DNA of 64,000 nt from Geodermatophilus sp. TF02-6. Lineage in GTDB: Bacteria > Actinomycetota > Actinomycetes > Mycobacteriales > Geodermatophilaceae. Below the pieces are notes generated by a model. It searched no databases, was not told where the DNA came from, and saw only the letters and a list, made by a program, of their open reading frames with translations. The stretch lies in the NCBI RefSeq assembly GCF_003319115.1, contig NZ_QOHF01000007.1:62001-126000 (forward strand), written 5' to 3'. The stretch's first letter is position 1; every line of letters starts with the position of its first letter. Below, in pieces: positions 1-64,000 of the stretch. A program made the position numbers and the translations under genes.

Positions 1-170
1 TCGCGGTAGTACTCGGCCAGCTCCGGCAGCGAGTACTGGGGCATCGTCCCGATGCCGAAGTACTCCCCCATGTCCTCGGCGCCGGCGGTGCGCGGGGGAC
101 CGCCCTGGACCGACTTGTGCACGTGGGTGTGCACGTCGATGGCGACGACCTGGTCGACGTCGATGGCCAT
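1..170 (-). CDS. Amidohydrolase, N-terminal part (cut by window edge)
   Basis: Only the first 56 codons are present; the gene runs off the left edge. The N-terminus contains IDVHTHVH, the first metal-binding HxH of the amidohydrolase 2 (ACMSD-like TIM-barrel) family, so a metal-dependent hydrolase or decarboxylase is likely. The ATG at 170 lies 9 bp after the stop of the upstream SDR gene, and the tail of that gene supplies an AGGAGAGG ribosome site. The two are therefore probably one minus-strand operon. The substrate cannot be told; the PaaX-type regulator and SDR next door suggest an acid or acyl-CoA degradation route, which is inference. Confidence 0.75.
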   Translation of the reverse strand, partial: MAIDVDQVVAIDVHTHVHKSVQGGPPRTAGAEDMGEYFGIGTMPQYSLPELAEYYR

Positions 171-179
171 GCCGGCGCC

Positions 180-1091
180 TCACCTCTCCTCGGGGACGCC
201 GGGGATGGTGTCCGGCTTGAACGGCTGCAGGTGCGGCTGGAAGGTGGTCGGGAAGGCCTCGGCGATCGCGTCGGCGGTCCAGCCGCCCTCGCGCACCTCG
301 GCGACGACCTCGGACGGGTGCGACCAGATGGAGATGCGGTCGCCGCCGAGGCCGAAGGCCTGGCCGGTGATCCCGGCGGCCTCGTCGGAGGCGAGGAAGA
401 CCACGAGCGCGGCGACGTCGGCGGGGGTGCCCAGGCCGCTGGCGCGGACCTCCCCGGGGATCGGCTCGCCGCGGTCGGCCTTCTCGACCAGCTCGGCCAT
501 GCCGGGGATGGTGGCGACCATGCGGGTCAGCGCGACCGGGATGACGGCGTTGACCGTGGTGCCGCTGCGCTCGAGCTCGGCGGCCCAGGTGCGCACCAGG
601 CCGACGATGCCGGCCTTGGAGGCGGTGTAGCCGGTCTGGCCGAAGCTGGCGCGCTGGCCGGCCGGGGAGCCGATGAGGACGAGCCGGCCACCGCCGCCCT
701 GCTCCTTGAACTGCCGGGCGGCGGCGCGGCCGCAGGTGAAGGTGCCGCGCAGGTGGGTCTGGACGACGACGTCGAAGTCGGCGTCCTCCATCTTCAGCAG
801 CGAGCGGTCCCGCAGGACGCCGGCGTTGGCGACCATGACGTCGAGGCGGCCGAACTCCTCGACCGCCTTGGCGACGATCGCCTCGGCCGCCTCGGTGGAG
901 CCGATCGCCGAGCCCTCGGCCACCGCGGCGCCGCCGGCCTCCCGGATGGCCTCGGCGGTCTCCTCCGCGAGCGCGACGTCGAGGTCGTTGACCACGACGG
1001 CGGCGCCGGCCGCGGCGAGCGCCTCGGCGTAGGCCTGACCGAGGCCGCGCCCGGCCCCGGTGACGACGGCGACCTTGCCGTTGAGCTGCAT
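180..1091 (-). CDS. Short-chain dehydrogenase/reductase (3-hydroxyacyl-CoA dehydrogenase-like)
   Basis: A 303-residue classical SDR. The nucleotide-binding TGAGRGLG is near residues 11-18, NAG appears mid-protein, and the catalytic Tyr-x3-Lys is in GYTASKAG. It is about 50 residues longer than a minimal SDR. The C-terminal tail (IWSHPSEV followed by an F/P-rich end) resembles the dehydrogenase unit of multifunctional beta-oxidation enzymes (17beta-HSD4 type), so an acyl-CoA or steroid-like substrate is possible. ATG at 1091 has GAGAGGA about 6 nt upstream. It is transcribed leftward with the amidohydrolase from a good promoter at 1167-1195. The SDR fold is certain; the substrate is not. Confidence 0.9.
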   Translation of the reverse strand: MQLNGKVAVVTGAGRGLGQAYAEALAAAGAAVVVNDLDVALAEETAEAIREAGGAAVAEGSAIGSTEAAEAIVAKAVEEFGRLDVMVANAGVLRDRSLLKMEDADFDVVVQTHLRGTFTCGRAAARQFKEQGGGGRLVLIGSPAGQRASFGQTGYTASKAGIVGLVRTWAAELERSGTTVNAVIPVALTRMVATIPGMAELVEKADRGEPIPGEVRASGLGTPADVAALVVFLASDEAAGITGQAFGLGGDRISIWSHPSEVVAEVREGGWTADAIAEAFPTTFQPHLQPFKPDTIPGVPEER

Positions 1092-1166
1092 GTGAGTCCT
1101 CTCGACTGCGGGAACCGGACGCAGGAGGCGTGCGCCGAGCGCACGGACGCTCCTGCCGCCGCTGGC

Positions 1167-1195
1167 AAGTTATTCACCTCCGTGGCGGGCGTCAA
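1167..1195 (-). promoter_or_regulatory. Sigma70-type promoter for the SDR-amidohydrolase operon
   Basis: Read on the minus strand, TTGACG (1190-1195) is followed after exactly 17 bp by TAACTT (1167-1172). It lies about 75 bp upstream of the SDR start codon, inside the 158-bp gap after the PaaX-type gene, so the SDR operon can be transcribed independently of that regulator. No start-site data; motif and spacing only. Confidence 0.55.
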
Positions 1196-1249
1196 CGCCT
1201 GGTCGCAGTGCAGCGGTCCGGCGCCGACGGGTGGTCCGGTCCCGACGGG

Positions 1250-2161
1250 TCAGGAGGGCCCGGGGCCGCCGTCGGGTCCGAGCCGCTCGACCAGGCCGGC
1301 GGCGATCGCCGCCGCACCGGCCTCGTAGCGGGTCCGCAGCCGCAGCGCGACGTGCTCGGCGCGCACGGCCGGCCAGTCGGCCGGCAGGTACTCCACCGGC
1401 AGCCCCGGGTCGGAGCGGGCCAGCAGCGTCCACTCCGCGAGCAGCCACAGCTGGCGCGCCAGGTCGTCGGGCGCGCCGGGCAGCGGGTCGGGGCGGTCCC
1501 AGCGGGCGAGGAAGCGCTCGTAGCCGCGGGCGATCGTCGCCAGGTCCCACGCGTCGTCGATCAGCTCGGCGACCTGGCTGGGGGCGGCCACCTGCGCACG
1601 GAAGACCTTGAGGTGGTCGAGCACGTCCAGCTCCTGCACCAGCGCCTCGACGTCCACCACGCGCGGCGCCACCCACAGCCCGTTTTGCAGCATGCCGAAG
1701 CCCGCCCACTGCAGCCGGGAGCGCAACAGGTGCCGATCGGCCCGCCGGCTCTCGGGGAGGGAGAACCCGAGCAGCGTCCACTGCCCGTCCCACGTGCGGT
1801 TGACCGGCGACTGCCAGGCCCGCTCGCCTCCCTCGACCAGCTCCGCGCGCACCCGGGGGGACGGGGAGAGGTAGATGCGCTTGCCGCGCCGGCGCCGGTG
1901 CAGCGTGCCGCGGCGCAGCATCCGGCTGACCGTGGACCGGGCCGCGTGCTCGCCGACGCCGACCCGGGCCAGCGCGTCGATCAGCCCCGGTGTGGGGACG
2001 GCGGTCCCGGGGTCTCGCAGGTGCACGCCGCAGAACACCAGCACGTGCGTCTGCGGGCGCACGGCCACGGGCGCCAGCGGATCGGCCGCGACCAGGTCGG
2101 GGACGCCGTCGGGCTCCTCCGCGAGGTCGCCGTCGTCCCCCGAGGTCAGCACGGCGGTCAC
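1250..2161 (-). CDS. PaaX-family transcriptional regulator
   Basis: About 303 residues, the normal PaaX length. The N-terminal winged-helix region contains VPTPGLIDAL and STVSRMLRRG, followed by the conserved WDGQWTLLGF and the central and C-terminal domains (LPVEYLPADW). PaaX proteins repress phenylacetate and related CoA-ester catabolic operons, releasing DNA on binding an aryl-CoA. The open frame extends to 2506, but that extension is low-complexity. GTG at 2161 is chosen because it overlaps the stop of a 7-codon ORF with a strong ribosome site. It lies between the SDR operon and a divergent aldehyde dehydrogenase, either of which it could control. Confidence 0.82.
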   Translation of the reverse strand: MTAVLTSGDDGDLAEEPDGVPDLVAADPLAPVAVRPQTHVLVFCGVHLRDPGTAVPTPGLIDALARVGVGEHAARSTVSRMLRRGTLHRRRRGKRIYLSPSPRVRAELVEGGERAWQSPVNRTWDGQWTLLGFSLPESRRADRHLLRSRLQWAGFGMLQNGLWVAPRVVDVEALVQELDVLDHLKVFRAQVAAPSQVAELIDDAWDLATIARGYERFLARWDRPDPLPGAPDDLARQLWLLAEWTLLARSDPGLPVEYLPADWPAVRAEHVALRLRTRYEAGAAAIAAGLVERLGPDGGPGPS

Positions 2162-2181
2162 GCCGCGGACGCCGTCGTCAT
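2158..2181 (-). CDS. Seven-codon upstream ORF coupled to the PaaX gene
   Basis: Encodes MTTASAA and stop. It has the best ribosome site in this region (GCAGGAG, 7 nt before the ATG). Its TGA overlaps the GTG at 2161 as GTGA, the arrangement used for translational coupling. The PaaX GTG itself has no clear Shine-Dalgarno. No attenuator structure is evident. A bona fide peptide product is doubtful. Confidence 0.35.
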   Translation of the reverse strand: MTTASAA

Positions 2182-2493
2182 GGTGCACTCCTGCCGTCGT
2201 GCCGGAGGATCGGCGCGGCGGGGTCGCCCCCGTCCGTCGGCGACCCCGCACGCCGGGGGACGGCCAAGCCTCCTGCCACTCCCCGATGACGCAGAACAAG
2301 ATACGCAGAGCCGTGACGATCGCCAGCAGCGTGCCTCTCTTGGGGCTGGCGACGATCCTGGAGACCGTGGCCGGCACGTTGGGCGCGGCGTGCGGCCGGG
2401 GGACCGGGTCGGCGTCGGGTTGCGCAGCAGCCCGGAGGACGTCGAGGCGGTGTTCGTCCGGTGGGGAGCGTGCGGTGGGTAGCGTGCCTGGCC
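2182..2493. promoter_or_regulatory. Divergent intergenic region between PaaX-type gene and aldehyde dehydrogenase
   Basis: About 310 bp without a supported gene. It contains an inverted repeat TCGCCAGC (2320-2327) / GCTGGCGA (2345-2352), 17 bp apart, a reasonable candidate operator. On the minus strand there is a possible -10 TATCTT (2298-2303) for the regulator, but the -35 is poor. ORFs crossing it are shadows of low complexity. Confidence 0.35.
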
Positions 2494-4008
2494 ATGGCGC
2501 TGGCACAGCAGGCGGACGCCTCCCTCGGGGACCGGTCCACGCCCACCTTCGCGTCCACCGACCCGGCGTCCGGCGCGGTCGTCGGCGTCTTCCCGGTGCG
2601 CGACGAGGCCGCCGTCCGGGCGGCGGTGGAGCGGGCCCGCACCGCCGCCGAGCGGTGGGCGGGGCTCGGCTTCGACGGGCGCCGCCGGCGGCTGGCCGCC
2701 TACCGCGGCTCCCTCGCCCGGCGGGTGCACGAGCTGGCCGACCTGGTGCACCGGGAGAACGGCAAGCCGCACGCCGACGCGGTCCTCGAGACCACCCTCG
2801 CGGTCGACCACCTGGCCTGGGCCGGCGCGCACGCGCGCACGGTGCTCGGTCCCCGCCGGGTCAGCCCCGGGCTGCTGGCCGCCAACCACGCCGCGTACCT
2901 CGAGTACCAGCCGCTCGGCGTGGTCGGCGTGATCGGCCCGTGGAACTACCCGGTGTTCACCCCGATGGGCTCGATCGCCTACGCGCTGGCCGCCGGCAAC
3001 GCCGTCGTCGTCAAGCCCTCGGAGCACACCCCGGCCGTCGGCGAGTGGCTGGCCGCGGCCTGGCGGGCCGCCGTCCCGGACGCCGCCGACGCGCTGCAGG
3101 TCGTCACCGGGCTCGGCGAGACCGGCGCGGCGCTGTGCCGAGCGGGGGTGGGCAAGCTGGCCTTCACCGGCTCGGCCGCCACCGGCCGCAGGGTGATGGC
3201 CGCCTGCGCCGAGACCCTCACCCCGGTGCTGATGGAGCTCGGCGGCAAGGACGCGATGATCGTCGACGACGACGCGGACGTGGCCGCCGCGGCCGACGCG
3301 GCGGTCTGGGGCGCGATGAGCAACGCCGGGCAGACCTGCATCGGCATCGAGCGGGTCTACGCCACCGAGCGGGTCTACGACGCGTTCGTCGCCGAGGTCA
3401 CCGCGAAGGTGCGCGGGCTGCGGCCGGGGTCGGACGACGCTGCCGCCTACGGCCCGATGACCATGCCGGGCCAGACCGACGTCGTGCGCCGGCACGTGGC
3501 GGACGCCGTCGCCGCCGGTGGCCGGGTGGCGACCGGCGGCACCGTCGAGGGCCGGTACGTGGCGCCCACCGTGCTGCTCGACGTGCCGGAGACCTCGGCC
3601 GCGGTCCGCGAGGAGACCTTCGGCCCGACGCTGACCGTCACGCGGGTGCGCAACGCCGAGGAGGCGCTGGAGCGGACCAACGCCAACGCGCACGGCCTGG
3701 CCGGCGCGGTGTTCTCCGGGTCGAGGGCGCGCGCCATGGACCTCGCCCGCCGGATGCGCAGCGGCATGACCTCGGTGAACTCGGTGCTCACCTTCGCCTC
3801 GGTGCCGGCGCTGCCCTTCGGTGGCGTGGGCGAGAGCGGCTTCGGCCGCATCCACGGCGCGGACGGGCTGCGCGAGTTCACCCGCGCCAAGGCGATCACC
3901 CGCCGGCGCTTCGCGCTGCCCGTCGACCTGATGAGCTTCGGCCGGCCGGCGTCCGCCGCCGACGCGCTGGCCCGCGTCGTGGGGCTGGTGCACGGGCGCC
4001 ACCGCTGA
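2494..4008 (+). CDS. NAD(P)-dependent aldehyde dehydrogenase
   Basis: 504 residues from ATG 2494 (an in-frame GTG at 2461 would add 11 unlikely residues). Family signatures are in order: GPWNYPV, the cofactor-site KPSEHTP, FTGSAATGRRV, the catalytic Glu in MELGGKDA, the catalytic Cys in NAGQTCIG, and EETFGPTL followed by LPFGGVGESGFGR. Residues preceding GPWNYP (YLEYQPLGVVGVIGPWNYP) resemble succinate-semialdehyde or coniferyl-aldehyde type enzymes. Cytoplasmic oxidation of an aldehyde to its acid is certain; the substrate is not. Divergent from the PaaX-type gene, convergent with an MFS carrier. Confidence 0.93.
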   Translation: MALAQQADASLGDRSTPTFASTDPASGAVVGVFPVRDEAAVRAAVERARTAAERWAGLGFDGRRRRLAAYRGSLARRVHELADLVHRENGKPHADAVLETTLAVDHLAWAGAHARTVLGPRRVSPGLLAANHAAYLEYQPLGVVGVIGPWNYPVFTPMGSIAYALAAGNAVVVKPSEHTPAVGEWLAAAWRAAVPDAADALQVVTGLGETGAALCRAGVGKLAFTGSAATGRRVMAACAETLTPVLMELGGKDAMIVDDDADVAAAADAAVWGAMSNAGQTCIGIERVYATERVYDAFVAEVTAKVRGLRPGSDDAAAYGPMTMPGQTDVVRRHVADAVAAGGRVATGGTVEGRYVAPTVLLDVPETSAAVREETFGPTLTVTRVRNAEEALERTNANAHGLAGAVFSGSRARAMDLARRMRSGMTSVNSVLTFASVPALPFGGVGESGFGRIHGADGLREFTRAKAITRRRFALPVDLMSFGRPASAADALARVVGLVHGRHR

Positions 4009-4068
4009 GCGCCGCGCCGACGGCTCCTCCGCCGGGGCCCGGGTGTCGCGTCCGTGACCGGCCCCCCG

Positions 4069-5403
4069 TCACCCGTGGGCCTGGCCGGCGGCGGCCTGGG
4101 TGGGGGACGGCGGCAGCCCCTGCGGCCGGTCGCCGGGGGACACCGGAGTCCGGGGGACGAGGAACGACATGGCCGCCGCCGCGGTGCAGAGCGCCCCGGC
4201 GAGGAACCAGGCGAGGTCGTAGGAGCCGGTGACGTCGCGGACGACCCCACCGCCGAAGGCCGCGAGCGCCGCGCCCACCTGGTGGGAGGCGAAGACCCAG
4301 CCGAACACGACCGGCGCCCGGGTGCCGAAGAACTCCCGGCACAGCGCCAGGGTCGGCGGCACGGTGGCCACCCAGTCCAGGCCGTAGAACACGATGAAGG
4401 CGACCATGCTGACGTGCAGGTGGGGCCCGAACAGAGCCGGCAGCGCGAACAGCGACAACCCGCGCAGCCCGTAGTAGGCCAGCAGCAGCACCCGCGGATC
4501 GGCTCGGTCGGTGAGCCACCCGGAGAGCACCGTGCCGGCGATGTCGAAGACCCCGACGACGGCGAGCAACCCGGCGGCGGTGGTCACCGGCAAGCCGTGG
4601 TCGTGCGCGGCCGGGATGAAGTGCGGCTGGATCAGCCCGTTGGTCGACAGCCCGCAGATGAGGAACCCGCCGGCGAGCAGCCAGAAGGGGACGGTGCGCG
4701 CGGCCGAGAGCAGCCCGCGCACGGCCGTCCGCGCCGCGCCGGTGCGCACCGGGTCCACGTCGTCGGCCGCCGTCCCACCGTAGGGGGCCACGCCGAGGTC
4801 GCACGGCCGGTCGCGCAGCAGCCACAGCACCAGGGGGACGACGGCCAGCGCGGCCGCCGTCGTGCCCAGCGACGCCGACCGCCAGCCCCAGGTCGCGTCG
4901 GCCCAGGCGACCAGCGGCAGGAACACCAGCTGCCCGGTCGCCCCGCCGGCGGTGAGGACGCCCGAGACCAGCCCGCGCCGGGCGACGAACCAGCGGCCGG
5001 TCACCGTGGCCACCAGCGACAGCGCCATCGACCCGGTGCCCAGGCCGACGAGGACACCCCACAGCAGCACCAGCTGCCAGCTGGCGGTCATGAACACGGT
5101 CAGGCCGCTGCCGGTGGCGGTCAGCAGCAGCGCCGCGACGACGACCCGGCGGATGCCGAAGCGCTCCATCAGCGCGGCGGCGAACGGGGCGGTGAGCCCG
5201 TAGAGCGCCATGTTGACCGCGACGGCGGCGGAGATCGTGGAGACCGACCAGCCGAACTCCGCCCGCAGCGGGTCGATGAGCACCCCGGGGACCGCCCGGA
5301 ACGCCGCGGCGCCGACCAGCGCCAGGAACGTCACCGCGGCCACCCACCAGGCGGGGTGGATCCGCCGGGCGGTGTCCGGGCGGGCGCGGTCGAGGACGGT
5401 CAC
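4069..5403 (-). CDS. MFS transporter, monocarboxylate/oxalate-formate antiporter-like
   Basis: 444 residues with about 12 hydrophobic helices and the usual basic loop between the two halves. The early PGVLIDPLRAEFGWS stretch and the loop MERFGIRR fit the MCT/OFA type of the major facilitator superfamily, which carries organic acids. It faces the aldehyde dehydrogenase tail to tail (60 bp gap with short GC inverted repeats). It is divergent from the GlxA-type regulator at 5476, which could regulate it. Substrate unassigned. Confidence 0.88.
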   Translation of the reverse strand: MTVLDRARPDTARRIHPAWWVAAVTFLALVGAAAFRAVPGVLIDPLRAEFGWSVSTISAAVAVNMALYGLTAPFAAALMERFGIRRVVVAALLLTATGSGLTVFMTASWQLVLLWGVLVGLGTGSMALSLVATVTGRWFVARRGLVSGVLTAGGATGQLVFLPLVAWADATWGWRSASLGTTAAALAVVPLVLWLLRDRPCDLGVAPYGGTAADDVDPVRTGAARTAVRGLLSAARTVPFWLLAGGFLICGLSTNGLIQPHFIPAAHDHGLPVTTAAGLLAVVGVFDIAGTVLSGWLTDRADPRVLLLAYYGLRGLSLFALPALFGPHLHVSMVAFIVFYGLDWVATVPPTLALCREFFGTRAPVVFGWVFASHQVGAALAAFGGGVVRDVTGSYDLAWFLAGALCTAAAAMSFLVPRTPVSPGDRPQGLPPSPTQAAAGQAHG

Positions 5404-5475
5404 GACCGGAGAGCATGACGGACGCCGGACTCCGCGACGAGTGGCCCGAAAGCCAACATGTGCAAGGATCCGGCC

Positions 5476-6498
5476 ATGCCATCAGGCCCGGGTCCGGCCA
5501 TGTCGCGTCCGCCCACGCCCCACGAGGTGGTCGTCGTCGCGGTCGACCGCGTCGTCGGCTTCGAGCTGGGCCTGCCCTTCCGACTGCTCGGCCTGGCCGA
5601 GGACGACCACGGCCGGCCGCTCTACCGCATCCGGATCGCCACGCTCGACGGCCGGCCGGTGCGCACCGCCGACGGCTTCTCGGTGCTGCCCGACCACGAC
5701 GGGTCGATCCTCGCCGAGGCGGACACCGTGATCGTCCCGGGCATCATGGGCGGCCCCGCCGTCCTCGACGGGCGCATCCCGGACGAGCTCCGCGACGCCA
5801 TCCGTCAGGCGGCTGCCCACGCGCGGATGGTGTCGGTCTGCACCGGCGCGTCGGTGCTGGCGGCGGCCGGGCTGCTCGACGGGCGCCCGGCCACCACGCA
5901 CTGGCGGGACGCCGAGCAGTTCCGCCGGCTGTTCCCGACGGTCCGCCTCGACGCCGACGTGCTGTTCGTCGACGACGGCGACGTGCTCACCAGCGCCGGC
6001 GTCGCCGCCGGGATCGACCTGCTGCTGCACCTGGTGCGCCGCGACCACGGCAGCGAGGTGGCCAACCGGGTGGCCCGGCGCAACGTCGTCGCGCCGTGGC
6101 GGGAGGGCGGCCAGTCGCAGTTCGTCGAGCGGCCGCTGCCCGCGTCCGGGGACGCCGGGACGGCGGCCACCCGCGCCTGGGCCGCCGAGCGGCTGGGCGA
6201 GCCCCTCACCCTGGCCGACCTGGCCGCGCACGCGCGGATGAGCGTGCGCACGTTCACCCGCCGGTTCCGCGAGGAGACCGGGATGTCGCCGCTGCGCTGG
6301 CTGTCCGGGCAGCGGCTGGCGCTGGCCCGCCAGCTCCTGGAGTCCAGCGACGCGCCGATCGACCGGGTCGCCGCCGAGGCCGGCTTCGGCACCCCGGCGT
6401 CGCTGCGCCAGCACCTGCGGGCCAGCATCGGGGTGGCGCCGGGCACCTACCGGCGCAGCTATCGCGGCGCCGGTGTGACCGGTCCCTCCCCGGCGTAG
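5476..6498 (+). CDS. GlxA-type AraC-family regulator with DJ-1/PfpI-like sensor domain
   Basis: About 340 residues. Residues 15-190 form a class I glutamine amidotransferase-like domain with the nucleophile-elbow-like SVCTGASVLAAAGLL and ATTHW. The C-terminal 100 residues are an AraC HTH pair (LTLADLAAHARMSVRTFTRRF, then APIDRVAAEAGFGTPASLRQH). Start chosen at ATG 5476, with AAGGA 7 nt upstream; in-frame ATGs at 5458 and 5500 are alternatives. Such regulators sense small metabolites and activate neighbours. The divergent MFS gene, 72 bp away, is the obvious candidate target. Confidence 0.9.
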   Translation: MPSGPGPAMSRPPTPHEVVVVAVDRVVGFELGLPFRLLGLAEDDHGRPLYRIRIATLDGRPVRTADGFSVLPDHDGSILAEADTVIVPGIMGGPAVLDGRIPDELRDAIRQAAAHARMVSVCTGASVLAAAGLLDGRPATTHWRDAEQFRRLFPTVRLDADVLFVDDGDVLTSAGVAAGIDLLLHLVRRDHGSEVANRVARRNVVAPWREGGQSQFVERPLPASGDAGTAATRAWAAERLGEPLTLADLAAHARMSVRTFTRRFREETGMSPLRWLSGQRLALARQLLESSDAPIDRVAAEAGFGTPASLRQHLRASIGVAPGTYRRSYRGAGVTGPSPA

Positions 6499-6726
6499 GG
6501 CATTGCCGGACACCCGGTCTGGTTGAGTGGTCGTACCGGCGCCGCCCCGCGGCCCACTCGAGGCAGCGGGAGTCGACTGGCGTCGGACCCGCACCACCCG
6601 CGGCAGCGCCACCCCGGCGCGCCCGACCGTCCGACGTCCCGCCGACGACGTGCGCTCCTGCGCCCCGCGCACGTGCGCCGGCGTGCGCTCCCGGCGGCCG
6701 ACCCCGAGCGCCCCTGAGGAACCGAC

Positions 6727-8139
6727 ATGACCCCGCACCACCCGTCCGCCCCCGCCCGCGAGGGCGCCCGTCGCCGCCGCGGCGGCCGCGGCCGGGGCAC
6801 CCGCCCCGCGGCCGCCCCGCAGCCCCGTCCCGAGACCTCGCCGACCCCGCCCACCGACGGCGCCACCTTCGCCGACCTCGGCGTGCCCGCGCCGCTGGTC
6901 GAGGCGCTGGCCGCCGACGGCATCACCGCCCCCTTCCCCATCCAGGTGGCGACGCTGCCGGACACCCTCGCCGGGCGCGACGTCCTCGGCCGCGGCCGCA
7001 CCGGCTCGGGCAAGACCCTGGCCTTCGGCCTGCCGCTGGTCGCCCGGCTGGCCGCCTCCGACGGGCGCCGGCAGCCTCGGCGGCCGCGCGCGCTGGTGCT
7101 GGTGCCGACCCGCGAGTTGGCCAACCAGGTGGCGGCCGTCGTCGACCCGCTGGCCCGGGCGCTGGGCCTGCGGGCGACCACCGTGTTCGGCGGGGTCGGC
7201 CAGAACCCGCAGGTGCAGGCGCTGGCCGCCGGGGTCGACGTGCTCATCGCCTGCCCCGGCCGGCTCGAGGACCTCATCGGCCAGGGGCACGCCGACCTCT
7301 CCGCGGTGGAGGTCACCGTGCTCGACGAGGCCGACCACATGGCCGACCTCGGCTTCCTCCCCGGCGTCAAGCGGCTGCTGGACCGGACGCCGGCCACCGG
7401 CCAGCGGCTGCTGTTCTCGGCGACCCTGGACAACGGCGTCGACGTCCTGGTGCGGCGCTACCTGGCCGACCCGGTGACCCACTCGGTCGACCCGGCGGTC
7501 GCCCCGGTCGCCACGATGACCCACCACGTGCTCCGGGTGGAGGCCGCCGACAAGCCGGCCGTCGTCCGCGAGCTGGCGTCGGGCCTGGGCCGCAGCGTGC
7601 TGTTCACCCGCACCAAGCACCAGGCCAAGAAGCTGGCCCGGCAGCTGACCGCGGCCGGCGTGCCCGCCGTCGACCTGCACGGCAACCTCAGCCAGAACGC
7701 GCGCGAGCGCAACCTCGAGGCCTTCAGCAACGGCACCACCCGGGTGCTGGTCGCCACCGACATCGCCGCCCGCGGCATCCACGTCGACGACGTCGCGCTC
7801 GTCGTCCACGTCGACCCGCCCACCGAGCACAAGGCCTACCTGCACCGCTCCGGGCGCACCGCGCGGGCCGGCGCCGGCGGCACCGTGGTCACCGTCTCCA
7901 CCCCGGAGCAGGCCGCCGAGGTGCGCACCCTCGCCCGGCAGGCCGGGATCACCCCGGCGGTCAGCGTCGTCCGGCCCGGCGCGCCGGAGATCTCCGCGCT
8001 GACCGGGCCGGCGGCGCCGTACGTCGAGCCCGCTCCCGCGCCGCCGCCGCAGCCCGCGGGCCCGGCCGGCGGCCGGCGCCGCCGGTCCGGCGGCGCACCG
8101 GGCGCCGGGAGGACGTCGGCCGGCCGCGCCCGCCGCTGA
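6727..8139 (+). CDS. DEAD-box ATP-dependent RNA helicase (RhlE-like)
   Basis: 470 residues. The Arg/Gly-rich basic N-terminus (1-30) is followed by the Q-motif region [15 protein letters not shown], Walker A GRTGSGKT (about 90-97), [13 protein letters not shown], the SAT motif (FSATLD) and the motif [12 protein letters not shown]. The tail is Pro/Gly/Arg-rich, typical of RNA-binding actinobacterial RhlE-type helicases. The gene has a 228-nt upstream region with no ORF of its own, compatible with a long, structured 5' leader as in cold-shock helicase mRNAs (inference). It probably unwinds RNA in cold adaptation, ribosome assembly or decay. Confidence 0.95.
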
Positions 8140-8145
8140 CCGACG

Positions 8146-8520
8146 TCGGGCCCGGCACCGGGACGGTCGACCGCGAGGCGCCGCACCGCCTCGGCGGCGC
8201 CCGGGTCGACGCCCGGTGGCAACGGGAGTTCCTCGCCCACGACCCGCGCGGACCTCGCCCGGCTCACCGTCCCGGTCCTGGCGATCACCGGGGAGGACCT
8301 GCAGGTGCCGGTCGGCGACCTCGACGTCGTGGCCGCGACGGTGCCGCGGCCGGTCGAGGTGCACCGCGTGCCGGACCTGGCGCACACGCTGCGCCGCCAG
8401 CCGGGTGCGGCCTCGCTGCGGGGGTACCAGGGTGAACTGCGCGGTCCGGTCGACCCGGAGGTGCTGGCGACCGTGGTGGGCTGGTGCCGGCGGGTCAGCG
8501 GCGTCCCGTCGCCGTCCTGA
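8146..8520 (+). pseudogene. C-terminal remnant of an alpha/beta hydrolase
   Basis: Two adjacent frames together read like the end of an alpha/beta hydrolase: RWQREFLAHDPR in one frame, then ADLARLTVPVLAITGEDL and VPDLAHTLR in the next, with the likely catalytic Asp and His. A one-base shift near 8252 separates them. The N-terminal two thirds, including any Ser nucleophile, are missing. The segment sits directly behind the helicase stop. The 71-residue frame from 8305 alone has no ribosome site. Not expected to be functional. Confidence 0.6.
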
Positions 8521-8624
8521 GCCGCCAGGATCGGGGGGCTTCCGCGGAGCCCGGGCAGGCCGCACGATCTCGGGCTACGGGGGCCGCCGACCGGGCGGGC
8601 TCCCGCCCGCCCGAGGAGGTCCGC

Positions 8625-9164
8625 GTGTCCCCGTCGTCCCGCTCCGCCCGCCGGACCTCGCCCCGGACCGCGGCCCTCGTGCTCGCGCTCGGGGCCGCCC
8701 TGCTCGGCAGCTGCTCGGACGGCGGCGACGGCGCCGGCACCACGGACGCGGCCGCCACCAGCGCCGCCGCGCCCAGCCCCACAGCGTCCAGCCCCACCGC
8801 ACCGACCGGCGCCACCCCGTCGGCGTCGCCGAGCGTCACCCCGTCGGAGTCCCCGGGGTCCGCGTCGCCGACGCAGACCGAGGACCGGACGGTCACCGCC
8901 ACCGAGGGCGAGATGTACGTCGAGCTCTCCGAGGACACCCTCTCCCCCGGCAGCTACACCATCGAGGTGGTCAACGAGGGCAACGTCGCCCACGACCTGG
9001 TGGTGGAGCAGGACGGCGAGGACGTCGCCGGCACCGACCGGATCGCGCCCGGCGGGTCGGCGACCCTGACGGTCACCCTCGAGGAGGGCGAGTACGTCTT
9101 CTACTGCTCGATCGGCAACCACCGCGCGATGGGCATGGAGACGACCGTGACGGTCGCCGCCTGA
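8625..9164 (+). CDS. Cupredoxin-domain lipoprotein
   Basis: 179 residues from GTG 8625, preceded by GAGGAGG. An N-terminal Arg stretch and hydrophobic segment end in the lipobox LLGSC, so the protein should be lipid-anchored outside the membrane. A Ser/Thr/Pro/Ala linker of about 55 residues follows. The final 85 residues form a cupredoxin fold with all four type 1 copper ligand positions: His in VAHDLV, then Cys, His and Met in FYCSIGNHRAMGM. Probable role: periplasmic-side electron transfer or copper handling. No partner oxidase is adjacent. Confidence 0.9.
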   Translation: MSPSSRSARRTSPRTAALVLALGAALLGSCSDGGDGAGTTDAAATSAAAPSPTASSPTAPTGATPSASPSVTPSESPGSASPTQTEDRTVTATEGEMYVELSEDTLSPGSYTIEVVNEGNVAHDLVVEQDGEDVAGTDRIAPGGSATLTVTLEEGEYVFYCSIGNHRAMGMETTVTVAA

Positions 9165-9221
9165 GCCGGCGGGTGGACGACGCGCCCCGCCGACCGGCGT
9201 CCACCCGCGGCCGGAGCCCGG

Positions 9222-10400
9222 TCAGCGCACGCCGAGCAGGTGCTCCAGGGCCAGCTGGTCGAGCCGCTCGAGGTGCATGCCGCGCCGCCCCATCGCGTCG
9301 GGGTCGCGCGCCTCGGCGCGCAGGTCGGCGAGCGACTCCCCCTCGCCCAGGGTGGGGACGGCGAGCTGGTCGACGCGGGCGGCGGCGAGCGCCTCGGTGA
9401 CCTCGGGGTCGGCGCGGAAGGCGCGCACCCTCTCCCGCAGGACCAGGAAGTTGCGCATGCAGGCGCGGGCGGTCTCCCACACGTCGTCGGTGTCCTCGGT
9501 GCGCGGCGGCTTGTAGTCGAAGTGCAGGTAGCCGTCGTAGGCGCGCCCGGTGCCGGCCCCCTCCAGGACGTCGACGGTCCAGAACGCCCCGCGCAGGTTG
9601 CCCGCGCCGAAGCGCAGGTCCTGGTCGAAGCGCGGCCCGTGCTGGCCGTTGAGGTCGACGTGGAAGAGCTTGCCGTGCCACAGCGCCTGAGCGATGCCCT
9701 GCGCGAAGTTCAGCCCGGCCATCTCCTCGTGCCCGACCTCGGGGTTGAGGCCGACCCGGTCGGGCTCCTCGAGCTCGTCGATGAACGCGATCGCGTGGCC
9801 GACGGTCGGCAGCAGGATGTCGCCACGCGGCTCGTTGGGCTTGGGCTCGAGCGCGAAGCGGATGTCGTGGCCCTGCTCGCGGACGTAGCCGCACAGCAGG
9901 TCCAGCCCCTCCTTGTAGCGGTCCAGCGCCGCGGCGACGTCCTTGCCGGCGCCGGACTCCGCACCCTCCCGGCCGCCCCACAGCACGTAGGTGCGCGCGC
10001 CGAGCTCGGCGGCGAGGTCGAGGTTGCGCAGCACCTTGGCGATCGCGTACCGGCGCACGTCGCGGTCGTTGGCGGTCAGCGCGCCCTCCTTGAAGACCGG
10101 GTGGCCGAACAGGTTGGTGGTCGCCATCTCGACCACCAGGCCGGTCTCGGCCAGCGCCTTGGTGAAGCGGTCGAGCTCGCGCCGGCGGGCGGCCTCGTCG
10201 GGCACGAGGTCGGGGGGCAGGAGGTCGTCGTCGTGGAAGGTGACGGCGGCGGCGCCGAGCTCGGCCAGCCGGTGCACGGCCTCGACCGGGTCCAGCCGCG
10301 GGCGGACGGCGCCGCCGAACACGTCGACCCCCTGCCAGCCGACGGTCCACAGGCCGAAGCTGAAGCGGTCGTCCTCGGTGGGCGTGAAGCGATCGGTCAT
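9222..10400 (-). CDS. xylA: Xylose isomerase
   Basis: 392 residues, the actinobacterial class I size. Conserved segments are all present: [18 protein letters not shown] at the start, the catalytic His in [19 protein letters not shown], the metal ligands in [28 protein letters not shown], and HVDLNGQ. ATG at 10400 is taken as start (GAGGA upstream); an open frame to 10448 is an extension. It interconverts D-xylose and D-xylulose in the cytoplasm. No xylulokinase, transporter or ROK-type repressor is adjacent, so it stands alone here. Confidence 0.96.
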
Positions 10401-10553
10401 GCGGGGATCCTCGTCCATGCCGGCGGGGCAGGCCCCCGAGAGCACCACGGGTTGCGTGAGCTGCCGCCCGGCGGGTAGGGAGCCAGACTGACGGTGGCCC
10501 GGATCGCCGAGGGCCGTGCACGGTCACGAGACGCCGGAATGGGAGACTGCATC

Positions 10554-11990
10554 ATGACGACACCACCCGTGACCGCCTCGGTCAGCAGCCCCCCTTCCGG
10601 TCGGCCCAGGGTCGTCATCATCGGGTCCGGCTTCGGTGGCCTGTTCACCGCGCAGGCGCTGAAGAAGGCCCCGGTCGACATCACGCTCGTGGGCAAGACC
10701 GGCCACCACCTCTTCCAGCCGCTGCTGTACCAGGTGGCCACCGGCATCCTCAGCGAGGGCGAGATCGCCCCGCCCACCCGCGAGGTCCTGCGGCGCCAGG
10801 AGAACACCCAGGTGGTGCTCGGCGAGGTCACCGACATCGACCTGGCCAACCGCACGGTCACCTCGACCATCCTGGGCCGCACCACCGTGCACCCCTACGA
10901 CGAGCTGATCGTCGCCGCGGGCGCCGGGCAGTCCTACTTCGGCAACGACCAGTTCTCCGAGTTCGCCCCGGGCATGAAGAGCATCGACGACGCCCTGGAG
11001 CTGCGCGGACGCATCTTCGGCGCCTTCGAGCTGGCCGAGCTGGCCACCGACCCCGCCGAGATCGACCGGTTGCTCACCTTCGTCGTGGTGGGCGCCGGGC
11101 CCACCGGCGTGGAGATGGCCGGGCAGATCGCCGAGCTGGCCCACCGCACCCTGCGCCGCGACTTCCGCCGCATCGACCCCACGCAGGCCCGGGTCATCCT
11201 CCTCGACGCCGCTCCCCAGGTGCTGCCGCCGTTCGGCGAGAAGCTCGGCAAGGCGGCCCAGCGCCATCTGAACCGGATCGGCGTCGAGGTGCAACTGGGC
11301 GCGATGGTCACCAACGTCGACGCCAACGGCCTGGACGTCAAGGACGCCGACGGGCAGGTCCGCCGGCTCCAGGCCGCCACCAAGATCTGGGCCGCCGGCG
11401 TGCAGGCCTCCCCGCTGGGTCGGGTGCTGGCCGAGCAGTCCGGCGCCCAGGTCGACCGCGCCGGCCGGATCTCCGTCCAGCCCGACCTCACCCTGCCCGG
11501 CCACCCCGAGGTGCACGTGGTCGGCGACATGATGGCGCTGGACAAGCTGCCCGGGGTGGCGCAGGTGGCCATCCAGAGTGGTCGGTACGCCGCCGAGGCC
11601 ATCCAGCGGCGGATCGCGGGCAAGGCCCCCCAGGGCCCGTTCCACTACCGCGACAAGGGCAACATGGCGACGATCTCCCGGTTCTCCGCCGTGGCCGACA
11701 TCAAGAACTTCAAGTTCTCGGGGTTCTTCGCCTGGGTGCTGTGGCTCGCGGTCCACCTGCTCTACATCATCGGCTTCAAGAGCCGGATCACCACGGTGCT
11801 GCACTGGCTGGTGAGTTTCCTCGGCCGCGGCCGGTCGGAGCGGGTGGCCACCCAGCAGCAGGTCTACGGGCGGCTGGCCCTGGAGAAGCTCGGCCCCGGG
11901 TTCGCCGCCTCCGAGACCGGCGGCCCCAAGGACGACCAGGCACCGGCCACGGACGTCACCACGGACGTCGTCGAGCGCCGCACCGCCTGA
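10554..11990 (+). CDS. ndh: Type II NADH:quinone dehydrogenase
   Basis: 478 residues from ATG 10554 (GGGAG upstream). Two dinucleotide-binding motifs are visible: GSGFGGLFTAQAL for FAD and VVGAGPTGVEMAGQIAEL for NADH. The quinone/membrane part is the C-terminal region, with a hydrophobic helix (SGFFAWVLWLAVHLLYIIGF) typical of mycobacterial-type Ndh. It is a single-subunit, non-proton-pumping NADH oxidation into menaquinone at the inner membrane face. It stands alone, and a cluster of GC-rich repeat units starts immediately after its stop codon. Confidence 0.95.
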   Translation: MTTPPVTASVSSPPSGRPRVVIIGSGFGGLFTAQALKKAPVDITLVGKTGHHLFQPLLYQVATGILSEGEIAPPTREVLRRQENTQVVLGEVTDIDLANRTVTSTILGRTTVHPYDELIVAAGAGQSYFGNDQFSEFAPGMKSIDDALELRGRIFGAFELAELATDPAEIDRLLTFVVVGAGPTGVEMAGQIAELAHRTLRRDFRRIDPTQARVILLDAAPQVLPPFGEKLGKAAQRHLNRIGVEVQLGAMVTNVDANGLDVKDADGQVRRLQAATKIWAAGVQASPLGRVLAEQSGAQVDRAGRISVQPDLTLPGHPEVHVVGDMMALDKLPGVAQVAIQSGRYAAEAIQRRIAGKAPQGPFHYRDKGNMATISRFSAVADIKNFKFSGFFAWVLWLAVHLLYIIGFKSRITTVLHWLVSFLGRGRSERVATQQQVYGRLALEKLGPGFAASETGGPKDDQAPATDVTTDVVERRTA

Positions 11991-12210
11991 ACGAGGACCA
12001 CCCTTCCCTCCACGCCTCGGAGGAGGACCCCTCTGCCCCCCACTGCTCGCAGGCTCGCACCAGGCCCCCTCCGGGCATCGGCCTCCTCCCGGGCACCACC
12101 CCCAGCGGAGTGAGGGGCGGGGAGGAGGAGGTCCTTCGACGAAGGGCTCGGGGAGGGGGTCCTTCTGCCTGCGGAGGGGCCGGCGGCGGGACCCTGCAGG
12201 GGGCCGGGCG
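11991..12210. repeat. Interspersed GC hairpin repeat cluster, copy R1
   Basis: Non-coding stretch starting right after the ndh stop. It contains several units of the family seen six more times in this window: GAGGACC..CCTC followed by CACTGCTCGCAGGCTCG, later the reverse form GGGGAGGAGGAGGTCCTTC and GGGGTCCTTCTGC. The units are self-complementary and could fold into strong stem-loops or act as terminators. Confidence 0.7.
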
Positions 12211-12212
12211 GG

Positions 12213-12848
12213 TCAGCCGGCGTCGCCGAGCCAGCAGTCGAGCGCGGCGGCGACCAGCTCCGGCGGGACGACGTGGCCGCCGGCGAACTCCTCGTAGGTG
12301 ACGTCGTAGCCGTCCGAGCCCAGCTGGCGGGCCAGCCGTCGTCCGCACCGCTCCACGGGCAGCACGCGGTCGGCGGTGCCGTGCGAGATCCAGATCCGCG
12401 GCCGGCCCTGGGGGCGCGGCGGGGTGGCGAAGCCGGGTGAGAAGGCGAGCACCGACTCGACCAGGTCACCGTTGGTCAGCCCGAGGCTGAGCGCGTAGGA
12501 CGCGCCGTCGGAGAAGCCGCCGAAGGCCACCCGGGTGACCGGCTGCCGGGCGAAGACCTGCTCGAGGGCGGCGTCGAGCACCGCGACGTCCCGGCCGAGG
12601 CCGCCGGCGATGAGGTCCCACGTGGCGGCGACCGACGACGGGGCCAGCACCAGGGCGCCGCGGACGGCGGCGAGGTCGCCCACCGCGGCCAGGCTCTGCT
12701 CCGCCGTCCCGCCGGCGCCGTGGAAGAACACCAGCAGCGGTCGCGGCCCGGGGTCCCCGGCGGGCACGGCGAGCTGCGCCTCGGCGTTCGGGCCCAGGTC
12801 CAGGGCGCGCACGCCCTCCGGGTAGGGGGCCGCGGCGGGTGCGGCCAC
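12213..12848 (-). CDS. Alpha/beta-hydrolase esterase (PHB depolymerase / phospholipase-carboxylesterase-like)
   Basis: About 211 residues. Catalytic triad positions are visible: Ser in GFSDGASYAL, Asp in HGTADRVLP, His in AGGHVVPPE, with the oxyanion LLVFFHGAGGT near the start. The open frame reaches 13034, but its first 60 codons are encoded by the GC repeat R2 and are not protein-like. GTG 12848 is the first plausible start, without a clear ribosome site. The original 5' end may therefore have been replaced by the repeat. Cytoplasmic, since no signal peptide is seen. Function beyond esterase is unassigned. Confidence 0.75.
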   Translation of the reverse strand: MAAPAAAPYPEGVRALDLGPNAEAQLAVPAGDPGPRPLLVFFHGAGGTAEQSLAAVGDLAAVRGALVLAPSSVAATWDLIAGGLGRDVAVLDAALEQVFARQPVTRVAFGGFSDGASYALSLGLTNGDLVESVLAFSPGFATPPRPQGRPRIWISHGTADRVLPVERCGRRLARQLGSDGYDVTYEEFAGGHVVPPELVAAALDCWLGDAG

Positions 12849-13031
12849 CGGGCGGCTGTCCAGCCGGCCGTCGACGGCCCGGCGGGCGGCCCCCTCCGGG
12901 GCTCCGCCGGGGCCCCGTCCCGGGCCGGCCCCGTCCAGAGGCTCGCCGCGGCCCCGTCCCGGGCGCCCCCCTGAGCTCGCGAGGGGTGGGGAGGACGGGG
13001 TCCTTCCACGGTGAGGGGTCAGGGGGTCCTC
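12849..13031. repeat. Interspersed GC hairpin repeat, copy R2
   Basis: Contains GAGCTCGCGAGGGGTGGGG, then AGGACGGGGTCCTTCCAC and GGGGGTCCTCC, the reverse orientation of the family. It ends 2 bp from the stop codon (13034) of the neighbouring erythromycin-esterase remnant, and it supplies the open but improbable N-terminal codons in front of the esterase gene. Confidence 0.7.
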
Positions 13032-13033
13032 CA

Positions 13034-13711
13034 TCAGACCGTGTGCGCCAGGGGCGGCACGTGCTCGTCGGCCCGCTCCAGGTGCAGCGGCTGCAGGGGG
13101 CGGGTGTCGTCGAAGTACAGGAAGGCGTCGTAGCGCTCGGCCAGCACGGTCGGCACGTAGTTGCCCCAGCGCTCCCGCTCTGGCCGGTAGACGACGCCGA
13201 TGGCGCGGTGGTCCAACTGCCGGTCCAGTGCGGCCGGCCGGTCACCTCGCGGGAGGACCAGGAGCGCGTCCTCCCCCACCTGCTCGTGCAGCAGCGCCTC
13301 CAGGCTGCCCGCCCGGGCCTCCGGCACCGCCATCCGCTGCATCTGCGCGCCCCACTCCGATCCGGCGACGACCATCCCGCGGTAGCCGCCGAAGCCGACC
13401 AGGACGACGTCGTCGTTGGCCCACATCCAGGTCGGCCAGCGGGCGAACGCGTCCAGGACGTCGTACGGGTCGGCGTCGGCCCCCGGACGGAGCTTGACGC
13501 TGCGGTTGACCCGGTAGCAGTCGGGCCAGTCGCCCTCCCGGCCGCCTTCCGGGTCCCGCCCCGAACTCGCGAGGGGTGGGGAGGAGGCGGTCCTTCCACC
13601 GTGGCTGGCCTCCCCGACCGCGACGGTGCGGGCGTCCCCGACCCGCTCCAGCAGCGGGTCGAGGTCGGCCTCGTCCCGGAGCGGCCGGGCGAGGTCCCGC
13701 AGGCCGGTCAC
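13034..13711 (-). pseudogene. Erythromycin-esterase family gene, internally deleted and carrying a repeat
   Basis: The 225-codon frame keeps separate landmarks of the erythromycin-esterase family: VAVGEASHG, GDWPDCYRVNR, FARWPTWMWAN, then GGYRGMVVAGSEWG and the C-terminal YDAFLYFDDTRPLQPL. Family members are about 400 residues or more. Here the segment between GEASHG and EGDWPDCYRVNR is replaced by repeat-encoded residues 37-56, and roughly 200 residues between WMWAN and GGYRG are missing. Although the frame is still open, an active enzyme is unlikely. It lies 4 bp behind an SDR gene on the same strand. Confidence 0.75.
13546..13603. repeat. Interspersed GC hairpin repeat, copy R3, inside a reading frame
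   Basis: Contains CCCGAACTCGCGAGGGG followed by TGGGGAGGAGGCGGTCCTTC, the same unit as R2. It is inserted in frame within the erythromycin-esterase remnant, replacing native codons after GEASHG. It is the only copy in the window that lies inside a once-conserved coding sequence. Confidence 0.75.
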
Positions 13712-13715
13712 GGCG

Positions 13716-14507
13716 CTACTCCGCGCTCCCCGGCTCGGCCATCTGCCGGTGCGCCTTGGCCTTGAGTCGGTCGGGCAGGACGTCGTTGGCCGCCGCCTGC
13801 ACCTTGGTCTTGACCGACCCGGCGACCACCTTGTCCTCCCCCTTCATCAGCGCCGCGAAGCCCTGCTCCGCCACCTGCGCGGGGTCGTCCTTCTTGCCGG
13901 CGCCGACCCTGGTGTCGCCCATCTCGGCGCGGTCGAAGAACTCGGTGTCGGTGGGTCCGGGCATCAGCGAGGTGACGGTGACGTCGGTGTCTTTCAGCTC
14001 CTCCACCAGCGCCTCGGCGAAGCTCTGCAGGAACGACTTCGACGCGTTGTAGACCGCCTGGAACGACCCCGGCATGGTCGAGGCGATCGACGAGGTGATG
14101 AGCACTCGCCCCTCGTTGCGGGCCACCATGTCCTGCAACACCAGCTTGGCCAGCCGCACGGTCGAGGTGACGTTCAGGTCGATGATCTCGAGTTCCTTCT
14201 CGATCGGGATCTCGACGAACGGCCCACCCTGGCCGACGCCGGCGTTGAGCGCGGCGGCCGCGAGCGGACGGCCGGTGGCCTGGACGGCGGCCCACAGCCC
14301 CTCGACGCCGGCGGCGGAGCGCAGGTCGGCCTGGAACCCCGACACGGCGGTGCCGGAGCTGCGCAGCTTGGCCGCGGCGGTGTCGATGGTGGTGTCCTCG
14401 GCGTTGACGACCAGGTCGAAACCGGCCTCGGCGAACTGCCGGGCCAGCTCGAAGCCGATGCCGCTGGAGGCGCCGGTGACGAGGGCGAGGGGTCGGGGTT
14501 CGGTCAT
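13716..14507 (-). CDS. Short-chain dehydrogenase/reductase
   Basis: 263-residue classical SDR. The TGASSGIG nucleotide motif is near the N-terminus, NAGVG lies mid-protein, the catalytic Ser is in ITSSIAS, and Tyr-x3-Lys is in YNASKSF. A lysine-rich C-terminal tail follows the core. ATG at 14507. The erythromycin-esterase remnant follows at 4 bp, so the two were once co-transcribed. The family resembles general stress SDRs of the YqjQ/DltE type. Substrate unknown. Confidence 0.9.
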   Translation of the reverse strand: MTEPRPLALVTGASSGIGFELARQFAEAGFDLVVNAEDTTIDTAAAKLRSSGTAVSGFQADLRSAAGVEGLWAAVQATGRPLAAAALNAGVGQGGPFVEIPIEKELEIIDLNVTSTVRLAKLVLQDMVARNEGRVLITSSIASTMPGSFQAVYNASKSFLQSFAEALVEELKDTDVTVTSLMPGPTDTEFFDRAEMGDTRVGAGKKDDPAQVAEQGFAALMKGEDKVVAGSVKTKVQAAANDVLPDRLKAKAHRQMAEPGSAE

Positions 14508-14535
14508 GCCCGCCCCCTACCCGGGTCCGCGCCGC

Positions 14536-15663
14536 TCACGCCTCGACGGCGCCCTCCCGCACCAGCTGGGCGGCCACGGCGCGCGGGTCACCGGTCGCCG
14601 TCCAGGTGCGGCGCTGCCGCGCGGCCGACGTCCCCCGCTGCCACAGCCGGTCGAGCAGCCGGGCCACCTCGGCCTCCTCTGCGTGTGCGCGCAGGTCGTC
14701 GGCGAGCTCGGCGACCAGGCCGTCGACGGCGGCCCGCGCCGGCGCCGGCTCCCCGCGGACCGGGTCGACCAGCTCGCCGGAGAGGCCGTCCCGGGCCGCC
14801 CGCCACCGGGCGGCGCGCAGCAGCTCCGGGCGCGGGTCGGGCACCGGCTCGCCCGCCTCGGCGCGGCCGGCCAGCACCCGCACCAGCGAGCGCACCAGAG
14901 CGGCGTGCAGGACGGCGGCGTCGAGGTCGGTGCACACGTCGGCGAGCCGGAACTCCACCGTCGGCCAGCGCGCCGAGGGCCGCACGTCCCAGTACAGGTG
15001 CGAGGCGTCCTCGACCACCCCGGAGCGGACCAGCCCGTCGACGACCGCCCGGTAGCGCTCGGCCCCGCCGAGGAGCTCCGGCGGGCCGGCGTTCGGCCAG
15101 CGCGACCACCACGGCGTCCGGAAGCTCTCGTAGCCGGTGTCGACGCCCTCGTGGAACGGCGAGCTGCCGGTCATGGCCAGCAGCACCGGCAGGTACGGCC
15201 GCGACCGGTCCACGACCGCGACCGCCGTCCCCAGGTCGGGGACGCCGACGTGCACGTGGCAGCCGCAGATGTCCTGCTGGCGGGCCAGGTGGGCCCAGCG
15301 CGCCACCATCGCCTCGTACCGCGGCGCCGGCGTGACCCGCTGCTCGCGCCAGCTGCCGAACGGGTGGGTGGAGGCGGCCAGGACGGCCAGGCCGGCGCGG
15401 GCGGCGGCCGCGGCGGCCTCGGCCCGGGTGGCGAGCAGCGCGGCGCGCAGCTCGGCCAGGGTGGTGCACACGCCGGTGGAGGTCTCCACCTGCGTGGTGA
15501 CGATCTCGGGGTGCACGTGCGCCCCCGCGCGGCCCTCGATCGCGGCCGCGGCGACCGTCGGACCGGGGGTCAGCGCGAACGTGACCGGGTCCACGAGGTG
15601 GAACTCCTCCTCGACCCCGACGGTCGCACCGGGCCGTGCCACCGTCCCGCCCGCCCCGGTCAC
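14536..15663 (-). CDS. Carboxylate-amine ligase, YbdK / GCS2 family
   Basis: 375 residues from GTG 15663, whose GTGA overlaps the stop of the amylosucrase gene. Hallmarks: TVGVEEEFHLVDP at the N-terminus (metal/ATP Glu residues), STHPFGSW, the QDICGCHVHVGVPD metal-binding segment, and WDVRPSARWPTVEFRLAD. The family makes gamma-glutamyl or other amide bonds from a carboxylate and an amine with ATP. YbdK shows weak glutamate-cysteine ligase activity, but in a mycothiol-using actinobacterium the natural product is unclear. Translational coupling to a sucrose-acting enzyme is unexpected. Confidence 0.9.
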   Translation of the reverse strand: MTGAGGTVARPGATVGVEEEFHLVDPVTFALTPGPTVAAAAIEGRAGAHVHPEIVTTQVETSTGVCTTLAELRAALLATRAEAAAAAARAGLAVLAASTHPFGSWREQRVTPAPRYEAMVARWAHLARQQDICGCHVHVGVPDLGTAVAVVDRSRPYLPVLLAMTGSSPFHEGVDTGYESFRTPWWSRWPNAGPPELLGGAERYRAVVDGLVRSGVVEDASHLYWDVRPSARWPTVEFRLADVCTDLDAAVLHAALVRSLVRVLAGRAEAGEPVPDPRPELLRAARWRAARDGLSGELVDPVRGEPAPARAAVDGLVAELADDLRAHAEEAEVARLLDRLWQRGTSAARQRRTWTATGDPRAVAAQLVREGAVEA

Positions 15664-17639
15664 GGTTCGGCGAACCAGGCGAAGCCCAGCCCGGGGACGA
15701 CCAGCCGGCCGTCCCGGACCGGGAGCGGGCCGTCGCTGCCGTGCACCTGCGCGAAGGTGCCGAAGCCGGTGACGGTGTCGGCGTCGACGGTCCGGGGGTG
15801 CGGCGAGAAGTTGGCCAGCCCGACGAACGCGCCGCTGCGCGGGTGCTTGCGCCGCCACACCAGCACCGCGTCGCTGTCGGCGTCCACCACTGCGGACTCC
15901 ACCCCGCCGCGCAGCGCCAGCACCGAGTTGCGGACCTCCCCCAGCCGCTGGACGGCGCGGAAGACCCGGCCCTCGAGCGTGGAGGGGTCGCAGCGGCGGG
16001 CGGCGGCGGCCCAGTCCATCGGCGGACGGTGCATCCAGCGGTTGTCCGGCGCCCGCGCGGGGTCGTCGAGGTAGCCGGTGTCGTTGCGCTGCGCGAGCTC
16101 GTCACCCATGTACAGCAGCGGGATGCCGCCCCACGCGTAGACCACCGAGTACAGCAGCACCAGCCGCCGGATGCCGGCCTCGAGCGCTCCCGGGTCGCCC
16201 CGGTCGAGCCCGTCCTCGATGCCGCACAGCGACGCGGTCGAGCCGGAGATCCGGGCGTCGCCGGTGACCTCGTTCTCCTGGAACAGCGCCCCGCGGGCGA
16301 AGGAGCCCGGGAACCTCCCCGAGTAGAAGTCGTTGAGGAACCGGCGGTGGGCGAAGCCGTTCAACCCCACGGCGGCGGCATCCTCGTCGGTGACCGCCCA
16401 GCCGATGTCGTCGTGGCCGCGCACGTAGGTGACCCAGGTGGCGGTCGGCGGGATGGGCCGCATCCGGCCCAGCGCCTGCCGGGCCAGCCGGACGTCCTGC
16501 GTGGCCAGGCTGCTCCACAGCACGACCATCAGCTGGTTGTGGTAGGCCAGCTCGCACTCGGGCCGGTACCGGTCGTGGCCGCCGAGGTAGGCCACCAGGT
16601 CGTCGGGCGAGACGATCGCCTCGGCCTTGAACACCACGCCCGGGGCGGCCAGCCGGGTGAGCGCGTGCAGCAGCTGCAGCACGCTGTGCGTCTCGGGCAG
16701 GTTCTGGCAGTTGGTGCCCAGCCGCTTCCACATGAACGGGACGGCGTCCATGCGGAAGACGTCGACGCCCCGGTTGGCCAGCCAGGTGATCTCCCCGAGC
16801 ACCGCCAGCGCCACCTCGGGGTTGGCGTAGTCGAGATCCCACTGGTAGGGCCAGAACGTCGTCCACACCCAGCCGCCGGCGCCGCCGCAGGCCTCCGGCA
16901 CCCAGCTGAACGAGCCCGGCGCCCGGTCGGGGAACACCTCGGGGATGGTCGCGTCGTAGGCGTCGGGCATCGTCCGGTCGGGGAAGGCGGTGTAGAAGCC
17001 GGCGTGGGCGGGGTCGCCGGCGAGCCAACCCCGCGCCCAGGGGTGCTCGCGGGCGGTGTGGTTGAGCACCAGGTCGATGCACAGGCTCATCTCCCGCTCG
17101 TGCAGCGCCGCCGCCACCCGCTCCAGGTCGGCCATCGTGCCCAGGCGCGGGTCGACCGACCGGTAGTCCATGACCGCGTACCCGCCGTCGTTCTCGCCGG
17201 GGCGGGGCCGCAGCAGCGGCATGAGGTGCAGGTACGTGGTGCCCAGCTCGGCGAGGTGGTCGAGGTGGTCGGGCAGCCGGTCGAGGGTGCCGCAGAACCG
17301 GTCGACGTAGCAGACGTAGCCCTGCACCCGGGCCCGCTGGAACCACGCCGGGTCGATCTCCCGGCGCCGGTCGATCCGGCGCAGCTCCTCGGGCCGCTCC
17401 GCCGCGGCGGCCAGCGCGGTACCCAACGCCCGGGCGAAGAGGGCGTCGATGTCGGCGCGGTGCTCGTAGAGGACGGCGAGCGGCTCGTGGACGTCGAAGA
17501 GCGCGAGGTCGACGCGGGCGACGAAGGCGTCGGCCTCCGCGGCACCCAGGGCGGCGACCGCGTCTGCCGCCAGCCGCGGCCGCAGCGCTGCCCAGGCCCG
17601 CTCCGCCGCCGTCCGCCGGGCGGCTGCCGTGACCGTCAC
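15660..17639 (-). CDS. Amylosucrase (GH13)
   Basis: About 659 residues. The N-terminal helical domain (DAFVARVDLALFDVHEPL) and the family segment GYVCYVDRFCGTL identify the GH13 amylosucrase subgroup. Catalytic residues are visible: Asp in VDVFRMDAVPFMWK, Glu in FKAEAIVSPDD, and Asp in VRGHDDIGWAV. It transfers glucose from sucrose onto glucan chains, releasing fructose. GTG 17639 is used as start; GTG 17708 is a possible alternative, and neither has a strong ribosome site. There is no signal peptide, so action is intracellular. Confidence 0.93.
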   Translation of the reverse strand: MTVTAAARRTAAERAWAALRPRLAADAVAALGAAEADAFVARVDLALFDVHEPLAVLYEHRADIDALFARALGTALAAAAERPEELRRIDRRREIDPAWFQRARVQGYVCYVDRFCGTLDRLPDHLDHLAELGTTYLHLMPLLRPRPGENDGGYAVMDYRSVDPRLGTMADLERVAAALHEREMSLCIDLVLNHTAREHPWARGWLAGDPAHAGFYTAFPDRTMPDAYDATIPEVFPDRAPGSFSWVPEACGGAGGWVWTTFWPYQWDLDYANPEVALAVLGEITWLANRGVDVFRMDAVPFMWKRLGTNCQNLPETHSVLQLLHALTRLAAPGVVFKAEAIVSPDDLVAYLGGHDRYRPECELAYHNQLMVVLWSSLATQDVRLARQALGRMRPIPPTATWVTYVRGHDDIGWAVTDEDAAAVGLNGFAHRRFLNDFYSGRFPGSFARGALFQENEVTGDARISGSTASLCGIEDGLDRGDPGALEAGIRRLVLLYSVVYAWGGIPLLYMGDELAQRNDTGYLDDPARAPDNRWMHRPPMDWAAAARRCDPSTLEGRVFRAVQRLGEVRNSVLALRGGVESAVVDADSDAVLVWRRKHPRSGAFVGLANFSPHPRTVDADTVTGFGTFAQVHGSDGPLPVRDGRLVVPGLGFAWFAEP

Positions 17640-17703
17640 CGGGTCAGTATCGCGGCGCTGTTCGCCCACGGCATGACCGGCGCCACAGTCGGCGCCGGAG
17701 GCG

Positions 17704-17732
17704 TTCACTGGTGTAAGCAGGTAAGCAAGTGA
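17704..17732. promoter_or_regulatory. Candidate divergent operator between amylosucrase and HtrA-like genes
   Basis: TCACT (17705-17709) and AGTGA (17728-17732) form an inverted pair around a direct repeat of GTAAGCA (17713 and 17721, 8-bp period). It sits just upstream of the AGGAGG of the protease gene and could serve both divergent promoters. Only sequence symmetry supports it. Confidence 0.3.
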
Positions 17733-17746
17733 TCAGGAGGTGCGCC

Positions 17747-18715
17747 GTGAGCGTGCTGCCGGAGCCGTCCGCCACGGGCTTCCGAGACGACATCGCGCTG
17801 GACGCCTACTCCCGCATCGTCACCGCGGTCGCCGCCCACCTCACCCCGCACGTCGCCGCCCTGCAGGTCACCGACGCGTCCGGGCGCGGTGGTGCCGGCT
17901 CGGCGGTCGTCGTCCCGGGCGACCGGCTGATGCTGACCAACGCCCACGTCGTCGGCCGGGCCCGCCGCGGCCGGGCGGTGTTCAGCGACGGGGGCGAGGC
18001 CGACGTCGACGTCGTGGGCGCCGACCCGCTGTCGGACCTGGCCGTCGTCCGCGCCCGCGGGGAGACGCCGTCGCCGGCCGAGCTGGGGGACGCCGCCGCG
18101 CTGCGGGTGGGCCAGCTGGTGGTCGCCGTCGGCAACCCGCTGGGCCTGGCCGGCTCGGTCACCGCCGGTGTGGTCAGCGGCCTGGGCCGGTCGCTGCCCA
18201 CCCGCGACGGCCGGACCGCGCGGGTGGTCGAGGACGTCATCCAGACCGACGCCGCGCTCAACCCGGGCAACTCCGGCGGCGCGCTGGCCGACTCCGCCGG
18301 CCGGGTGGTGGGCGTCAACACCGCCGTCGCGGGATGGGGCCTGGGGCTGGCGGTGCCGGTCAACGACACCACGCGGCGGATCGTCGCCGCGCTGACCCGC
18401 GACGGCCGCGTCCGCCGGGCCTACCTGGGCCTGGTCAGCACCCCCGCGCCGCTGCCGGCGCCGCTGGCCGAGCGCACCGGGCGCCGGCGGGGTCTGCGCG
18501 TGGTCGACGTCGTCGCCGGGTCGCCGGCCGACCGGGCGGGGCTCAAGGCCGGCGACCTGGTGCTCGAGGCCGGACGGCAGCCGGTGGCCGAGGCGCAGAG
18601 CCTGCAGCGGCTGCTGTTCGACGAGGCGATCGGCCGGCCACTGCCGGTGACGGTGTACCGCCGCGGCGCGATGGTCGACGTCATCACCGTGCCGACCGAG
18701 CTCACCGGGGGGTGA
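17747..18715 (+). CDS. HtrA/DegP-like serine protease with PDZ domain (no membrane anchor seen)
   Basis: 322 residues from GTG 17747 (AGGAGG 7 nt upstream). The trypsin-like triad is visible: His in LTNAHVV, Asp in DPLSDLAVV, Ser in LNPGNSGGALAD. One PDZ domain follows (VVDVVAGSPADRAGLKAGDLVLEAG). Bacterial HtrA proteins are normally exported or membrane-tethered. Here the N-terminus (SVLPEPSATGFRDD) has neither signal peptide nor transmembrane helix, so a cytoplasmic location is likely. It probably handles damaged proteins. Divergent from amylosucrase. Confidence 0.92.
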   Translation: MSVLPEPSATGFRDDIALDAYSRIVTAVAAHLTPHVAALQVTDASGRGGAGSAVVVPGDRLMLTNAHVVGRARRGRAVFSDGGEADVDVVGADPLSDLAVVRARGETPSPAELGDAAALRVGQLVVAVGNPLGLAGSVTAGVVSGLGRSLPTRDGRTARVVEDVIQTDAALNPGNSGGALADSAGRVVGVNTAVAGWGLGLAVPVNDTTRRIVAALTRDGRVRRAYLGLVSTPAPLPAPLAERTGRRRGLRVVDVVAGSPADRAGLKAGDLVLEAGRQPVAEAQSLQRLLFDEAIGRPLPVTVYRRGAMVDVITVPTELTGG

Positions 18716-19383
18716 CCTCGCCAGGGGGTTGGTGATCGATGCCCACGTCCTGTCCGGTTCGTCGCCCTGGGCCGCTGCTCATCCGGTGACCGCTGCCTGG
18801 CCTGCCGTCGCGACGAACCCTGCCCACTCGACCTGTGGCGCTGGAACCGGCCCGCGGCGCGCTCAGCGACCCGACCGACAACACCGCGAAGGGCTTCCTG
18901 CACACCAACAGCAGCGGGGCCGGCACCGGCGTCTACGACCGGTGGACCCGCAACGGTCATCAGGTCCTGGCCGACGAGGCGGTGTGGCTGGCCCACGAGT
19001 TCCGGCGCGACATCGGCCAACCGGCCCGGGCCATCCAGCTGGCCGGCTGCGCGTGGCAGGCCGGCTGCCGCCATCCGTGCATCGCCGAGCACACGCCGCA
19101 GCCGTCGGCGCTCCCGGCCGCGCACCGGATCGGGCCGCAGCCGAGGCGGTCTGCACCACGGCGCTGGCCACCCGTGCCGGCGCTACCGCCCCCAGCTGGC
19201 AGGTCCTCGGCACCCGCGCCGACCTCATCGCTGGCCGCCAGGCCCGGCTCACCGGTCTCGCCGCGACGTCCTCGACGCCGATGGGAACCCGGTCCCGAGG
19301 CCGCGGCACGCGGCACCACCCGGTCACGCCGCGGCGCACCCACCGCTGCGCTTCGCGCGCACGGGGTAGCAGTCCCGGCCGCT
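18716..19383 (+). pseudogene. Degenerate coding DNA, not recognised
   Basis: No intact gene fits these 670 bp, but codon-like stretches occur in three successive plus-strand frames. One has a Cys cluster (CLACRRDEPCPLDLW, about 18793-18837). The next is a high-GC3 stretch with NTAKGFLHTNSSG and LAHEFRRDIGQPARAIQLAG (about 18835-19110). A third carries WQVLGTRADLIAGRQARLTG (to about 19265), then DVLDADGNPVPRP in yet another frame. This is what a gene with several indels looks like. I do not recognise the parent family. Confidence 0.45.
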
Positions 19384-19959
19384 CTACGCGGGCGGCGCTC
19401 CGCCGATGAGCGCCAGGGCTTCCTCGTACCGGCCCCCGCACTCCACCCGGGCGACGTCGGCGAACGCCCACGTGTCCGGGCGGTCCGCCCACTCGGCCTG
19501 CGGGGTGATCCCCAGCAGGTGCACCGACCGAGTGGTGAAGCGCACCGGACGGCCGACGAAGCACACCGTGGGGTCGTCCTCCTCGGCGTGCAGCGTCACC
19601 AACGACGCTACCTCGGCGGCGGTGCGGACCAACTCCGCGACGCCGTCGAGGTCCACGTCGACGCCAACCGGCGGCCACTCGCCTCGCGCGGCGAGGGCTC
19701 GCCCGACGAATGTGTCCGACCCGCCACACCGCTCGACCCTCGACACGCCGCCGAGGCGCAGAGCTGCGTAGCCGTTGAGGTGGATGTCGTGGTCCAGCTC
19801 GGCCAGCAGCACCCACGCCTGCCCGAGGCCCACGACGAAGCCGTCGAGCTCGTCGCTGCGCCGGATGCTCCACGAGACCCGGACCAGCGCCTGCTCCTGG
19901 GCCGCCTCGTCCAGCTCAGCGCGGACATCGCGGGCACTACGGGTCTTCACCTCGGACAT
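19384..19959 (-). CDS. Hypothetical protein
   Basis: 191 residues from ATG 19959; the open frame to 20304 is a shadow extension. The N-terminal part is acidic and polar (SEVKTRSARDVRAELDEAAQ). A compact stretch (WVLLAELDHDIHLNGYAALRLGGVSRVE) looks like a beta-barrel of a kind common in small actinobacterial proteins. The C-terminal half contains WADRPDTWAFADVARVECGG. No membrane segment, no catalytic motif. I do not recognise it. It stands alone between decayed segments and is transcribed leftward. Confidence 0.7.
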   Translation of the reverse strand: MSEVKTRSARDVRAELDEAAQEQALVRVSWSIRRSDELDGFVVGLGQAWVLLAELDHDIHLNGYAALRLGGVSRVERCGGSDTFVGRALAARGEWPPVGVDVDLDGVAELVRTAAEVASLVTLHAEEDDPTVCFVGRPVRFTTRSVHLLGITPQAEWADRPDTWAFADVARVECGGRYEEALALIGGAPPA

Positions 19960-20211
19960 CCGCCCAGTGTGAGCAGCCTGCGGTGCTGCCCCTCGCGACC
20001 CGCTCACGACACCAACCGTGCCGCTGACCCTCACCACCGCACCCGTCGCCGACAGCGGCGACGAGGCACCCCACCCCGGGCGACACGCCGGGGCTGGCCT
20101 GCACGGTCGTGCGCCACAGGGACGGCAAGCCCACTCGCCGCGGTGGAGCCCCGGATGGGCCTCGATCCAGACGTCCTGGCCAACACCCCTGCCGAGGTCA
20201 CGGGCGGCTGA
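19960..20211 (+). pseudogene. Second degenerate segment ending in a coding-like tail
   Basis: Plus-strand fragments reading GDTPGLACTVVRHRDGKPT in one frame, then MGLDPDVLANTPAEVTGG and stop in another, separated by a shift near 20147. The tail stops at 20211, just before a GC hairpin. It may be the far end of the decayed gene that begins at 18716, with the hypothetical gene inserted antisense between. That reading is speculative. Confidence 0.35.
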
Positions 20212-20215
20212 GCAC

Positions 20216-20245
20216 GGGGACGGCGGGGCTTCGCCCCGGTCCCCG
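20216..20245. terminator. GC stem-loop, likely intrinsic terminator
   Basis: GGGGAC and GCGGGGC pair with GCCCC and GTCCCC around a TTC loop (core GGGGCTTCGCCCC). It follows the tail of the degenerate segment. There is no T-run, as is common in high-GC actinobacteria. A second palindrome, CGTTCCC-CCC-GGGAACG (20258-20274), lies just downstream. Confidence 0.5.
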
Positions 20246-20321
20246 TCCGACCCGAGGCGTTCCCCCCGGGAACGTCGTCGACCGTTGAGCTGCAGAGATG
20301 TCACCCCTGCGCTCTACCCTC

Positions 20322-20335
20322 CGAACACGTGTTCG
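20322..20335. promoter_or_regulatory. LexA (SOS) box of the DUF222 HNH gene
   Basis: CGAACACGTGTTCG is a perfect 14-bp palindrome that matches the actinobacterial LexA consensus CGAAC-N4-GTTCG. It is centred about 21 bp before the ATG at 20350, overlapping the expected promoter or leader, so LexA would repress the gene until DNA damage. Known from family: several mycobacterial 13E12-type genes lie in the SOS regulon, as I recall. Confidence 0.8.
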
Positions 20336-20349
20336 ACGAGGAGGGTGTG

Positions 20350-22038
20350 ATGGCCGAGGAGCCTGAAGGCGGCGAGCTGCCGGTGACGGAGTTGGCGCGA
20401 CAGATGACCAGCGGTGCGGTGCGGCTGGCCGCGGCCACCGCGGCCTGGCTGGCGCTGATCGCCGAGTTCGACCGCCGGAAGGGCTGGGGCGGGGTGGGCA
20501 TCCGCTCGTGCGCGCACTGGCTGGCCTGGCAGTGCGGGCTGTCCCCGGGCGTGGCGCGGGAGCACGTGCGGGTGACCCGGGCGCTGAACGCGCTGCCGGC
20601 GACCGCGGCGGCCTTCGCCGCCGGACGGCTGTCCTACGCCAAGGTCCGCGCCCTGACCCGGGTCGCCGAGCCGCACACCGAGGCCGAGTTGCTGGCGCTG
20701 GCACACGAACTCACCGCGTCCCAGCTGGAGCGGGTGGTCCGCGAATGGCGCCGCGCCGACGCCGTCGACGCCGCCACCGTGGCGGCCACGCGGCGCTTCG
20801 AGCACCACTGGGACGAGGCGGGCATGCTGCACGTGCGGCTGTGCCTGGACGCCGAGCAGGGCGCGGCGTTCCTGGCCGGGGTGGACTCGCTGGCCGAGCG
20901 CACCGCCCGCCGGGAGCGGGCCGCGGCGAAGAAGTCCGCCGCCCCGAGCGACGGTGCCGGGTGCGACGGTGCTGGGTGCGACGGTGCTGGGTGCGACGGT
21001 GCTGAGTGCGACGGTGCTGGGTGCGACGGTGCTGGGTGCGACGGTGCTGGGTGCGACGGTGTCGAGCCGGATGGTGCCAGCCCGGGTGACGTCGAGCAGG
21101 TCGAGCAGGACGAGGTGGCCCGGGCGCGGGACCGCTCCACCGCCCGGCGCTGTGCCGCGGTGGCCCAGCTGGCCGCGGCCGCGGCCGACGCCGACCGGCG
21201 GGCCGGCGACCCACCGCGCCGCGAGGTGGTCATCCACGTCGACGCCGCGGTGCTCGCCGACGACGCCGCCGCCGGCCGCGCCCACCTGGCGGGCGGGCCG
21301 GCGCTACACCCCTCGGACGTGCGGCGCATGCTGTGCGAGGCCACCGTGGTCACCATGCTCGAACGCGGCCGCGAACCGCTGGCCGTGGGCCGGGCCCGGC
21401 GGTTGGCCACCCGCGCGCAGCGGCGGGCGCTGCACCGCCGCGACGGTGGCTGCGCCCGTCTGGGCTGTGCGGAGACCCGCATCGAGCGGCTGCACGCCCA
21501 CCACCTGCGGCCCTGGCTGTCCGGCGGGGGCACCGACGTGGCGAACACGGTGTTGCTGTGCGATGTCGATCACGGTCTGGCCCACGACCTGGACCTGACC
21601 ATGGCCCGCCGGGACGGGCAGCTGGTGGTCACCACCCCGGATGGGCGGCGGGTGTGGGGTGCCGCCGACGCCGCCTTCCGCGATGGGGTGGCCGGACTGT
21701 CGGCACGGGACACCGATGCCGCCTTCGCCGGTGTGCCCCCGCTCGACACCGCCGTCGCACGCCGCCCGGCCGCCACCGAGACGCTCCGCGCAGAACGCGA
21801 CCCGGCCGCAGCAGCCCCCGCCCTCGCCGACGACCCGGCCGCAACGACACCCACCGCCTCGATCACCCGGCTGCTGTTCCCCGACCGGACACCCGACCTG
21901 CCCGAGGCGGTGCCGGTCGACGGCGAGGCCATGGACCTGGCCTACGTCGTCGGGGTGCTGCTGGGCAACCGCGACCTGGAACGCCGCCTCGCCGCCGAGA
22001 ACGCCGGGAACGCCGGCCGGCTGACCGCGGCGGCCTGA
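20350..22038 (+). CDS. DUF222 / 13E12-type HNH endonuclease-domain protein
   Basis: 562 residues from ATG 20350, with GAGGAGG just upstream; the GTG at 20329 lies inside the LexA box. Residues 1-200 are the helical DUF222 domain (FDRRKGWGGVGIRSCAHWLAW, SYAKVRALTRVA). Residues about 205-245 are a tandem DGAGC pentapeptide linker. The C-terminal half holds an HNH motif (CARLGCAETRIERLHAHHLRPW, then DVANTVLLCDVDHGLAHD). Family members are multi-copy in Geodermatophilaceae and mycobacteria. The biological role is unproven; a DNA-damage-induced nuclease or mobile element is plausible. Similar CGTTCCC palindromes flank the gene. Confidence 0.92.
   Translation: MAEEPEGGELPVTELARQMTSGAVRLAAATAAWLALIAEFDRRKGWGGVGIRSCAHWLAWQCGLSPGVAREHVRVTRALNALPATAAAFAAGRLSYAKVRALTRVAEPHTEAELLALAHELTASQLERVVREWRRADAVDAATVAATRRFEHHWDEAGMLHVRLCLDAEQGAAFLAGVDSLAERTARRERAAAKKSAAPSDGAGCDGAGCDGAGCDGAECDGAGCDGAGCDGAGCDGVEPDGASPGDVEQVEQDEVARARDRSTARRCAAVAQLAAAAADADRRAGDPPRREVVIHVDAAVLADDAAAGRAHLAGGPALHPSDVRRMLCEATVVTMLERGREPLAVGRARRLATRAQRRALHRRDGGCARLGCAETRIERLHAHHLRPWLSGGGTDVANTVLLCDVDHGLAHDLDLTMARRDGQLVVTTPDGRRVWGAADAAFRDGVAGLSARDTDAAFAGVPPLDTAVARRPAATETLRAERDPAAAAPALADDPAATTPTASITRLLFPDRTPDLPEAVPVDGEAMDLAYVVGVLLGNRDLERRLAAENAGNAGRLTAAA
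20950..21084 (+). repeat. 15-bp in-frame tandem repeat (DGAGC)n
   Basis: Seven copies of a 15-bp unit GACGGTGCTGGGTGC (first copy with GCC, fourth with GAG) span 20950-21054. Two degenerate units encoding DGVEP and DGASP follow. The near-identity at DNA level indicates recent expansion by slippage. The product is a Cys-rich pentapeptide linker between the DUF222 and HNH domains. Confidence 0.95.
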
Positions 22039-22053
22039 CCGTGGAGCCGGCCC

Positions 22054-22084
22054 GGCACGTTCCCGCGGGAATGCCGGACGTGCC
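22054..22084. terminator. Compound palindrome behind the DUF222 gene
   Basis: GGCACGT (22054-22060) pairs with ACGTGCC (22078-22084), enclosing the palindrome TTCCCGCGGGAA. It lies 15 bp after the stop and probably terminates transcription. Its CGTTCCC..CGGGAA core resembles the palindrome at 20258-20274 on the other side of the gene. Between here and the AraC gene at 22298 nothing else is supported. Confidence 0.5.
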
Positions 22085-22297
22085 CGCCGCCAGTGTGGCG
22101 CGCCGACCTGCGGGGTCAGCCGCACGACGTCGCCGACCCCCCAGACCGCCGGCGGGCGGATCCCCTCATCGGCCAGCGCCCGCCCCAACCCGGCCAGAGT
22201 GGGGGGACGGTGCGCTGGGTTCACCTCCGGCCCTCGAGGACCAACACGCCGGAGCAGGTCCGGCGGCAGGATCACCCCGGGTGAGAGAGGAGGACCG

Positions 22298-23125
22298 GTG
22301 CTGCACCTGCGACACCGCGTGCCGGCCCCGCTGCGGCCGTTCGTCGCCGAGGCGCACGGCTACCGGGCGCCGGCCAACCCGTTCGGCGTCCACCGGGGCC
22401 TGCCCTCGCGGCACCTGACCCTGGTCGTCGAGCTGGCCGCGCCGCTGCGCGTCTCCGGCCTCGGGGCCGACGTCGCGGCGCACGCCGTCGTCGGGGGCCT
22501 GCACACCCGGCCGGCCCTGATCGACGCCACCCGGGCGCAGGACGGCGTGCAGTACGGGCTCACGCCCTCGGCCGCCGCCGCCCTGCTCGGGGTGCCCGCC
22601 GCCGAGCTCGGCGGGCGCGCCGTCGACCTGGCCGCCGTCCTCGGCCGCACTGCGGACCGGCTGGTGGACGACCTGGCGACGGCGACCAGCTGGGCGCAGC
22701 GCTTCGCCCGCCTCGACGCCGCCCTGCTCGACCGGCTGTCCGGGACGACGCCCGCGGTGCGGCCGGAGGTGCGGGAGGCGTGGCGGATGGTGCTCACCAG
22801 CGACGGCCGGCGGCGGACGGGCGAGCTGGCCGCGCACGTCGGGTGGAGCCGCCGGCACCTCGCCGCCCAGTTCCGCCTGGCGACCGGGCTCACCCCCACC
22901 CAGGCGGCGCGGATCGCGCGGTTCGAGGCCGCGCGCCGTCTCCTGCAGGATCCGCTGCGCCCGCCGCTGGCCGACGTCGCCGCGCGCTGCGGCTACGCCG
23001 ACCAGCCGCACCTGGCCCGGGAGTGGCGGGCGCTGGCCGGCTGCAGCGTCGGGACGTGGCTGCGCGAGGAGCTCCCGTTCGTCCAAGACGACGAGGTCTT
23101 CGACCCGGCACCCTCTCCGGCATGA
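22298..23125 (+). CDS. AraC-family transcriptional regulator
   Basis: 275 residues from GTG 22298 (GAGAGGAGG 5 nt upstream). The C-terminal HTH pair is clear: GELAAHVGWSRRHLAAQFRLATGLTPTQ and PPLADVAARCGYADQPHLAREW. The N-terminal 180 residues (PLRPFVAEAHGYR, YGLTPSAAAALLGVPAAEL) are the ligand part typical of short AraC regulators that pair with small enzymes. Its TGA overlaps the ATG of the VOC protein gene (ATGA), so the two are translationally coupled. Confidence 0.92.
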   Translation: MLHLRHRVPAPLRPFVAEAHGYRAPANPFGVHRGLPSRHLTLVVELAAPLRVSGLGADVAAHAVVGGLHTRPALIDATRAQDGVQYGLTPSAAAALLGVPAAELGGRAVDLAAVLGRTADRLVDDLATATSWAQRFARLDAALLDRLSGTTPAVRPEVREAWRMVLTSDGRRRTGELAAHVGWSRRHLAAQFRLATGLTPTQAARIARFEAARRLLQDPLRPPLADVAARCGYADQPHLAREWRALAGCSVGTWLREELPFVQDDEVFDPAPSPA

Positions 23126-23520
23126 CCACACCAGAACCCACCGTCTGGCCCAGCGTCGGCTTCGTCGACGTCGACGCCGGCATCGACTTCCTCACCGGCG
23201 GTCTCGGCTTCGTCGTCACCGCCTGCCACCGGGCCGAGGACGGCACCGTCGTGCACGCCGAGGCGCGCTGGCCCGACGGCGGCGGCGTCATGTTCGGCAC
23301 CCGCGGTAAGCCCGGCGACTGGGGCGCGCTCGGCCCGCAGGGGGTCTACGTGGTCGCCGCCGACGCCGCCACCGTCGACGCCGTCTGGGCGCGCGTCCGC
23401 GGCAGAGCCGAGGTGGAGGTCCTCGAGGAGCTGCACGACACCGACTACGGGTCGCACCAGTTCGGCGTCCGCGACGGCGACGGCAACCTCTGGACGCTCG
23501 GCACCTACCGCGGCGCCTGA
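23122..23520 (+). CDS. VOC-superfamily (glyoxalase/bleomycin resistance-like) protein
   Basis: 132 residues. It is a single beta-alpha-beta-beta-beta vicinal oxygen chelate unit with TVWPSVGFVDVDAGIDFLTG at the start and YGSHQFGVRDGDGNLWTLGTY at the end, as in YraH/PhnB-like glyoxalase family proteins. Start ATG 23122 overlaps the AraC stop by 4 bp. AraC + VOC pairs of this form are common in actinobacteria and may respond to or detoxify a small ligand. Substrate unknown. Confidence 0.88.
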   Translation: MTTPEPTVWPSVGFVDVDAGIDFLTGGLGFVVTACHRAEDGTVVHAEARWPDGGGVMFGTRGKPGDWGALGPQGVYVVAADAATVDAVWARVRGRAEVEVLEELHDTDYGSHQFGVRDGDGNLWTLGTYRGA

Positions 23521-23649
23521 CCGCTCCACCGCCGGGTGACCGAACGGCACCCTCGGTCACCCGGACAGGCGGTCGCCGCCTCACCCGATGGGGCGGCGAC
23601 CGTCACACAGCGCTGCACCGCGTCCGGCCCCGCATCGATCCTGGCCGGG

Positions 23650-24579
23650 ATGAACGGGGACCCCCTGCACCGGCCCGGTGGTACGGCGGTGCTGTCGCTG
23701 CTCTGGGCGCTGAGCGCGGTGCTGTGTGCCGTCGTTGCGCTGCAGCCGACGTCCCAGCGCACCGCCGTCCCGCTCCTCTGGGCGCTCACCGGGCTCGCCG
23801 CCGCCGCGGCCGCGGCCCTGTGGCTGCGCCGCAGCCGGCTCGGCGGCCGGACGGTGCACGCAGCCGTCGCCGTCCTGTCGCTGCTCCTCGGTCTGCTGGC
23901 CTGGCGCTCGGCCACCGCGGTCACGATCGTCGGTCTCGGCCCGGCCATGGTGGCGCTCGGCACCTTCGCCGCCCACGTCCTCTCCCGCGGCGCCGCCCGC
24001 GCGCACGTGGCGTTCCTGCTCGCCGTCACCACGGCCGGTGCCGTGGCCGCACGGCCGTCGGGGTTCGTGGCCGTCTGGGTGGCGACGGTGGTGACCGTCG
24101 CGGTGCTCACCGAGGTGCAGGCGCGGGTCTCCGGCGAACTGCGCCGGGCGGCCGGCACCGACCCGCTCACCGGGCTGGCCAACCGGCGGGCCTGGGAGGC
24201 CGAGTCGGCCCGGAACCTGGCGCACGCCCAGCGCACCGGCGAGCCGCTCACCGTGGCGCTGCTCGATCTCGACGACTTCAAGCGGATCAACGACGAACAG
24301 GGGCACGGCGCCGGCGACGCCCTGCTGCGGGCGCTGGCGACCCGGTGGAGCGCCCGGCTGCGCCTGGCCGACCTGCTCGGCCGCTACGGCGGGGACGAGT
24401 TCGTGCTCTGCCTGCCGGGCACCGACGCCGCGCGGGCCGAGGAGCTGCTGGCGCGGCTGCGGACCAGCCACCCGGCGGCCTGGTCGGCCGGTACGGCGAC
24501 CGCCCGACCCGGGGAGACGCTCTCCGACCTCCTGGGCCGCGCCGACGCCGAGCTCTACCGGCACAAGCGCGGCGGCTGA
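23650..24579 (+). CDS. Membrane diguanylate cyclase (GGDEF)
   Basis: 309 residues from ATG 23650 (the open frame from 23536 has no ribosome site). About five to six hydrophobic segments (residues 10-150) form a membrane sensor. The C-terminal GGDEF domain has DPLTGLANRRAW, LDLDDFKRINDEQGHGAGD and RYGGDEFVLC. The active-site GGDEF is intact, and RLAD lies exactly five residues before it, the position of the product-inhibition I-site. It should make c-di-GMP. No EAL partner is adjacent; an isolated EAL fragment lies at 38227-38385. Confidence 0.92.
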   Translation: MNGDPLHRPGGTAVLSLLWALSAVLCAVVALQPTSQRTAVPLLWALTGLAAAAAAALWLRRSRLGGRTVHAAVAVLSLLLGLLAWRSATAVTIVGLGPAMVALGTFAAHVLSRGAARAHVAFLLAVTTAGAVAARPSGFVAVWVATVVTVAVLTEVQARVSGELRRAAGTDPLTGLANRRAWEAESARNLAHAQRTGEPLTVALLDLDDFKRINDEQGHGAGDALLRALATRWSARLRLADLLGRYGGDEFVLCLPGTDAARAEELLARLRTSHPAAWSAGTATARPGETLSDLLGRADAELYRHKRGG

Positions 24580-24657
24580 CCGGAGTAGTCCCCGTGCGAG
24601 CCGGTCTCCGGAGCTCGTCCGCTCACCCGACGTCGCGGCGCCCCGTCCAGCGGGTCG

Positions 24658-25469
24658 TCAGCCGCGTCGCCAGTCGTCGGAGGTCAGGTGCGAACCGGCC
24701 ATCGGGCCCATCTGCAGCATCCCGCCGTCCACGGGCCACGAGGCGCCGGTGACGTACCCGGCGGCCGAGGAGGCGAGGAAGGCGACGACGGCGGCGACCT
24801 CGCGGGCGTCGCCGGGGCGGCGCAGCGGCACCCCGGGGCGCTCGTGACCGGGGGCGGTCGGGTCCTCGTCCTCCTGGCCGGTCATCGGGGTGGCGATCTC
24901 CCCCGGCGCGACGGCGTTGACCGTGATGCCGTGCTCGGCCAGCTCGATCGCGGCCACCCGGGTGAGCAGGCCGAGCCCGCCCTTGGCCGCGCAGTAGGCC
25001 GCGGCGCCGACCCGCGGCTGGTGCTCGTGCACGCTGGTGATGTTGACGATCCGCCCGCCTCGGCCGGCGGCCACCATCCGGCGGGCGGCGCGCTGCAGGC
25101 AGAGGAAGGCGCCGTCGAGGTCGGTGGCCAGCACCTCCCGCCAGGTCTCGAACTCCAGGTCGAGCAGCGGGGTCGAGTGGCCGGTGCCGGCGTCGTTGAC
25201 CAGGACGTCGACGCCGCCGAGGGCCCGGCCAGCTCGTCGACGACGTCGGCCGCGCCGGGCAGCCGGGTGAGGTCGACGTGCCGGACCTCCGCGCGGCGGC
25301 CCAGCGCCCGAACCTGCTCCGCGGTCGCCTCGGCGTCCGCCTGCTCGCGATACCAGGTGATCCCGAGGTCGCAGCCGGCCTCGGCGAGGGCCACGGCGGT
25401 CGCCCTGCCGATGCCGGACTCGGAGCCGGTGACGATGGCGACGCGGGGTGCAGGTGCGCTGTCGGTCAT
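24658..25469 (-). pseudogene. SDR-family glucose/ribitol-type dehydrogenase with a frameshift
   Basis: Two overlapping frames join into one normal SDR of about 270 residues. The first (from ATG 25469) has AIVTGSESGIGRATA and runs to DVVDELAG. The second continues with LVNDAGTGHS, the catalytic YCAAKGG and VTGASWPVDGGM. Loss of one base in the run near 25225-25232 (GCC GGG CCC where GCC GGN GCC CTC is expected) separates them. The rest of both halves is well conserved, so this is either a very recent mutation or a sequencing error. Confidence 0.8.
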
Positions 25470-25483
25470 GCCGGCGACGCTAG

Positions 25484-25549
25484 ATGAAGGACCCCTCCGC
25501 GCCCCACCGCTCGCAGGCTCGCGGTGGGACCCTGCAGAGGGGCCGCGCG
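25484..25549. repeat. Interspersed GC hairpin repeat, copy R4
   Basis: The most compact copy. The outer arms GGACCCCTCCGC and GCAGAGGGGCC pair imperfectly; the inner arms CCCACCGC and GCGGTGGG pair perfectly around the loop TCGCAGGCTC. It lies between the 59-residue gene (whose stop is 8 bp away) and the frameshifted SDR start. Confidence 0.75.
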
Positions 25550-25556
25550 ACGGGTT

Positions 25557-25736
25557 TCAGGCGGCGTCGAGGCGCTGGTCGAGGAGGGCGTCGACGTCCG
25601 CCTCGGCCTCGGCCACCCGTCGCGTGTTCTCCGCGGACGGGCAGCGGGTCTCGGCGCTGCGCGCGACACCGAGGGCGATGTAGGCGACCGCGATCTCGAG
25701 GTCGAGGGTCTCGATGCGGGTGACGGTGCGGGTCAT
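25557..25736 (-). CDS. Small hypothetical protein (59 residues)
   Basis: Starts at ATG 25736 with GGGGAGG upstream. The protein is largely helical by composition (RIETLDLEIAVAYIALGVARSAE, then EAEADVDALLDQRLDAA), with no membrane or metal motif. It is the first gene 40 bp behind the WYL regulator on the same strand and may share its transcript. Not recognised. Confidence 0.6.
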   Translation of the reverse strand: MTRTVTRIETLDLEIAVAYIALGVARSAETRCPSAENTRRVAEAEADVDALLDQRLDAA

Positions 25737-25776
25737 GTCGGCCTCCCCGGGGGGCGGGGTCTCTGTGCTCCGCACG

Positions 25777-26748
25777 CTAGGCCGGGGGTACGACGGTTGC
25801 GGCCCGGCCGAACCGACGTCCCCACTCGTGCAGCAGGTCCAGCAGCTCCGGCGGGGATACCACGGTGACCTCCGCACCGAGCACCCCCAGCGCGAACGCC
25901 GGCCAGTCCAGCGAGTCGGTCTCCATGCGCACCCGGCTGCGGTCCGGTCCGTCCTCCTCGACCTGCGCCCACCGGCCGATGCGCTCCCGCACCCGGGCGG
26001 CCGGCGCGTCGACCAGCACCTCCACCGCCACCTGCGCCGAGGACGCCCCGATGCCGGCCCGGACGAAGGCGACGGCGTCCTCCGCGGGCAGCCGCCGGGG
26101 CGCGAAGCGGGCGCCGGTGGGCCGGGGCCGGGTGAGCCGGTCGAGCCGGAAGCTGCGCCAGTCCCCCCGGGCGAGGTCGTAGGCGACGAGGTACCAGCGC
26201 CGTCCCAGGGCCACGAGCCGGTGGGGGTCGACCTCCCGTTCGGTCGCCGTCCCGTCGGCCGCGGTGTAGCCGAAGGCCAGCCGCTCGGCGTCGCGACAGG
26301 CCTGCGCGGCGACGGTCAGCGCCGACGGGTCGACGACGTCCCGCGCCCCGCTCCAGGGCGCCGGCTCGGTCGCCGCCCGCAGCGCCTCCACCCGGCGGCG
26401 CAGCCGGGGCGGCATGACCTGCACGACCTTGGCCAACGCCCGCACCGACGACTCCGCCGTCCCGGCGATCGCGCTCTGCGCCGCCGCCTGCAGGCCGACG
26501 GCGAGCGCGACCGCCTCCTCGTCGTCGAGCACCAGCGGCGGCAGCGCCGCCCCCGGGGCGAGCTGGTAGCCGCCGTCGACGCCGCGCTGGGCCTGCACCG
26601 GGTAGCCGAGCTCGCGCAGCCGCTCGACGTCGCGGCGCAGGGTGCGCACGGAGACGCCGAGGCGGTCGGCGAGGTCGGCGCCGGCCCAGTACCGGCGTTG
26701 CTGCAGCAGGGAGAGCAGCCGCAGGGTGCGCGCACCGGGATCGGTCAC
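25777..26748 (-). CDS. WYL-domain (YafY/DeoR-like) transcriptional regulator
   Basis: About 323 residues from GTG 26748. The N-terminal HTH is TLRLLSLLQQRRYWAGADLADRLGVSVRTLRRDVERL. The middle WYL domain has VALGRRWYLVAYDLARGDWRSFRLDRL, and a WCX-type C-terminal domain ends with LLDLLHEWGRRFG. Upstream ATG 26787 would add 13 weak residues. The gene is divergent from the DinB-family gene at 26839, the usual partner of such regulators, so mutual control through the 90-bp gap is likely. Confidence 0.92.
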   Translation of the reverse strand: MTDPGARTLRLLSLLQQRRYWAGADLADRLGVSVRTLRRDVERLRELGYPVQAQRGVDGGYQLAPGAALPPLVLDDEEAVALAVGLQAAAQSAIAGTAESSVRALAKVVQVMPPRLRRRVEALRAATEPAPWSGARDVVDPSALTVAAQACRDAERLAFGYTAADGTATEREVDPHRLVALGRRWYLVAYDLARGDWRSFRLDRLTRPRPTGARFAPRRLPAEDAVAFVRAGIGASSAQVAVEVLVDAPAARVRERIGRWAQVEEDGPDRSRVRMETDSLDWPAFALGVLGAEVTVVSPPELLDLLHEWGRRFGRAATVVPPA

Positions 26749-26838
26749 GTCCCCGATCGTCCTCCCATTGCGGTCAAGATCTGACACCTGTGGTCCCTAG
26801 CGTGGTCGGTATCGGTCCCCCCAGGAGAGGCGGATGCC

Positions 26839-27354
26839 ATGACCACGCCGACCACCACGCTGTCCCGCGAGCGCGCCGACCTCGTCGAGACCCTCGACCG
26901 GCACCGGGAGTTCCTGCGGTTCACCGTGCGCGGCCTGACCGACGAGCAGGCCACCCGGCGGACGACGGTCAGCGAGCTCACCCTGGCCGGCGTCATCAAG
27001 CACGTCGCCTCCACCGAGGCGACCTGGACCCGCTTCATCGAGGGCGGACCCGAGGCGATGAGCGCTGGTTGGACCCCCGAGGCGTGGGCCCGCGAGTGGC
27101 GGCTGGAGCCCGGCGAGACCCTCGCCGACGTGCTCGCCCGCTACGAGGAGGTCGCCCGGCACACCGACGAGCTGGTCGCGACCCTGCCCGACCTGGACGC
27201 CGACCACCCGCTGCCCGAGGCGCCCTGGTTCGAGCCCGGCGCCCGCTGGTCGGCCCGCCGGACCTTCCTGCACATCATCGCCGAGACCGCCCAGCACGCC
27301 GGGCACGCCGACGTCCTGCGGGAGTCGCTGGACGGCCAGAAGACGATGGGCTGA
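26839..27354 (+). CDS. DinB-superfamily protein (DUF664 type)
   Basis: 171 residues. It is a four-helix DinB fold with the three usual histidines (KHVAST, HIIAETAQHAGHAD) that bind a metal in mycothiol- or bacillithiol-dependent enzymes. AGGAGAGGCGG precedes the ATG. In actinobacteria these are candidate mycothiol S-transferases for detoxification. Here it is paired with a divergent WYL regulator and ends just before a strong bidirectional hairpin. Confidence 0.88.
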   Translation: MTTPTTTLSRERADLVETLDRHREFLRFTVRGLTDEQATRRTTVSELTLAGVIKHVASTEATWTRFIEGGPEAMSAGWTPEAWAREWRLEPGETLADVLARYEEVARHTDELVATLPDLDADHPLPEAPWFEPGARWSARRTFLHIIAETAQHAGHADVLRESLDGQKTMG

Positions 27355-27371
27355 GCGCCTCCTCGGCCCGA

Positions 27372-27430
27372 GGCATGGGAAGCGATCCCTCTGTTTCGCG
27401 GCCCCTGATGCAGGGATCGCTTCCCATGCC
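27372..27430. terminator. 19-bp perfect inverted repeat between convergent genes
   Basis: Left arm 27372-27390 and right arm 27412-27430 are perfect complements (core GGGAAGCGATCCCT / AGGGATCGCTTCCC) with a 21-nt loop. It sits between the DinB gene and the end of the cox operon, so it can terminate both directions. Its non-GC-only sequence differs from the surrounding DNA and may itself be a dispersed palindromic element. Confidence 0.75.
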
Positions 27431-27444
27431 CGCGGAAGACGGGC

Positions 27445-28656
27445 TCACCCCTCGCGGACGGCGGCCACCACCTGCTCCAGCGCGGCCAGGCTGTGGCCGC
27501 TGACGAACGCGTCGCACAGCGGCAGCGCCGCGGCCATCCCGCCGACCAGCGGGGCGTAGCCGGGCGCGGCCCGGCGCGGGTTGACCCAGACGATGCGGTG
27601 GGCCAGCCGGCGCAGCCGCCGCATCGCCTCGGCGACGTCCTCGGGGTCGTCGGTGGCCCACCCGTCGGACAGCACGACCACGACCGCGCCGCGGGCCAGC
27701 CCCCGGCGGCCGTGCGCGGTGACGAACCCGCCGATCCCCGCGGCCAGCCGGGTGCCGCCGGCCCAGGCCGAGTCGGTGGCGCCGGCCCGGGCCAGCGCCC
27801 GGTCGGGGTCGCGGGCGGCCAGGTGCCGGGTGAGCCGGGTCAGCCGGGTGGAGAACACGAACGCCTCGGCCCGGGCCCCGGCCACCGCCCCCTGCAGCAG
27901 CGCCAGGTAGACGCGGGTGTAGGGCTGCATCGAGCCGGAGACGTCGCACAGCAGCACCAGCCGCCGCGGCTGCGCCCGCCGGGCGGCGTGCACCAGCCGC
28001 ACCGGGTCCCCGCCGGCGCGCTGGGCGGCCCGCACCGTGCGCCGCAGGTCCAGCCGGTCGGCGCGCCGCCGGGTCGGCCGGGTGCGCCGGCTGCGCCGCT
28101 GCGGCGTGCCGAGCACCAGCCGGCCGACCAGCTCCCGCACCCGGGTCAGCTCGTCCGGGGTGAGGTCGGCGAAGGAGGTGTGCCGCAGCCGCTCCTCGGG
28201 CGAGGCCGCGGCCAGGACGACGTCCCGCTCGCCGTCCTCGCCGTCCCCCGGCCCCGGGGGCGACACTCCCCGCCCCGTCGGCGCCGGCGCGTCCGCGGGC
28301 GGGCGGGAGTCGGGCGGGGCCGGGCGCATCCGCGGCTCGGCGCCGACCGGCGGGGGCGCGGTCGGGTCGCCGCGGCTGTCGGCAGGGTCGAGGCGGCCGT
28401 CGAGGGCGGCGTCGAAGACGGCGGAGAACACCGCGTCGAACACCGGCAGCTGGGCGCGGTCGGTGACCAGGGCGACCCGGCAGGTCCAGTAGAGGGTGGC
28501 GCGGTCGACCGGCGGCACGAGCTGCAGGGCCCGCGCCAGCCCGGCGGCCCGGTCCGGGGTGGTCGGCAGCCCGGCCCGGTGCAGCGCGGTGGTCAGCCCG
28601 ACCGCGAGCGGGCCGGGTGCCACCGCCGGCTCAGGCACCGGCCAGCCAGGTCGCAC
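27445..28656 (-). CDS. VWA-domain CoxE-like protein (CO dehydrogenase maturation)
   Basis: About 403 residues from GTG 28656; GTG 28638 is an alternative start inside the same overlap. The N-terminal domain (LTTALHRAGLPTTPDRAAGLARAL) and the C-terminal von Willebrand A domain with MIDAS motif LLCDVSGSM and later LSDGWATDDPE define the CoxE family. The middle is Pro/Gly-rich. In Oligotropha, CoxE together with the MoxR ATPase CoxD inserts the Cu-S cluster into CO dehydrogenase. Last gene of the cox operon; overlaps the moxR stop by 26 bp. Confidence 0.88.
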   Translation of the reverse strand: MRPGWPVPEPAVAPGPLAVGLTTALHRAGLPTTPDRAAGLARALQLVPPVDRATLYWTCRVALVTDRAQLPVFDAVFSAVFDAALDGRLDPADSRGDPTAPPPVGAEPRMRPAPPDSRPPADAPAPTGRGVSPPGPGDGEDGERDVVLAAASPEERLRHTSFADLTPDELTRVRELVGRLVLGTPQRRSRRTRPTRRRADRLDLRRTVRAAQRAGGDPVRLVHAARRAQPRRLVLLCDVSGSMQPYTRVYLALLQGAVAGARAEAFVFSTRLTRLTRHLAARDPDRALARAGATDSAWAGGTRLAAGIGGFVTAHGRRGLARGAVVVVLSDGWATDDPEDVAEAMRRLRRLAHRIVWVNPRRAAPGYAPLVGGMAAALPLCDAFVSGHSLAALEQVVAAVREG

Positions 28657-29626
28657 CCCGGCTGCGGGCCAGCTCCTGGTCGTCGCGGTTCTTGAGCACC
28701 GAGCCCCAGGTGGCCTCGACCGCCGCGGGTTCCAGCCGGGTCACGCCCAGCACGTCGAGGGCGGCCACCCAGTCGATGACCTCGGCGATGCCCGGCGGCT
28801 TGACCAGGTCGAGGCCGCGCAACCGGCTCACCGCGCCGGCGGCGTCCAGAGCCAGCGGCTCGCTGCTGCCGGGCACCCGGCGGCGCACGATCTCGGCGAC
28901 CCGCTCCGGCGGCGGGTGGTCGATCCAGTGGTAGAGGCAGCGGCGGGTGAGCGCGTCGTGCAGGTCGCGGGTGCGGTTGGAGGTGAGGACGACGACCGGC
29001 GGGTGGGTGGCCCGCACCGTGCCCAGCTCCGGCACGGTCACCGCCGCCTCGGCCAGCACCTCGAAGGTGAACGCCTCGAACTCGGCGTCGGCCCGGTCGA
29101 TCTCGTCGAGCAGCAGCACCGCCGGCCGCGGCCCGGGGTGCTCGATCGCCTGCAGCAGCGGCCGCCGCAGCAGGTAGTCCGGACCGAACAGGTCGTCGGC
29201 GCCCAGCGGCTGCCCCGACGCCTCGGCCAGCCGGATGCCCAGCAGCTGCCGCGGGTGGTTCCACTCGTAGAGCGCCTCGGCGGCGTCGATCCCCTCGAAG
29301 CACTGCAGCCGGTACAGCGGGGTGTCCAGCACCCGGGCCAGCGCCTTGGCCGCCTCGGTCTTGCCGACCCCCGGCTCGCCCTCCAGCAGCAGCGGCTGGG
29401 GCAGGCGGACGGCGAGGAACAGCGCCGTGGTCAGCCCGGGGTCGGCGAGGTAGTCGACGCCGTCGAGGGCCGCGGCCAGCGTCGCGACGTCCGGAACCCG
29501 GTCGCGGACCTCCTCCTCCGCCCCGGCCCGGGCGGCCGAGCGGCCTTTGTGGCCACTTCGTCCGCCCGCCGGGGGGCCGAAGTGGCCACAAAGGCCGCTC
29601 GGGTCGGCGTCAGGGAGCGGGGGCAT
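28631..29626 (-). CDS. MoxR-type AAA ATPase, CoxD-like
   Basis: 331 residues. Walker A GEPGVGKTE, Walker B VLLLDEIDRAD, sensor LTSNRTRDLHDALTRRC. The family works as a chaperone with VWA proteins. Here the cox context points to CoxD, needed for the Mo-S-Cu site. ATG 29626 lies inside the end of the XdhC-YHS gene (17-bp overlap). No other start exists before the conserved part, so the first 45 codons run through the 25-bp inverted repeat 29536-29602 (residues about 9-31). That N-terminus is therefore repeat-encoded. Confidence 0.88.
   Translation of the reverse strand: MPPLPDADPSGLCGHFGPPAGGRSGHKGRSAARAGAEEEVRDRVPDVATLAAALDGVDYLADPGLTTALFLAVRLPQPLLLEGEPGVGKTEAAKALARVLDTPLYRLQCFEGIDAAEALYEWNHPRQLLGIRLAEASGQPLGADDLFGPDYLLRRPLLQAIEHPGPRPAVLLLDEIDRADAEFEAFTFEVLAEAAVTVPELGTVRATHPPVVVLTSNRTRDLHDALTRRCLYHWIDHPPPERVAEIVRRRVPGSSEPLALDAAGAVSRLRGLDLVKPPGIAEVIDWVAALDVLGVTRLEPAAVEATWGSVLKNRDDQELARSRGATWLAGA
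29536..29602. repeat. 25-bp perfect inverted repeat inside the moxR 5' coding region
   Basis: Arms 29536-29560 and 29578-29602 are perfectly complementary (core GGCCTTTGTGGCCACTTCG), loop 17 nt. It lies just behind the XdhC stop and within the only possible moxR reading frame, encoding the low-quality N-terminus. The size and perfection suggest a dispersed palindromic element rather than chance. Confidence 0.8.
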
Positions 29627-30497
29627 ACCGGACGGGGTCGGCGAGGAAGGCGGTGCGGCAGCCGTCGCAGCAGAACCAGGTGGGGACGCCGTCGACCGTC
29701 ACGTGCGGGTTGGCGTCGACGGCGGCGACGCGCATCCCGCACACCGGGTCGACCACCCGCGCCGGTCCGGTCGGCGGCACCCGGCGTCCGGCGCTGCGCC
29801 GCTCGGCGACCACCTGGGCCCAGACCGACAGGGCGATCTCCCCCGCCGTCCGGGCGCCGATGTCCAGCCCGGCCGGGCTGCGCACCCGCGACCGCTGCTC
29901 GTCGGTCACGTCGAGGGAAGCCAGCACGGCCGCGCCGCGAATCCGGCTCGCGACCAGCCCCACGTAGGGGACGCCGAGCCGCAGCGCCGCGGTCAGCGCC
30001 GGCTCCTCGCCCCGCCCGTGCGACGCGACCACGAGCGCCGCGTCGTCGGCCGCGGGTGCGGCGTCCTCCCCGGACGCCGGCTCGACGGCGAACCCGAGCG
30101 GCCCGCCGAGCGCCACCAGCGCCTCGGCGACCGGGCTGTCGCCGACCACGAGCGCGCGCGGAGCCGGCACCCGCGGCTCGAGGAAGACCTCCACCGAGCC
30201 GCCGGACAGGCACGGGTTGGCCACCGTGACCGCGCCCTCCTCCGCGGCGCCCGCCCCGGCGCCGGACACGATCCGCAGCAGCAGCGGCTCGCCCGTCGCC
30301 AGCGCCATCAGCCCGTACTCGCGCACCGACGCCTCGGCGCAGGCGCCCCCGACGAACCCGTCGACGGCGCCGTCGGCCCGGACGAGCGCAGTGTCCCCGG
30401 CGTGCGCGCTGGCCGGCCGCTGCGCCCGCACGACGGTGGCCTGCACGAACGGGACCCGGCTGCGCACCAGCTCGGCGGCCGTGTCGGCGACCGACAT
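29610..30497 (-). CDS. XdhC/CoxF-family maturation protein with C-terminal YHS domain
   Basis: 295 residues. The XdhC-CoxI N-terminal region includes the FVGGACAEASVREYG segment, and the Rossmann-like second domain includes LVVASHGRGEEPAL. The C-terminal 45 residues form a YHS metal-binding domain (VVDPVCGMRV, WFCCDGCRTAFLADPVRY). XdhC-type proteins bind and deliver sulfurated molybdenum cofactor; CoxF/CoxI versions serve CO dehydrogenase. The YHS extension with Cys residues could hold copper, which is relevant for a Cu-Mo enzyme (inference). ATG 30497; follows coxL after repeat R5. Confidence 0.88.
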   Translation of the reverse strand: MSVADTAAELVRSRVPFVQATVVRAQRPASAHAGDTALVRADGAVDGFVGGACAEASVREYGLMALATGEPLLLRIVSGAGAGAAEEGAVTVANPCLSGGSVEVFLEPRVPAPRALVVGDSPVAEALVALGGPLGFAVEPASGEDAAPAADDAALVVASHGRGEEPALTAALRLGVPYVGLVASRIRGAAVLASLDVTDEQRSRVRSPAGLDIGARTAGEIALSVWAQVVAERRSAGRRVPPTGPARVVDPVCGMRVAAVDANPHVTVDGVPTWFCCDGCRTAFLADPVRYAPAP

Positions 30498-30537
30498 GCG
30501 CTCCCCCTCGCGGGCTGGATTCGTGGGTTCGGCCCCG

Positions 30538-30636
30538 CTGCAGGGGCCCGCCGCAGGCGCGGTGACCGGCTGGAACGGCCTTCTCGCAGGGGCCCGCGCC
30601 GAGCCCGCGAGGCGTGGGGGGCGAGAAGGTCCTTCT
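30538..30636. repeat. Interspersed GC hairpin repeat, copy R5
   Basis: GAGCCCGCGAGGCGTGGGG, then CGAGAAGGTCCTTCTT, running directly into the coxL stop codon (30637). It separates coxL from the XdhC-YHS gene and carries complementary GGCCTTCTCGCAGGGG and GAGAAGGTCC arms, so it may attenuate transcription inside the cox operon. Confidence 0.7.
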
Positions 30637-33047
<2,411 letters not shown>

Positions 33048-33051
<4 letters not shown>

Positions 33052-33545
33052 GCCGGCACCTCCTCGGCGGGCTGCTCGGGCGCCCCGACGGGGTGCTCGG
33101 CCGCCCAGCGGACGGAGCGGACGATCGTGGCGTACCCGGTGCACCGGCAGATCTGCCCGGAGATCGCCTCGCGGATGGTGGCCTCGTCGGGGTCGGGGTC
33201 GCGGTCGAGCAGGGCGCGGGCGGTCAGCAGCATCCCGGGCGTGCAGAACCCGCACTGCAGGCCGTGCTCGGCCATGAAGCCCTGCTGCACCGGGTCGAGC
33301 GTGGCGCCGTCGGCCAGCCCCTCGACGGTGCGCACCTCGTGCCCGTCGGTCATCACGGCCAGGGTGGTGCACGACTTGACCGGCTGGCCGTCGACGAGCA
33401 CGACGCAGGTGCCGCAGTTGCTGGTGTCGCAGCCCCAGTGGGTGCCGGTCAGCCCGAGCGTCTCGCGCAGGAAGTGCACGAGCAGCAGCCGCGGCTCGAC
33501 GTCGCGGGTCACCTCGGTGCCGTTGACGGTCATCGTGACCTGCAC
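33048..33545 (-). CDS. coxS: Aerobic carbon monoxide dehydrogenase small (2Fe-2S) subunit
   Basis: 165 residues with both iron-sulfur motifs: the plant-ferredoxin type [24 protein letters not shown] and the helical CGFCTPGML ... [11 protein letters not shown]. Starts at 33545 (ATG CAG GTC ACG). It transfers electrons between the molybdenum site of CoxL and the FAD of CoxM. Overlaps coxL by 4 bp and follows coxM by 3 bp. Confidence 0.95.
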
Positions 33546-33548
33546 GGT

Positions 33549-34445
33549 TCAGCCTCCTGAGACGGCGGTGGCGAGCACGTCGGCCCCGGCGCGGCCGGCG
33601 GCCGAGCGCAGCACCCGGCGGGTGAGCTCGTCGGCGAGGTGGCGCTTGTAGTCGACCGGGCCGCGCTGGTCCTCGACCGGCGAGCTGGCCGCCGCGGCGA
33701 GCCGGCCGGCCTCGGCGAACGCCTCCTCGCTCGGGTGGACGCCGAGCAGCGCCGCGCCGGCCTCGACCGCGCAGCCCTCGAGCCCGAGGGCGGTCAGCCC
33801 GATGCTGGCGTCGGCGATCGTGCCGTCCTCGCCCAGCACGACCTGGGCCCCCGCGGCGGCCACCGCCCAGTCGCCGACCCGGCGCTCGACCTTCTCGTAG
33901 GCGCTGCCCGACCGCGGCCGGATCGGCAGGCGCAGCTCGGTGATCAGCTCGGTCTGCTCGCAGGCGGTCTCGTAGGGGCCGCGGTGCAGCTCCTCGATGC
34001 CGATGACCCGCTCGCCGTCGCGGCCGGCGATGACCACCTGGGCGCGCAGCACGTCGCAGACGGTGGTGAGGTCCTCGGCCGGATCGGCCTGGCCGAGCGA
34101 CCCGCCGATGGTGCCCCGGTTGCGGACGACGGGGTCGGCGATGACCCGCTCGGCGTCGTGCACGATCGGGAACAGCTCCCCGACCAGCTCCGAGGCCAGC
34201 AGCTCGGCGTGCCGGGTGAGCGCCCCGACCCGCAGCCGGTCCCCGTCCCGCGTGATGGAGCGCAGCTCGGCGAGGTCGTTGATGTCGACCAGCCACTCGG
34301 GGCGGGCCAGCCGCAGCTTCATCATCGGCAGCAGGCTGTGCCCGCCGGCGACGACCCGCGCCTCGGGCCCGTGCCGGTCGAGCAGCTGCAGGGCGTCGGC
34401 CACGCTCGTGGCGCGCACGTAGTCGAACGGGGCCGGCACCTGCAC
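33549..34445 (-). CDS. coxM: Aerobic carbon monoxide dehydrogenase medium (FAD) subunit
   Basis: 298 residues. FAD-binding motifs VVAGGHSLLPMMKLRLA and TIGGSLGQADPAEDL are typical of CoxM. First gene of the operon coxM-coxS-coxL followed by maturation genes, the arrangement of form I operons. A perfect -35 (TTGACA, 34516-34521) lies about 70 bp upstream on the minus strand. No CoxC/CoxH-type regulators are adjacent. Confidence 0.94.
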   Translation of the reverse strand: MQVPAPFDYVRATSVADALQLLDRHGPEARVVAGGHSLLPMMKLRLARPEWLVDINDLAELRSITRDGDRLRVGALTRHAELLASELVGELFPIVHDAERVIADPVVRNRGTIGGSLGQADPAEDLTTVCDVLRAQVVIAGRDGERVIGIEELHRGPYETACEQTELITELRLPIRPRSGSAYEKVERRVGDWAVAAAGAQVVLGEDGTIADASIGLTALGLEGCAVEAGAALLGVHPSEEAFAEAGRLAAAASSPVEDQRGPVDYKRHLADELTRRVLRSAAGRAGADVLATAVSGG

Positions 34446-34492
34446 GGGGACTCCTTCCCGCGGGGTCGCCGCGGGACCCCGATGGCGCAGGA

Positions 34493-34521
34493 GCTTGTGA
34501 CCTGCACCACGCGGTTGTCAA
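34493..34521 (-). promoter_or_regulatory. Candidate promoter of the cox operon
   Basis: Minus-strand TTGACA (34516-34521) is a perfect -35. The -10 is weak: ACAAGC at 17 bp or CAAGCT at 18 bp spacing. A weak -10 behind a perfect -35 suggests activator dependence, which is inference. Between it and coxM lies a small GC stem (CCGCGG.. region 34458-34475). Confidence 0.4.
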
Positions 34522-34578
34522 CAGCGCCCCGAGCGGGACCCGGACCCGGTCGGCGCGGCGGGGGGTGCCGGAGGCGGG

Positions 34579-35028
34579 TCAGCCCTCGGACGGTGCGGCG
34601 GCGGTCCGGTCCGGCGTCCGGGCGCCCTGCACCGACTGCCGGCCACCCGAGACCCCCTCCGGGGCGGCCGGTCCGGTCCCGGCGTCCCCGCTCGGCGTCC
34701 CCTCCCCGCGGACGACCCGACCCTCGGTCATGTCCGGGTCACCGGCGGTCTGCTCGACCGGCGCCTCGCGCGTCCTGGTCTCCCCCGGCCGGTCGTGCAC
34801 CTGCTGGACCGAGCTGCCCTGCTCGGCGACCCGGACGGCCTCGGCGACGTCGGCGCCGCTGCGGGAGGCGTCGGGCGAGGTGTCCTCGGTGGCGGGTTCC
34901 TCGGACGAGCTCACGGCGGCCTCCACGTCGTCGTCGGGCACGGTGCGGGCAGTCTCGACCCCGGCCGCGCGCCCGGCAAGGGCCCGGTCAGCCGCCGCGC
35001 TCAGGCCCCGGTCCGCGGCGCCTCCCAC
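34579..35028 (-). CDS. Hypothetical hydrophilic, probably disordered protein
   Basis: Up to 149 residues, very rich in Ala, Glu, Asp, Ser, Gly and Pro (SSSEEPATEDTSPDAS, EQTAGDPDMTEGRVVRG), with no hydrophobic core. The GTG at 35028 lies within the end of the aldo-keto reductase remnant; an internal GTG near VEAAVSSSEEP could be the real start. Not recognised. It may be a stress-type unstructured protein or a spurious frame. Confidence 0.4.
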   Translation of the reverse strand: MGGAADRGLSAAADRALAGRAAGVETARTVPDDDVEAAVSSSEEPATEDTSPDASRSGADVAEAVRVAEQGSSVQQVHDRPGETRTREAPVEQTAGDPDMTEGRVVRGEGTPSGDAGTGPAAPEGVSGGRQSVQGARTPDRTAAAPSEG

Positions 35029-35310
35029 AGGTCGATGCCGGCGTCCACGGCGTGCTCGTCGATCGCGGCGAGCTCATCGTCGGTGAAGTCCGTAGACCCG
35101 GCTTGACCTGCACCTCCGCCGGCTCAACTTGACCACTACGGAAAATCCGTAGTTGTTGGCCAGGTCGAAGTGGGTGATCCCCAGGTCGAAGGCGCGGCGC
35201 AGGACGGCGCGCTGCCGCTCGAACGGGACGTCGTCGCCGAAGTTGTGCCCCAGGCCGAGGCTGATCGCGGGCAGGTCCAGCCCGCTGCGCCCGGTGCGCC
35301 GGTAGGTCAT
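35001..35310 (-). pseudogene. Aldo-keto reductase remnant with a deletion scar
   Basis: The first 58 codons (ATG 35310) read as a YghZ-type aldo-keto reductase N-terminus (YRRTGRSGLDLPAISLGLG, ITHFDLANNYG). The last 27 codons in another frame read FTDDELAAIDEHAVDAGIDLW then EAPRTGA and stop at 35001. About 220 central residues are gone. The junction (about 35090-35150) holds roughly 50 bp of unrelated sequence bounded by direct copies of CTACGGA and starting with the hairpin CTACGGATTTTCCGTAG. Looks like a mobile-element excision or deletion scar. Confidence 0.8.
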
Positions 35311-35466
35311 GGAGTCGTAGCGGGTGTCGGACGCACGGTGGGCCCTGCCCTGATCCAGCATGCCCCGATCCAACATGCCTGCGATCCGACCAGCGACCGC
35401 CGCGTCCGGCTCCCCGCCGTCCGGCGAGGTCGGGGCCGGGGACCCTGGTGCCGGCCGCCCACGGGC

Positions 35467-36306
35467 CTACGCTCGCAGGCGACAGTGCCCACGTCCTCCG
35501 GGAGGATGACCGTGCTCCGCTTCCTCGGCCTGCTGCTGGTCATCTGGTTGGCGATCACCGTCATCGGCGCCGTCGTCAAGGGCCTGTTCTGGCTGGCCGT
35601 CGTCGGCGGGCTGTTCTTCCTGCTCACCGCGGCGTTCGGCTGGGGGAAGCAGAGGAACCGGCTCTGACCACGGCCGCGCCGGTGCGCCGAGGACGGCGGT
35701 CACGGCGGCCGTCTCCGCGGCGAGGTCGGCCAGGGCGGGGTCGCGGACCGCGCAGGACGCGGCCAGGGCGACGATCCGCGCAGGCAGCGGACGGTCGGGC
35801 AGCCGGGCGGTGACCCGGTCGGCCCCGCGGGCCAGCAGCGCGGCGGCGGCGGCCTCGTCCCCGCGCGCCGCGGCGCGGACGGCGGCGACGGCGTTCATCA
35901 GCGCACTGGCCGGCCACGACCACGCGGGTCCGGCCGGGACCGGTCCGGGCGGAGGCAGCGGCGGGTGCGCGACGACCTCCAGGTCCACCCGCCAGAACAC
36001 CGGCAGTCCGCGGAGGAGTGCGTAGACCAGCCGGCGGTCGGGGGCGGCGGCAGTCTCCGGGTCGAGCCGCAGCAGTCGCACCGGCCGGACCGATCCCAGG
36101 GCCGCTGGCAGCATCTGCAGGCAGGTGTCGCGATCGGCGCCGGCGACGTCCACGCGGAGGTCGATGTCGCTGAACGCGTCGGCGGTCCCGCCGGCGAGGG
36201 ACCCCCGTAGGGCGACGCGGGCCGAGGGCGCCGTCCCGGCGAGCGCCGCGCGGAGGGCGTCGACGATCTCGGTCCGGCGCTCCTCCCGCAGGTCGAGGTC
36301 GGCCAC
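35467..36306 (-). CDS. Nucleotidyltransferase-domain protein
   Basis: About 279 residues from GTG 36306 (GTG GCC GAC CTC). A pol-beta-type nucleotidyltransferase motif is visible: VALRGSLAGGTADAFSDIDLRVD, with the GS and DxD. The rest is Ala-rich and helical. The native C-terminus probably lies near APARPWSEPVPLL (about 35660). Beyond that, the frame runs antisense through the small membrane gene 35506-35667 until 35467, giving a Gln/Asp-rich tail that is a shadow. A lost stop codon is likely. Possible role: aminoglycoside-nucleotidyltransferase-like or MNT-like enzyme; not resolved. Confidence 0.7.
   Translation of the reverse strand: MADLDLREERRTEIVDALRAALAGTAPSARVALRGSLAGGTADAFSDIDLRVDVAGADRDTCLQMLPAALGSVRPVRLLRLDPETAAAPDRRLVYALLRGLPVFWRVDLEVVAHPPLPPPGPVPAGPAWSWPASALMNAVAAVRAAARGDEAAAAALLARGADRVTARLPDRPLPARIVALAASCAVRDPALADLAAETAAVTAVLGAPARPWSEPVPLLPPAERRGEQEEQPADDGQPEQALDDGADDGDRQPDDQQQAEEAEHGHPPGGRGHCRLRA
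35506..35667 (+). CDS. Small membrane protein (about 50 residues)
   Basis: MTVLRFLGLLLVIWLAITVI continuing with hydrophobic residues, forming two closely spaced membrane segments and ending FGWGKQRNRL. GGGAGG directly abuts ATG 35506, so GTG 35512 (6 nt spacing) may be the true start. Small hydrophobic proteins of this form are widespread in actinobacteria with no known role. The whole gene is antisense to the 3' part of the nucleotidyltransferase frame. Confidence 0.65.
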   Translation: MTVLRFLGLLLVIWLAITVIGAVVKGLFWLAVVGGLFFLLTAAFGWGKQRNRL

Positions 36307-36520
36307 GGCACCACGATGGCGGACGAGCGCGGCTCGGCCCAGCACGGGACCGGCCGTCACCAGCGAGGTCCCGCCGACGCGGACGGCGACCACCGCACGC
36401 CGGTGGTCGTCCTCCCTCCCGCGGGGCGACGGCCGGCGCGCGGTGGTCTCCGCCGAGGGTGACCGGTGCTCGGGGCCTGTTCTGGCCGGCCGACGCCCGG
36501 GGCGGGCGCGGGGCCGGCGA

Positions 36521-37174
36521 TCAGAACCGCAGACCGGCCTCCAGGTGGCCGAGGGCCTCGTCGAACCGGTGGAACACCGAGGCCTGTCCGGCGGGCCCGT
36601 CGTCGGCCGTGGTGGCGGTGGCGCTGCCGACGGGGAGGACGGCGAGCACCACACCGACCAGCGCGCCCGCCATGACCCGGACGGCGGGATCGTCGGGCTG
36701 CCGTCCCGCGCGTTCGGCGATGACCTCGGCGAGCACGTCGAGGCTGCGCGCGAGCTCGGTCACCAGCCGCGCCGCCAGCTCGGGGACGGTCTGGAACAGC
36801 CGCTGCCGCTCGAACTCGCGGGCCAGGTCCTCGTCGGTCAACCGCTCGACCACGTCGCGGACCGCGGCCCGCATCGCCGGGATGAAGGGGAGCTCGGGGG
36901 GCTGGGCCCGGACGGCGGCGAGGAAGGCGGGGTCGAGGGCGTCGTGGGTGACGACGTCCTCCTTCGTCCCGAAGTACCGGAAGAAGGTGCTGGGCGAGAC
37001 CTCGGCGGCCGCGGCGATCTGCTCGACCGTGGTGGCCGCGTACCCCTGCTCGACGAACAGCCGCAGCGCCTGCTCCTGGATCGCGGCCCGGGTCCGCGCC
37101 TTCTTGCGCTCCCGCAGGCCGGTGCCGGGCACCGGCCCGCGGGGGCGCTGGTCAACGGGTCGCGGGGACGTCAT
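36521..37174 (-). CDS. TetR-family transcriptional regulator
   Basis: 217 residues from ATG 37174. The N-terminal HTH is AAIQEQALRLFVEQGYAATTVEQIAAAAEVSPSTFFRYFGTKEDVV. The C-terminal ligand domain is MftR/KstR-like in layout (AMRAAVRDVVERL). The start overlaps the end of the truncated MFS efflux gene, so it is or was its co-transcribed repressor, as for EmrB/QacA-type pumps. Confidence 0.92.
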   Translation of the reverse strand: MTSPRPVDQRPRGPVPGTGLRERKKARTRAAIQEQALRLFVEQGYAATTVEQIAAAAEVSPSTFFRYFGTKEDVVTHDALDPAFLAAVRAQPPELPFIPAMRAAVRDVVERLTDEDLAREFERQRLFQTVPELAARLVTELARSLDVLAEVIAERAGRQPDDPAVRVMAGALVGVVLAVLPVGSATATTADDGPAGQASVFHRFDEALGHLEAGLRF

Positions 37175-38226
37175 GCGGGGATTCTGCCGCGCGCTCCTCG
37201 GCGGCACCGTCCCCCGGCCGGGGCAGGAGGGCCGCGGCCAGCAGCGCGCAGGCCGCCGCGGCACCGGCCGCCACCCAGAAGGCGACGTCCATCCCGTGCA
37301 CGAAGGCGTCACGGGCCGACTGCAGGAGCGCGGGTGCGCCGAGCTCCCGGGCGACGGCCGCGCCGCCGGGAAGGCCGGCCCGCGCCTGCTCCGCAGCCGC
37401 CGGCGGGAGGGCGTCGGTGTCCACGCCGGTCCGGTACAGGGACGCCAGCAGGCTGCCGAGGACGGCGACGCCCAGCGCCGCCCCGACCTGGCGCAGGGCC
37501 TGGACGACGGCCGAGCCCACGCCGCTGCCCTCGTCGGACAGCACCCCGATGGCGGCGTCCATCGCCGCCGGGAGCGAGGCGCCGAGCCCGATCCCGGTGA
37601 GGGCCAGCCAGCAGGCGGCGAACCCGTACCCGCTGTCGGCGCCGGTGGTCGCGGCTGCGGCCAGGCCCGCGGCCAGCACCAGGCAGCCGGCCGTCACGCG
37701 CACCCGCACGGAGCCGCGCCGGGCCAGCCGATCGCTGCCCTGCGCGCCCACGAGGAGTCCACCGATGAGCGGCAGCAACCGCAGCCCGGTGCCCAGGGCG
37801 TCAGCGTCGAGTACCCCCTGCAGGTACTGCGGCACGGCGAAGAGCACGCCGGCCAGCGCTGCGGTGACGACCGCGGCGACCGCGGTGCCGCCGGTGAAGG
37901 CGCGGGACCGGAACAGCGAGGGGTCCACCAGCGGTGCGTCGGTGCGCCGCTCGCGGAGGACGACGGCGCCCAGGCCGAGCACCCCTCCGGCGAGCAGCGC
38001 CAGGGCCGCGGCGTCGTCCCAGCCGCGGTCACCGGCCCGGATGAGGCCGGAGACCAGGGCGGTCAGGCCGGCGCTGGAGGACAGGATCCCGAGCGGGTCG
38101 ACGCGGCCGGGTCGCGCGCTGCGCGACTCGGGCAGGAGCGCGGCCACCGCGGCCAGGGCCACGAGCGCCACCGGCACGTTGAGCAGGAAGACCGAACCCC
38201 ACCAGAAGTGGTCCAGCAGCCAGCCG
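37152..38226 (-). pseudogene. EmrB/QacA-type MFS drug transporter, N-terminal part lost
   Basis: Hydrophobic helices from GWLLDHFWWGSVFLLNVPVA to the C-terminus (APALLQSARDAFVHGMDVAF) match the last two thirds of a 14-helix drug:H+ antiporter. The first four to five helices and any start codon are missing. Similarity stops at about 38226, exactly where an EAL-domain fragment on the other strand begins. The open frame to 38444 upstream is antisense noise. The TetR gene follows with a 23-bp overlap. Confidence 0.8.
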
Positions 38227-38385
38227 CACGTCGTCGCCGAGGGCGTCGAGCGCCCGGCGCACGCGGAGGTCCTGCACGACCTGGGCTGCCGCTCCGCCCA
38301 GGGCTTCCTGTTCGGCCGGCCCGCCCCGCTGGCCGCACTGCACGAGGACCTGCTGGCGGGGTCGGTGCCGGCCACCGCTCGTTGA
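38227..38385 (+). pseudogene. EAL-domain (c-di-GMP phosphodiesterase) C-terminal fragment
   Basis: 53 codons reading HVVAEGVERPAHAEVLHDLG, then CRSAQGFLFGRPAPL, ending in a stop at 38385. This is the well-known end of EAL domains (VAEGVE..L..LGC..AQG..F.RP). No upstream EAL sequence exists; the fragment abuts the broken MFS gene head to head. It is the relic of an inversion or large deletion. Confidence 0.8.
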
Positions 38386-38427
38386 GCGGTTCTGCGACGG
38401 CGGCCGCGTCGGGGTTCCTGAGCGCGG

Positions 38428-39600
38428 TCAGCCCCGCACGGCATCGGCGGTGGGCGCCGTCGCCGTGCGAGCGGCGACGGCGGGGACGATCAGCCGCGCG
38501 GCCGCGGTGCAGCCGCGCACGAAGCCGAAGAAGGGACCGAAGTCGTGGGTCGCCGCGAACCCGGTGACGAACAGACCCGGGACGCTGGTCTGCATGTGCT
38601 CGTCGAGCACGGGGAACCCGTTCGCGGTCGCCAGCCCCGGCACGTCGGCGAGGTAGGGCACGGCGGTGACGTCGGCCCGGTAGCCGGTGGCCAGGACGAC
38701 GTGGTCGACGACGAGCGTCTCGCCGGTGGACAGCTCGGCGCGGATCTCCCCCGAGGGCAGCTCCACGCACCGGACGACCTCGGTCCGCGGGTGGCGGTGC
38801 ACGACGCTCTCGGGCAGCCGCGGGGGCAGCCACGGCTCGAGCTTGAGCCGGCCCTCGGCCCAGAAGCGGCGGTCGACGGCCGCGCGCTCGTCGTCGGGCA
38901 GGGAGCGGTACCAGCCGGGGACCGACTCGGTGCGCTCGATCAGGGCGTCCACGAAGGACCAGTCGGAAGGCGTGAACGCGGGGGTGTCGTGGCGGTGGAC
39001 GACGTGCACGGCCTCGACCCCCTGGTCGGCGAGCAGCGCGGCCCACTCGTAGGCGCTCTGCCGCCCACCGACGATCAGCGTCCGGGCGTCGCGGGTGCGG
39101 TCGAACTCGGTGAGGAAGCAGGTGTGGGCGTACCGGTCGGCCGACAGCCCGGCGACGAGGTGCCAGGGCGCCGCGGCGAAGGAGCTGATGCCGGGAGCGG
39201 CGACCACGGAGCGCGCCGAGAGGCTGCCCGCGTCGCCGAGCTCGACCTCGACCCCGTCCGGGCGGGGCCGCACGGCGGTGACCAGCTCGGGGCGGACCTG
39301 GATGCCCTCCACGTCCTGGAACCAGGTGGCGTAGTCGACGAAGAGCTCGACCGGGATCGGGTGGACGTCGGCCGGCCGGATGCCGCGCTCGGCCAGGTAG
39401 CGCTCCATGGTGTGTACCTCGGCGGCGTCGAGGTGCCAGTCGACCCCGGAGCGCAGCAGCATGCCCCGCGGCATGTGTCGGCGCCAGAAGGACATCGGTT
39501 CGCCGAGCACCAGGGTCTCGATCCCGGTGTGCCGGGCGTGCGCGGCGACGGCCAGCCCGTAGGGGCCGGCGCCGATGACGACGAGTGACAGGTCCGGCAT
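38428..39600 (-). CDS. FAD-dependent oxidoreductase (flavin monooxygenase-like)
   Basis: 390 residues. FAD motif VVIGAGPYGLAVAAHAR at the N-terminus, the NAD(P) segment RTLIVGGRQSAYEWAALL mid-protein, and the C-terminal ATG motif VVLATGYRADV. The layout resembles group B flavin monooxygenases / lysine N-hydroxylase-like proteins. It ends with GLFVTGFAATHDFGPFFGFVRG. ATG 39600. Substrate unknown. Stands between the EAL relic and the hybrid kinase, with a hairpin in its leader. Confidence 0.88.
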   Translation of the reverse strand: MPDLSLVVIGAGPYGLAVAAHARHTGIETLVLGEPMSFWRRHMPRGMLLRSGVDWHLDAAEVHTMERYLAERGIRPADVHPIPVELFVDYATWFQDVEGIQVRPELVTAVRPRPDGVEVELGDAGSLSARSVVAAPGISSFAAAPWHLVAGLSADRYAHTCFLTEFDRTRDARTLIVGGRQSAYEWAALLADQGVEAVHVVHRHDTPAFTPSDWSFVDALIERTESVPGWYRSLPDDERAAVDRRFWAEGRLKLEPWLPPRLPESVVHRHPRTEVVRCVELPSGEIRAELSTGETLVVDHVVLATGYRADVTAVPYLADVPGLATANGFPVLDEHMQTSVPGLFVTGFAATHDFGPFFGFVRGCTAAARLIVPAVAARTATAPTADAVRG

Positions 39601-39606
39601 GGTCGC

Positions 39607-39638
39607 TCCCCTCGTGGGCACAGCAGCCCGCGAGGGGA
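39607..39638. terminator. Stem-loop between the hybrid kinase and the flavoprotein gene
   Basis: TCCCCTCG (39607-39614) pairs with CGAGGGGA (39631-39638), with an inner GGGC/GCCC. It follows the hybrid kinase stop (39710) and precedes the flavoprotein start by 7 bp on the same strand, so it is either a terminator for the kinase or a structured leader. Confidence 0.45.
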
Positions 39639-39709
39639 ATGGTGCTCCGATGGAGGTGCCGGGCGCATCAGGGCCGACGCCGCAGGCGCTCCGGCTACCG
39701 GAGCCCCGG

Positions 39710-42700
39710 TCAGGGCAGGACGCGCCAGGACGAGCGGGTGGCGTCCTGGCAGCCGTCGGTGCGGGTCTCCCCGGCCGCCCGCGCGTCCCCGGGCAGCGAC
39801 CGCAGCCCCTCCTGCCCTGCGCGCCGCGCCTCCTCGGCCTGCCGGCGGGCGGTGACGTCGCTGGCCGCGCCCACCCACTCCTCGACGCGGCCGTGTTCGT
39901 CGAGCAGCGGGACCGCGCGCGAGAGCACCCAGCCCAGCGATCCGTCCGGACGGCGGACGCGGTGCTCGAGCTCGAAGACGTTCCCGGTCCGCACCGCCTC
40001 CTCGATCGCCCGGGTGACCAGCGGCTGGTCGTCGGGGTGGATGTACTGGTCGAGCCAGGAGGCGGTGGGCCGGTCGGTGTCGGCGATGAAGCCACGGCCG
40101 TCGAGGGCATGCATCTCCGTCCAGTCGGCGTTCATCCGGTAGACGACGTCGAAACTGGCGTCGACCAGCGCCCGCCAGCGGCCCGCGCTGCGTCGGCGCA
40201 GCCGGGCCAGCTCGAGCTGGGCGCCGATGCGGGCCAGCAGCTCGCGGGGCGAGAAGGGCTTGACGATGTAGTCGTCGGCACCGGCGAGCAACCCCTCGAC
40301 CGCGGACTCCTCTCCCGCCCGGGCGGTGACCAGGACCACCGGGACGTCGGCCGGCCCGTCGTCCCCGCGCAGCGCGCGCAGCAGCCCGGAGCCGTCGAGC
40401 CGGGGCATCACCACGTCGGCGAGCACGAGGTCGGGCCGCAGCGCGCGGGCCGCCTCCAGCGCCTCGACGCCGTCCCGAGCCGTGGCGACCCGCCAGTGGG
40501 GTTCGAGCAGCCGGCGCAGGTAGTCCCGCGCGTCGGCGTTGTCGTCGACGACCAGCACGCGCGCACCGAGCGCCCGGCGCACGATCCCGTCCGGCTGCGC
40601 CCCCGGGTCGTCGGCGGGCTCGGCGAGGACCGCCTCCTCCCCGACCGGGGCCGCGGTGACCCAGCGCTCGACCTCCTCGGCCAGCGCGGCGGCGACGTCG
40701 GACCGCGCGACGGAGACCGGCTCCCCCGGGTGGTCGGCGGCGGGCCGCCGCCCCAGCGGCAGCCACACCGTGAAGGTGGTGCCGACGCCGACCTCGCTGC
40801 GCACCCGGACCCGGCCGTGGTGACGCCGCACCAGCTCGTCGACCAACGCCAGGCCGATCCCGGCGCCCTCGTGCGTGCGCGCCCGCGTCCCGCGCACGCG
40901 GTGGAAGCGCTGGAACAGGTGCGGCAGGTCGTCGGCGGGGATGCCCACCCCGGTGTCGCGCACCTGCACCTCGACGTGCTTGGGCAGCGGCCGCACCGAG
41001 ACCTCGACGACCCCCTCGAAGGTGAACTTCAGCGCGTTGGCCAGCAGGTTGGACAGCACCTTCTCCCACATCTGCGGGTCGACCCACACCGGTTGCGGCA
41101 GCCGCGGGGCGTCCACCCGCAGCTCGATCCCGGCCCGCTCGGCCGCGCTGCGGAACAGCCCGGCGACGTCGGCGGTCAGCCGGGACAGGTCCGTCGGCGC
41201 GAACGCCGGGCGCAGCCGGCCGGCCTCGGCACGGGAGAAGTCGAGCAGGCTGCCGACCATCCGCAGCAGCCGGCGGGCGTTGCGCCCGGCCAGCTCCACG
41301 TCGGCGCGCAGCTCCTCGGGCAGGTCGGCCCGGCGCTCGTGCAGGGCCTCGAGCGGGCCGAGCATCAGCGTCAGCGGGGTGCGGAACTCGTGGGAGACGT
41401 TGGAGAAGAACTCGGTCTTGGCGCGGTCGAGCTCGGCCAGCCGCGCCAGCCGCTCGCGCTCGCGCTCCCGGCCGCGCGCCTCGACCACCCGGGCGGCGAC
41501 CTCGCGACCGGCCAGCCAGAGGAACTCGCGGTAGGCGGCGTCCAGCGGCAGCCGCGGGTGGACCCCGAGCACGAGCAGGCCGTTCGGGGAGTCGGCCCCC
41601 GGCTCCCGCAGCGGGACGAGCAGCGCCGCCTCGGGGACCAGCCCGTCCGGCCCGGCGGGGCCCCCGAAGCGGGCGGCGACGTCCTCGACCAGCAGCGGCT
41701 CCCCGAGCCGGGCGGCCCGGGCCAGCGGCCAGCCGGGGTCGCCGGTGTCCAGCTCGACCCGGGACGGGGCCATGGGTCCCCCGGCCTCGACCCCGACGGC
41801 GTCGACCAGGAGGGCCACGCTGCCCACGCCGTCGATCCGGTAGCCCACGGCGAACAGGACGTCCTCGCCGTCGACCGCGATCGCGGCCAGGGCGCTCTCG
41901 AGCGCGGTCCGCCAGGTCGTGGTGCCGGCCGTCCGGCTCCCGAGCTCGTGCAGGGTGCGCAGCCGCCGGTCGGCCAGGACCTGCGTGGTCCGCTCGACGA
42001 CGGTGGCCAGGATGCCGCCGACCGCGCCGGCCTCGTCCCGGATCGGGGTGAAGAACAGGTCGAACCAGGCGTTCTCCAGCACTCCGGAGCGGGTGATCGG
42101 GTAGAGCGCCTCCCGCACCTGCACGGGGGATCCGGCGAGGACCTGGGCGTAGATCCCCTCGTTGAGGTGCCACACCTCGGGCCAGCAGTCCCGGTTGGCC
42201 TGGCCCAGCCCGGCGGGGTGCTTGACCCCCATGAGGTCGCGGTAGCCGTCGTTGTAGAGCTGGATGTGCCGCGGTCCCCACAGCAGGCACATCGCCAGCG
42301 GCGCCTCGAGCACCAGGCGGACGGTCGTGCGCAGCGCCGCCGACCACCCGCCGACCGGACCCAGCTCCGTCGTCGACCAGTCCCGCTCCCGCGCCAGCCG
42401 CGCCACCTCGGCGGGGCCGGCGAACAGCGAGCGGACGGCGGCGACGTCGGCGCTCGACGGCGGCAGGCCGCGGCCGGCCACCAGGTCCACGACGGCGCGA
42501 CCGAGGACGTGCACCGCGAGCACCCGGTCGGCCGCTCCGGCCGTGGCCACCGCCCGCGGCATCGACGGGTGCTCGGAGGTCTCCTCGTCCTGCACGAGCA
42601 CGGTGCCCCCGGCGGCGTGCACCGCCCGCGCGCCGGCGGCCCCGTCGTTCCCCATCCCGGTCAGCACCACGGCCAGCACCGCGTCGCCGAAGGAGTCGGC

Positions 42701-43066
42701 GACCGAGGCGAGCAGGCGGTCGAGCGGCCGGTCGGCGACCACGCTGTGCAGCGGCTGCGCGCTGCACGAGCCGTCGGGGAGCACCTCCAGGAGCGTGCGC
42801 GGCCGGGCCACCGTCACCAGCCCCGGACGCAGCTGGCCGCCCTCGTCGGCCCAGGCCACCTCCAGCGGGATGCGGCGCTGCAGGATCTCCACCAGGTGGC
42901 TGCCCTGGCCGCTGAGGTGCTGGGCGAGCACGACCGGCACGGGGAGGTCGGCCGGCAGCTCCCGCAGGACCCGGGTGACCGCGTCCAGCCCCCCGGCGGA
43001 GGTCACGATCGCGACGACGGCGAACGGTGCGGCGTCCTCCGCCGGGTGCGACGGCTCGTCCACCAC
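39710..43066 (-). CDS. CheB methylesterase - PAS - GAF - histidine kinase - receiver - PAS hybrid
   Basis: About 1118 residues from GTG 43066 (GGGAGGAG upstream). Domains in order: CheB-type methylesterase (20-195; catalytic Ser in VTSAGGL, His in LAQHLSGQG, Asp in TGMGNDGAAGA); PAS-like with RDWSTTELGPVGGW; GAF; HisKA with FFSNVSHEFRTPL; HATPase with VLSNLLANALKF and GVGIPADDL; receiver with LADVVMPRLDG and VTARAGEES; C-terminal PAS with the IHPDDQPLV segment. No CheR domain or chemotaxis gene is near, so the CheB unit probably acts as a sensor or a non-chemotactic esterase. Soluble, with no transmembrane helix. Confidence 0.92.
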   Translation of the reverse strand: MVDEPSHPAEDAAPFAVVAIVTSAGGLDAVTRVLRELPADLPVPVVLAQHLSGQGSHLVEILQRRIPLEVAWADEGGQLRPGLVTVARPRTLLEVLPDGSCSAQPLHSVVADRPLDRLLASVADSFGDAVLAVVLTGMGNDGAAGARAVHAAGGTVLVQDEETSEHPSMPRAVATAGAADRVLAVHVLGRAVVDLVAGRGLPPSSADVAAVRSLFAGPAEVARLARERDWSTTELGPVGGWSAALRTTVRLVLEAPLAMCLLWGPRHIQLYNDGYRDLMGVKHPAGLGQANRDCWPEVWHLNEGIYAQVLAGSPVQVREALYPITRSGVLENAWFDLFFTPIRDEAGAVGGILATVVERTTQVLADRRLRTLHELGSRTAGTTTWRTALESALAAIAVDGEDVLFAVGYRIDGVGSVALLVDAVGVEAGGPMAPSRVELDTGDPGWPLARAARLGEPLLVEDVAARFGGPAGPDGLVPEAALLVPLREPGADSPNGLLVLGVHPRLPLDAAYREFLWLAGREVAARVVEARGRERERERLARLAELDRAKTEFFSNVSHEFRTPLTLMLGPLEALHERRADLPEELRADVELAGRNARRLLRMVGSLLDFSRAEAGRLRPAFAPTDLSRLTADVAGLFRSAAERAGIELRVDAPRLPQPVWVDPQMWEKVLSNLLANALKFTFEGVVEVSVRPLPKHVEVQVRDTGVGIPADDLPHLFQRFHRVRGTRARTHEGAGIGLALVDELVRRHHGRVRVRSEVGVGTTFTVWLPLGRRPAADHPGEPVSVARSDVAAALAEEVERWVTAAPVGEEAVLAEPADDPGAQPDGIVRRALGARVLVVDDNADARDYLRRLLEPHWRVATARDGVEALEAARALRPDLVLADVVMPRLDGSGLLRALRGDDGPADVPVVLVTARAGEESAVEGLLAGADDYIVKPFSPRELLARIGAQLELARLRRRSAGRWRALVDASFDVVYRMNADWTEMHALDGRGFIADTDRPTASWLDQYIHPDDQPLVTRAIEEAVRTGNVFELEHRVRRPDGSLGWVLSRAVPLLDEHGRVEEWVGAASDVTARRQAEEARRAGQEGLRSLPGDARAAGETRTDGCQDATRSSWRVLP

Positions 43067-43268
43067 GTCAGCTCCTCCCACCCCGACCCCGGCGGCGGCA
43101 GCGTGCAGGTCCCGCCGGGACGGCTGTCGGCGTTCGCCACTGTAGGCCGGTCGGCGCCCGGCGCGACGCCGCGGATCCGGACTCCGCGGATCCGGATCGG
43201 TTCCCCGGGAGGCGCTCAGCCGCCGGTGCCGACCGGCTTCCGGCCGGCACCGGCCCGCCGGTGCGCGG

Positions 43269-44312
43269 TCACACCAGCGATCCGACGCCGCGCAGGAGGA
43301 CGTCGCGGACCGGAGCGGGCCGGCCGGCGAGCATGACGCGGGCGACCCGGGCCGAGCGGCGGACGAGCCGCTGGGTCGGCGGCCGGCGCTGCCGGTCGTA
43401 GGCGGCCAGCGCGGCCGGCACGTCGTGCTCGCCGAGCAACCGGGCGAGGGTGACGGCGTCGACGAGCGCGGAGCAGGCCCCCTGGCCGAGCGCGGGGGTC
43501 ATGCCGTGGGCGGCGTCGCCGAGGAGGACGACGCGGCCGCGCACGTACGACGGCAGCGGCGGGGCGAGGTCGTACACCCGGTGCTCGAGGAGGCGCTCGG
43601 GGTCGGTGCGGGCGAGGACCTGCGGCACGGGGTCCGGCCAGGTCGCGTACCGGGCCTGCAGGGCCACCCAGTCGTCGCCGTCCGCGTCGGGCGCGGCGAC
43701 CGCGGCGTACCAGTTGGTGCGGCCGGGCTCCATCGGGGTGAGCCCGAAGACCTGCCGCCGTCCCCAGGTCTCGCCGTGGACGGCGACCTCCCCGGCCACC
43801 CATCCGCGCCAGGCGACGAAGCCGGCGTCGCGGGGGCCGGTCGGTCCGGGGAAGACGGCGGAGCGGACCGTGCTGCGCAGGCCGTCGGCGCCGACGACCA
43901 GGTCGCAGTCGTCGGCGAGCTGCCGGGGGTCGGCGATGGCCGCACCGGTGCGGATCTCGACGTCCCCCAGCGCGGCCAGCAGCAGTTCCATCAGCGTGCG
44001 GCGGCCCAGGAGGACGACGGGACGTCCGCCGCGGCGCTCGATCCGGGCCAGCGGCAGGTCGGCCAGCCGCCGACCGGTGGCACTGCGGATCGTCGCCGAG
44101 CGGTAGGGCACGGACCGCTCGCGGAGCTCCTCCTCGAGCCCCAGGTGTGCCAGCGCCCGCTGCGCGTCGGGCCACAGCCCCAGCGCCGCCCCGTGCACGG
44201 TGACCTCCGGCCAGCGCTCGAGCACGGTGACCCGCCAGCCGCTCCGGCTCAGGCCGGCCGCCGTCGCCAGACCACCCACACCGGCCCCCACGACCACCGC
44301 CGTACGTCGCAC
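43269..44312 (-). CDS. FAD-dependent aromatic-ring monooxygenase (PHBH-like)
   Basis: 347 residues. All group A flavoprotein hydroxylase motifs are present: VVGAGVGGLATAAGL, the DG motif CDLVVGADGLRSTVR and the GD motif VVLLGDAAHGMTPALGQGA. GTG 44312. Divergent from a DinB-type isomerase / methyltransferase / TetR operon, with a perfect palindrome in the shared 76-bp promoter region. Likely hydroxylates an aromatic or polyketide-like compound using NAD(P)H. Substrate unknown. Confidence 0.9.
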   Translation of the reverse strand: MRRTAVVVGAGVGGLATAAGLSRSGWRVTVLERWPEVTVHGAALGLWPDAQRALAHLGLEEELRERSVPYRSATIRSATGRRLADLPLARIERRGGRPVVLLGRRTLMELLLAALGDVEIRTGAAIADPRQLADDCDLVVGADGLRSTVRSAVFPGPTGPRDAGFVAWRGWVAGEVAVHGETWGRRQVFGLTPMEPGRTNWYAAVAAPDADGDDWVALQARYATWPDPVPQVLARTDPERLLEHRVYDLAPPLPSYVRGRVVLLGDAAHGMTPALGQGACSALVDAVTLARLLGEHDVPAALAAYDRQRRPPTQRLVRRSARVARVMLAGRPAPVRDVLLRGVGSLV

Positions 44313-44321
44313 GCCCGCAGA

Positions 44322-44339
44322 CTACTACACCTGTAGTAG
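44322..44339. promoter_or_regulatory. Palindromic operator in the divergent promoter
   Basis: CTACTACA-CC-TGTAGTAG is a perfect 8-bp inverted repeat with a 2-bp centre, an AT-rich island in very GC-rich DNA. It lies 10 bp from the monooxygenase start and 50 bp from the DinB-type gene start. The TetR gene at the end of the plus-strand operon is the natural candidate to bind it. Confidence 0.65.
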
Positions 44340-44388
44340 CACGGCGAGTAGCCTGGTCCGGAGCAGGCTCGCTGGGGAGGAGACGGCC

Positions 44389-45009
44389 GTGGACGACGAC
44401 CGACGGGAGTGGGTGCGCACGCGGGAGGCCTTCACCCGGGCCGCGGGCTGGTTCGTCGAGACGACCGCCGGCGCAGCGGGACGCTGGGACGAGCCCGCGC
44501 TCGGCGAGTGGACGGTGCGCGACCTGGTCGGCCACACCGGCCGGGCGCTGTCGACGGTGCAGCGCTACCTCGGCGAGCCGGTCGACACGGTCGAGGTCCG
44601 CTCCCCCGTCGAGTACTTCCGGCGGGTCCGGGTCCTGGGGGATCCCGCGGAGGTCGCCCGGCGTGGCCGGGAGGCCGGGACGGCGCTCGGCGCCGACCCG
44701 GCCGGTGCGGTGGCGCGCCTCGCCGGCGAGGTGACCACGCTCGTGGACGGTGCCGACCCGGACGCCCTGGCGGCCACGCCGGCCGGGGGGATGCGGCTGG
44801 CCGACTACCTGCCCACCCGCACGTTCGAGCTGACCGTGCACACCTGCGACCTCGCCGCGGCGCTCGGCCGACCGCTCGACGTCCCCGAGGCCGCCGCCGC
44901 GGAGAGCCTGTCCCTGATCGGGAGCCTGGCCGTGCAGGGTGCCCGGGCCGGGGCGCTGCTGCGCGGGGCGACCGGGCGCGGCCTGCCGTCCGGCTTCACG
45001 GTCCTGTGA
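44389..45009 (+). CDS. Maleylpyruvate isomerase-like DinB protein (mycothiol-dependent type)
   Basis: 206 residues from GTG 44389 (GGGGAGGAG upstream). The N-terminal domain TREAFTRAAGWFVETTA and WTVRDLVGHTGRALSTVQ carries the conserved His of the MDMPI N-terminal family. FELTVHTCDLAAALG supplies a further conserved His. Such proteins are mycothiol-dependent isomerases or S-transferases. Its stop overlaps the GTG of the methyltransferase gene, so the two are co-translated. Possibly handles a product of the divergent monooxygenase. Confidence 0.85.
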   Translation: MDDDRREWVRTREAFTRAAGWFVETTAGAAGRWDEPALGEWTVRDLVGHTGRALSTVQRYLGEPVDTVEVRSPVEYFRRVRVLGDPAEVARRGREAGTALGADPAGAVARLAGEVTTLVDGADPDALAATPAGGMRLADYLPTRTFELTVHTCDLAAALGRPLDVPEAAAAESLSLIGSLAVQGARAGALLRGATGRGLPSGFTVL

Positions 45010-45794
45010 CCGGCGGCTGGCACGCCGACGGGGACGAGGCCCCCCGGGTCGTCGACTGGGACGCCGCCGGGTACGCGCGGCTGTCCACGCCGCAGCAGTC
45101 CTGGGCGCGCGACGTGCTGGCCCGGCTGCACCTCCGGGGTGACGAGACCGTCGTGGACCTGGGGTGCGGGGCCGGGCTGGTCACCGAGCAGCTGGCCGCC
45201 CTGGTGCCGCGCGGGCGGGTCGTCGCCGTCGACGTCTCCGCCGCCATGGTGCGCGCCACGAGGGCCCGCCTCGGCGACCGGGCGGAGGTGGTCCGGGCGG
45301 ACCTGCACGAGTTCACCTGGCCGGAGCCCGCCGACGTGCTGGTGTCGACCGCGACGCTGCACTGGGTCCCCGACCACGCGCGGCTGTGGCGGCACCTGCG
45401 CGGCCTGCTCCGACCCGGCGGCGTCCTCGCCGTGCAGTACGGCGGGGCCGGCAACATCCCCGGCGTCGAGGAGGCCATGGCCGAGCTGGCCGGCCGCGAG
45501 CCCTTCGCCGCGCACCTGGCGCCGTTCCGGTCGCCGTGGACGTTCGACGCGGTGGAGACGGCGCGGCGGGAGGTGGCGACGGCGGGCTTCACCGACGTCC
45601 GCGTGTGGAGCGAGCGTCGACCGGCGCGACCGCCCGACGTGCCGGCCTTCCTGGCCACCTCCGTCGCCGTGACCGAGCTCGACCGGTTGCCCGAGGAGCT
45701 GCGCGACCGCTACACCGCCGCCCTGTTCGCAGCCCTCGGCGCGCCGGAGGAGCTCGGCTACGTGCGGCTCGACGTCGACGCGCGGGCGGGCTGA
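45006..45794 (+). CDS. SAM-dependent methyltransferase (trans-aconitate 2-methyltransferase-like)
   Basis: 262 residues from GTG 45006, coupled by GTGA to the preceding gene. The SAM motif I is VVDLGCGAGLVTEQLAAL, acidic residue VVAVDVSAAMV, and post-motifs include DVLVSTATLHWVPDHARLW and LRPGGVLAVQYGG. The WVPDH segment is shared with Tam-type methyltransferases. Acceptor unknown. Part of the plus-strand operon that ends with TetR. Confidence 0.9.
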   Translation: MTGGWHADGDEAPRVVDWDAAGYARLSTPQQSWARDVLARLHLRGDETVVDLGCGAGLVTEQLAALVPRGRVVAVDVSAAMVRATRARLGDRAEVVRADLHEFTWPEPADVLVSTATLHWVPDHARLWRHLRGLLRPGGVLAVQYGGAGNIPGVEEAMAELAGREPFAAHLAPFRSPWTFDAVETARREVATAGFTDVRVWSERRPARPPDVPAFLATSVAVTELDRLPEELRDRYTAALFAALGAPEELGYVRLDVDARAG

Positions 45795-45856
45795 GGCAGA
45801 CCGCAGTCGGGGACACTGGGGCGGTCCCCCACAGCAGGCAGACTCGGAGGTCGGTG

Positions 45857-46501
45857 GTGGCGCGACGCACCGAGGCGCTCGACGCCGCGCTGGAGGTGCT
45901 GGCCGAGCGGGGCGCGCGCGGCCTCACCCACAGCGCGGTCGACCGGCGCGGCGGGCTGCCCGCGGGCACGACCTCCAACCACTTCCGCAGCCGCGACGCC
46001 CTGCTCGCCGGCGTCCTGGACCACCTGGCCGAACGCGAGCTGGCGGTGGTCGCCGCGCTCGACGTCGCGGCTGCGGGGCCGCCCGGCCCCGCCTCGTTCG
46101 TCGAGGAGCTCGCGGCCGTGGTCGAGTACCTGCTCGGCCCGGGGCGCACGCAGACGCTGGCGCGGCACGCCCTGTTCCTGGAGGCTGCCTGGCGGCCGCA
46201 CCTGCGCGAGGCCGTGCTCGCCGCCACCGCCCGCTTCTGGCGGCTGCTCGAGGAGCGCCTGGCCGCGCTGGGCGCCGTCTCCCCCGCCCCGGCCGCCCGG
46301 ACGCTGCTCGCCTGCGTCGACGGCCTCGTGCTCGACCAGCTGGTCCGGCCGCAGGAGGGTCTCGACCCGGCTGCGGCGCTGCGCCCGCTGGTGGCCGGCC
46401 TCATCGGGCGAGCGCCCGACGCAGCGCGGCGGGACGGTGCTCCCGGGGCCGCGGCGAGACCCTCCGCCCCGGCCTCCCGCCGGGCCGGCACGCACCCCTG
46501 A
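45857..46501 (+). CDS. TetR-family transcriptional regulator
   Basis: 214 residues from GTG 45857 (GGAGG 6 nt upstream; GTG 45854 possible). HTH region: RTEALDAALEVLAERGARGLTHSAVDRRGGLPAGTTSNHFRSRDAL, of the YcdC/Rut type where the recognition helix has AGTTSNHF. Downstream of the DinB-methyltransferase pair and probably controlling the palindrome at 44322-44339. The C-terminal 30 residues are low-complexity. Confidence 0.9.
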   Translation: MARRTEALDAALEVLAERGARGLTHSAVDRRGGLPAGTTSNHFRSRDALLAGVLDHLAERELAVVAALDVAAAGPPGPASFVEELAAVVEYLLGPGRTQTLARHALFLEAAWRPHLREAVLAATARFWRLLEERLAALGAVSPAPAARTLLACVDGLVLDQLVRPQEGLDPAAALRPLVAGLIGRAPDAARRDGAPGAAARPSAPASRRAGTHP

Positions 46502-46598
46502 GGACGGCGGCGCGAGGACACCGGGGCGCGGGCATCGGGGCTCGGGCCGGGCCGCCGAGAGGCGTTCGGCGTCGGCGTCCTCGGCCACGGGTGCTCTC

Positions 46599-47969
<1,371 letters not shown>

Positions 47970-48017
47970 GCGTGCCCTCTCACCGGTCCGCGACAGCCAG
48001 GAAAATCAGGTACACTT

Positions 48018-48029
48018 CTGATATACCAG
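48018..48029. promoter_or_regulatory. Candidate GntR operator between sdaA and gntR
   Basis: CTGATATACCAG, or CTGGTATATCAG on the minus strand, is one mismatch from a perfect 12-bp palindrome. It lies 16 bp before the regulator ATG and about 50 bp before sdaA. The same motif with one change, CTAGTATATCAG, occurs upstream of glyA at 55416-55427. FadR/GntR proteins bind short AT-rich palindromes of this kind. Confidence 0.6.
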
Positions 48030-48044
48030 ATCTAGTGCAAGAGT

Positions 48045-48770
48045 ATGTCGTTCTCCACACGGAGGCAAGCCTTGCTGGCTCTCCACCCGTACGATTCGAG
48101 CGTGACCGCCGTCCCGCTGGAACTGGACTCGTCCGCGCCCACGTCCCTGGCGGACAAGGCCTACGTGGCGATCAGGGACCGGCTGATCATGCTCGCCATC
48201 CGACCGGGTGATCCGATCGACGACGACGCGTTGGCCCAGGACCTCGGCGTGGGCCGGACCCCCGTCCGCGAGGCGCTGAAGCGGCTGGAGGTCGACCGGC
48301 TCGTCGTGTCCTACCCGCGGCGGGGGACGTTCGCGACCGGCATGGACATCTCCGATCTGGCGCACATCTCGGAGATCCGCGCTCAGCTGGAGCCACTGGC
48401 CGCCCGTCGCGCCGCCGAGCGGAGCGCTCGAACCGCATCCACCGAGCTCGAGGAGCTCGCCGCGCGCATCGACCACCTGGACGTCGCCCTGGTCGACCCG
48501 ACCGAGCTGATGCGCTGGGACCTGGCCGTGCACCGGGCCATCTACCGGGCGGCGGGCAACCCGCACCTGGAGGACGTCCTCATCCGCTACGACAACCTGG
48601 CGACGCGGATCCACTGCGTGTTCCTCGACCGGCTGCCCACGGTGGACGTCCATGTCCGGGAGCACGTAGATCTGCTCCGGGCGATCGCCGCCGGGGACGC
48701 CGATCGGGCCGACGACCTCGCCCGTCGACACGTGCTCGGCTTCGAGCAGGCGATTCGCGCGGTGATCTGA
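48045..48770 (+). CDS. GntR-family (FadR-type, FCD domain) regulator
   Basis: Up to 241 residues from ATG 48045. TTG 48072, with GGAGG 6 nt upstream, may be the real start (232 residues). The winged helix SLADKAYVAIRDRLIMLAIRPGDPI and LAQDLGVGRTPVREALKRLE is followed by an all-helical FCD domain with the metal-binding DLAVHRAIYRAAGNPHL and HVREHVDLLRAI. Divergent from sdaA. Likely controls serine, glycine or sarcosine catabolism and itself through the TATATCAG-type sites (inference). Confidence 0.92.
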   Translation: MSFSTRRQALLALHPYDSSVTAVPLELDSSAPTSLADKAYVAIRDRLIMLAIRPGDPIDDDALAQDLGVGRTPVREALKRLEVDRLVVSYPRRGTFATGMDISDLAHISEIRAQLEPLAARRAAERSARTASTELEELAARIDHLDVALVDPTELMRWDLAVHRAIYRAAGNPHLEDVLIRYDNLATRIHCVFLDRLPTVDVHVREHVDLLRAIAAGDADRADDLARRHVLGFEQAIRAVI

Positions 48771-48909
48771 GAAAGGACCCTCCTGCCCCCCACCACTCGC
48801 ACGCTCGCGGCAGGCCCCTGCAGGAGGGCCGCCCGTCCTCCACCCCTCGCACGCTCAGGGTGAGCCTCTGGACGGGGCCTCCTCGCCCTCCACCCCTCGC
48901 AGGCTCGAC
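48771..48909. repeat. Interspersed GC hairpin repeat, copy R6
   Basis: Starts directly after the GntR stop. GGACCCTCCTGC and GCAGGAGGGCC form a 9-bp perfect outer stem around CACCACTCGCACGCTCG. Two further partial units (CACCCCTCGCACGCTC and CACCCCTCGCAGGCTCG) follow, so this locus holds three units in tandem. Confidence 0.75.
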
Positions 48910-48953
48910 CGACAGCGGCACGCCCACCTGGTCGTGGGCCGCGGGAAGAGCGC

Positions 48954-49005
48954 GGTGCAGTCCGGGCCGACCCCGCCGCGCGCGAGGGTCAGCCCGGACT
49001 GCACC
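48954..49005. terminator. 14-bp perfect stem-loop between gntR and soxG
   Basis: GGTGCAGTCCGGGC (48954-48967) and GCCCGGACTGCACC (48992-49005) pair perfectly; the loop adds a further CCC/GGG pairing. It sits between convergent gntR and the sox operon end and is a likely bidirectional terminator. Confidence 0.75.
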
Positions 49006-49040
49006 GTCCGCGGCCGCGACGACTCCGGCCGCAGGACTGG

Positions 49041-49625
49041 TCAGCTCTTGTGGGTGGGGGTGAACTCCAGGGCGGCGTCCAGCAGCCAGTCGGCGAGGTA
49101 CCCGGCGAAGGAGGACCGGACGAGGAGCAGGTAGTCGTCGCCGGTGTCCGAGAGGCCGAGCAGCACGACGCCGGCCAGGCCGAGGGTCGTCTGAGCGCTG
49201 CTGCCCCGGCCGAAGACCCGCGGGTGCAGGTCGATCGCGCAGCCCCTGGCCAGCACGTCGCGCACCCGCGCCCCGGTCAGCCGCAGGCCGATGCGCTGCG
49301 CGGAGACGTCCACAGCGGCACCGCCGAGCGGGAGGACGGCGCTCCGGACGCGGGCCTCGAACTCCTCCGGCGTCTCCGCCGTGCTGGAGAGCAGCCACTC
49401 GTCGGGACCGAGCCAGACGGCCCACCCGGAGTCGGTCGGCACCCAGGTGTTGACCGCCGTCGGCAGGTCGACGCCGAGCGCCGCCGACACCTCCGGGCCG
49501 AGGGCGCCGAGCCGGACGTCGACCATCGCGACGAACGGCTCGACGGTGGTGCCGACGGTGTCGGGCAGGCGCTCGAAGGCCGTGGCCCACGCCTCCAGCG
49601 GGTGGGTGCGCAGCAGCTCAGCCAT
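49041..49625 (-). CDS. soxG: Sarcosine oxidase gamma subunit
   Basis: 194 residues, the usual gamma-subunit size. Starts MAELLRTHPLEAWATAFERL, and has AVNTWVPTDSGWAVWLGPDEWLL and ARGCAIDLHPRVFGRG, typical of SoxG with its GcvT-like fold. Overlaps the end of soxA by 8 bp and is the last gene of the sox operon. Assists assembly of the heterotetramer that oxidises sarcosine to glycine. Confidence 0.93.
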   Translation of the reverse strand: MAELLRTHPLEAWATAFERLPDTVGTTVEPFVAMVDVRLGALGPEVSAALGVDLPTAVNTWVPTDSGWAVWLGPDEWLLSSTAETPEEFEARVRSAVLPLGGAAVDVSAQRIGLRLTGARVRDVLARGCAIDLHPRVFGRGSSAQTTLGLAGVVLLGLSDTGDDYLLLVRSSFAGYLADWLLDAALEFTPTHKS

Positions 49626-52488
49626 CGCGACGGGCTCCTTCGGGATCGACCAGCACCGAGCCGGTGACCTCGACCGGGACGAGGGTGCCGTTGACGGGGA
49701 CGTGGACGGTGTCGCCGATGCGCGACCGGCCTCCCTTGACCAGGGCGAGGGCGAAGGGACGCCCGAGCTCGGCGCTGCGGTAGCTGGAGGTGACGTGACC
49801 GAGCATCGGCACCGGCGGGGGCGGCAGCTCGCCGTCGGCGCGGAACTCCACGATCTGCGAGCCCTCGGGCAGCACGGTCTGCCGGTCCCCGGGCAGGAGC
49901 CCGACCAGCTGCTTGCGCAGCGGGTCGGCGTTGGCCACCCGGGCGAACGAGCGCTTGCCGACGAAGTCGGGCTTCTTCTTCGACACCGCCCACGCCATGC
50001 CGAGGTCCTGCGGCGTGACGGTGCCGTCGGTGTCCTGCCCGATGATCGGGTAGCCCTTCTCCGCGCGCAGGACGTGCATGGTCTCGGTGCCGTACGGGGT
50101 GATGCCGTACGGGCGGCCGGCCTCGAGCAGCCGCTGCCACACGGCGACCGCGTACCAGGGGTTGACGTAGACCTCGAAGGCCAGCTCTCCGGAGAAGCTG
50201 ATCCGGGCCAGCCGGACCGGCACCCCCTCGAGGGTGGTGTCCCGCCAGGTCATGAACGGGAACGCCTCGGCGGAGACGTCGACGTCGGGGAAGACGGCGC
50301 CGATGACGTCGCGGGAGCGGGGGCCGACGACGGGGAAGGTGGCCCACTGCTCGGTGACCGAGGTGCAGTGGACGCGCAGCTCCGGCCACTCGGTCTGCAG
50401 CCACTCCTCCATCCAGTCGAGGATCTTCGCCGCGCCGCCGGTGGTGGTGAGGACGAGGAAGCGGTCCTCGGCCAGGCGCAGCACGGTGCCGTCGTCGATG
50501 ACCATGCCGTCGACGCCGCACATGACGCCGTAGCGGACCGAGCCGACCTTGAGGCTGCTCATCAGGTTCGTGTAGAGCCGGTCGAGGAGGACGGCCGCGT
50601 CGGGGCCCTGGACGTCGATCTTGCCCAGGGTGGAGCCGTCGAGGATCCCGACGCCGGTGCGGGCGGCGGCGCACTCCCGCAGGACCGCGGCCTCCATGTC
50701 CTCGCCGGGCTGCGGGTAGTAGCGGGGACGCTTCCACTGGCCGACGTCCTCGAAGACCGCCCCGGCGGCCGCGTGCCACTCGTGCAGGGCGGTGACCCGC
50801 TCGGGGTCGAAGAGCCGGCCACGGTCCCGGCCGGCCAGCGCCGCGAAGGCCACCGGGGTGTAGGGCGGCCGGAACGTGGTGGTGCCGGTGTCCTGCACCG
50901 GGACCCCGAGCAGTTCGGCGGTGATCCCCGAGGTGAGGACGCCGGAGGTCTTGCCCTGGTCGTGCGCGGTCCCGATCGTCGTGTAGCGCTTGACGTGCTC
51001 GATGGAGCGCATCCCGGCGCCGACCGCCCGGGCGATGTCGGCGACCGTCGCGTCGCGCTGCAGGTCGACGAACTGAGTACGCGCTTGCGCGCCGGAGGCG
51101 TCCGGCACCCGCCACAGCACCAGCGGCGCGGTCGGGAGGACGGGCTGCTGGGCAGCCGGTGCGGGGTCCTCCCCCGGCGGCTGGACGGCCAGGGCCTCCA
51201 GCGCCGCGCGGGCCACCCGCTGCCCGTCGGCCAGGCACCCGGCCAGGTCGAACACGCCTGCGGCCGAGCCGGTGACGGACAGGCCCTCGAGTTCCTCGGC
51301 CGGGAGGAACGCGCCGAGCTCCTCGTCGTAGCGGAGCCGGCCGCGGGCCTGGCTGAACAGGTGCACTGCGGGGTTCCAGCCTCCGCTGACCAGGAGCAGG
51401 TCGCAGGCGATCGCGCTGTTGGCGCCGACCTCTCCGTTCTCGAACGGGGCGACGAGGGCGTGCGTGACCCGCTCGACGCCCTCGGTACCGACCACGACGG
51501 ATCCGTCCAGGACCCGGATCCCGGCGCGCTCGCACTCCTCACGTCGGCGCGGCGAGCCCTCCGGCCGGGCGTCGACCACCGCCTGCACCCGCGCGCCGGC
51601 CCGGTGCAGGTCGAGGGCGGCGTCGTAGGCGCTGTCGTTGGTGGTGAACACGACGGCCTCGCGACCGGGCAGCACGCCGTAGCGGTGCAGGAACGTCCGG
51701 GCGGCGCCGGCGAGCATGACGCCCGGGCGGTCGTTGTCGGTGAACACGACCGGTCGCTCGTGGGCTCCGGTCGCCACGACGATGGCGCGGGTCCGGAAGC
51801 GCCACACCCGCTGGCGGGACAGGTGCTTGGGCGCGGTCGCACCCAGGTGATCCGTGCGCCGCTCGAGCGCCAGCACGAAGCCGTCGTCGTAGCCGCCGAA
51901 GGCGGTCGTGCGCTGCAGGTGCAGCACCTCCGGGTGCCCGGCCAGCTCGGCGACCGCCGCGGCGACCCACTGGAGCGCTGGAGCGTCGTCGAGCTGGTCG
52001 GTGCCCGACAGCAGCGAGCCGCCGGCTTCGGACTGCTCGTCGACGAGCGCGACCCGGGCCCCGGCCCGGGCGGCGGTGAGCGCGGCGGCCAGGCCCGCGG
52101 GGCCGGCTCCCACGACCAGCACGTCGACGTGGTGGTGGACCGCGTCGTAGCGCGCGGAGTCGGGCACCTCGGCCAGGCACCCCTGCCCCGGCAGCCCGTG
52201 GGCGACCAGGCCGTCGTAGAGCTCGACCGTCGTGGCCAACAGCATCGGCTCGGGGAACGGCTCCTCGATCTGCACCAGGCCGCCCGGGTCCTCGGCCCAG
52301 GCTGCGGCGATGCCGCGCGGTCGGCCGAGCTTGACGCTCGTGGCGATCTGGTGCCGGCCGGAGGCCAGCAGCGCCGAGGCCAGCGTGTCACCGGGGTGAC
52401 CGGTGTAGGTCTGCCCGTCGAAGGTGAACTGCAGGGTGGTGGTGCGGTCGACTCGGCCGCCCGAGGCGGTCCGGAACGGGCTCGTCAT
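49618..52488 (-). CDS. soxA: Sarcosine oxidase alpha subunit
   Basis: 956 residues. N-terminal beta-grasp (TLQFTFDGQTYTGHPGDTLASALLA) is followed by an NAD(FAD)-binding half with VLVVGAGPAGLAAALTAARAG and RAIVVATGAHERPVVF. The C-terminal folate-binding GcvT-like half has KIDVQGPDAAVLLDRLYTN, and GLAWAV-like motifs appear as LGMAWAVSKKKPDFVGKRS. It holds the noncovalent NAD and folate sites and captures the methyl group as 5,10-methylene-THF. Start ATG 52488 overlaps the soxD stop by 4 bp. Confidence 0.96.
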   Translation of the reverse strand: MTSPFRTASGGRVDRTTTLQFTFDGQTYTGHPGDTLASALLASGRHQIATSVKLGRPRGIAAAWAEDPGGLVQIEEPFPEPMLLATTVELYDGLVAHGLPGQGCLAEVPDSARYDAVHHHVDVLVVGAGPAGLAAALTAARAGARVALVDEQSEAGGSLLSGTDQLDDAPALQWVAAAVAELAGHPEVLHLQRTTAFGGYDDGFVLALERRTDHLGATAPKHLSRQRVWRFRTRAIVVATGAHERPVVFTDNDRPGVMLAGAARTFLHRYGVLPGREAVVFTTNDSAYDAALDLHRAGARVQAVVDARPEGSPRRREECERAGIRVLDGSVVVGTEGVERVTHALVAPFENGEVGANSAIACDLLLVSGGWNPAVHLFSQARGRLRYDEELGAFLPAEELEGLSVTGSAAGVFDLAGCLADGQRVARAALEALAVQPPGEDPAPAAQQPVLPTAPLVLWRVPDASGAQARTQFVDLQRDATVADIARAVGAGMRSIEHVKRYTTIGTAHDQGKTSGVLTSGITAELLGVPVQDTGTTTFRPPYTPVAFAALAGRDRGRLFDPERVTALHEWHAAAGAVFEDVGQWKRPRYYPQPGEDMEAAVLRECAAARTGVGILDGSTLGKIDVQGPDAAVLLDRLYTNLMSSLKVGSVRYGVMCGVDGMVIDDGTVLRLAEDRFLVLTTTGGAAKILDWMEEWLQTEWPELRVHCTSVTEQWATFPVVGPRSRDVIGAVFPDVDVSAEAFPFMTWRDTTLEGVPVRLARISFSGELAFEVYVNPWYAVAVWQRLLEAGRPYGITPYGTETMHVLRAEKGYPIIGQDTDGTVTPQDLGMAWAVSKKKPDFVGKRSFARVANADPLRKQLVGLLPGDRQTVLPEGSQIVEFRADGELPPPPVPMLGHVTSSYRSAELGRPFALALVKGGRSRIGDTVHVPVNGTLVPVEVTGSVLVDPEGARRDG

Positions 52489-52763
52489 GGGATCACCGGC
52501 TTCGGGTCATCGAGGCGGTAGACGCGCTCGAAGCGGTAGGTGGCGGTGTCGCGGATCGCATTGAACCAGCGGCGGCAGCCGGCGCTGTGCGACCAGCGCT
52601 CGGCGAAGCGGCCCTTGGGGTTGTCGCGGAAGAACACGTAGTGTGCCCACTCCTCGTCGGAGAGCCCGGCCGGGTCCTCCGGATACGCGACGTGGGCCTG
52701 GCCGCCGTAGTAGAACTCGACCTCCTCGCGGAGGCCGCACCACGGGCATTCGATGAGTTGCAC
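52485..52763 (-). CDS. soxD: Sarcosine oxidase delta subunit
   Basis: 92 residues from GTG 52763 (AGGAG 7 nt upstream). The zinc-binding N-terminus IECPWCGLREEVEFYYGGQ and the conserved WAHYVFFRDNPKGRFAERW and GCRRWFNAIRDT identify SoxD. Further Cys/His at SAGCRRW complete the metal site. Lies between soxB and soxA in the usual order B-D-A-G. Confidence 0.95.
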   Translation of the reverse strand: MQLIECPWCGLREEVEFYYGGQAHVAYPEDPAGLSDEEWAHYVFFRDNPKGRFAERWSHSAGCRRWFNAIRDTATYRFERVYRLDDPKPVIP

Positions 52764-52792
52764 GGAGGACTCCTGTATCGGTGGGCGCTGGG

Positions 52793-54025
52793 TCAGTGGG
52801 CCACGGCGGCGGCGCCGTGCTCGTCGACGAGCGCTCCGGTGACGAAGCGGTCCAGGCTGAACGGCGCCACGTTGGGGTGGGGCTCGTCGTTGGCGATGGT
52901 GGAGGCGAGGCACCAGCCGATGCCGGGCGTGGCCTTGAACCCGCCGGTGCCCCAGCCGCAGTTCAGGTAGAGGTTGTCGTAGGGGGTCCGCCCGGCGATC
53001 GGTGAGGCGTCCGGGCTGACGTCGACGATCCCGCCCCAGCTGCGCAGCAGGTGCGCCCGGGCGAACACCGGGAACAGCTCCACCGCGGCGGCCATCTGCC
53101 GCTCGATGATGTGGAACGCGCCGCGCTGCCCGTAGCCGTTGTAGGAGTCGACGCCGGCGCCCATGACCAGCTCGCCCTTGTGCGCCTGGGAGACGTACAC
53201 GTGCACCGCGTTGGACATCACGATGGTCGGGTGCATGGGCTCCAGCAGCTCGGAGACCAGGGCCTGCAGCGGGTGGCTCTGCACCGGCACGCGGAAGCCG
53301 AGCATGTCGGTGAGCACCGTCGTGTGCCCGGCGGCGCACAGGGCGACCCGCCCGGCGGCGATGTCCCCGCGGGTGGTCCGCACCCCCGTGACCCGGTTGC
53401 CCTCGGTGGTGAACCCGGTGACCTCGCAGTCCTGGATCAGGTCGATCCCGGCCTCGTCGGCACGCCGGGCGAAGCCCCAGGCGACGTAGTCGTGCTTGGC
53501 GATGCCCGCGCGGGGCTGGTAGGTGGCCCCCAGCACCGGGTAGCGGATGTCGGCCGAGGTGTTGACGATCGGGCAGATCTTGCGGACCTCGTCCGGCTCC
53601 ACCCACTCGGCGTCGACCCCGTTGAGCTTGTTGGCCTCGACCCGTCGCACGCTGTCGCGGACGTCCTGCAGCGTGTGTGCCAGGTTCAGCACCCCGCGCT
53701 GGCTGAACAGGATGGGGTAGCCCAGGTCCTCCTCCAGCCCCTCCCAGAGCTTGAGCGCCTGCTCGTAGATGGCCGCGCTCTCGTCCCAGAGGTAGTTGGA
53801 GCGGATCAGCGTGGTGTTGCGGGCCATGTTGCCGCCGGCCAGCCAGCCCTTCTCCAGCACCGCGACGTTGGTGATGCCGTGGTTCTTCGCCAGGTAGTGC
53901 GCGGTGGCCAGGCCGTGCCCGCCGCCACCGACGATGACCACGTCGTAGGAACGCTTCGGCTCCGGGTTCCGCCACAGGAAGTCCGGGTGCTCCGGCAGGT
54001 CCGCGCCGGGGGTGCGGGGGCTCAT
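52793..54025 (-). CDS. soxB: Sarcosine oxidase beta subunit
   Basis: 410 residues. DAO-type FAD-binding motif [37 protein letters not shown], and the C-terminal [20 protein letters not shown]. It is the catalytic subunit with the amine-oxidising flavin. Start ATG 54025 overlaps the glyA stop (54022) by 4 bp, so glyA-soxBDAG is a single translationally coupled operon. Confidence 0.96.
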
Positions 54026-55380
54026 CGGGAGACCTCCGTCAGGTCGGGGTACAGGGGATGACGATCGGCCAGCCGGGTGACCCGCTCGCGGAGCTCGGCG
54101 AGCTGCTCGTCACCGAGCGAGGGCCGCAGCGCGGCGGCGATCACGTCGGACACCTCGACGAAGTCGTCGAGGTCGAAGCCGCGGGCGGCCAGCGCGGGGG
54201 TGCCGATGCGCACCCCGGAGCTGACCATCGGCGGGCGGGGGTCGAAGGGCACGGCGTTGCGGTTGACCGTGATGCCGATGGAGTGCAGCCGGTCCTCGGC
54301 CTGCCGGCCGTCCAGCTCCGACTCGCGCAGGTCCACCAGGACGAGGTGGACGTCGGTGCCGCCGCTGACGACGTCGACGCCCGCCGCGCGGGAGTCGGCT
54401 GCCAGCAACCGGTCCGCCAGGATCCGGGCGCCGGCGAGGGTGCGCTCCTGGCGCTCCCGGAAGGCCGGCTCACCGGCCAGCTTGAAGGCGACCGCCTTGG
54501 CGGCGATGACGTGCTCGAGGGGCCCGCCCTGCTGACCGGGGAACACCGAGGAGTTGAACTTCTTGGCCAGGTCGGCGGTGGCCAGGATGACCCCACCGCG
54601 CGGACCGCCCAGGGTCTTGTGGGTGGTCGAGGTGACGACGTGCGCGTGCGGCACCGGGGAGGGGTGCAGCCCGGCGGCGACGAGCCCGGCGAAGTGGGCC
54701 ATGTCCACCATCAGGTAGGCCCCGACCTCGTCGGCGATCCGGCGGAACTCGGCGAAGTCCAGGTGACGCGGGTAGGCCGACCAGCCGGCCACGATGAGCT
54801 TGGGCCGCCGCTCCTCCGCCAGCTTCTCCACCTCGGCCATGTCGACCCGGTGGTCCTCGCGGCCCACGTGGTAGGCGGCGACGTCGTAGAGCTTGCCGGA
54901 GAAGTTGAGCTTCATCCCGTGCGTCAGGTGGCCGCCGTGGGCGAGGTCGAGGCCCAGGATGGTGTCGCCGGGCTCCAGCAGGGCGGACATCGCCGCGGCG
55001 TTGGCCTGCGCGCCCGAGTGCGGCTGCACGTTGGCGTACTCGGCGCCGAACAGCGCCTTCAGCCGGTCGATGGCCAGCTGCTCGATCACGTCGACGTGCT
55101 CGCAGCCGCCGTAGTACCGCCGGCCGGGGTAGCCCTCGGCGTACTTGTTGGTCAGCACCGAGCCCTGGGCCTGCATCACCGCGACCGGGGCGAAGTTCTC
55201 GCTGGCGATCATCTCCAGCGTCGTCTGCTGCCGGGCCAGCTCGGCCGAGATCGCGCGGTGCACCTCGGGGTCGGTGTCCCCCAGCGACCGGCTGAGCACG
55301 CGGTCCGAACCGGCCGAGGCGCGCAGCCCTCCGTTCCCCTGGACGGGGGCCTGCAGCCCTTCATCCACCTGGACGACCAT
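54022..55380 (-). CDS. glyA: Serine hydroxymethyltransferase
   Basis: 452 residues from ATG 55380 (GGAAGGA 7 nt upstream). Conserved stretches: [36 protein letters not shown], the PLP-lysine segment [16 protein letters not shown], and [15 protein letters not shown]. About 25 additional N-terminal residues precede the usual start of homology. It links glycine and 5,10-methylene-THF (released by sarcosine and dimethylglycine oxidases) into serine. Being first in the sox operon, it is a dedicated catabolic copy rather than the housekeeping enzyme. A palindrome lies 36 bp upstream. Confidence 0.96.
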
Positions 55381-55415
55381 GCCGGGATCCTTCCTGTCAT
55401 GTATCAACCCGAAAA

Positions 55416-55427
55416 CTAGTATATCAG
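55416..55427. promoter_or_regulatory. Second copy of the GntR-type palindrome, upstream of glyA
   Basis: CTAGTATATCAG, 11 of 12 identical to the minus-strand reading of the sdaA/gntR site (CTGGTATATCAG). Located 36 bp before the glyA start codon, in an AT-rich patch (AACCCGAAAACTAGTATATC), where it would overlap the promoter. Confidence 0.6.
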
Positions 55428-55593
55428 TCGTGCAGCAGAGTAGAACGAGTGGCTGCCCCGGGTCAAGGGGGCGTCGTGGTTGTCGGTCGACTCGGCCCGC
55501 CAGCGCGTCGTAGGCGCCGGACAGGAACTGGAGCGTCGTCGGACGGAGCAGCCGAGCGAGGAGAAGAAGGCCGCCCTCGAGCGAGAAGCTGAC

Positions 55594-55644
55594 TCAGCTC
55601 GAACTCGTCCTCGAGCTCGAGGTCCAGCTCGCTCCCGTCAGCAT
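55594..55644 (-). CDS. Serine-rich 16-residue leader ORF upstream of glyA
   Basis: ATG at 55644 with CAGGAGGG 5 nt upstream encodes MLTGASWTSSSRTSSS and stop, seven Ser and three Thr in sixteen residues, about 214 bp before glyA on the same strand. Start codon and ribosome site lie in the 10-bp hairpin 55639-55675. The setting (serine-forming operon) would suit a serine-sensing leader peptide, but repeated TCGAGC runs could also create the serines by chance. The remaining gap 55428-55593 shows nothing else. Confidence 0.3.
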   Translation of the reverse strand: MLTGASWTSSSRTSSS

Positions 55645-55675
55645 CGGGCCCTCCTGCGAGAAGGTCCCGATGCTG
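55639..55675. terminator. Hairpin behind the dimethylglycine oxidase gene
   Basis: CAGCATCGGG (55639-55648) pairs perfectly with CCCGATGCTG (55666-55675), loop 17 nt. It lies 25 bp after the dmg oxidase stop on the minus strand, so it may terminate that transcript. The same stem includes the ATG, and the loop the ribosome site, of the serine-rich ORF. Confidence 0.5.
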
Positions 55676-55700
55676 TCGGTGCACACGCGCGGGGTCTCCC

Positions 55701-58202
<2,502 letters not shown>

Positions 58203-58204
58203 TC

Positions 58205-58330
58205 AACTTCCGGTTGCGACGGCCCCTCTGCAGGGTCCCTGGCCCCGTCCCGGGCACCGCCCCGAGCGTGCGAGGGGTGGGGAGGACGGGGTCCTTCTGC
58301 TGCGAGTGGCGGGGGGCAGAGGGGTCCTCT
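58205..58330. repeat. Interspersed GC hairpin repeat, copy R7
   Basis: Ends exactly at the stop codon of the Rieske oxygenase gene (58331). GGCCCCTCTGC at the left pairs with GGCAGAGGGG at the right. Between them are GAGCGTGCGAGGGGTGGGG and AGGACGGGGTCCTTCTGC. It lies between the oxygenase and dimethylglycine oxidase genes, where it could uncouple their expression. Confidence 0.75.
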
Positions 58331-59452
58331 TCAGTTCGACAGGCGCCCGGTCAGCCACTCGTGGAAGGCGCCGATGTGGTGCTCGGAGGGCACGAGCACG
58401 CCGCCGCCCGCGTAGGCGCGGGAGGACATGGCCGGCTGGGTCCGCTCGCAGGCGGCGAAGTCCTGCTCGTTGACCCGGTGGAACAGCTCCACCGACCGCG
58501 TCACGTCCTTGCCCGACTCGACGACCTCGTGCGAGTACAGCCAGTCGCACTCGACGATCGTCCGGTCGGCCGAGACCGGGAACATGCGGTGGAGGATGAC
58601 GTGGTCGGGCACCAGGTTGACGAACACGGTGGGCCTGATCGTGATGGCGTAGTAGCGACGGTCCTGGTCCTCGTCGACCCCCGGGAGCCGGTCGAAACCC
58701 TCGCTGCCGTCGACGGTGAAGCCCTGGACGTCGTCCCCGAACTCCGCGCCGTGCCCGACGAAGTACTGCGCTGCGTAGCCGTCGGCGAACTCGGGGAGCA
58801 CCTCGGTGAGCTCCGGGTGGATCGTCGCGCAGTGGTAGCACTCCATGAAGTTCTCGACGATGAGCTTCCAGTTCGCCTGGACGTCGTAGGTGATGCGGCG
58901 CCCCACCGACAGCGAGTCGAGCTCGTAGTGCTCGATCGAGTCCGCGTCGCCGAGGCGCTCGACGACGGCGGCCACGACGTCGTCCTCGAAGGACGGGGGT
59001 TCCTTCGCCAGGCACACCCACGCGTAGCCCAGCCACTCCCGCAGCGCCACCGGCACCAGGCCGTACTCGACCCGGTCGATGTCGGGCATCTTGGTCAGGT
59101 TGGGGGCCGCGATGAGCTTGCCCGACAGGTCGTAGGTCCAGGCGTGGTAGGGGCACTGGAAGGCCCGCTTGACCTCTCCGGAGTCCTCCGTGCAGATCTG
59201 CGCACCTCGGTGCCGGCAGACGTTGAGGAACGACCGCAGCTGCCCGTCGCGGCTGCGGACGACGAGCACGCTCTCCCTGCCCACCTGGACCTTCCGGAAG
59301 GAGCCGGGCGTCGGCAGGTCGGCCGAGCGCACGGCGCAGAACCACATGTCCTCGAAGATCCGGGACTGTTCCAGCGCGAAGACGGCCGGGTCGGTGTAGT
59401 ACTGGCCCGACAGCGTGGGGATGAGGCTCGCGGGCAGATCGGTGGAGGTCAC
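58331..59452 (-). CDS. gbcA: Rieske-type glycine betaine monooxygenase, oxygenase subunit
   Basis: 373 residues from GTG 59452. The Rieske motif is CRHRGAQIC..QCPYH (Cys-x-His-x16-Cys-x2-His). The mononuclear iron site is VENFMECYHCATIHPEL with the two His of ring hydroxylases. The C-terminal part resembles GbcA/choline-monooxygenase-type N-demethylases. Followed on the same strand by dimethylglycine oxidase, its product's enzyme. This context makes glycine betaine the likely substrate. An IclR gene lies upstream with the motif TGTTGC-N26-GCAACA in the gap. Stachydrine-type betaines are an alternative. Confidence 0.88.
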   Translation of the reverse strand: MTSTDLPASLIPTLSGQYYTDPAVFALEQSRIFEDMWFCAVRSADLPTPGSFRKVQVGRESVLVVRSRDGQLRSFLNVCRHRGAQICTEDSGEVKRAFQCPYHAWTYDLSGKLIAAPNLTKMPDIDRVEYGLVPVALREWLGYAWVCLAKEPPSFEDDVVAAVVERLGDADSIEHYELDSLSVGRRITYDVQANWKLIVENFMECYHCATIHPELTEVLPEFADGYAAQYFVGHGAEFGDDVQGFTVDGSEGFDRLPGVDEDQDRRYYAITIRPTVFVNLVPDHVILHRMFPVSADRTIVECDWLYSHEVVESGKDVTRSVELFHRVNEQDFAACERTQPAMSSRAYAGGGVLVPSEHHIGAFHEWLTGRLSN

Positions 59453-59556
59453 ACGGCACCTCGGGTTCCGTCGGGCGATGTGAGGGGACACGCTGGAGGT
59501 CGGGCAACGCAGGTCTGGGTCGACCACGGTCGTCGTCTGGTCAGGACGACCCGCTG

Positions 59557-59594
59557 TGTTGCAGATTACCCACCCGCTCGCGCCTGGCGCAACA
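59557..59594. promoter_or_regulatory. Candidate IclR operator, gbcA promoter
   Basis: TGTTGC (59557-59562) and GCAACA (59589-59594) are inverted and 26 bp apart, in the 194-bp gap between the IclR gene and gbcA. The identical pair with identical spacing occurs at 60519-60556. The half-sites are about three helical turns apart, compatible with an IclR tetramer. Confidence 0.6.
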
Positions 59595-59646
59595 ACTCGC
59601 CGTCTCGGCTCTCGCTCCACCGCCACCGGCGGCACCACCAGCCGGG

Positions 59647-60447
59647 TCAGCGCGGGCGGCCGAAGAAGCCCAGCCTCCTGCTCAGCTCGTCAGCGCCCGA
59701 CACGACCCGCGGGGCGAGCCTCGGGAAGTCCGCCGAGTCCATCCGGAAGGAGGGGCCCGAGACGCTGAGGGCCGCGACCACGTCTCCGTCCGCGTCCCGG
59801 ACGGGCGCGGCGACGGCGTTGAGGCCGACCTCGTACTCCTCGACGGTCGAACCCCAGCCCCGCTCGACGATCCGGTCGAGGTGCCGGCGCAGCTCTTCGG
59901 GATCGGTGATGGTGGCGGGGGTGAAGCGCTGCAGCTCCCGGGACAGCACGCCCTTGCAGACGGCGTCGGGCGCGTGGGCCAGGAGCACCTTGCCGCTCGA
60001 GGTGGCGTGCAAGGGGGTACCCTGCCCCACCCAGTTGTGCGTGCTGAGCGCCGCCGGCCCGCGGACCTGGCTGACGTTCACCGCACGGTCGCTGTCCAGG
60101 ATGGCGATGTTCACGGTCTCCTCGAGATCGGCGGCCAGCGCCTCGCAGATCCGCCGTCCCTCCTGGGCGATGTCCAACTGCGCGGCGGCGGCGCCGGCCA
60201 GGCGCACGACGCCGAAGCCCAACCGGTACTTGCCCCGATCGGCCAGCTGCTCGACGAAGCCCCTGCTCTCCAGCACCGCGACCAGCCGGAAGGCCGTCGA
60301 CTTGTGCACCCCCAGCTCGGCGGCGACCTCCGTGACGCCGACCTCCCCGTGTGCCGCCAGGATCTCCAGGACGCTCAGGGCGCGGTCCACGGACTGGACC
60401 GCGGCGACCGCGTTGCGCTCTCCGTTCTCCGCCTGCGGCCCACTCAT
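59647..60447 (-). CDS. IclR-family transcriptional regulator
   Basis: 266 residues. N-terminal winged helix SVDRALSVLEILAAHGEVGVTEVAAELGVHKSTAFRLVAVLE and the C-terminal effector domain with HATSSGKVLLAHAP and TVEEYEVGLNAVAAPV. ATG 60447. Flanked by gbcA (same strand) and by the divergent Rieske ferredoxin/reductase pair. The twin TGTTGC-N26-GCAACA sites on both sides strongly suggest it controls the first, oxygenase step and its electron supply. Effector probably betaine or a demethylation product (inference). Confidence 0.93.
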   Translation of the reverse strand: MSGPQAENGERNAVAAVQSVDRALSVLEILAAHGEVGVTEVAAELGVHKSTAFRLVAVLESRGFVEQLADRGKYRLGFGVVRLAGAAAAQLDIAQEGRRICEALAADLEETVNIAILDSDRAVNVSQVRGPAALSTHNWVGQGTPLHATSSGKVLLAHAPDAVCKGVLSRELQRFTPATITDPEELRRHLDRIVERGWGSTVEEYEVGLNAVAAPVRDADGDVVAALSVSGPSFRMDSADFPRLAPRVVSGADELSRRLGFFGRPR

Positions 60448-60518
60448 GACCTAGAGCGTAGGGCGCGGATCGCGGGGTCGGCCGCTCCCCTTGACGGTGG
60501 AGCGAGGCCGAGCCATGC

Positions 60519-60556
60519 TGTTGCGCCATAGGCAAACAGTCGTGATAGACGCAACA
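60519..60556. promoter_or_regulatory. Candidate IclR operator, divergent iclR / ferredoxin promoter
   Basis: TGTTGCG (60519-60525) and CGCAACA (60550-60556) form a 7-bp inverted pair; the core TGTTGC/GCAACA is separated by 26 bp, as at 59557. It fills the 125-bp gap between iclR and the ferredoxin gene and ends 17 bp before the ferredoxin start. Confidence 0.65.
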
Positions 60557-60572
60557 TAGAGCCTGGAGCGCC

Positions 60573-60893
60573 ATGATCCCGGTCTGCCCCACGACCGCGT
60601 TGCCGCCCGGCGAGGCGATCCGGGTGGAGGCCGACGAGCCCATCGCGGTCTTCAACGTCGACGGCGACTTCTACGCGATCGACGACACGTGCACCCACCA
60701 GGACGCCTCGCTGGCCGACGGCTGGCTGGACGGCTGCGCCGTGGAGTGCCCCCTGCACGCCTCGTGCTTCGACCTGCGCACCGGGAAGGTCTCCGGCCCG
60801 CCGGCCAAGATCCCGGTCCGCACCCACCGGGTCGTCGTGCAGGACGGCATGGTCTACGTGCAGCCGGGAACCCCCGCGGACGGCGCCGCATGA
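60573..60893 (+). CDS. Rieske [2Fe-2S] ferredoxin (non-heme dioxygenase electron donor)
   Basis: 106 residues. Rieske ligands CTHQDASLADGWLDGCAVECPLH (Cys-x-His ... Cys-x2-His). Soluble, with no anchor. Immediately followed by its reductase (ATGA overlap). With the oxygenase 1.1 kb away it forms a three-component system like those of biphenyl or naphthalene dioxygenases. Known Pseudomonas glycine betaine monooxygenase instead uses one FNR-type reductase, GbcB. Confidence 0.93.
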   Translation: MIPVCPTTALPPGEAIRVEADEPIAVFNVDGDFYAIDDTCTHQDASLADGWLDGCAVECPLHASCFDLRTGKVSGPPAKIPVRTHRVVVQDGMVYVQPGTPADGAA

Positions 60894-62077
60894 GCCCCAC
60901 CGTCGCCGTGGTCGGAGCCTCCCTGGCCGGCCTGTCGGCAGCGCGCGCTCTCCGGGCGCAGTCCTACGGCGGCCGCATCGTGGTCATCGGCGACGAGGTG
61001 CACGCCCCCTACGACCGACCGCCCCTCTCCAAGGGGTTCCTGGCCGGCACGGCCTCGCTGGACGACATCGCCCTGAGTGCACCCGACGACGAGGACCTCG
61101 GGCTGGAGTGGCGGCTGGGCACTCCGGCGGTCGGCCTCGACCGCCTCGGCCGCTCGGTGCTGCTCGACGACGGCAGCGAGGTCCGGGCCGACGGCGTCGT
61201 CCTCGCCACCGGCGCCCGCGCCCGCCGCCTGCCCGGCAGCGAGGGGCTCGCCGGCGTGCACGTGCTGCGCTCCCTGGACGATGCCCTCGCCCTGCGGGAG
61301 GACCTGGCCGCCGGCGGACGTCTCGTCGTGATCGGCGCCGGCTTCATCGGGGCGGAGGTCGCCTCCACGGCCCGCCGCCTCGGGCTGGAGGTCACGGTCG
61401 TCGAGACCCAGCCCGTCCCGCTCGCCGGCCCGCTGGGTGCCGAGATGGGCGCGGTCTGCGCCGAGTTGCACGCCGACCACGGCACCCGCCTGCTGACCGG
61501 CACCGGGGTCGCCGGACTGGCGGGCACCGGCAGGGTCGAGGCCGTGGAGCTGACCGACGGCACCCGCCTGCCCACCGACGTGGTGGTCGTGGGGATCGGC
61601 GCCGCACCGAACACCGAGTGGCTGGCCCACTCCGGCGTCGCTCTCGGCAACGGCGCCCTCGGCAACGGCGTCCTCACCGATGAGCGCGGCGCCACCAACA
61701 TCCCCGGCGTGGTCGCCGTCGGCGACTGCGCCGCGGCGTGGTCGGCCCCCGCGGAGCGGCACGTCCGCACCGAGCACTGGACCACCGCGCTGGAGCAGCC
61801 GGCCACCGCGGTCGCCACGCTGCTGGGCGCCGGGGAGCCGGCGCCGACCCCGGTCCCCTACTTCTGGTCCGACCAGTACGGCGCCCGCATCCAGTTCGCG
61901 GGTTCGCGCCGCGAGGGCGACGTCGCACGGGTCGTGGAGGGCAGCTGCGCCGACCGCAGCTTCCTGGTGGCCTACGAGCGCGACGGCGAACCCGTCGCCG
62001 TGCTCGGGATGAACCAGCCCCGCCTGTTCACGCGGTGGCGCCGACAGCTCCGCTCCCCCGTGCCGACTCCCTGCTGA
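60890..62077 (+). CDS. FAD-dependent ferredoxin reductase (GR-type)
   Basis: 395 residues. Two Rossmann motifs: VAVVGASLAGLSAARAL (FAD) and VVIGAGFIGAEVASTARRLG (NADH). YDRPPLSKGFLAG and NIPGVVAVGDCAA are shared with BphA4/putidaredoxin reductases, and the C-terminal dimer domain has PYFWSDQYGARIQFAG. ATG 60890 overlaps the ferredoxin stop. It passes electrons from NAD(P)H to the Rieske ferredoxin, and from there presumably to GbcA. Confidence 0.94.
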   Translation: MSPTVAVVGASLAGLSAARALRAQSYGGRIVVIGDEVHAPYDRPPLSKGFLAGTASLDDIALSAPDDEDLGLEWRLGTPAVGLDRLGRSVLLDDGSEVRADGVVLATGARARRLPGSEGLAGVHVLRSLDDALALREDLAAGGRLVVIGAGFIGAEVASTARRLGLEVTVVETQPVPLAGPLGAEMGAVCAELHADHGTRLLTGTGVAGLAGTGRVEAVELTDGTRLPTDVVVVGIGAAPNTEWLAHSGVALGNGALGNGVLTDERGATNIPGVVAVGDCAAAWSAPAERHVRTEHWTTALEQPATAVATLLGAGEPAPTPVPYFWSDQYGARIQFAGSRREGDVARVVEGSCADRSFLVAYERDGEPVAVLGMNQPRLFTRWRRQLRSPVPTPC

Positions 62078-62197
62078 CTGCTGGGCTGACTGTTGGGCCG
62101 GACCGGGCGGTCGGCGCTCTGCACCCGTGGTGAGGACCGGGCACCCCGCGGACCGCGCGGCCGGCGCCGGTGCGGCTCTACCAGCGGTGGGCCTCCG

Positions 62198-63100
62198 TCA
62201 CCCTCGAGCCGGGTCGGCGTGGGTGTCGCCGGACGCCTGCGGCGTGCGGCGTGCGTACTGCTCGCAGACGAGGTGCACGAACGTGTCGAGGTTGGGCGGC
62301 GGGCTGTCGGCCCACCAGGCGAGCCACACCGGCAGGGGCGGGGCATCCCGGACGAGCCGGTAGGCGACGCCGGAACGGGGGTGCTGGGCGGCAGTTGCCT
62401 CAGCGGAGATGCCGACGGCCTGGCCGGCGGCGATGACGGTGAGCCAGTCCTCGATCCCGTGCACGGTCCGGACGGCGGCAGGCGCCGCCGGTGGCGACCA
62501 CAGCTCCTCGGTGGTGGTCCCGGTCAGGGGGTCGACGGCGATGGTGCGCCCGGCGAAGTCGTTGAGACTGAGGCTGCGACGGCGGGCCAGCGGATCGTCG
62601 GCGGCCACGGCGGCGTAGCGCCGCTCGACACCGAGCAGGGCGGTGCGCAGCCGCGCGTCGCCGACCGGGCGGCGGAGCACGCTGACGTCGACGGCGCCCT
62701 CGGTCAGGCCCGCGGTCGGGCTGTTGGCGTGGACGAACACCAGCGCGGAGCCGGGGTGGTCCTGGGACCACCGGCGCTGCACCGCGGTGGTGTGCCGACC
62801 GAGCGCCGACCAGGCGTAGCCGACGCGCAGGTTGCCGCGGGCCCGGTCGCCGGCGCGCCGGATCGCGGCGACCTCCTCCAGGACGCGGCGCGCGTGCCCG
62901 GCGACCCGGGCGCCCACCGGGGTCAGCGACACCTCGCGGGTCGTGCGCTGTAGCACGCGGGCGCCCAGGACGCGTTCCAGCGCGGCGATGGTGCGGGACA
63001 CCGACGCCTGCGACGTGCCGAGGACGTCGGCGGCTCCGGTGAAGGTGCCGGCGTCGACCACGGCGAGCAGCGCCCGCAGCTGGCGCACCTCGAAATCCAT
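62198..63100 (-). CDS. LysR-family transcriptional regulator
   Basis: 300 residues from ATG 63100. N-terminal HTH VRQLRALLAVVDAGTFTGAADVLGTSQASVSRTIAALERVLG; the rest is the periplasmic-binding-like effector domain (NLRVGYAWSALGRHTTAVQRRW). Divergent from a DMT-family exporter 70 bp away, the usual arrangement for control of an amino-acid exporter. Tail to tail with the ferredoxin reductase gene. Confidence 0.93.
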   Translation of the reverse strand: MDFEVRQLRALLAVVDAGTFTGAADVLGTSQASVSRTIAALERVLGARVLQRTTREVSLTPVGARVAGHARRVLEEVAAIRRAGDRARGNLRVGYAWSALGRHTTAVQRRWSQDHPGSALVFVHANSPTAGLTEGAVDVSVLRRPVGDARLRTALLGVERRYAAVAADDPLARRRSLSLNDFAGRTIAVDPLTGTTTEELWSPPAAPAAVRTVHGIEDWLTVIAAGQAVGISAEATAAQHPRSGVAYRLVRDAPPLPVWLAWWADSPPPNLDTFVHLVCEQYARRTPQASGDTHADPARG

Positions 63101-63157
63101 GCGGTTAACGTATCACCGGGCACGTGTCCGGCATTTCCCTCATGAGTCGAGCGTGCC

Positions 63158-63170
63158 CATACTCAGGCGG
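63158..63170 (+). promoter_or_regulatory. -10 element of a probably leaderless exporter gene
   Basis: CATACT (63158-63163) ends 7 bp before the GTG at 63171, so transcription would start at or next to the start codon. No Shine-Dalgarno is visible. The -35 (TTTCCC, 63134-63139) is poor, as expected if LysR activates. Confidence 0.35.
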
Positions 63171-64000
63171 GTGACCAATGAGGCAGGGATCGGCGCGACG
63201 GCCGTCGGCGGACCGGGAGCGCGCCTGCTGCGCGGGATCGGGACGATGCTGGGCAGCGCGCTGAGCAACCAGGTCGGGGCCGCCCTCGGCGCGCACGCGT
63301 TCGGGGCGCTCGGCCCGGCGGGGGTGGTGGCGACTCGTCAGGTGGTGGCGGCGGCAGTGCTGCTGCCGCTCGCCCGCCCGCCGGTGCGCCGGATGCCCCG
63401 GGCGCAGTGGTGGCCGGTCCTGCTCCTGGCGGCCGTGTTCGGCGGCATGAACCTGTCGCTGTACACGGCGATCGATCGGATCGGGCTGGGGCTGGCGGTG
63501 ACGCTGGAGTTCCTCGGCCCGCTCGCCGTCGCCCTCGCCGGGTCGCGCTCGCGGCGTGATCTGTCGATCGCGGCCACGGCCGCGATCGGTGTCTACGTGC
63601 TGGTGCTGCCCGGGCGGTCGAGTGACTACCTGGGCCTGGGGCTCGGGCTGTTGGCCGCCGGCTGCTGGGCGGCGTACATCGTGCTCAACCGGGTCGCGGG
63701 AGCTCGCCTGCCGGGACTGCAGGCCCCCGCGCTGGCCACCGCGCTCTGCGCGCTCGCCTACCTGCCGGTACTCCTCGTGCTCGCCGGGTCCGGGCGGCTG
63801 GACGGGGTGCCGATGGCCTACGCCGTGGCGGCCGGGGTGCTGTCGTCGGTGGTCCCGTACGCGGCCGACCTGACCGCGCTGCGCTTCGTCCCCCAGCGCT
63901 TCTTCGGGGTGTTCATGAGCGTCCACCCGGTCCTGGCCGCGCTGGTCGGCATGGTGCTGCTGGGTCAGCTGCTGGCCGGGCACGAGTGGGTCGGGATCGC
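63171..64000 (+). CDS. DMT/EamA-family exporter (RhtA-like), cut by window edge
   Basis: At least 276 codons from GTG 63171; the stop lies beyond the window. Eight or more hydrophobic helices, with paired EamA repeats: VVATRQVVAAAVLLPLARPP and MNLSLYTAIDRIGLGLAVTLEFLGPL, then GLLAAGCWAAYIVLNRVAG and SVVPYAADLTALRFVPQRFFG. The second half closely follows RhtA-type threonine/homoserine exporters. Inner-membrane efflux of amino acids or similar metabolites, probably under the divergent LysR regulator. Confidence 0.9.
   Translation, partial: MTNEAGIGATAVGGPGARLLRGIGTMLGSALSNQVGAALGAHAFGALGPAGVVATRQVVAAAVLLPLARPPVRRMPRAQWWPVLLLAAVFGGMNLSLYTAIDRIGLGLAVTLEFLGPLAVALAGSRSRRDLSIAATAAIGVYVLVLPGRSSDYLGLGLGLLAAGCWAAYIVLNRVAGARLPGLQAPALATALCALAYLPVLLVLAGSGRLDGVPMAYAVAAGVLSSVVPYAADLTALRFVPQRFFGVFMSVHPVLAALVGMVLLGQLLAGHEWVGI

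Follow-up and report, generated by a model that had tools for sequence, protein, structure and literature searches.

The DNA analyzed here, a stretch of 64,000 nucleotides from Geodermatophilus sp. TF02-6 that we refer to as the window, contains on its reverse strand a regulator gene (59647..60447) whose product of 266 amino acids has the two domains that define an IclR-family transcription factor, HTH_IclR (PF09339, E 6.5e-17) and IclR_C (PF01614, E 9.6e-45). Downstream on the same strand is a gbcA-like gene for a Rieske oxygenase (58331..59452), for which we infer a GTG start at 59452; the mechanically called open reading frame extends to 59638. GbcA is the best NCBIfam model for this protein (E 2.6e-66), and since the score of 223.8 bits lies below the cut-off of 670 for GlBtMonoOxGbcA, the substrate is not certain. 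On the other side of iclR, two forward-strand genes found by domain and model searches encode a Rieske-type ferredoxin (fd; 60573..60893) and a ferredoxin reductase with Pyr_redox_2 and Reductase_C domains (60890..62077, predicted ATG at 60890). The reverse-strand cluster goes on with a gene for a protein with the domains DAO, FAO_M, GCV_T and GCV_T_C (55701..58166), which from this domain order we take to be a dimethylglycine dehydrogenase/oxidase (dmg), a serine hydroxymethyltransferase gene likewise found by domain and model searches (54022..55407), and sarcosine oxidase genes (49041..54025) made up of a SoxG family gene (49041-49625), an alpha-like gene (49618-52488) and a beta-like gene with a DAO domain (52793-54025). 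A serine dehydratase gene (46599-47969, reverse strand) lies at the far end. The gene set presumably represents the route from betaine through dimethylglycine, sarcosine, glycine and serine to pyruvate. A GntR/FCD-family regulator gene (48045-48770, forward strand) is divergent to the serine dehydratase gene, and the serine end of the cluster may have its own control.

An earlier note on this sequence had pointed out the inverted pair TGTTGC-N26-GCAACA on both sides of iclR, at 59557-59594 in front of the gbcA-like gene and at 60519-60556 in the divergent gap between iclR and the ferredoxin gene, and had judged it hard to explain by chance. Both 38-mers are present exactly at these coordinates, and they are the only two occurrences in the assembly (GCF_003319115.1; 4,725,362 bases in 53 contigs), where the reversed control pattern has none. 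When any spacing from 5 to 35 bases was allowed, the window held two pairs compared to 0.01 expected from shuffled windows, and none of 100 shuffles reached two. Allowing up to two mismatches in the N26 motif weakened this result (two in the window versus 0.65 expected, with 13 of 100 shuffles reaching two). Shortening the arms to 5 bp gave three places in the assembly and one for the control, and the third of these places (on C51) lacks the GTTGCG/CGCAAC arms described below. No further operator was found elsewhere in the window, the next best candidate having 10 of 12 outer bases and 14 of 24 overall. In a wider scan of the genome for a regulon (5-bp arms, one mismatch), 77 places were found versus 46 for the control, with no third credible operator among the matches listed. 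A single palindrome of the kind described below was also tried as a genome-wide probe and rejected: GTTGCG-N5-CGCAAC with one mismatch gave 9 places compared to 20 for the reversed control, so that one palindrome alone is uninformative in a genome scan, and within the window the same pattern with two mismatches gave 7 matches where 5.26 were expected.

The geometry of the motif differs from that first described, a single long-spaced pair of half-sites around unrelated bases. Alignment of orthologous sites gives a 36-bp consensus, GTTGCG-N5-CGCAAC-N2-GTTGCG-N5-CGCAAC, which consists of two tandem 17-bp palindromes with their centers 19 bp apart and thus of four half-sites, the outer pair being strict and the inner pair degenerate across orthologs. 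Operator 1, at the gbcA promoter (59558..59593, reverse strand), reads GTTGCG ccagg CGCGAG cg GGTGGG taatc TGCAAC, with 6, 4, 4 and 5 of 6 bases matched in its half-sites, and operator 2, in the divergent gap (60520..60555, reverse strand), reads GTTGCG tctat CACGAC tg TTTGCC tatgg CGCAAC, with 6, 4, 4 and 6 matched. The inner half-sites, clear in relatives, are thus matched at only 4 of 6 positions each in both window copies, which explains why the interior had seemed unrelated. The four-box structure does not depend on choosing sites by the motif. In a profile made by aligning the whole upstream region of the 30 loci with an fd hit, with no use of the motif for selection, the mean information was 1.77 bits in the outer left box, 0.13 in the spacer, 1.66 in the inner left box, 0.37 in the middle, 1.02 in the inner right box, 0.84 in the second spacer and 1.72 in the outer right box. 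The 36-bp site as a whole averaged 1.18 bits, compared to 0.82 for the non-coding stretch toward iclR and 1.39 for the fd coding stretch; because the coding stretch is conserved like the site, it is the four-peak pattern within the site, and not its mean, that constitutes the evidence. In more distant loci, the inner boxes drop to about 3 to 6 bits per box or turn into GGAAC/GTTCC-like sequences while the outer boxes keep 9 to 10 bits, the outer values being inflated by the selection of these sites on the outer-box score. Of the 65 distant downstream gaps, 12 showed GTTGC directly repeated at 19 bp.

The conservation of the element was examined beside 97 distinct iclR loci, of which 32 are close (at least 68% identity) and 65 distant (47 to 63% identity). 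The loci were drawn from the list of iclR matches (30 given loci and 60 chosen regions, two of them already present); identical iclR sequences were counted once, and the window itself (L001, L002), two loci with 31% and 25% identity (L061, L062) and the pattern hits (L063-L101) were left out of the set. The closest named loci among the matches listed belong to Geodermatophilus, Blastococcus and Modestobacter. Of the 32 close and 65 distant loci, 27 and 24, respectively, have an exact GTTGC-N26-GCAAC pair in the 300 bp upstream of iclR, and 20 of each group have one in the 350 bp downstream; in 200 block shuffles, no spacing gave a count above 2. Upstream of iclR, the half-length pattern GTTGC-N7-GCAAC is about as frequent as the N26 form, being present in 28 of the 32 close loci. 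If the outer boxes are scored, the ortholog of operator 2 is retained with at least 11 of 12 bases in 30/32 close loci, and the gbcA-side ortholog of operator 1 with at least 9 of 12 bases in 29/32 and at least 11 of 12 in 20/32; L011 has no gbcA-side copy (8 of 12 outer bases). Measured against the refuting condition of the earlier note, two of the 32 close orthologs lack the element beside iclR, and neither of them has gbcA or fd hits within 1 kb. Across 112 genomes of the family, the motif with 6-bp arms occurred at 51 places in 36 genomes, compared to 4 for the reversed control; not all 51 places resemble the operator, the exceptions including those in G406 and G113 as well as two of the three in G152. 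At the class level, where 29 loci besides the window's own were sampled (28 of them outside the order), nine matched 11 or more of the 12 outer bases, and four of these matched all 12.

The element accompanies not just iclR but iclR together with the pathway genes. All 30 close loci with fd, gbcA or dmg hits within 1 kb carry it, and the two without such neighbors do not. In the distant set, it was present in 26 of 33 loci with such hits within 1 kb and in 6 of 32 without; since these loci are related to one another, the p-value of the Fisher test treats them as more independent than they are and gives a rough indication only. Exceptions exist in both directions, with 7 of the 33 lacking the element and 6 of the 32 carrying it. 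The association holds in several families, the element also occurs near more distant IclR proteins, and in clusters with a different gene order it precedes the fd or the dmg-like gene. In G413 it lies between the iclR-like and the dmg-like gene, and two Williamsia loci have one copy in that position and another between iclR and fd. The two close orthologs with no element beside iclR are from a rearranged cluster (G316), where the element is found upstream of fd with one outer mismatch, and from a decaying cluster with a gbcA fragment and a truncated fd (G340). The broken betaine cluster of G340 holds two iclR copies with equal match scores (L168, L169), the second of which was inspected separately outside the 97-locus set; one copy adjoins the truncated ferredoxin gene and the gbcA fragment, and its half-sites are 25 and not 26 bases apart.

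A generic promoter and terminator scan found none of the promoters discussed here and no terminators, and the following hexamers are predicted from conservation. For the ferredoxin gene, a putative -35 element (TTGACG, 60491..60496, forward strand) and a weak -10 element (CATGCT, 60514..60519, forward strand) are suggested, the latter directly abutting operator 2, so that the start site would fall inside the operator. All 30 close loci with the site carry TTGAC, followed after 17 or 18 bp by the hexamer that abuts the operator; this hexamer is CATGCT in 20 of them, CATGCT displaced by one base in 2 and a variant in 8; among distant loci, 25 of 31 have TTGAC at 16 to 19 bp. For the gbcA-like gene, the predicted -35 element (TTGCGC, 59587..59592, reverse strand) lies in the left outer half-site of operator 1 and is followed after 18 bp by a predicted -10 element (TAATCT, 59563..59568, reverse strand); all 29 orthologous sites have a box of the TTGCG or TTGTG type in their left half-site and TAnnnT 18 bp further on. 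The copy in the divergent gap abuts the predicted ferredoxin promoter, and for iclR itself there seems to be a separate -10 element (TACGCT, 60455..60460, reverse strand) in conserved columns 7 bases before the ATG and 59 bp from the operator. The position of this conserved hexamer suggests that the iclR transcript may be leaderless or nearly so. In four distant loci (L106, L110, L151, L155), a single GTTGC-N7-GCAAC upstream of iclR overlaps ATGAGCAAC, maybe the iclR start codon, and is a possible autoregulatory site.

With good confidence, we regard the two 36-bp elements as the predicted operators of the IclR-family protein encoded between them, which would act as an effector-released repressor of glycine betaine demethylation, probably as a tetramer. 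Two IclR dimers, probably forming one tetramer, would occupy the two tandem palindromes. Protein bound at operator 2 would sit where transcription of the ferredoxin and reductase genes is predicted to start, and protein bound at operator 1 would sit on the predicted -35 and -10 elements of the gbcA-like gene, the first of the demethylation genes; in both cases, the promoter would be blocked. Taken at face value, these positions on the fd start site and in the gbcA core promoter point to repression. A compound of the pathway would then release the protein, and the oxygenase and electron transfer genes would be turned on together. The idea of a tetramer-type operator co-regulating these two sets of genes had been put forward at the outset, and the parts of it that concern the adjacent IclR protein and co-regulation gain support from the way the element goes with iclR and fd, gbcA or dmg-like genes across families, and the form of the element would suit a tetramer, while the single-pair geometry does not hold.

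Several other explanations were weighed. A chance coincidence of short inverted repeats is next to inconceivable: the half-sites are short, and with two mismatches a small share of the shuffled windows does as well as the real one, but exact matching in the window shuffles, uniqueness in the assembly, the family genomes with their control and the ortholog loci all point the other way, and the conservation refutes it, in line with the improbability claimed originally. It is improbable that the outer half-sites alone form the operator, as one long dyad with incidental inner boxes, which was the first proposal for this site. The strictness of the outer boxes and the variable, less informative inner ones at distant loci would fit such a dyad, although those loci were selected on the outer boxes; the unselected profile gives the inner left box nearly the information of the outer left one with almost none in the spacer between them, and the N7 form is found upstream of close iclR genes nearly as frequently as the N26 form or more so. 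Very improbable, in our view, is that the TTGC boxes serve chiefly as divergent -35 elements or as the site of some other factor and that the link to IclR is incidental. The invariable TTG-type box at the gbcA -35 position with its TAnnnT partner would be expected from this, and the distant loci that have the element without pathway genes, or the genes without the element, are compatible with it. However, the TTGAC box of fd lies outside the element, the four-box dyad with a 19-bp period matches a class of sites of the IclR family, and the element follows iclR and the pathway genes through several families.

A different sign of regulation is unlikely, though less easily set aside: the IclR protein could be an activator or a dual regulator that, when bound to its effector, keeps RNA polymerase in place at the promoters of gbcA and fd, a mode of action known from some IclR proteins. 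Activated promoters often have a weak -35 element, and that of gbcA (TTGCGC) is weak. In addition, the best-scoring NCBIfam model for our protein, although below its cut-off (TransRegBhcR, 190.2 bits compared to 350), is BhcR of Paracoccus, a member of the same family as E. coli IclR and AllR that is described as an activator whose potential palindrome is located upstream of the -35 element (PMC11323563). Here, both operators instead overlap or directly adjoin the predicted core promoter or start site and do not lie upstream of the -35 element, and we therefore favor repression, with activation of the BhcR type as the main rival for the sign. For release from the DNA, the model is E. coli IclR, whose tetramer is, according to the same source, stabilized by pyruvate and dissociated by glyoxylate into dimers that leave the DNA (PMC11323563).

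Judged from its sequence, the element is genuine and conserved, a tandem-palindrome operator for a regulator of the IclR family, and belongs to a known kind. The group 1 palindromes of the family include GTT-11-AAC, and tandem palindromes 18 to 22 bp apart occur in 94 orthologous groups and are linked to tetramers, according to Suvorova and Gelfand (2021, PMC8222616). The sites described here agree with this, having a 17-bp palindrome of the GTT-N11-AAC kind in the conserved profile (with eroded inner boxes in the window) and centers 19 bp apart. The nearest relative in that source is the GTT-11-AAC subgroup (PMC8222616), with which our element shares the 17-bp GTT-N11-AAC frame, C and then R at the conserved positions that follow and the tandem spacing of 18 to 22 bp; it differs in having GTTGCG and not GTTYCR, an interior in which YW3R is not conserved, outer half-sites that are strict and inner ones that are loose, and a betaine/dimethylglycine regulon. 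The strict consensus GTTYCRYW3RYGRAAC does not fit, because G replaces Y at the fourth base and the interior lacks conservation, and we therefore place the site among the tandem operators of the family and not in the strict subgroup; GTTYCG is present in the left outer box of four of the class-level relatives. TtgV of Pseudomonas putida (PDB 2XRN/2XRO), which the same paper names as the DNA-bound structure for the IclR family (PMC8222616), is related to our regulator by sequence (E 8.1e-17) and controls efflux transporters.

Catabolism of glycine betaine in Pseudomonas, including gbcA-type genes, is controlled by GbdR; control by GbdR and the control proposed here both concern gbcA-type genes, but GbdR is an AraC-family activator and not an IclR protein. 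In Corynebacterium glutamicum, the creatine utilization genes, which belong to a related pathway for methylated amino acids in another actinobacterium, are reported to be controlled by AmtR (PMC8864220), a TetR-family nitrogen regulator. Neither betaine nor sarcosine is mentioned in the main text of PMC8222616, and no IclR regulator of betaine or dimethylglycine genes was found described among the papers listed by the searches, including passages of PMC3141670. The operator architecture has thus been published for other IclR proteins, while the particular betaine switch looks new. For the breakdown of betaine in Geodermatophilaceae and related actinobacteria, it supplies an operator and a regulon defined precisely enough to be tested, and the strict outer and graded inner half-sites offer a natural series for how IclR tetramers read DNA.

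The effector domain of the regulator contains a tryptophan, Trp139, that is invariant in all 97 proteins of the clade examined. Among the five relatives of solved structure that were compared, none has Trp at this place; the residues aligned with it are Arg in 1mkm, Glu in 3r4k, Ser in 2g7u and 5tjj and Pro in 1tf1, that is, AllR, which differs from our protein at this position. In the 35 loci that lack the operator, Trp139 is just as invariant. Our guess is that it could provide an aromatic contact to a methylated amine. A more far-reaching and rather doubtful scenario is that of a widespread actinobacterial repressor of betaine and dimethylglycine demethylation that senses a methylated amine through this clade-specific residue, in which only the two outer subunits of the tetramer would read the DNA strictly, the inner boxes would tune affinity and ligand-driven tetramer dissociation would switch both promoters.

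An inverted repeat, CGGTCGTC...GACGACCG, was noticed in the predicted 5' leader of the gbcA-like gene just downstream of operator 1 (59527-59552, reverse strand), with GGGTCGTC as its first arm in the window. No covariation beyond that of shuffles was detected among 26 orthologous sequences, in which 94.7% of positions were paired compared to 94.5% in shuffles, and the window leader folded no better than shuffled sequences, 138 of 200 of which folded at least as well. Thirteen one-sided changes kept the pairing, all of them to G-U. The repeat may form a hairpin or serve as a second site for a protein.
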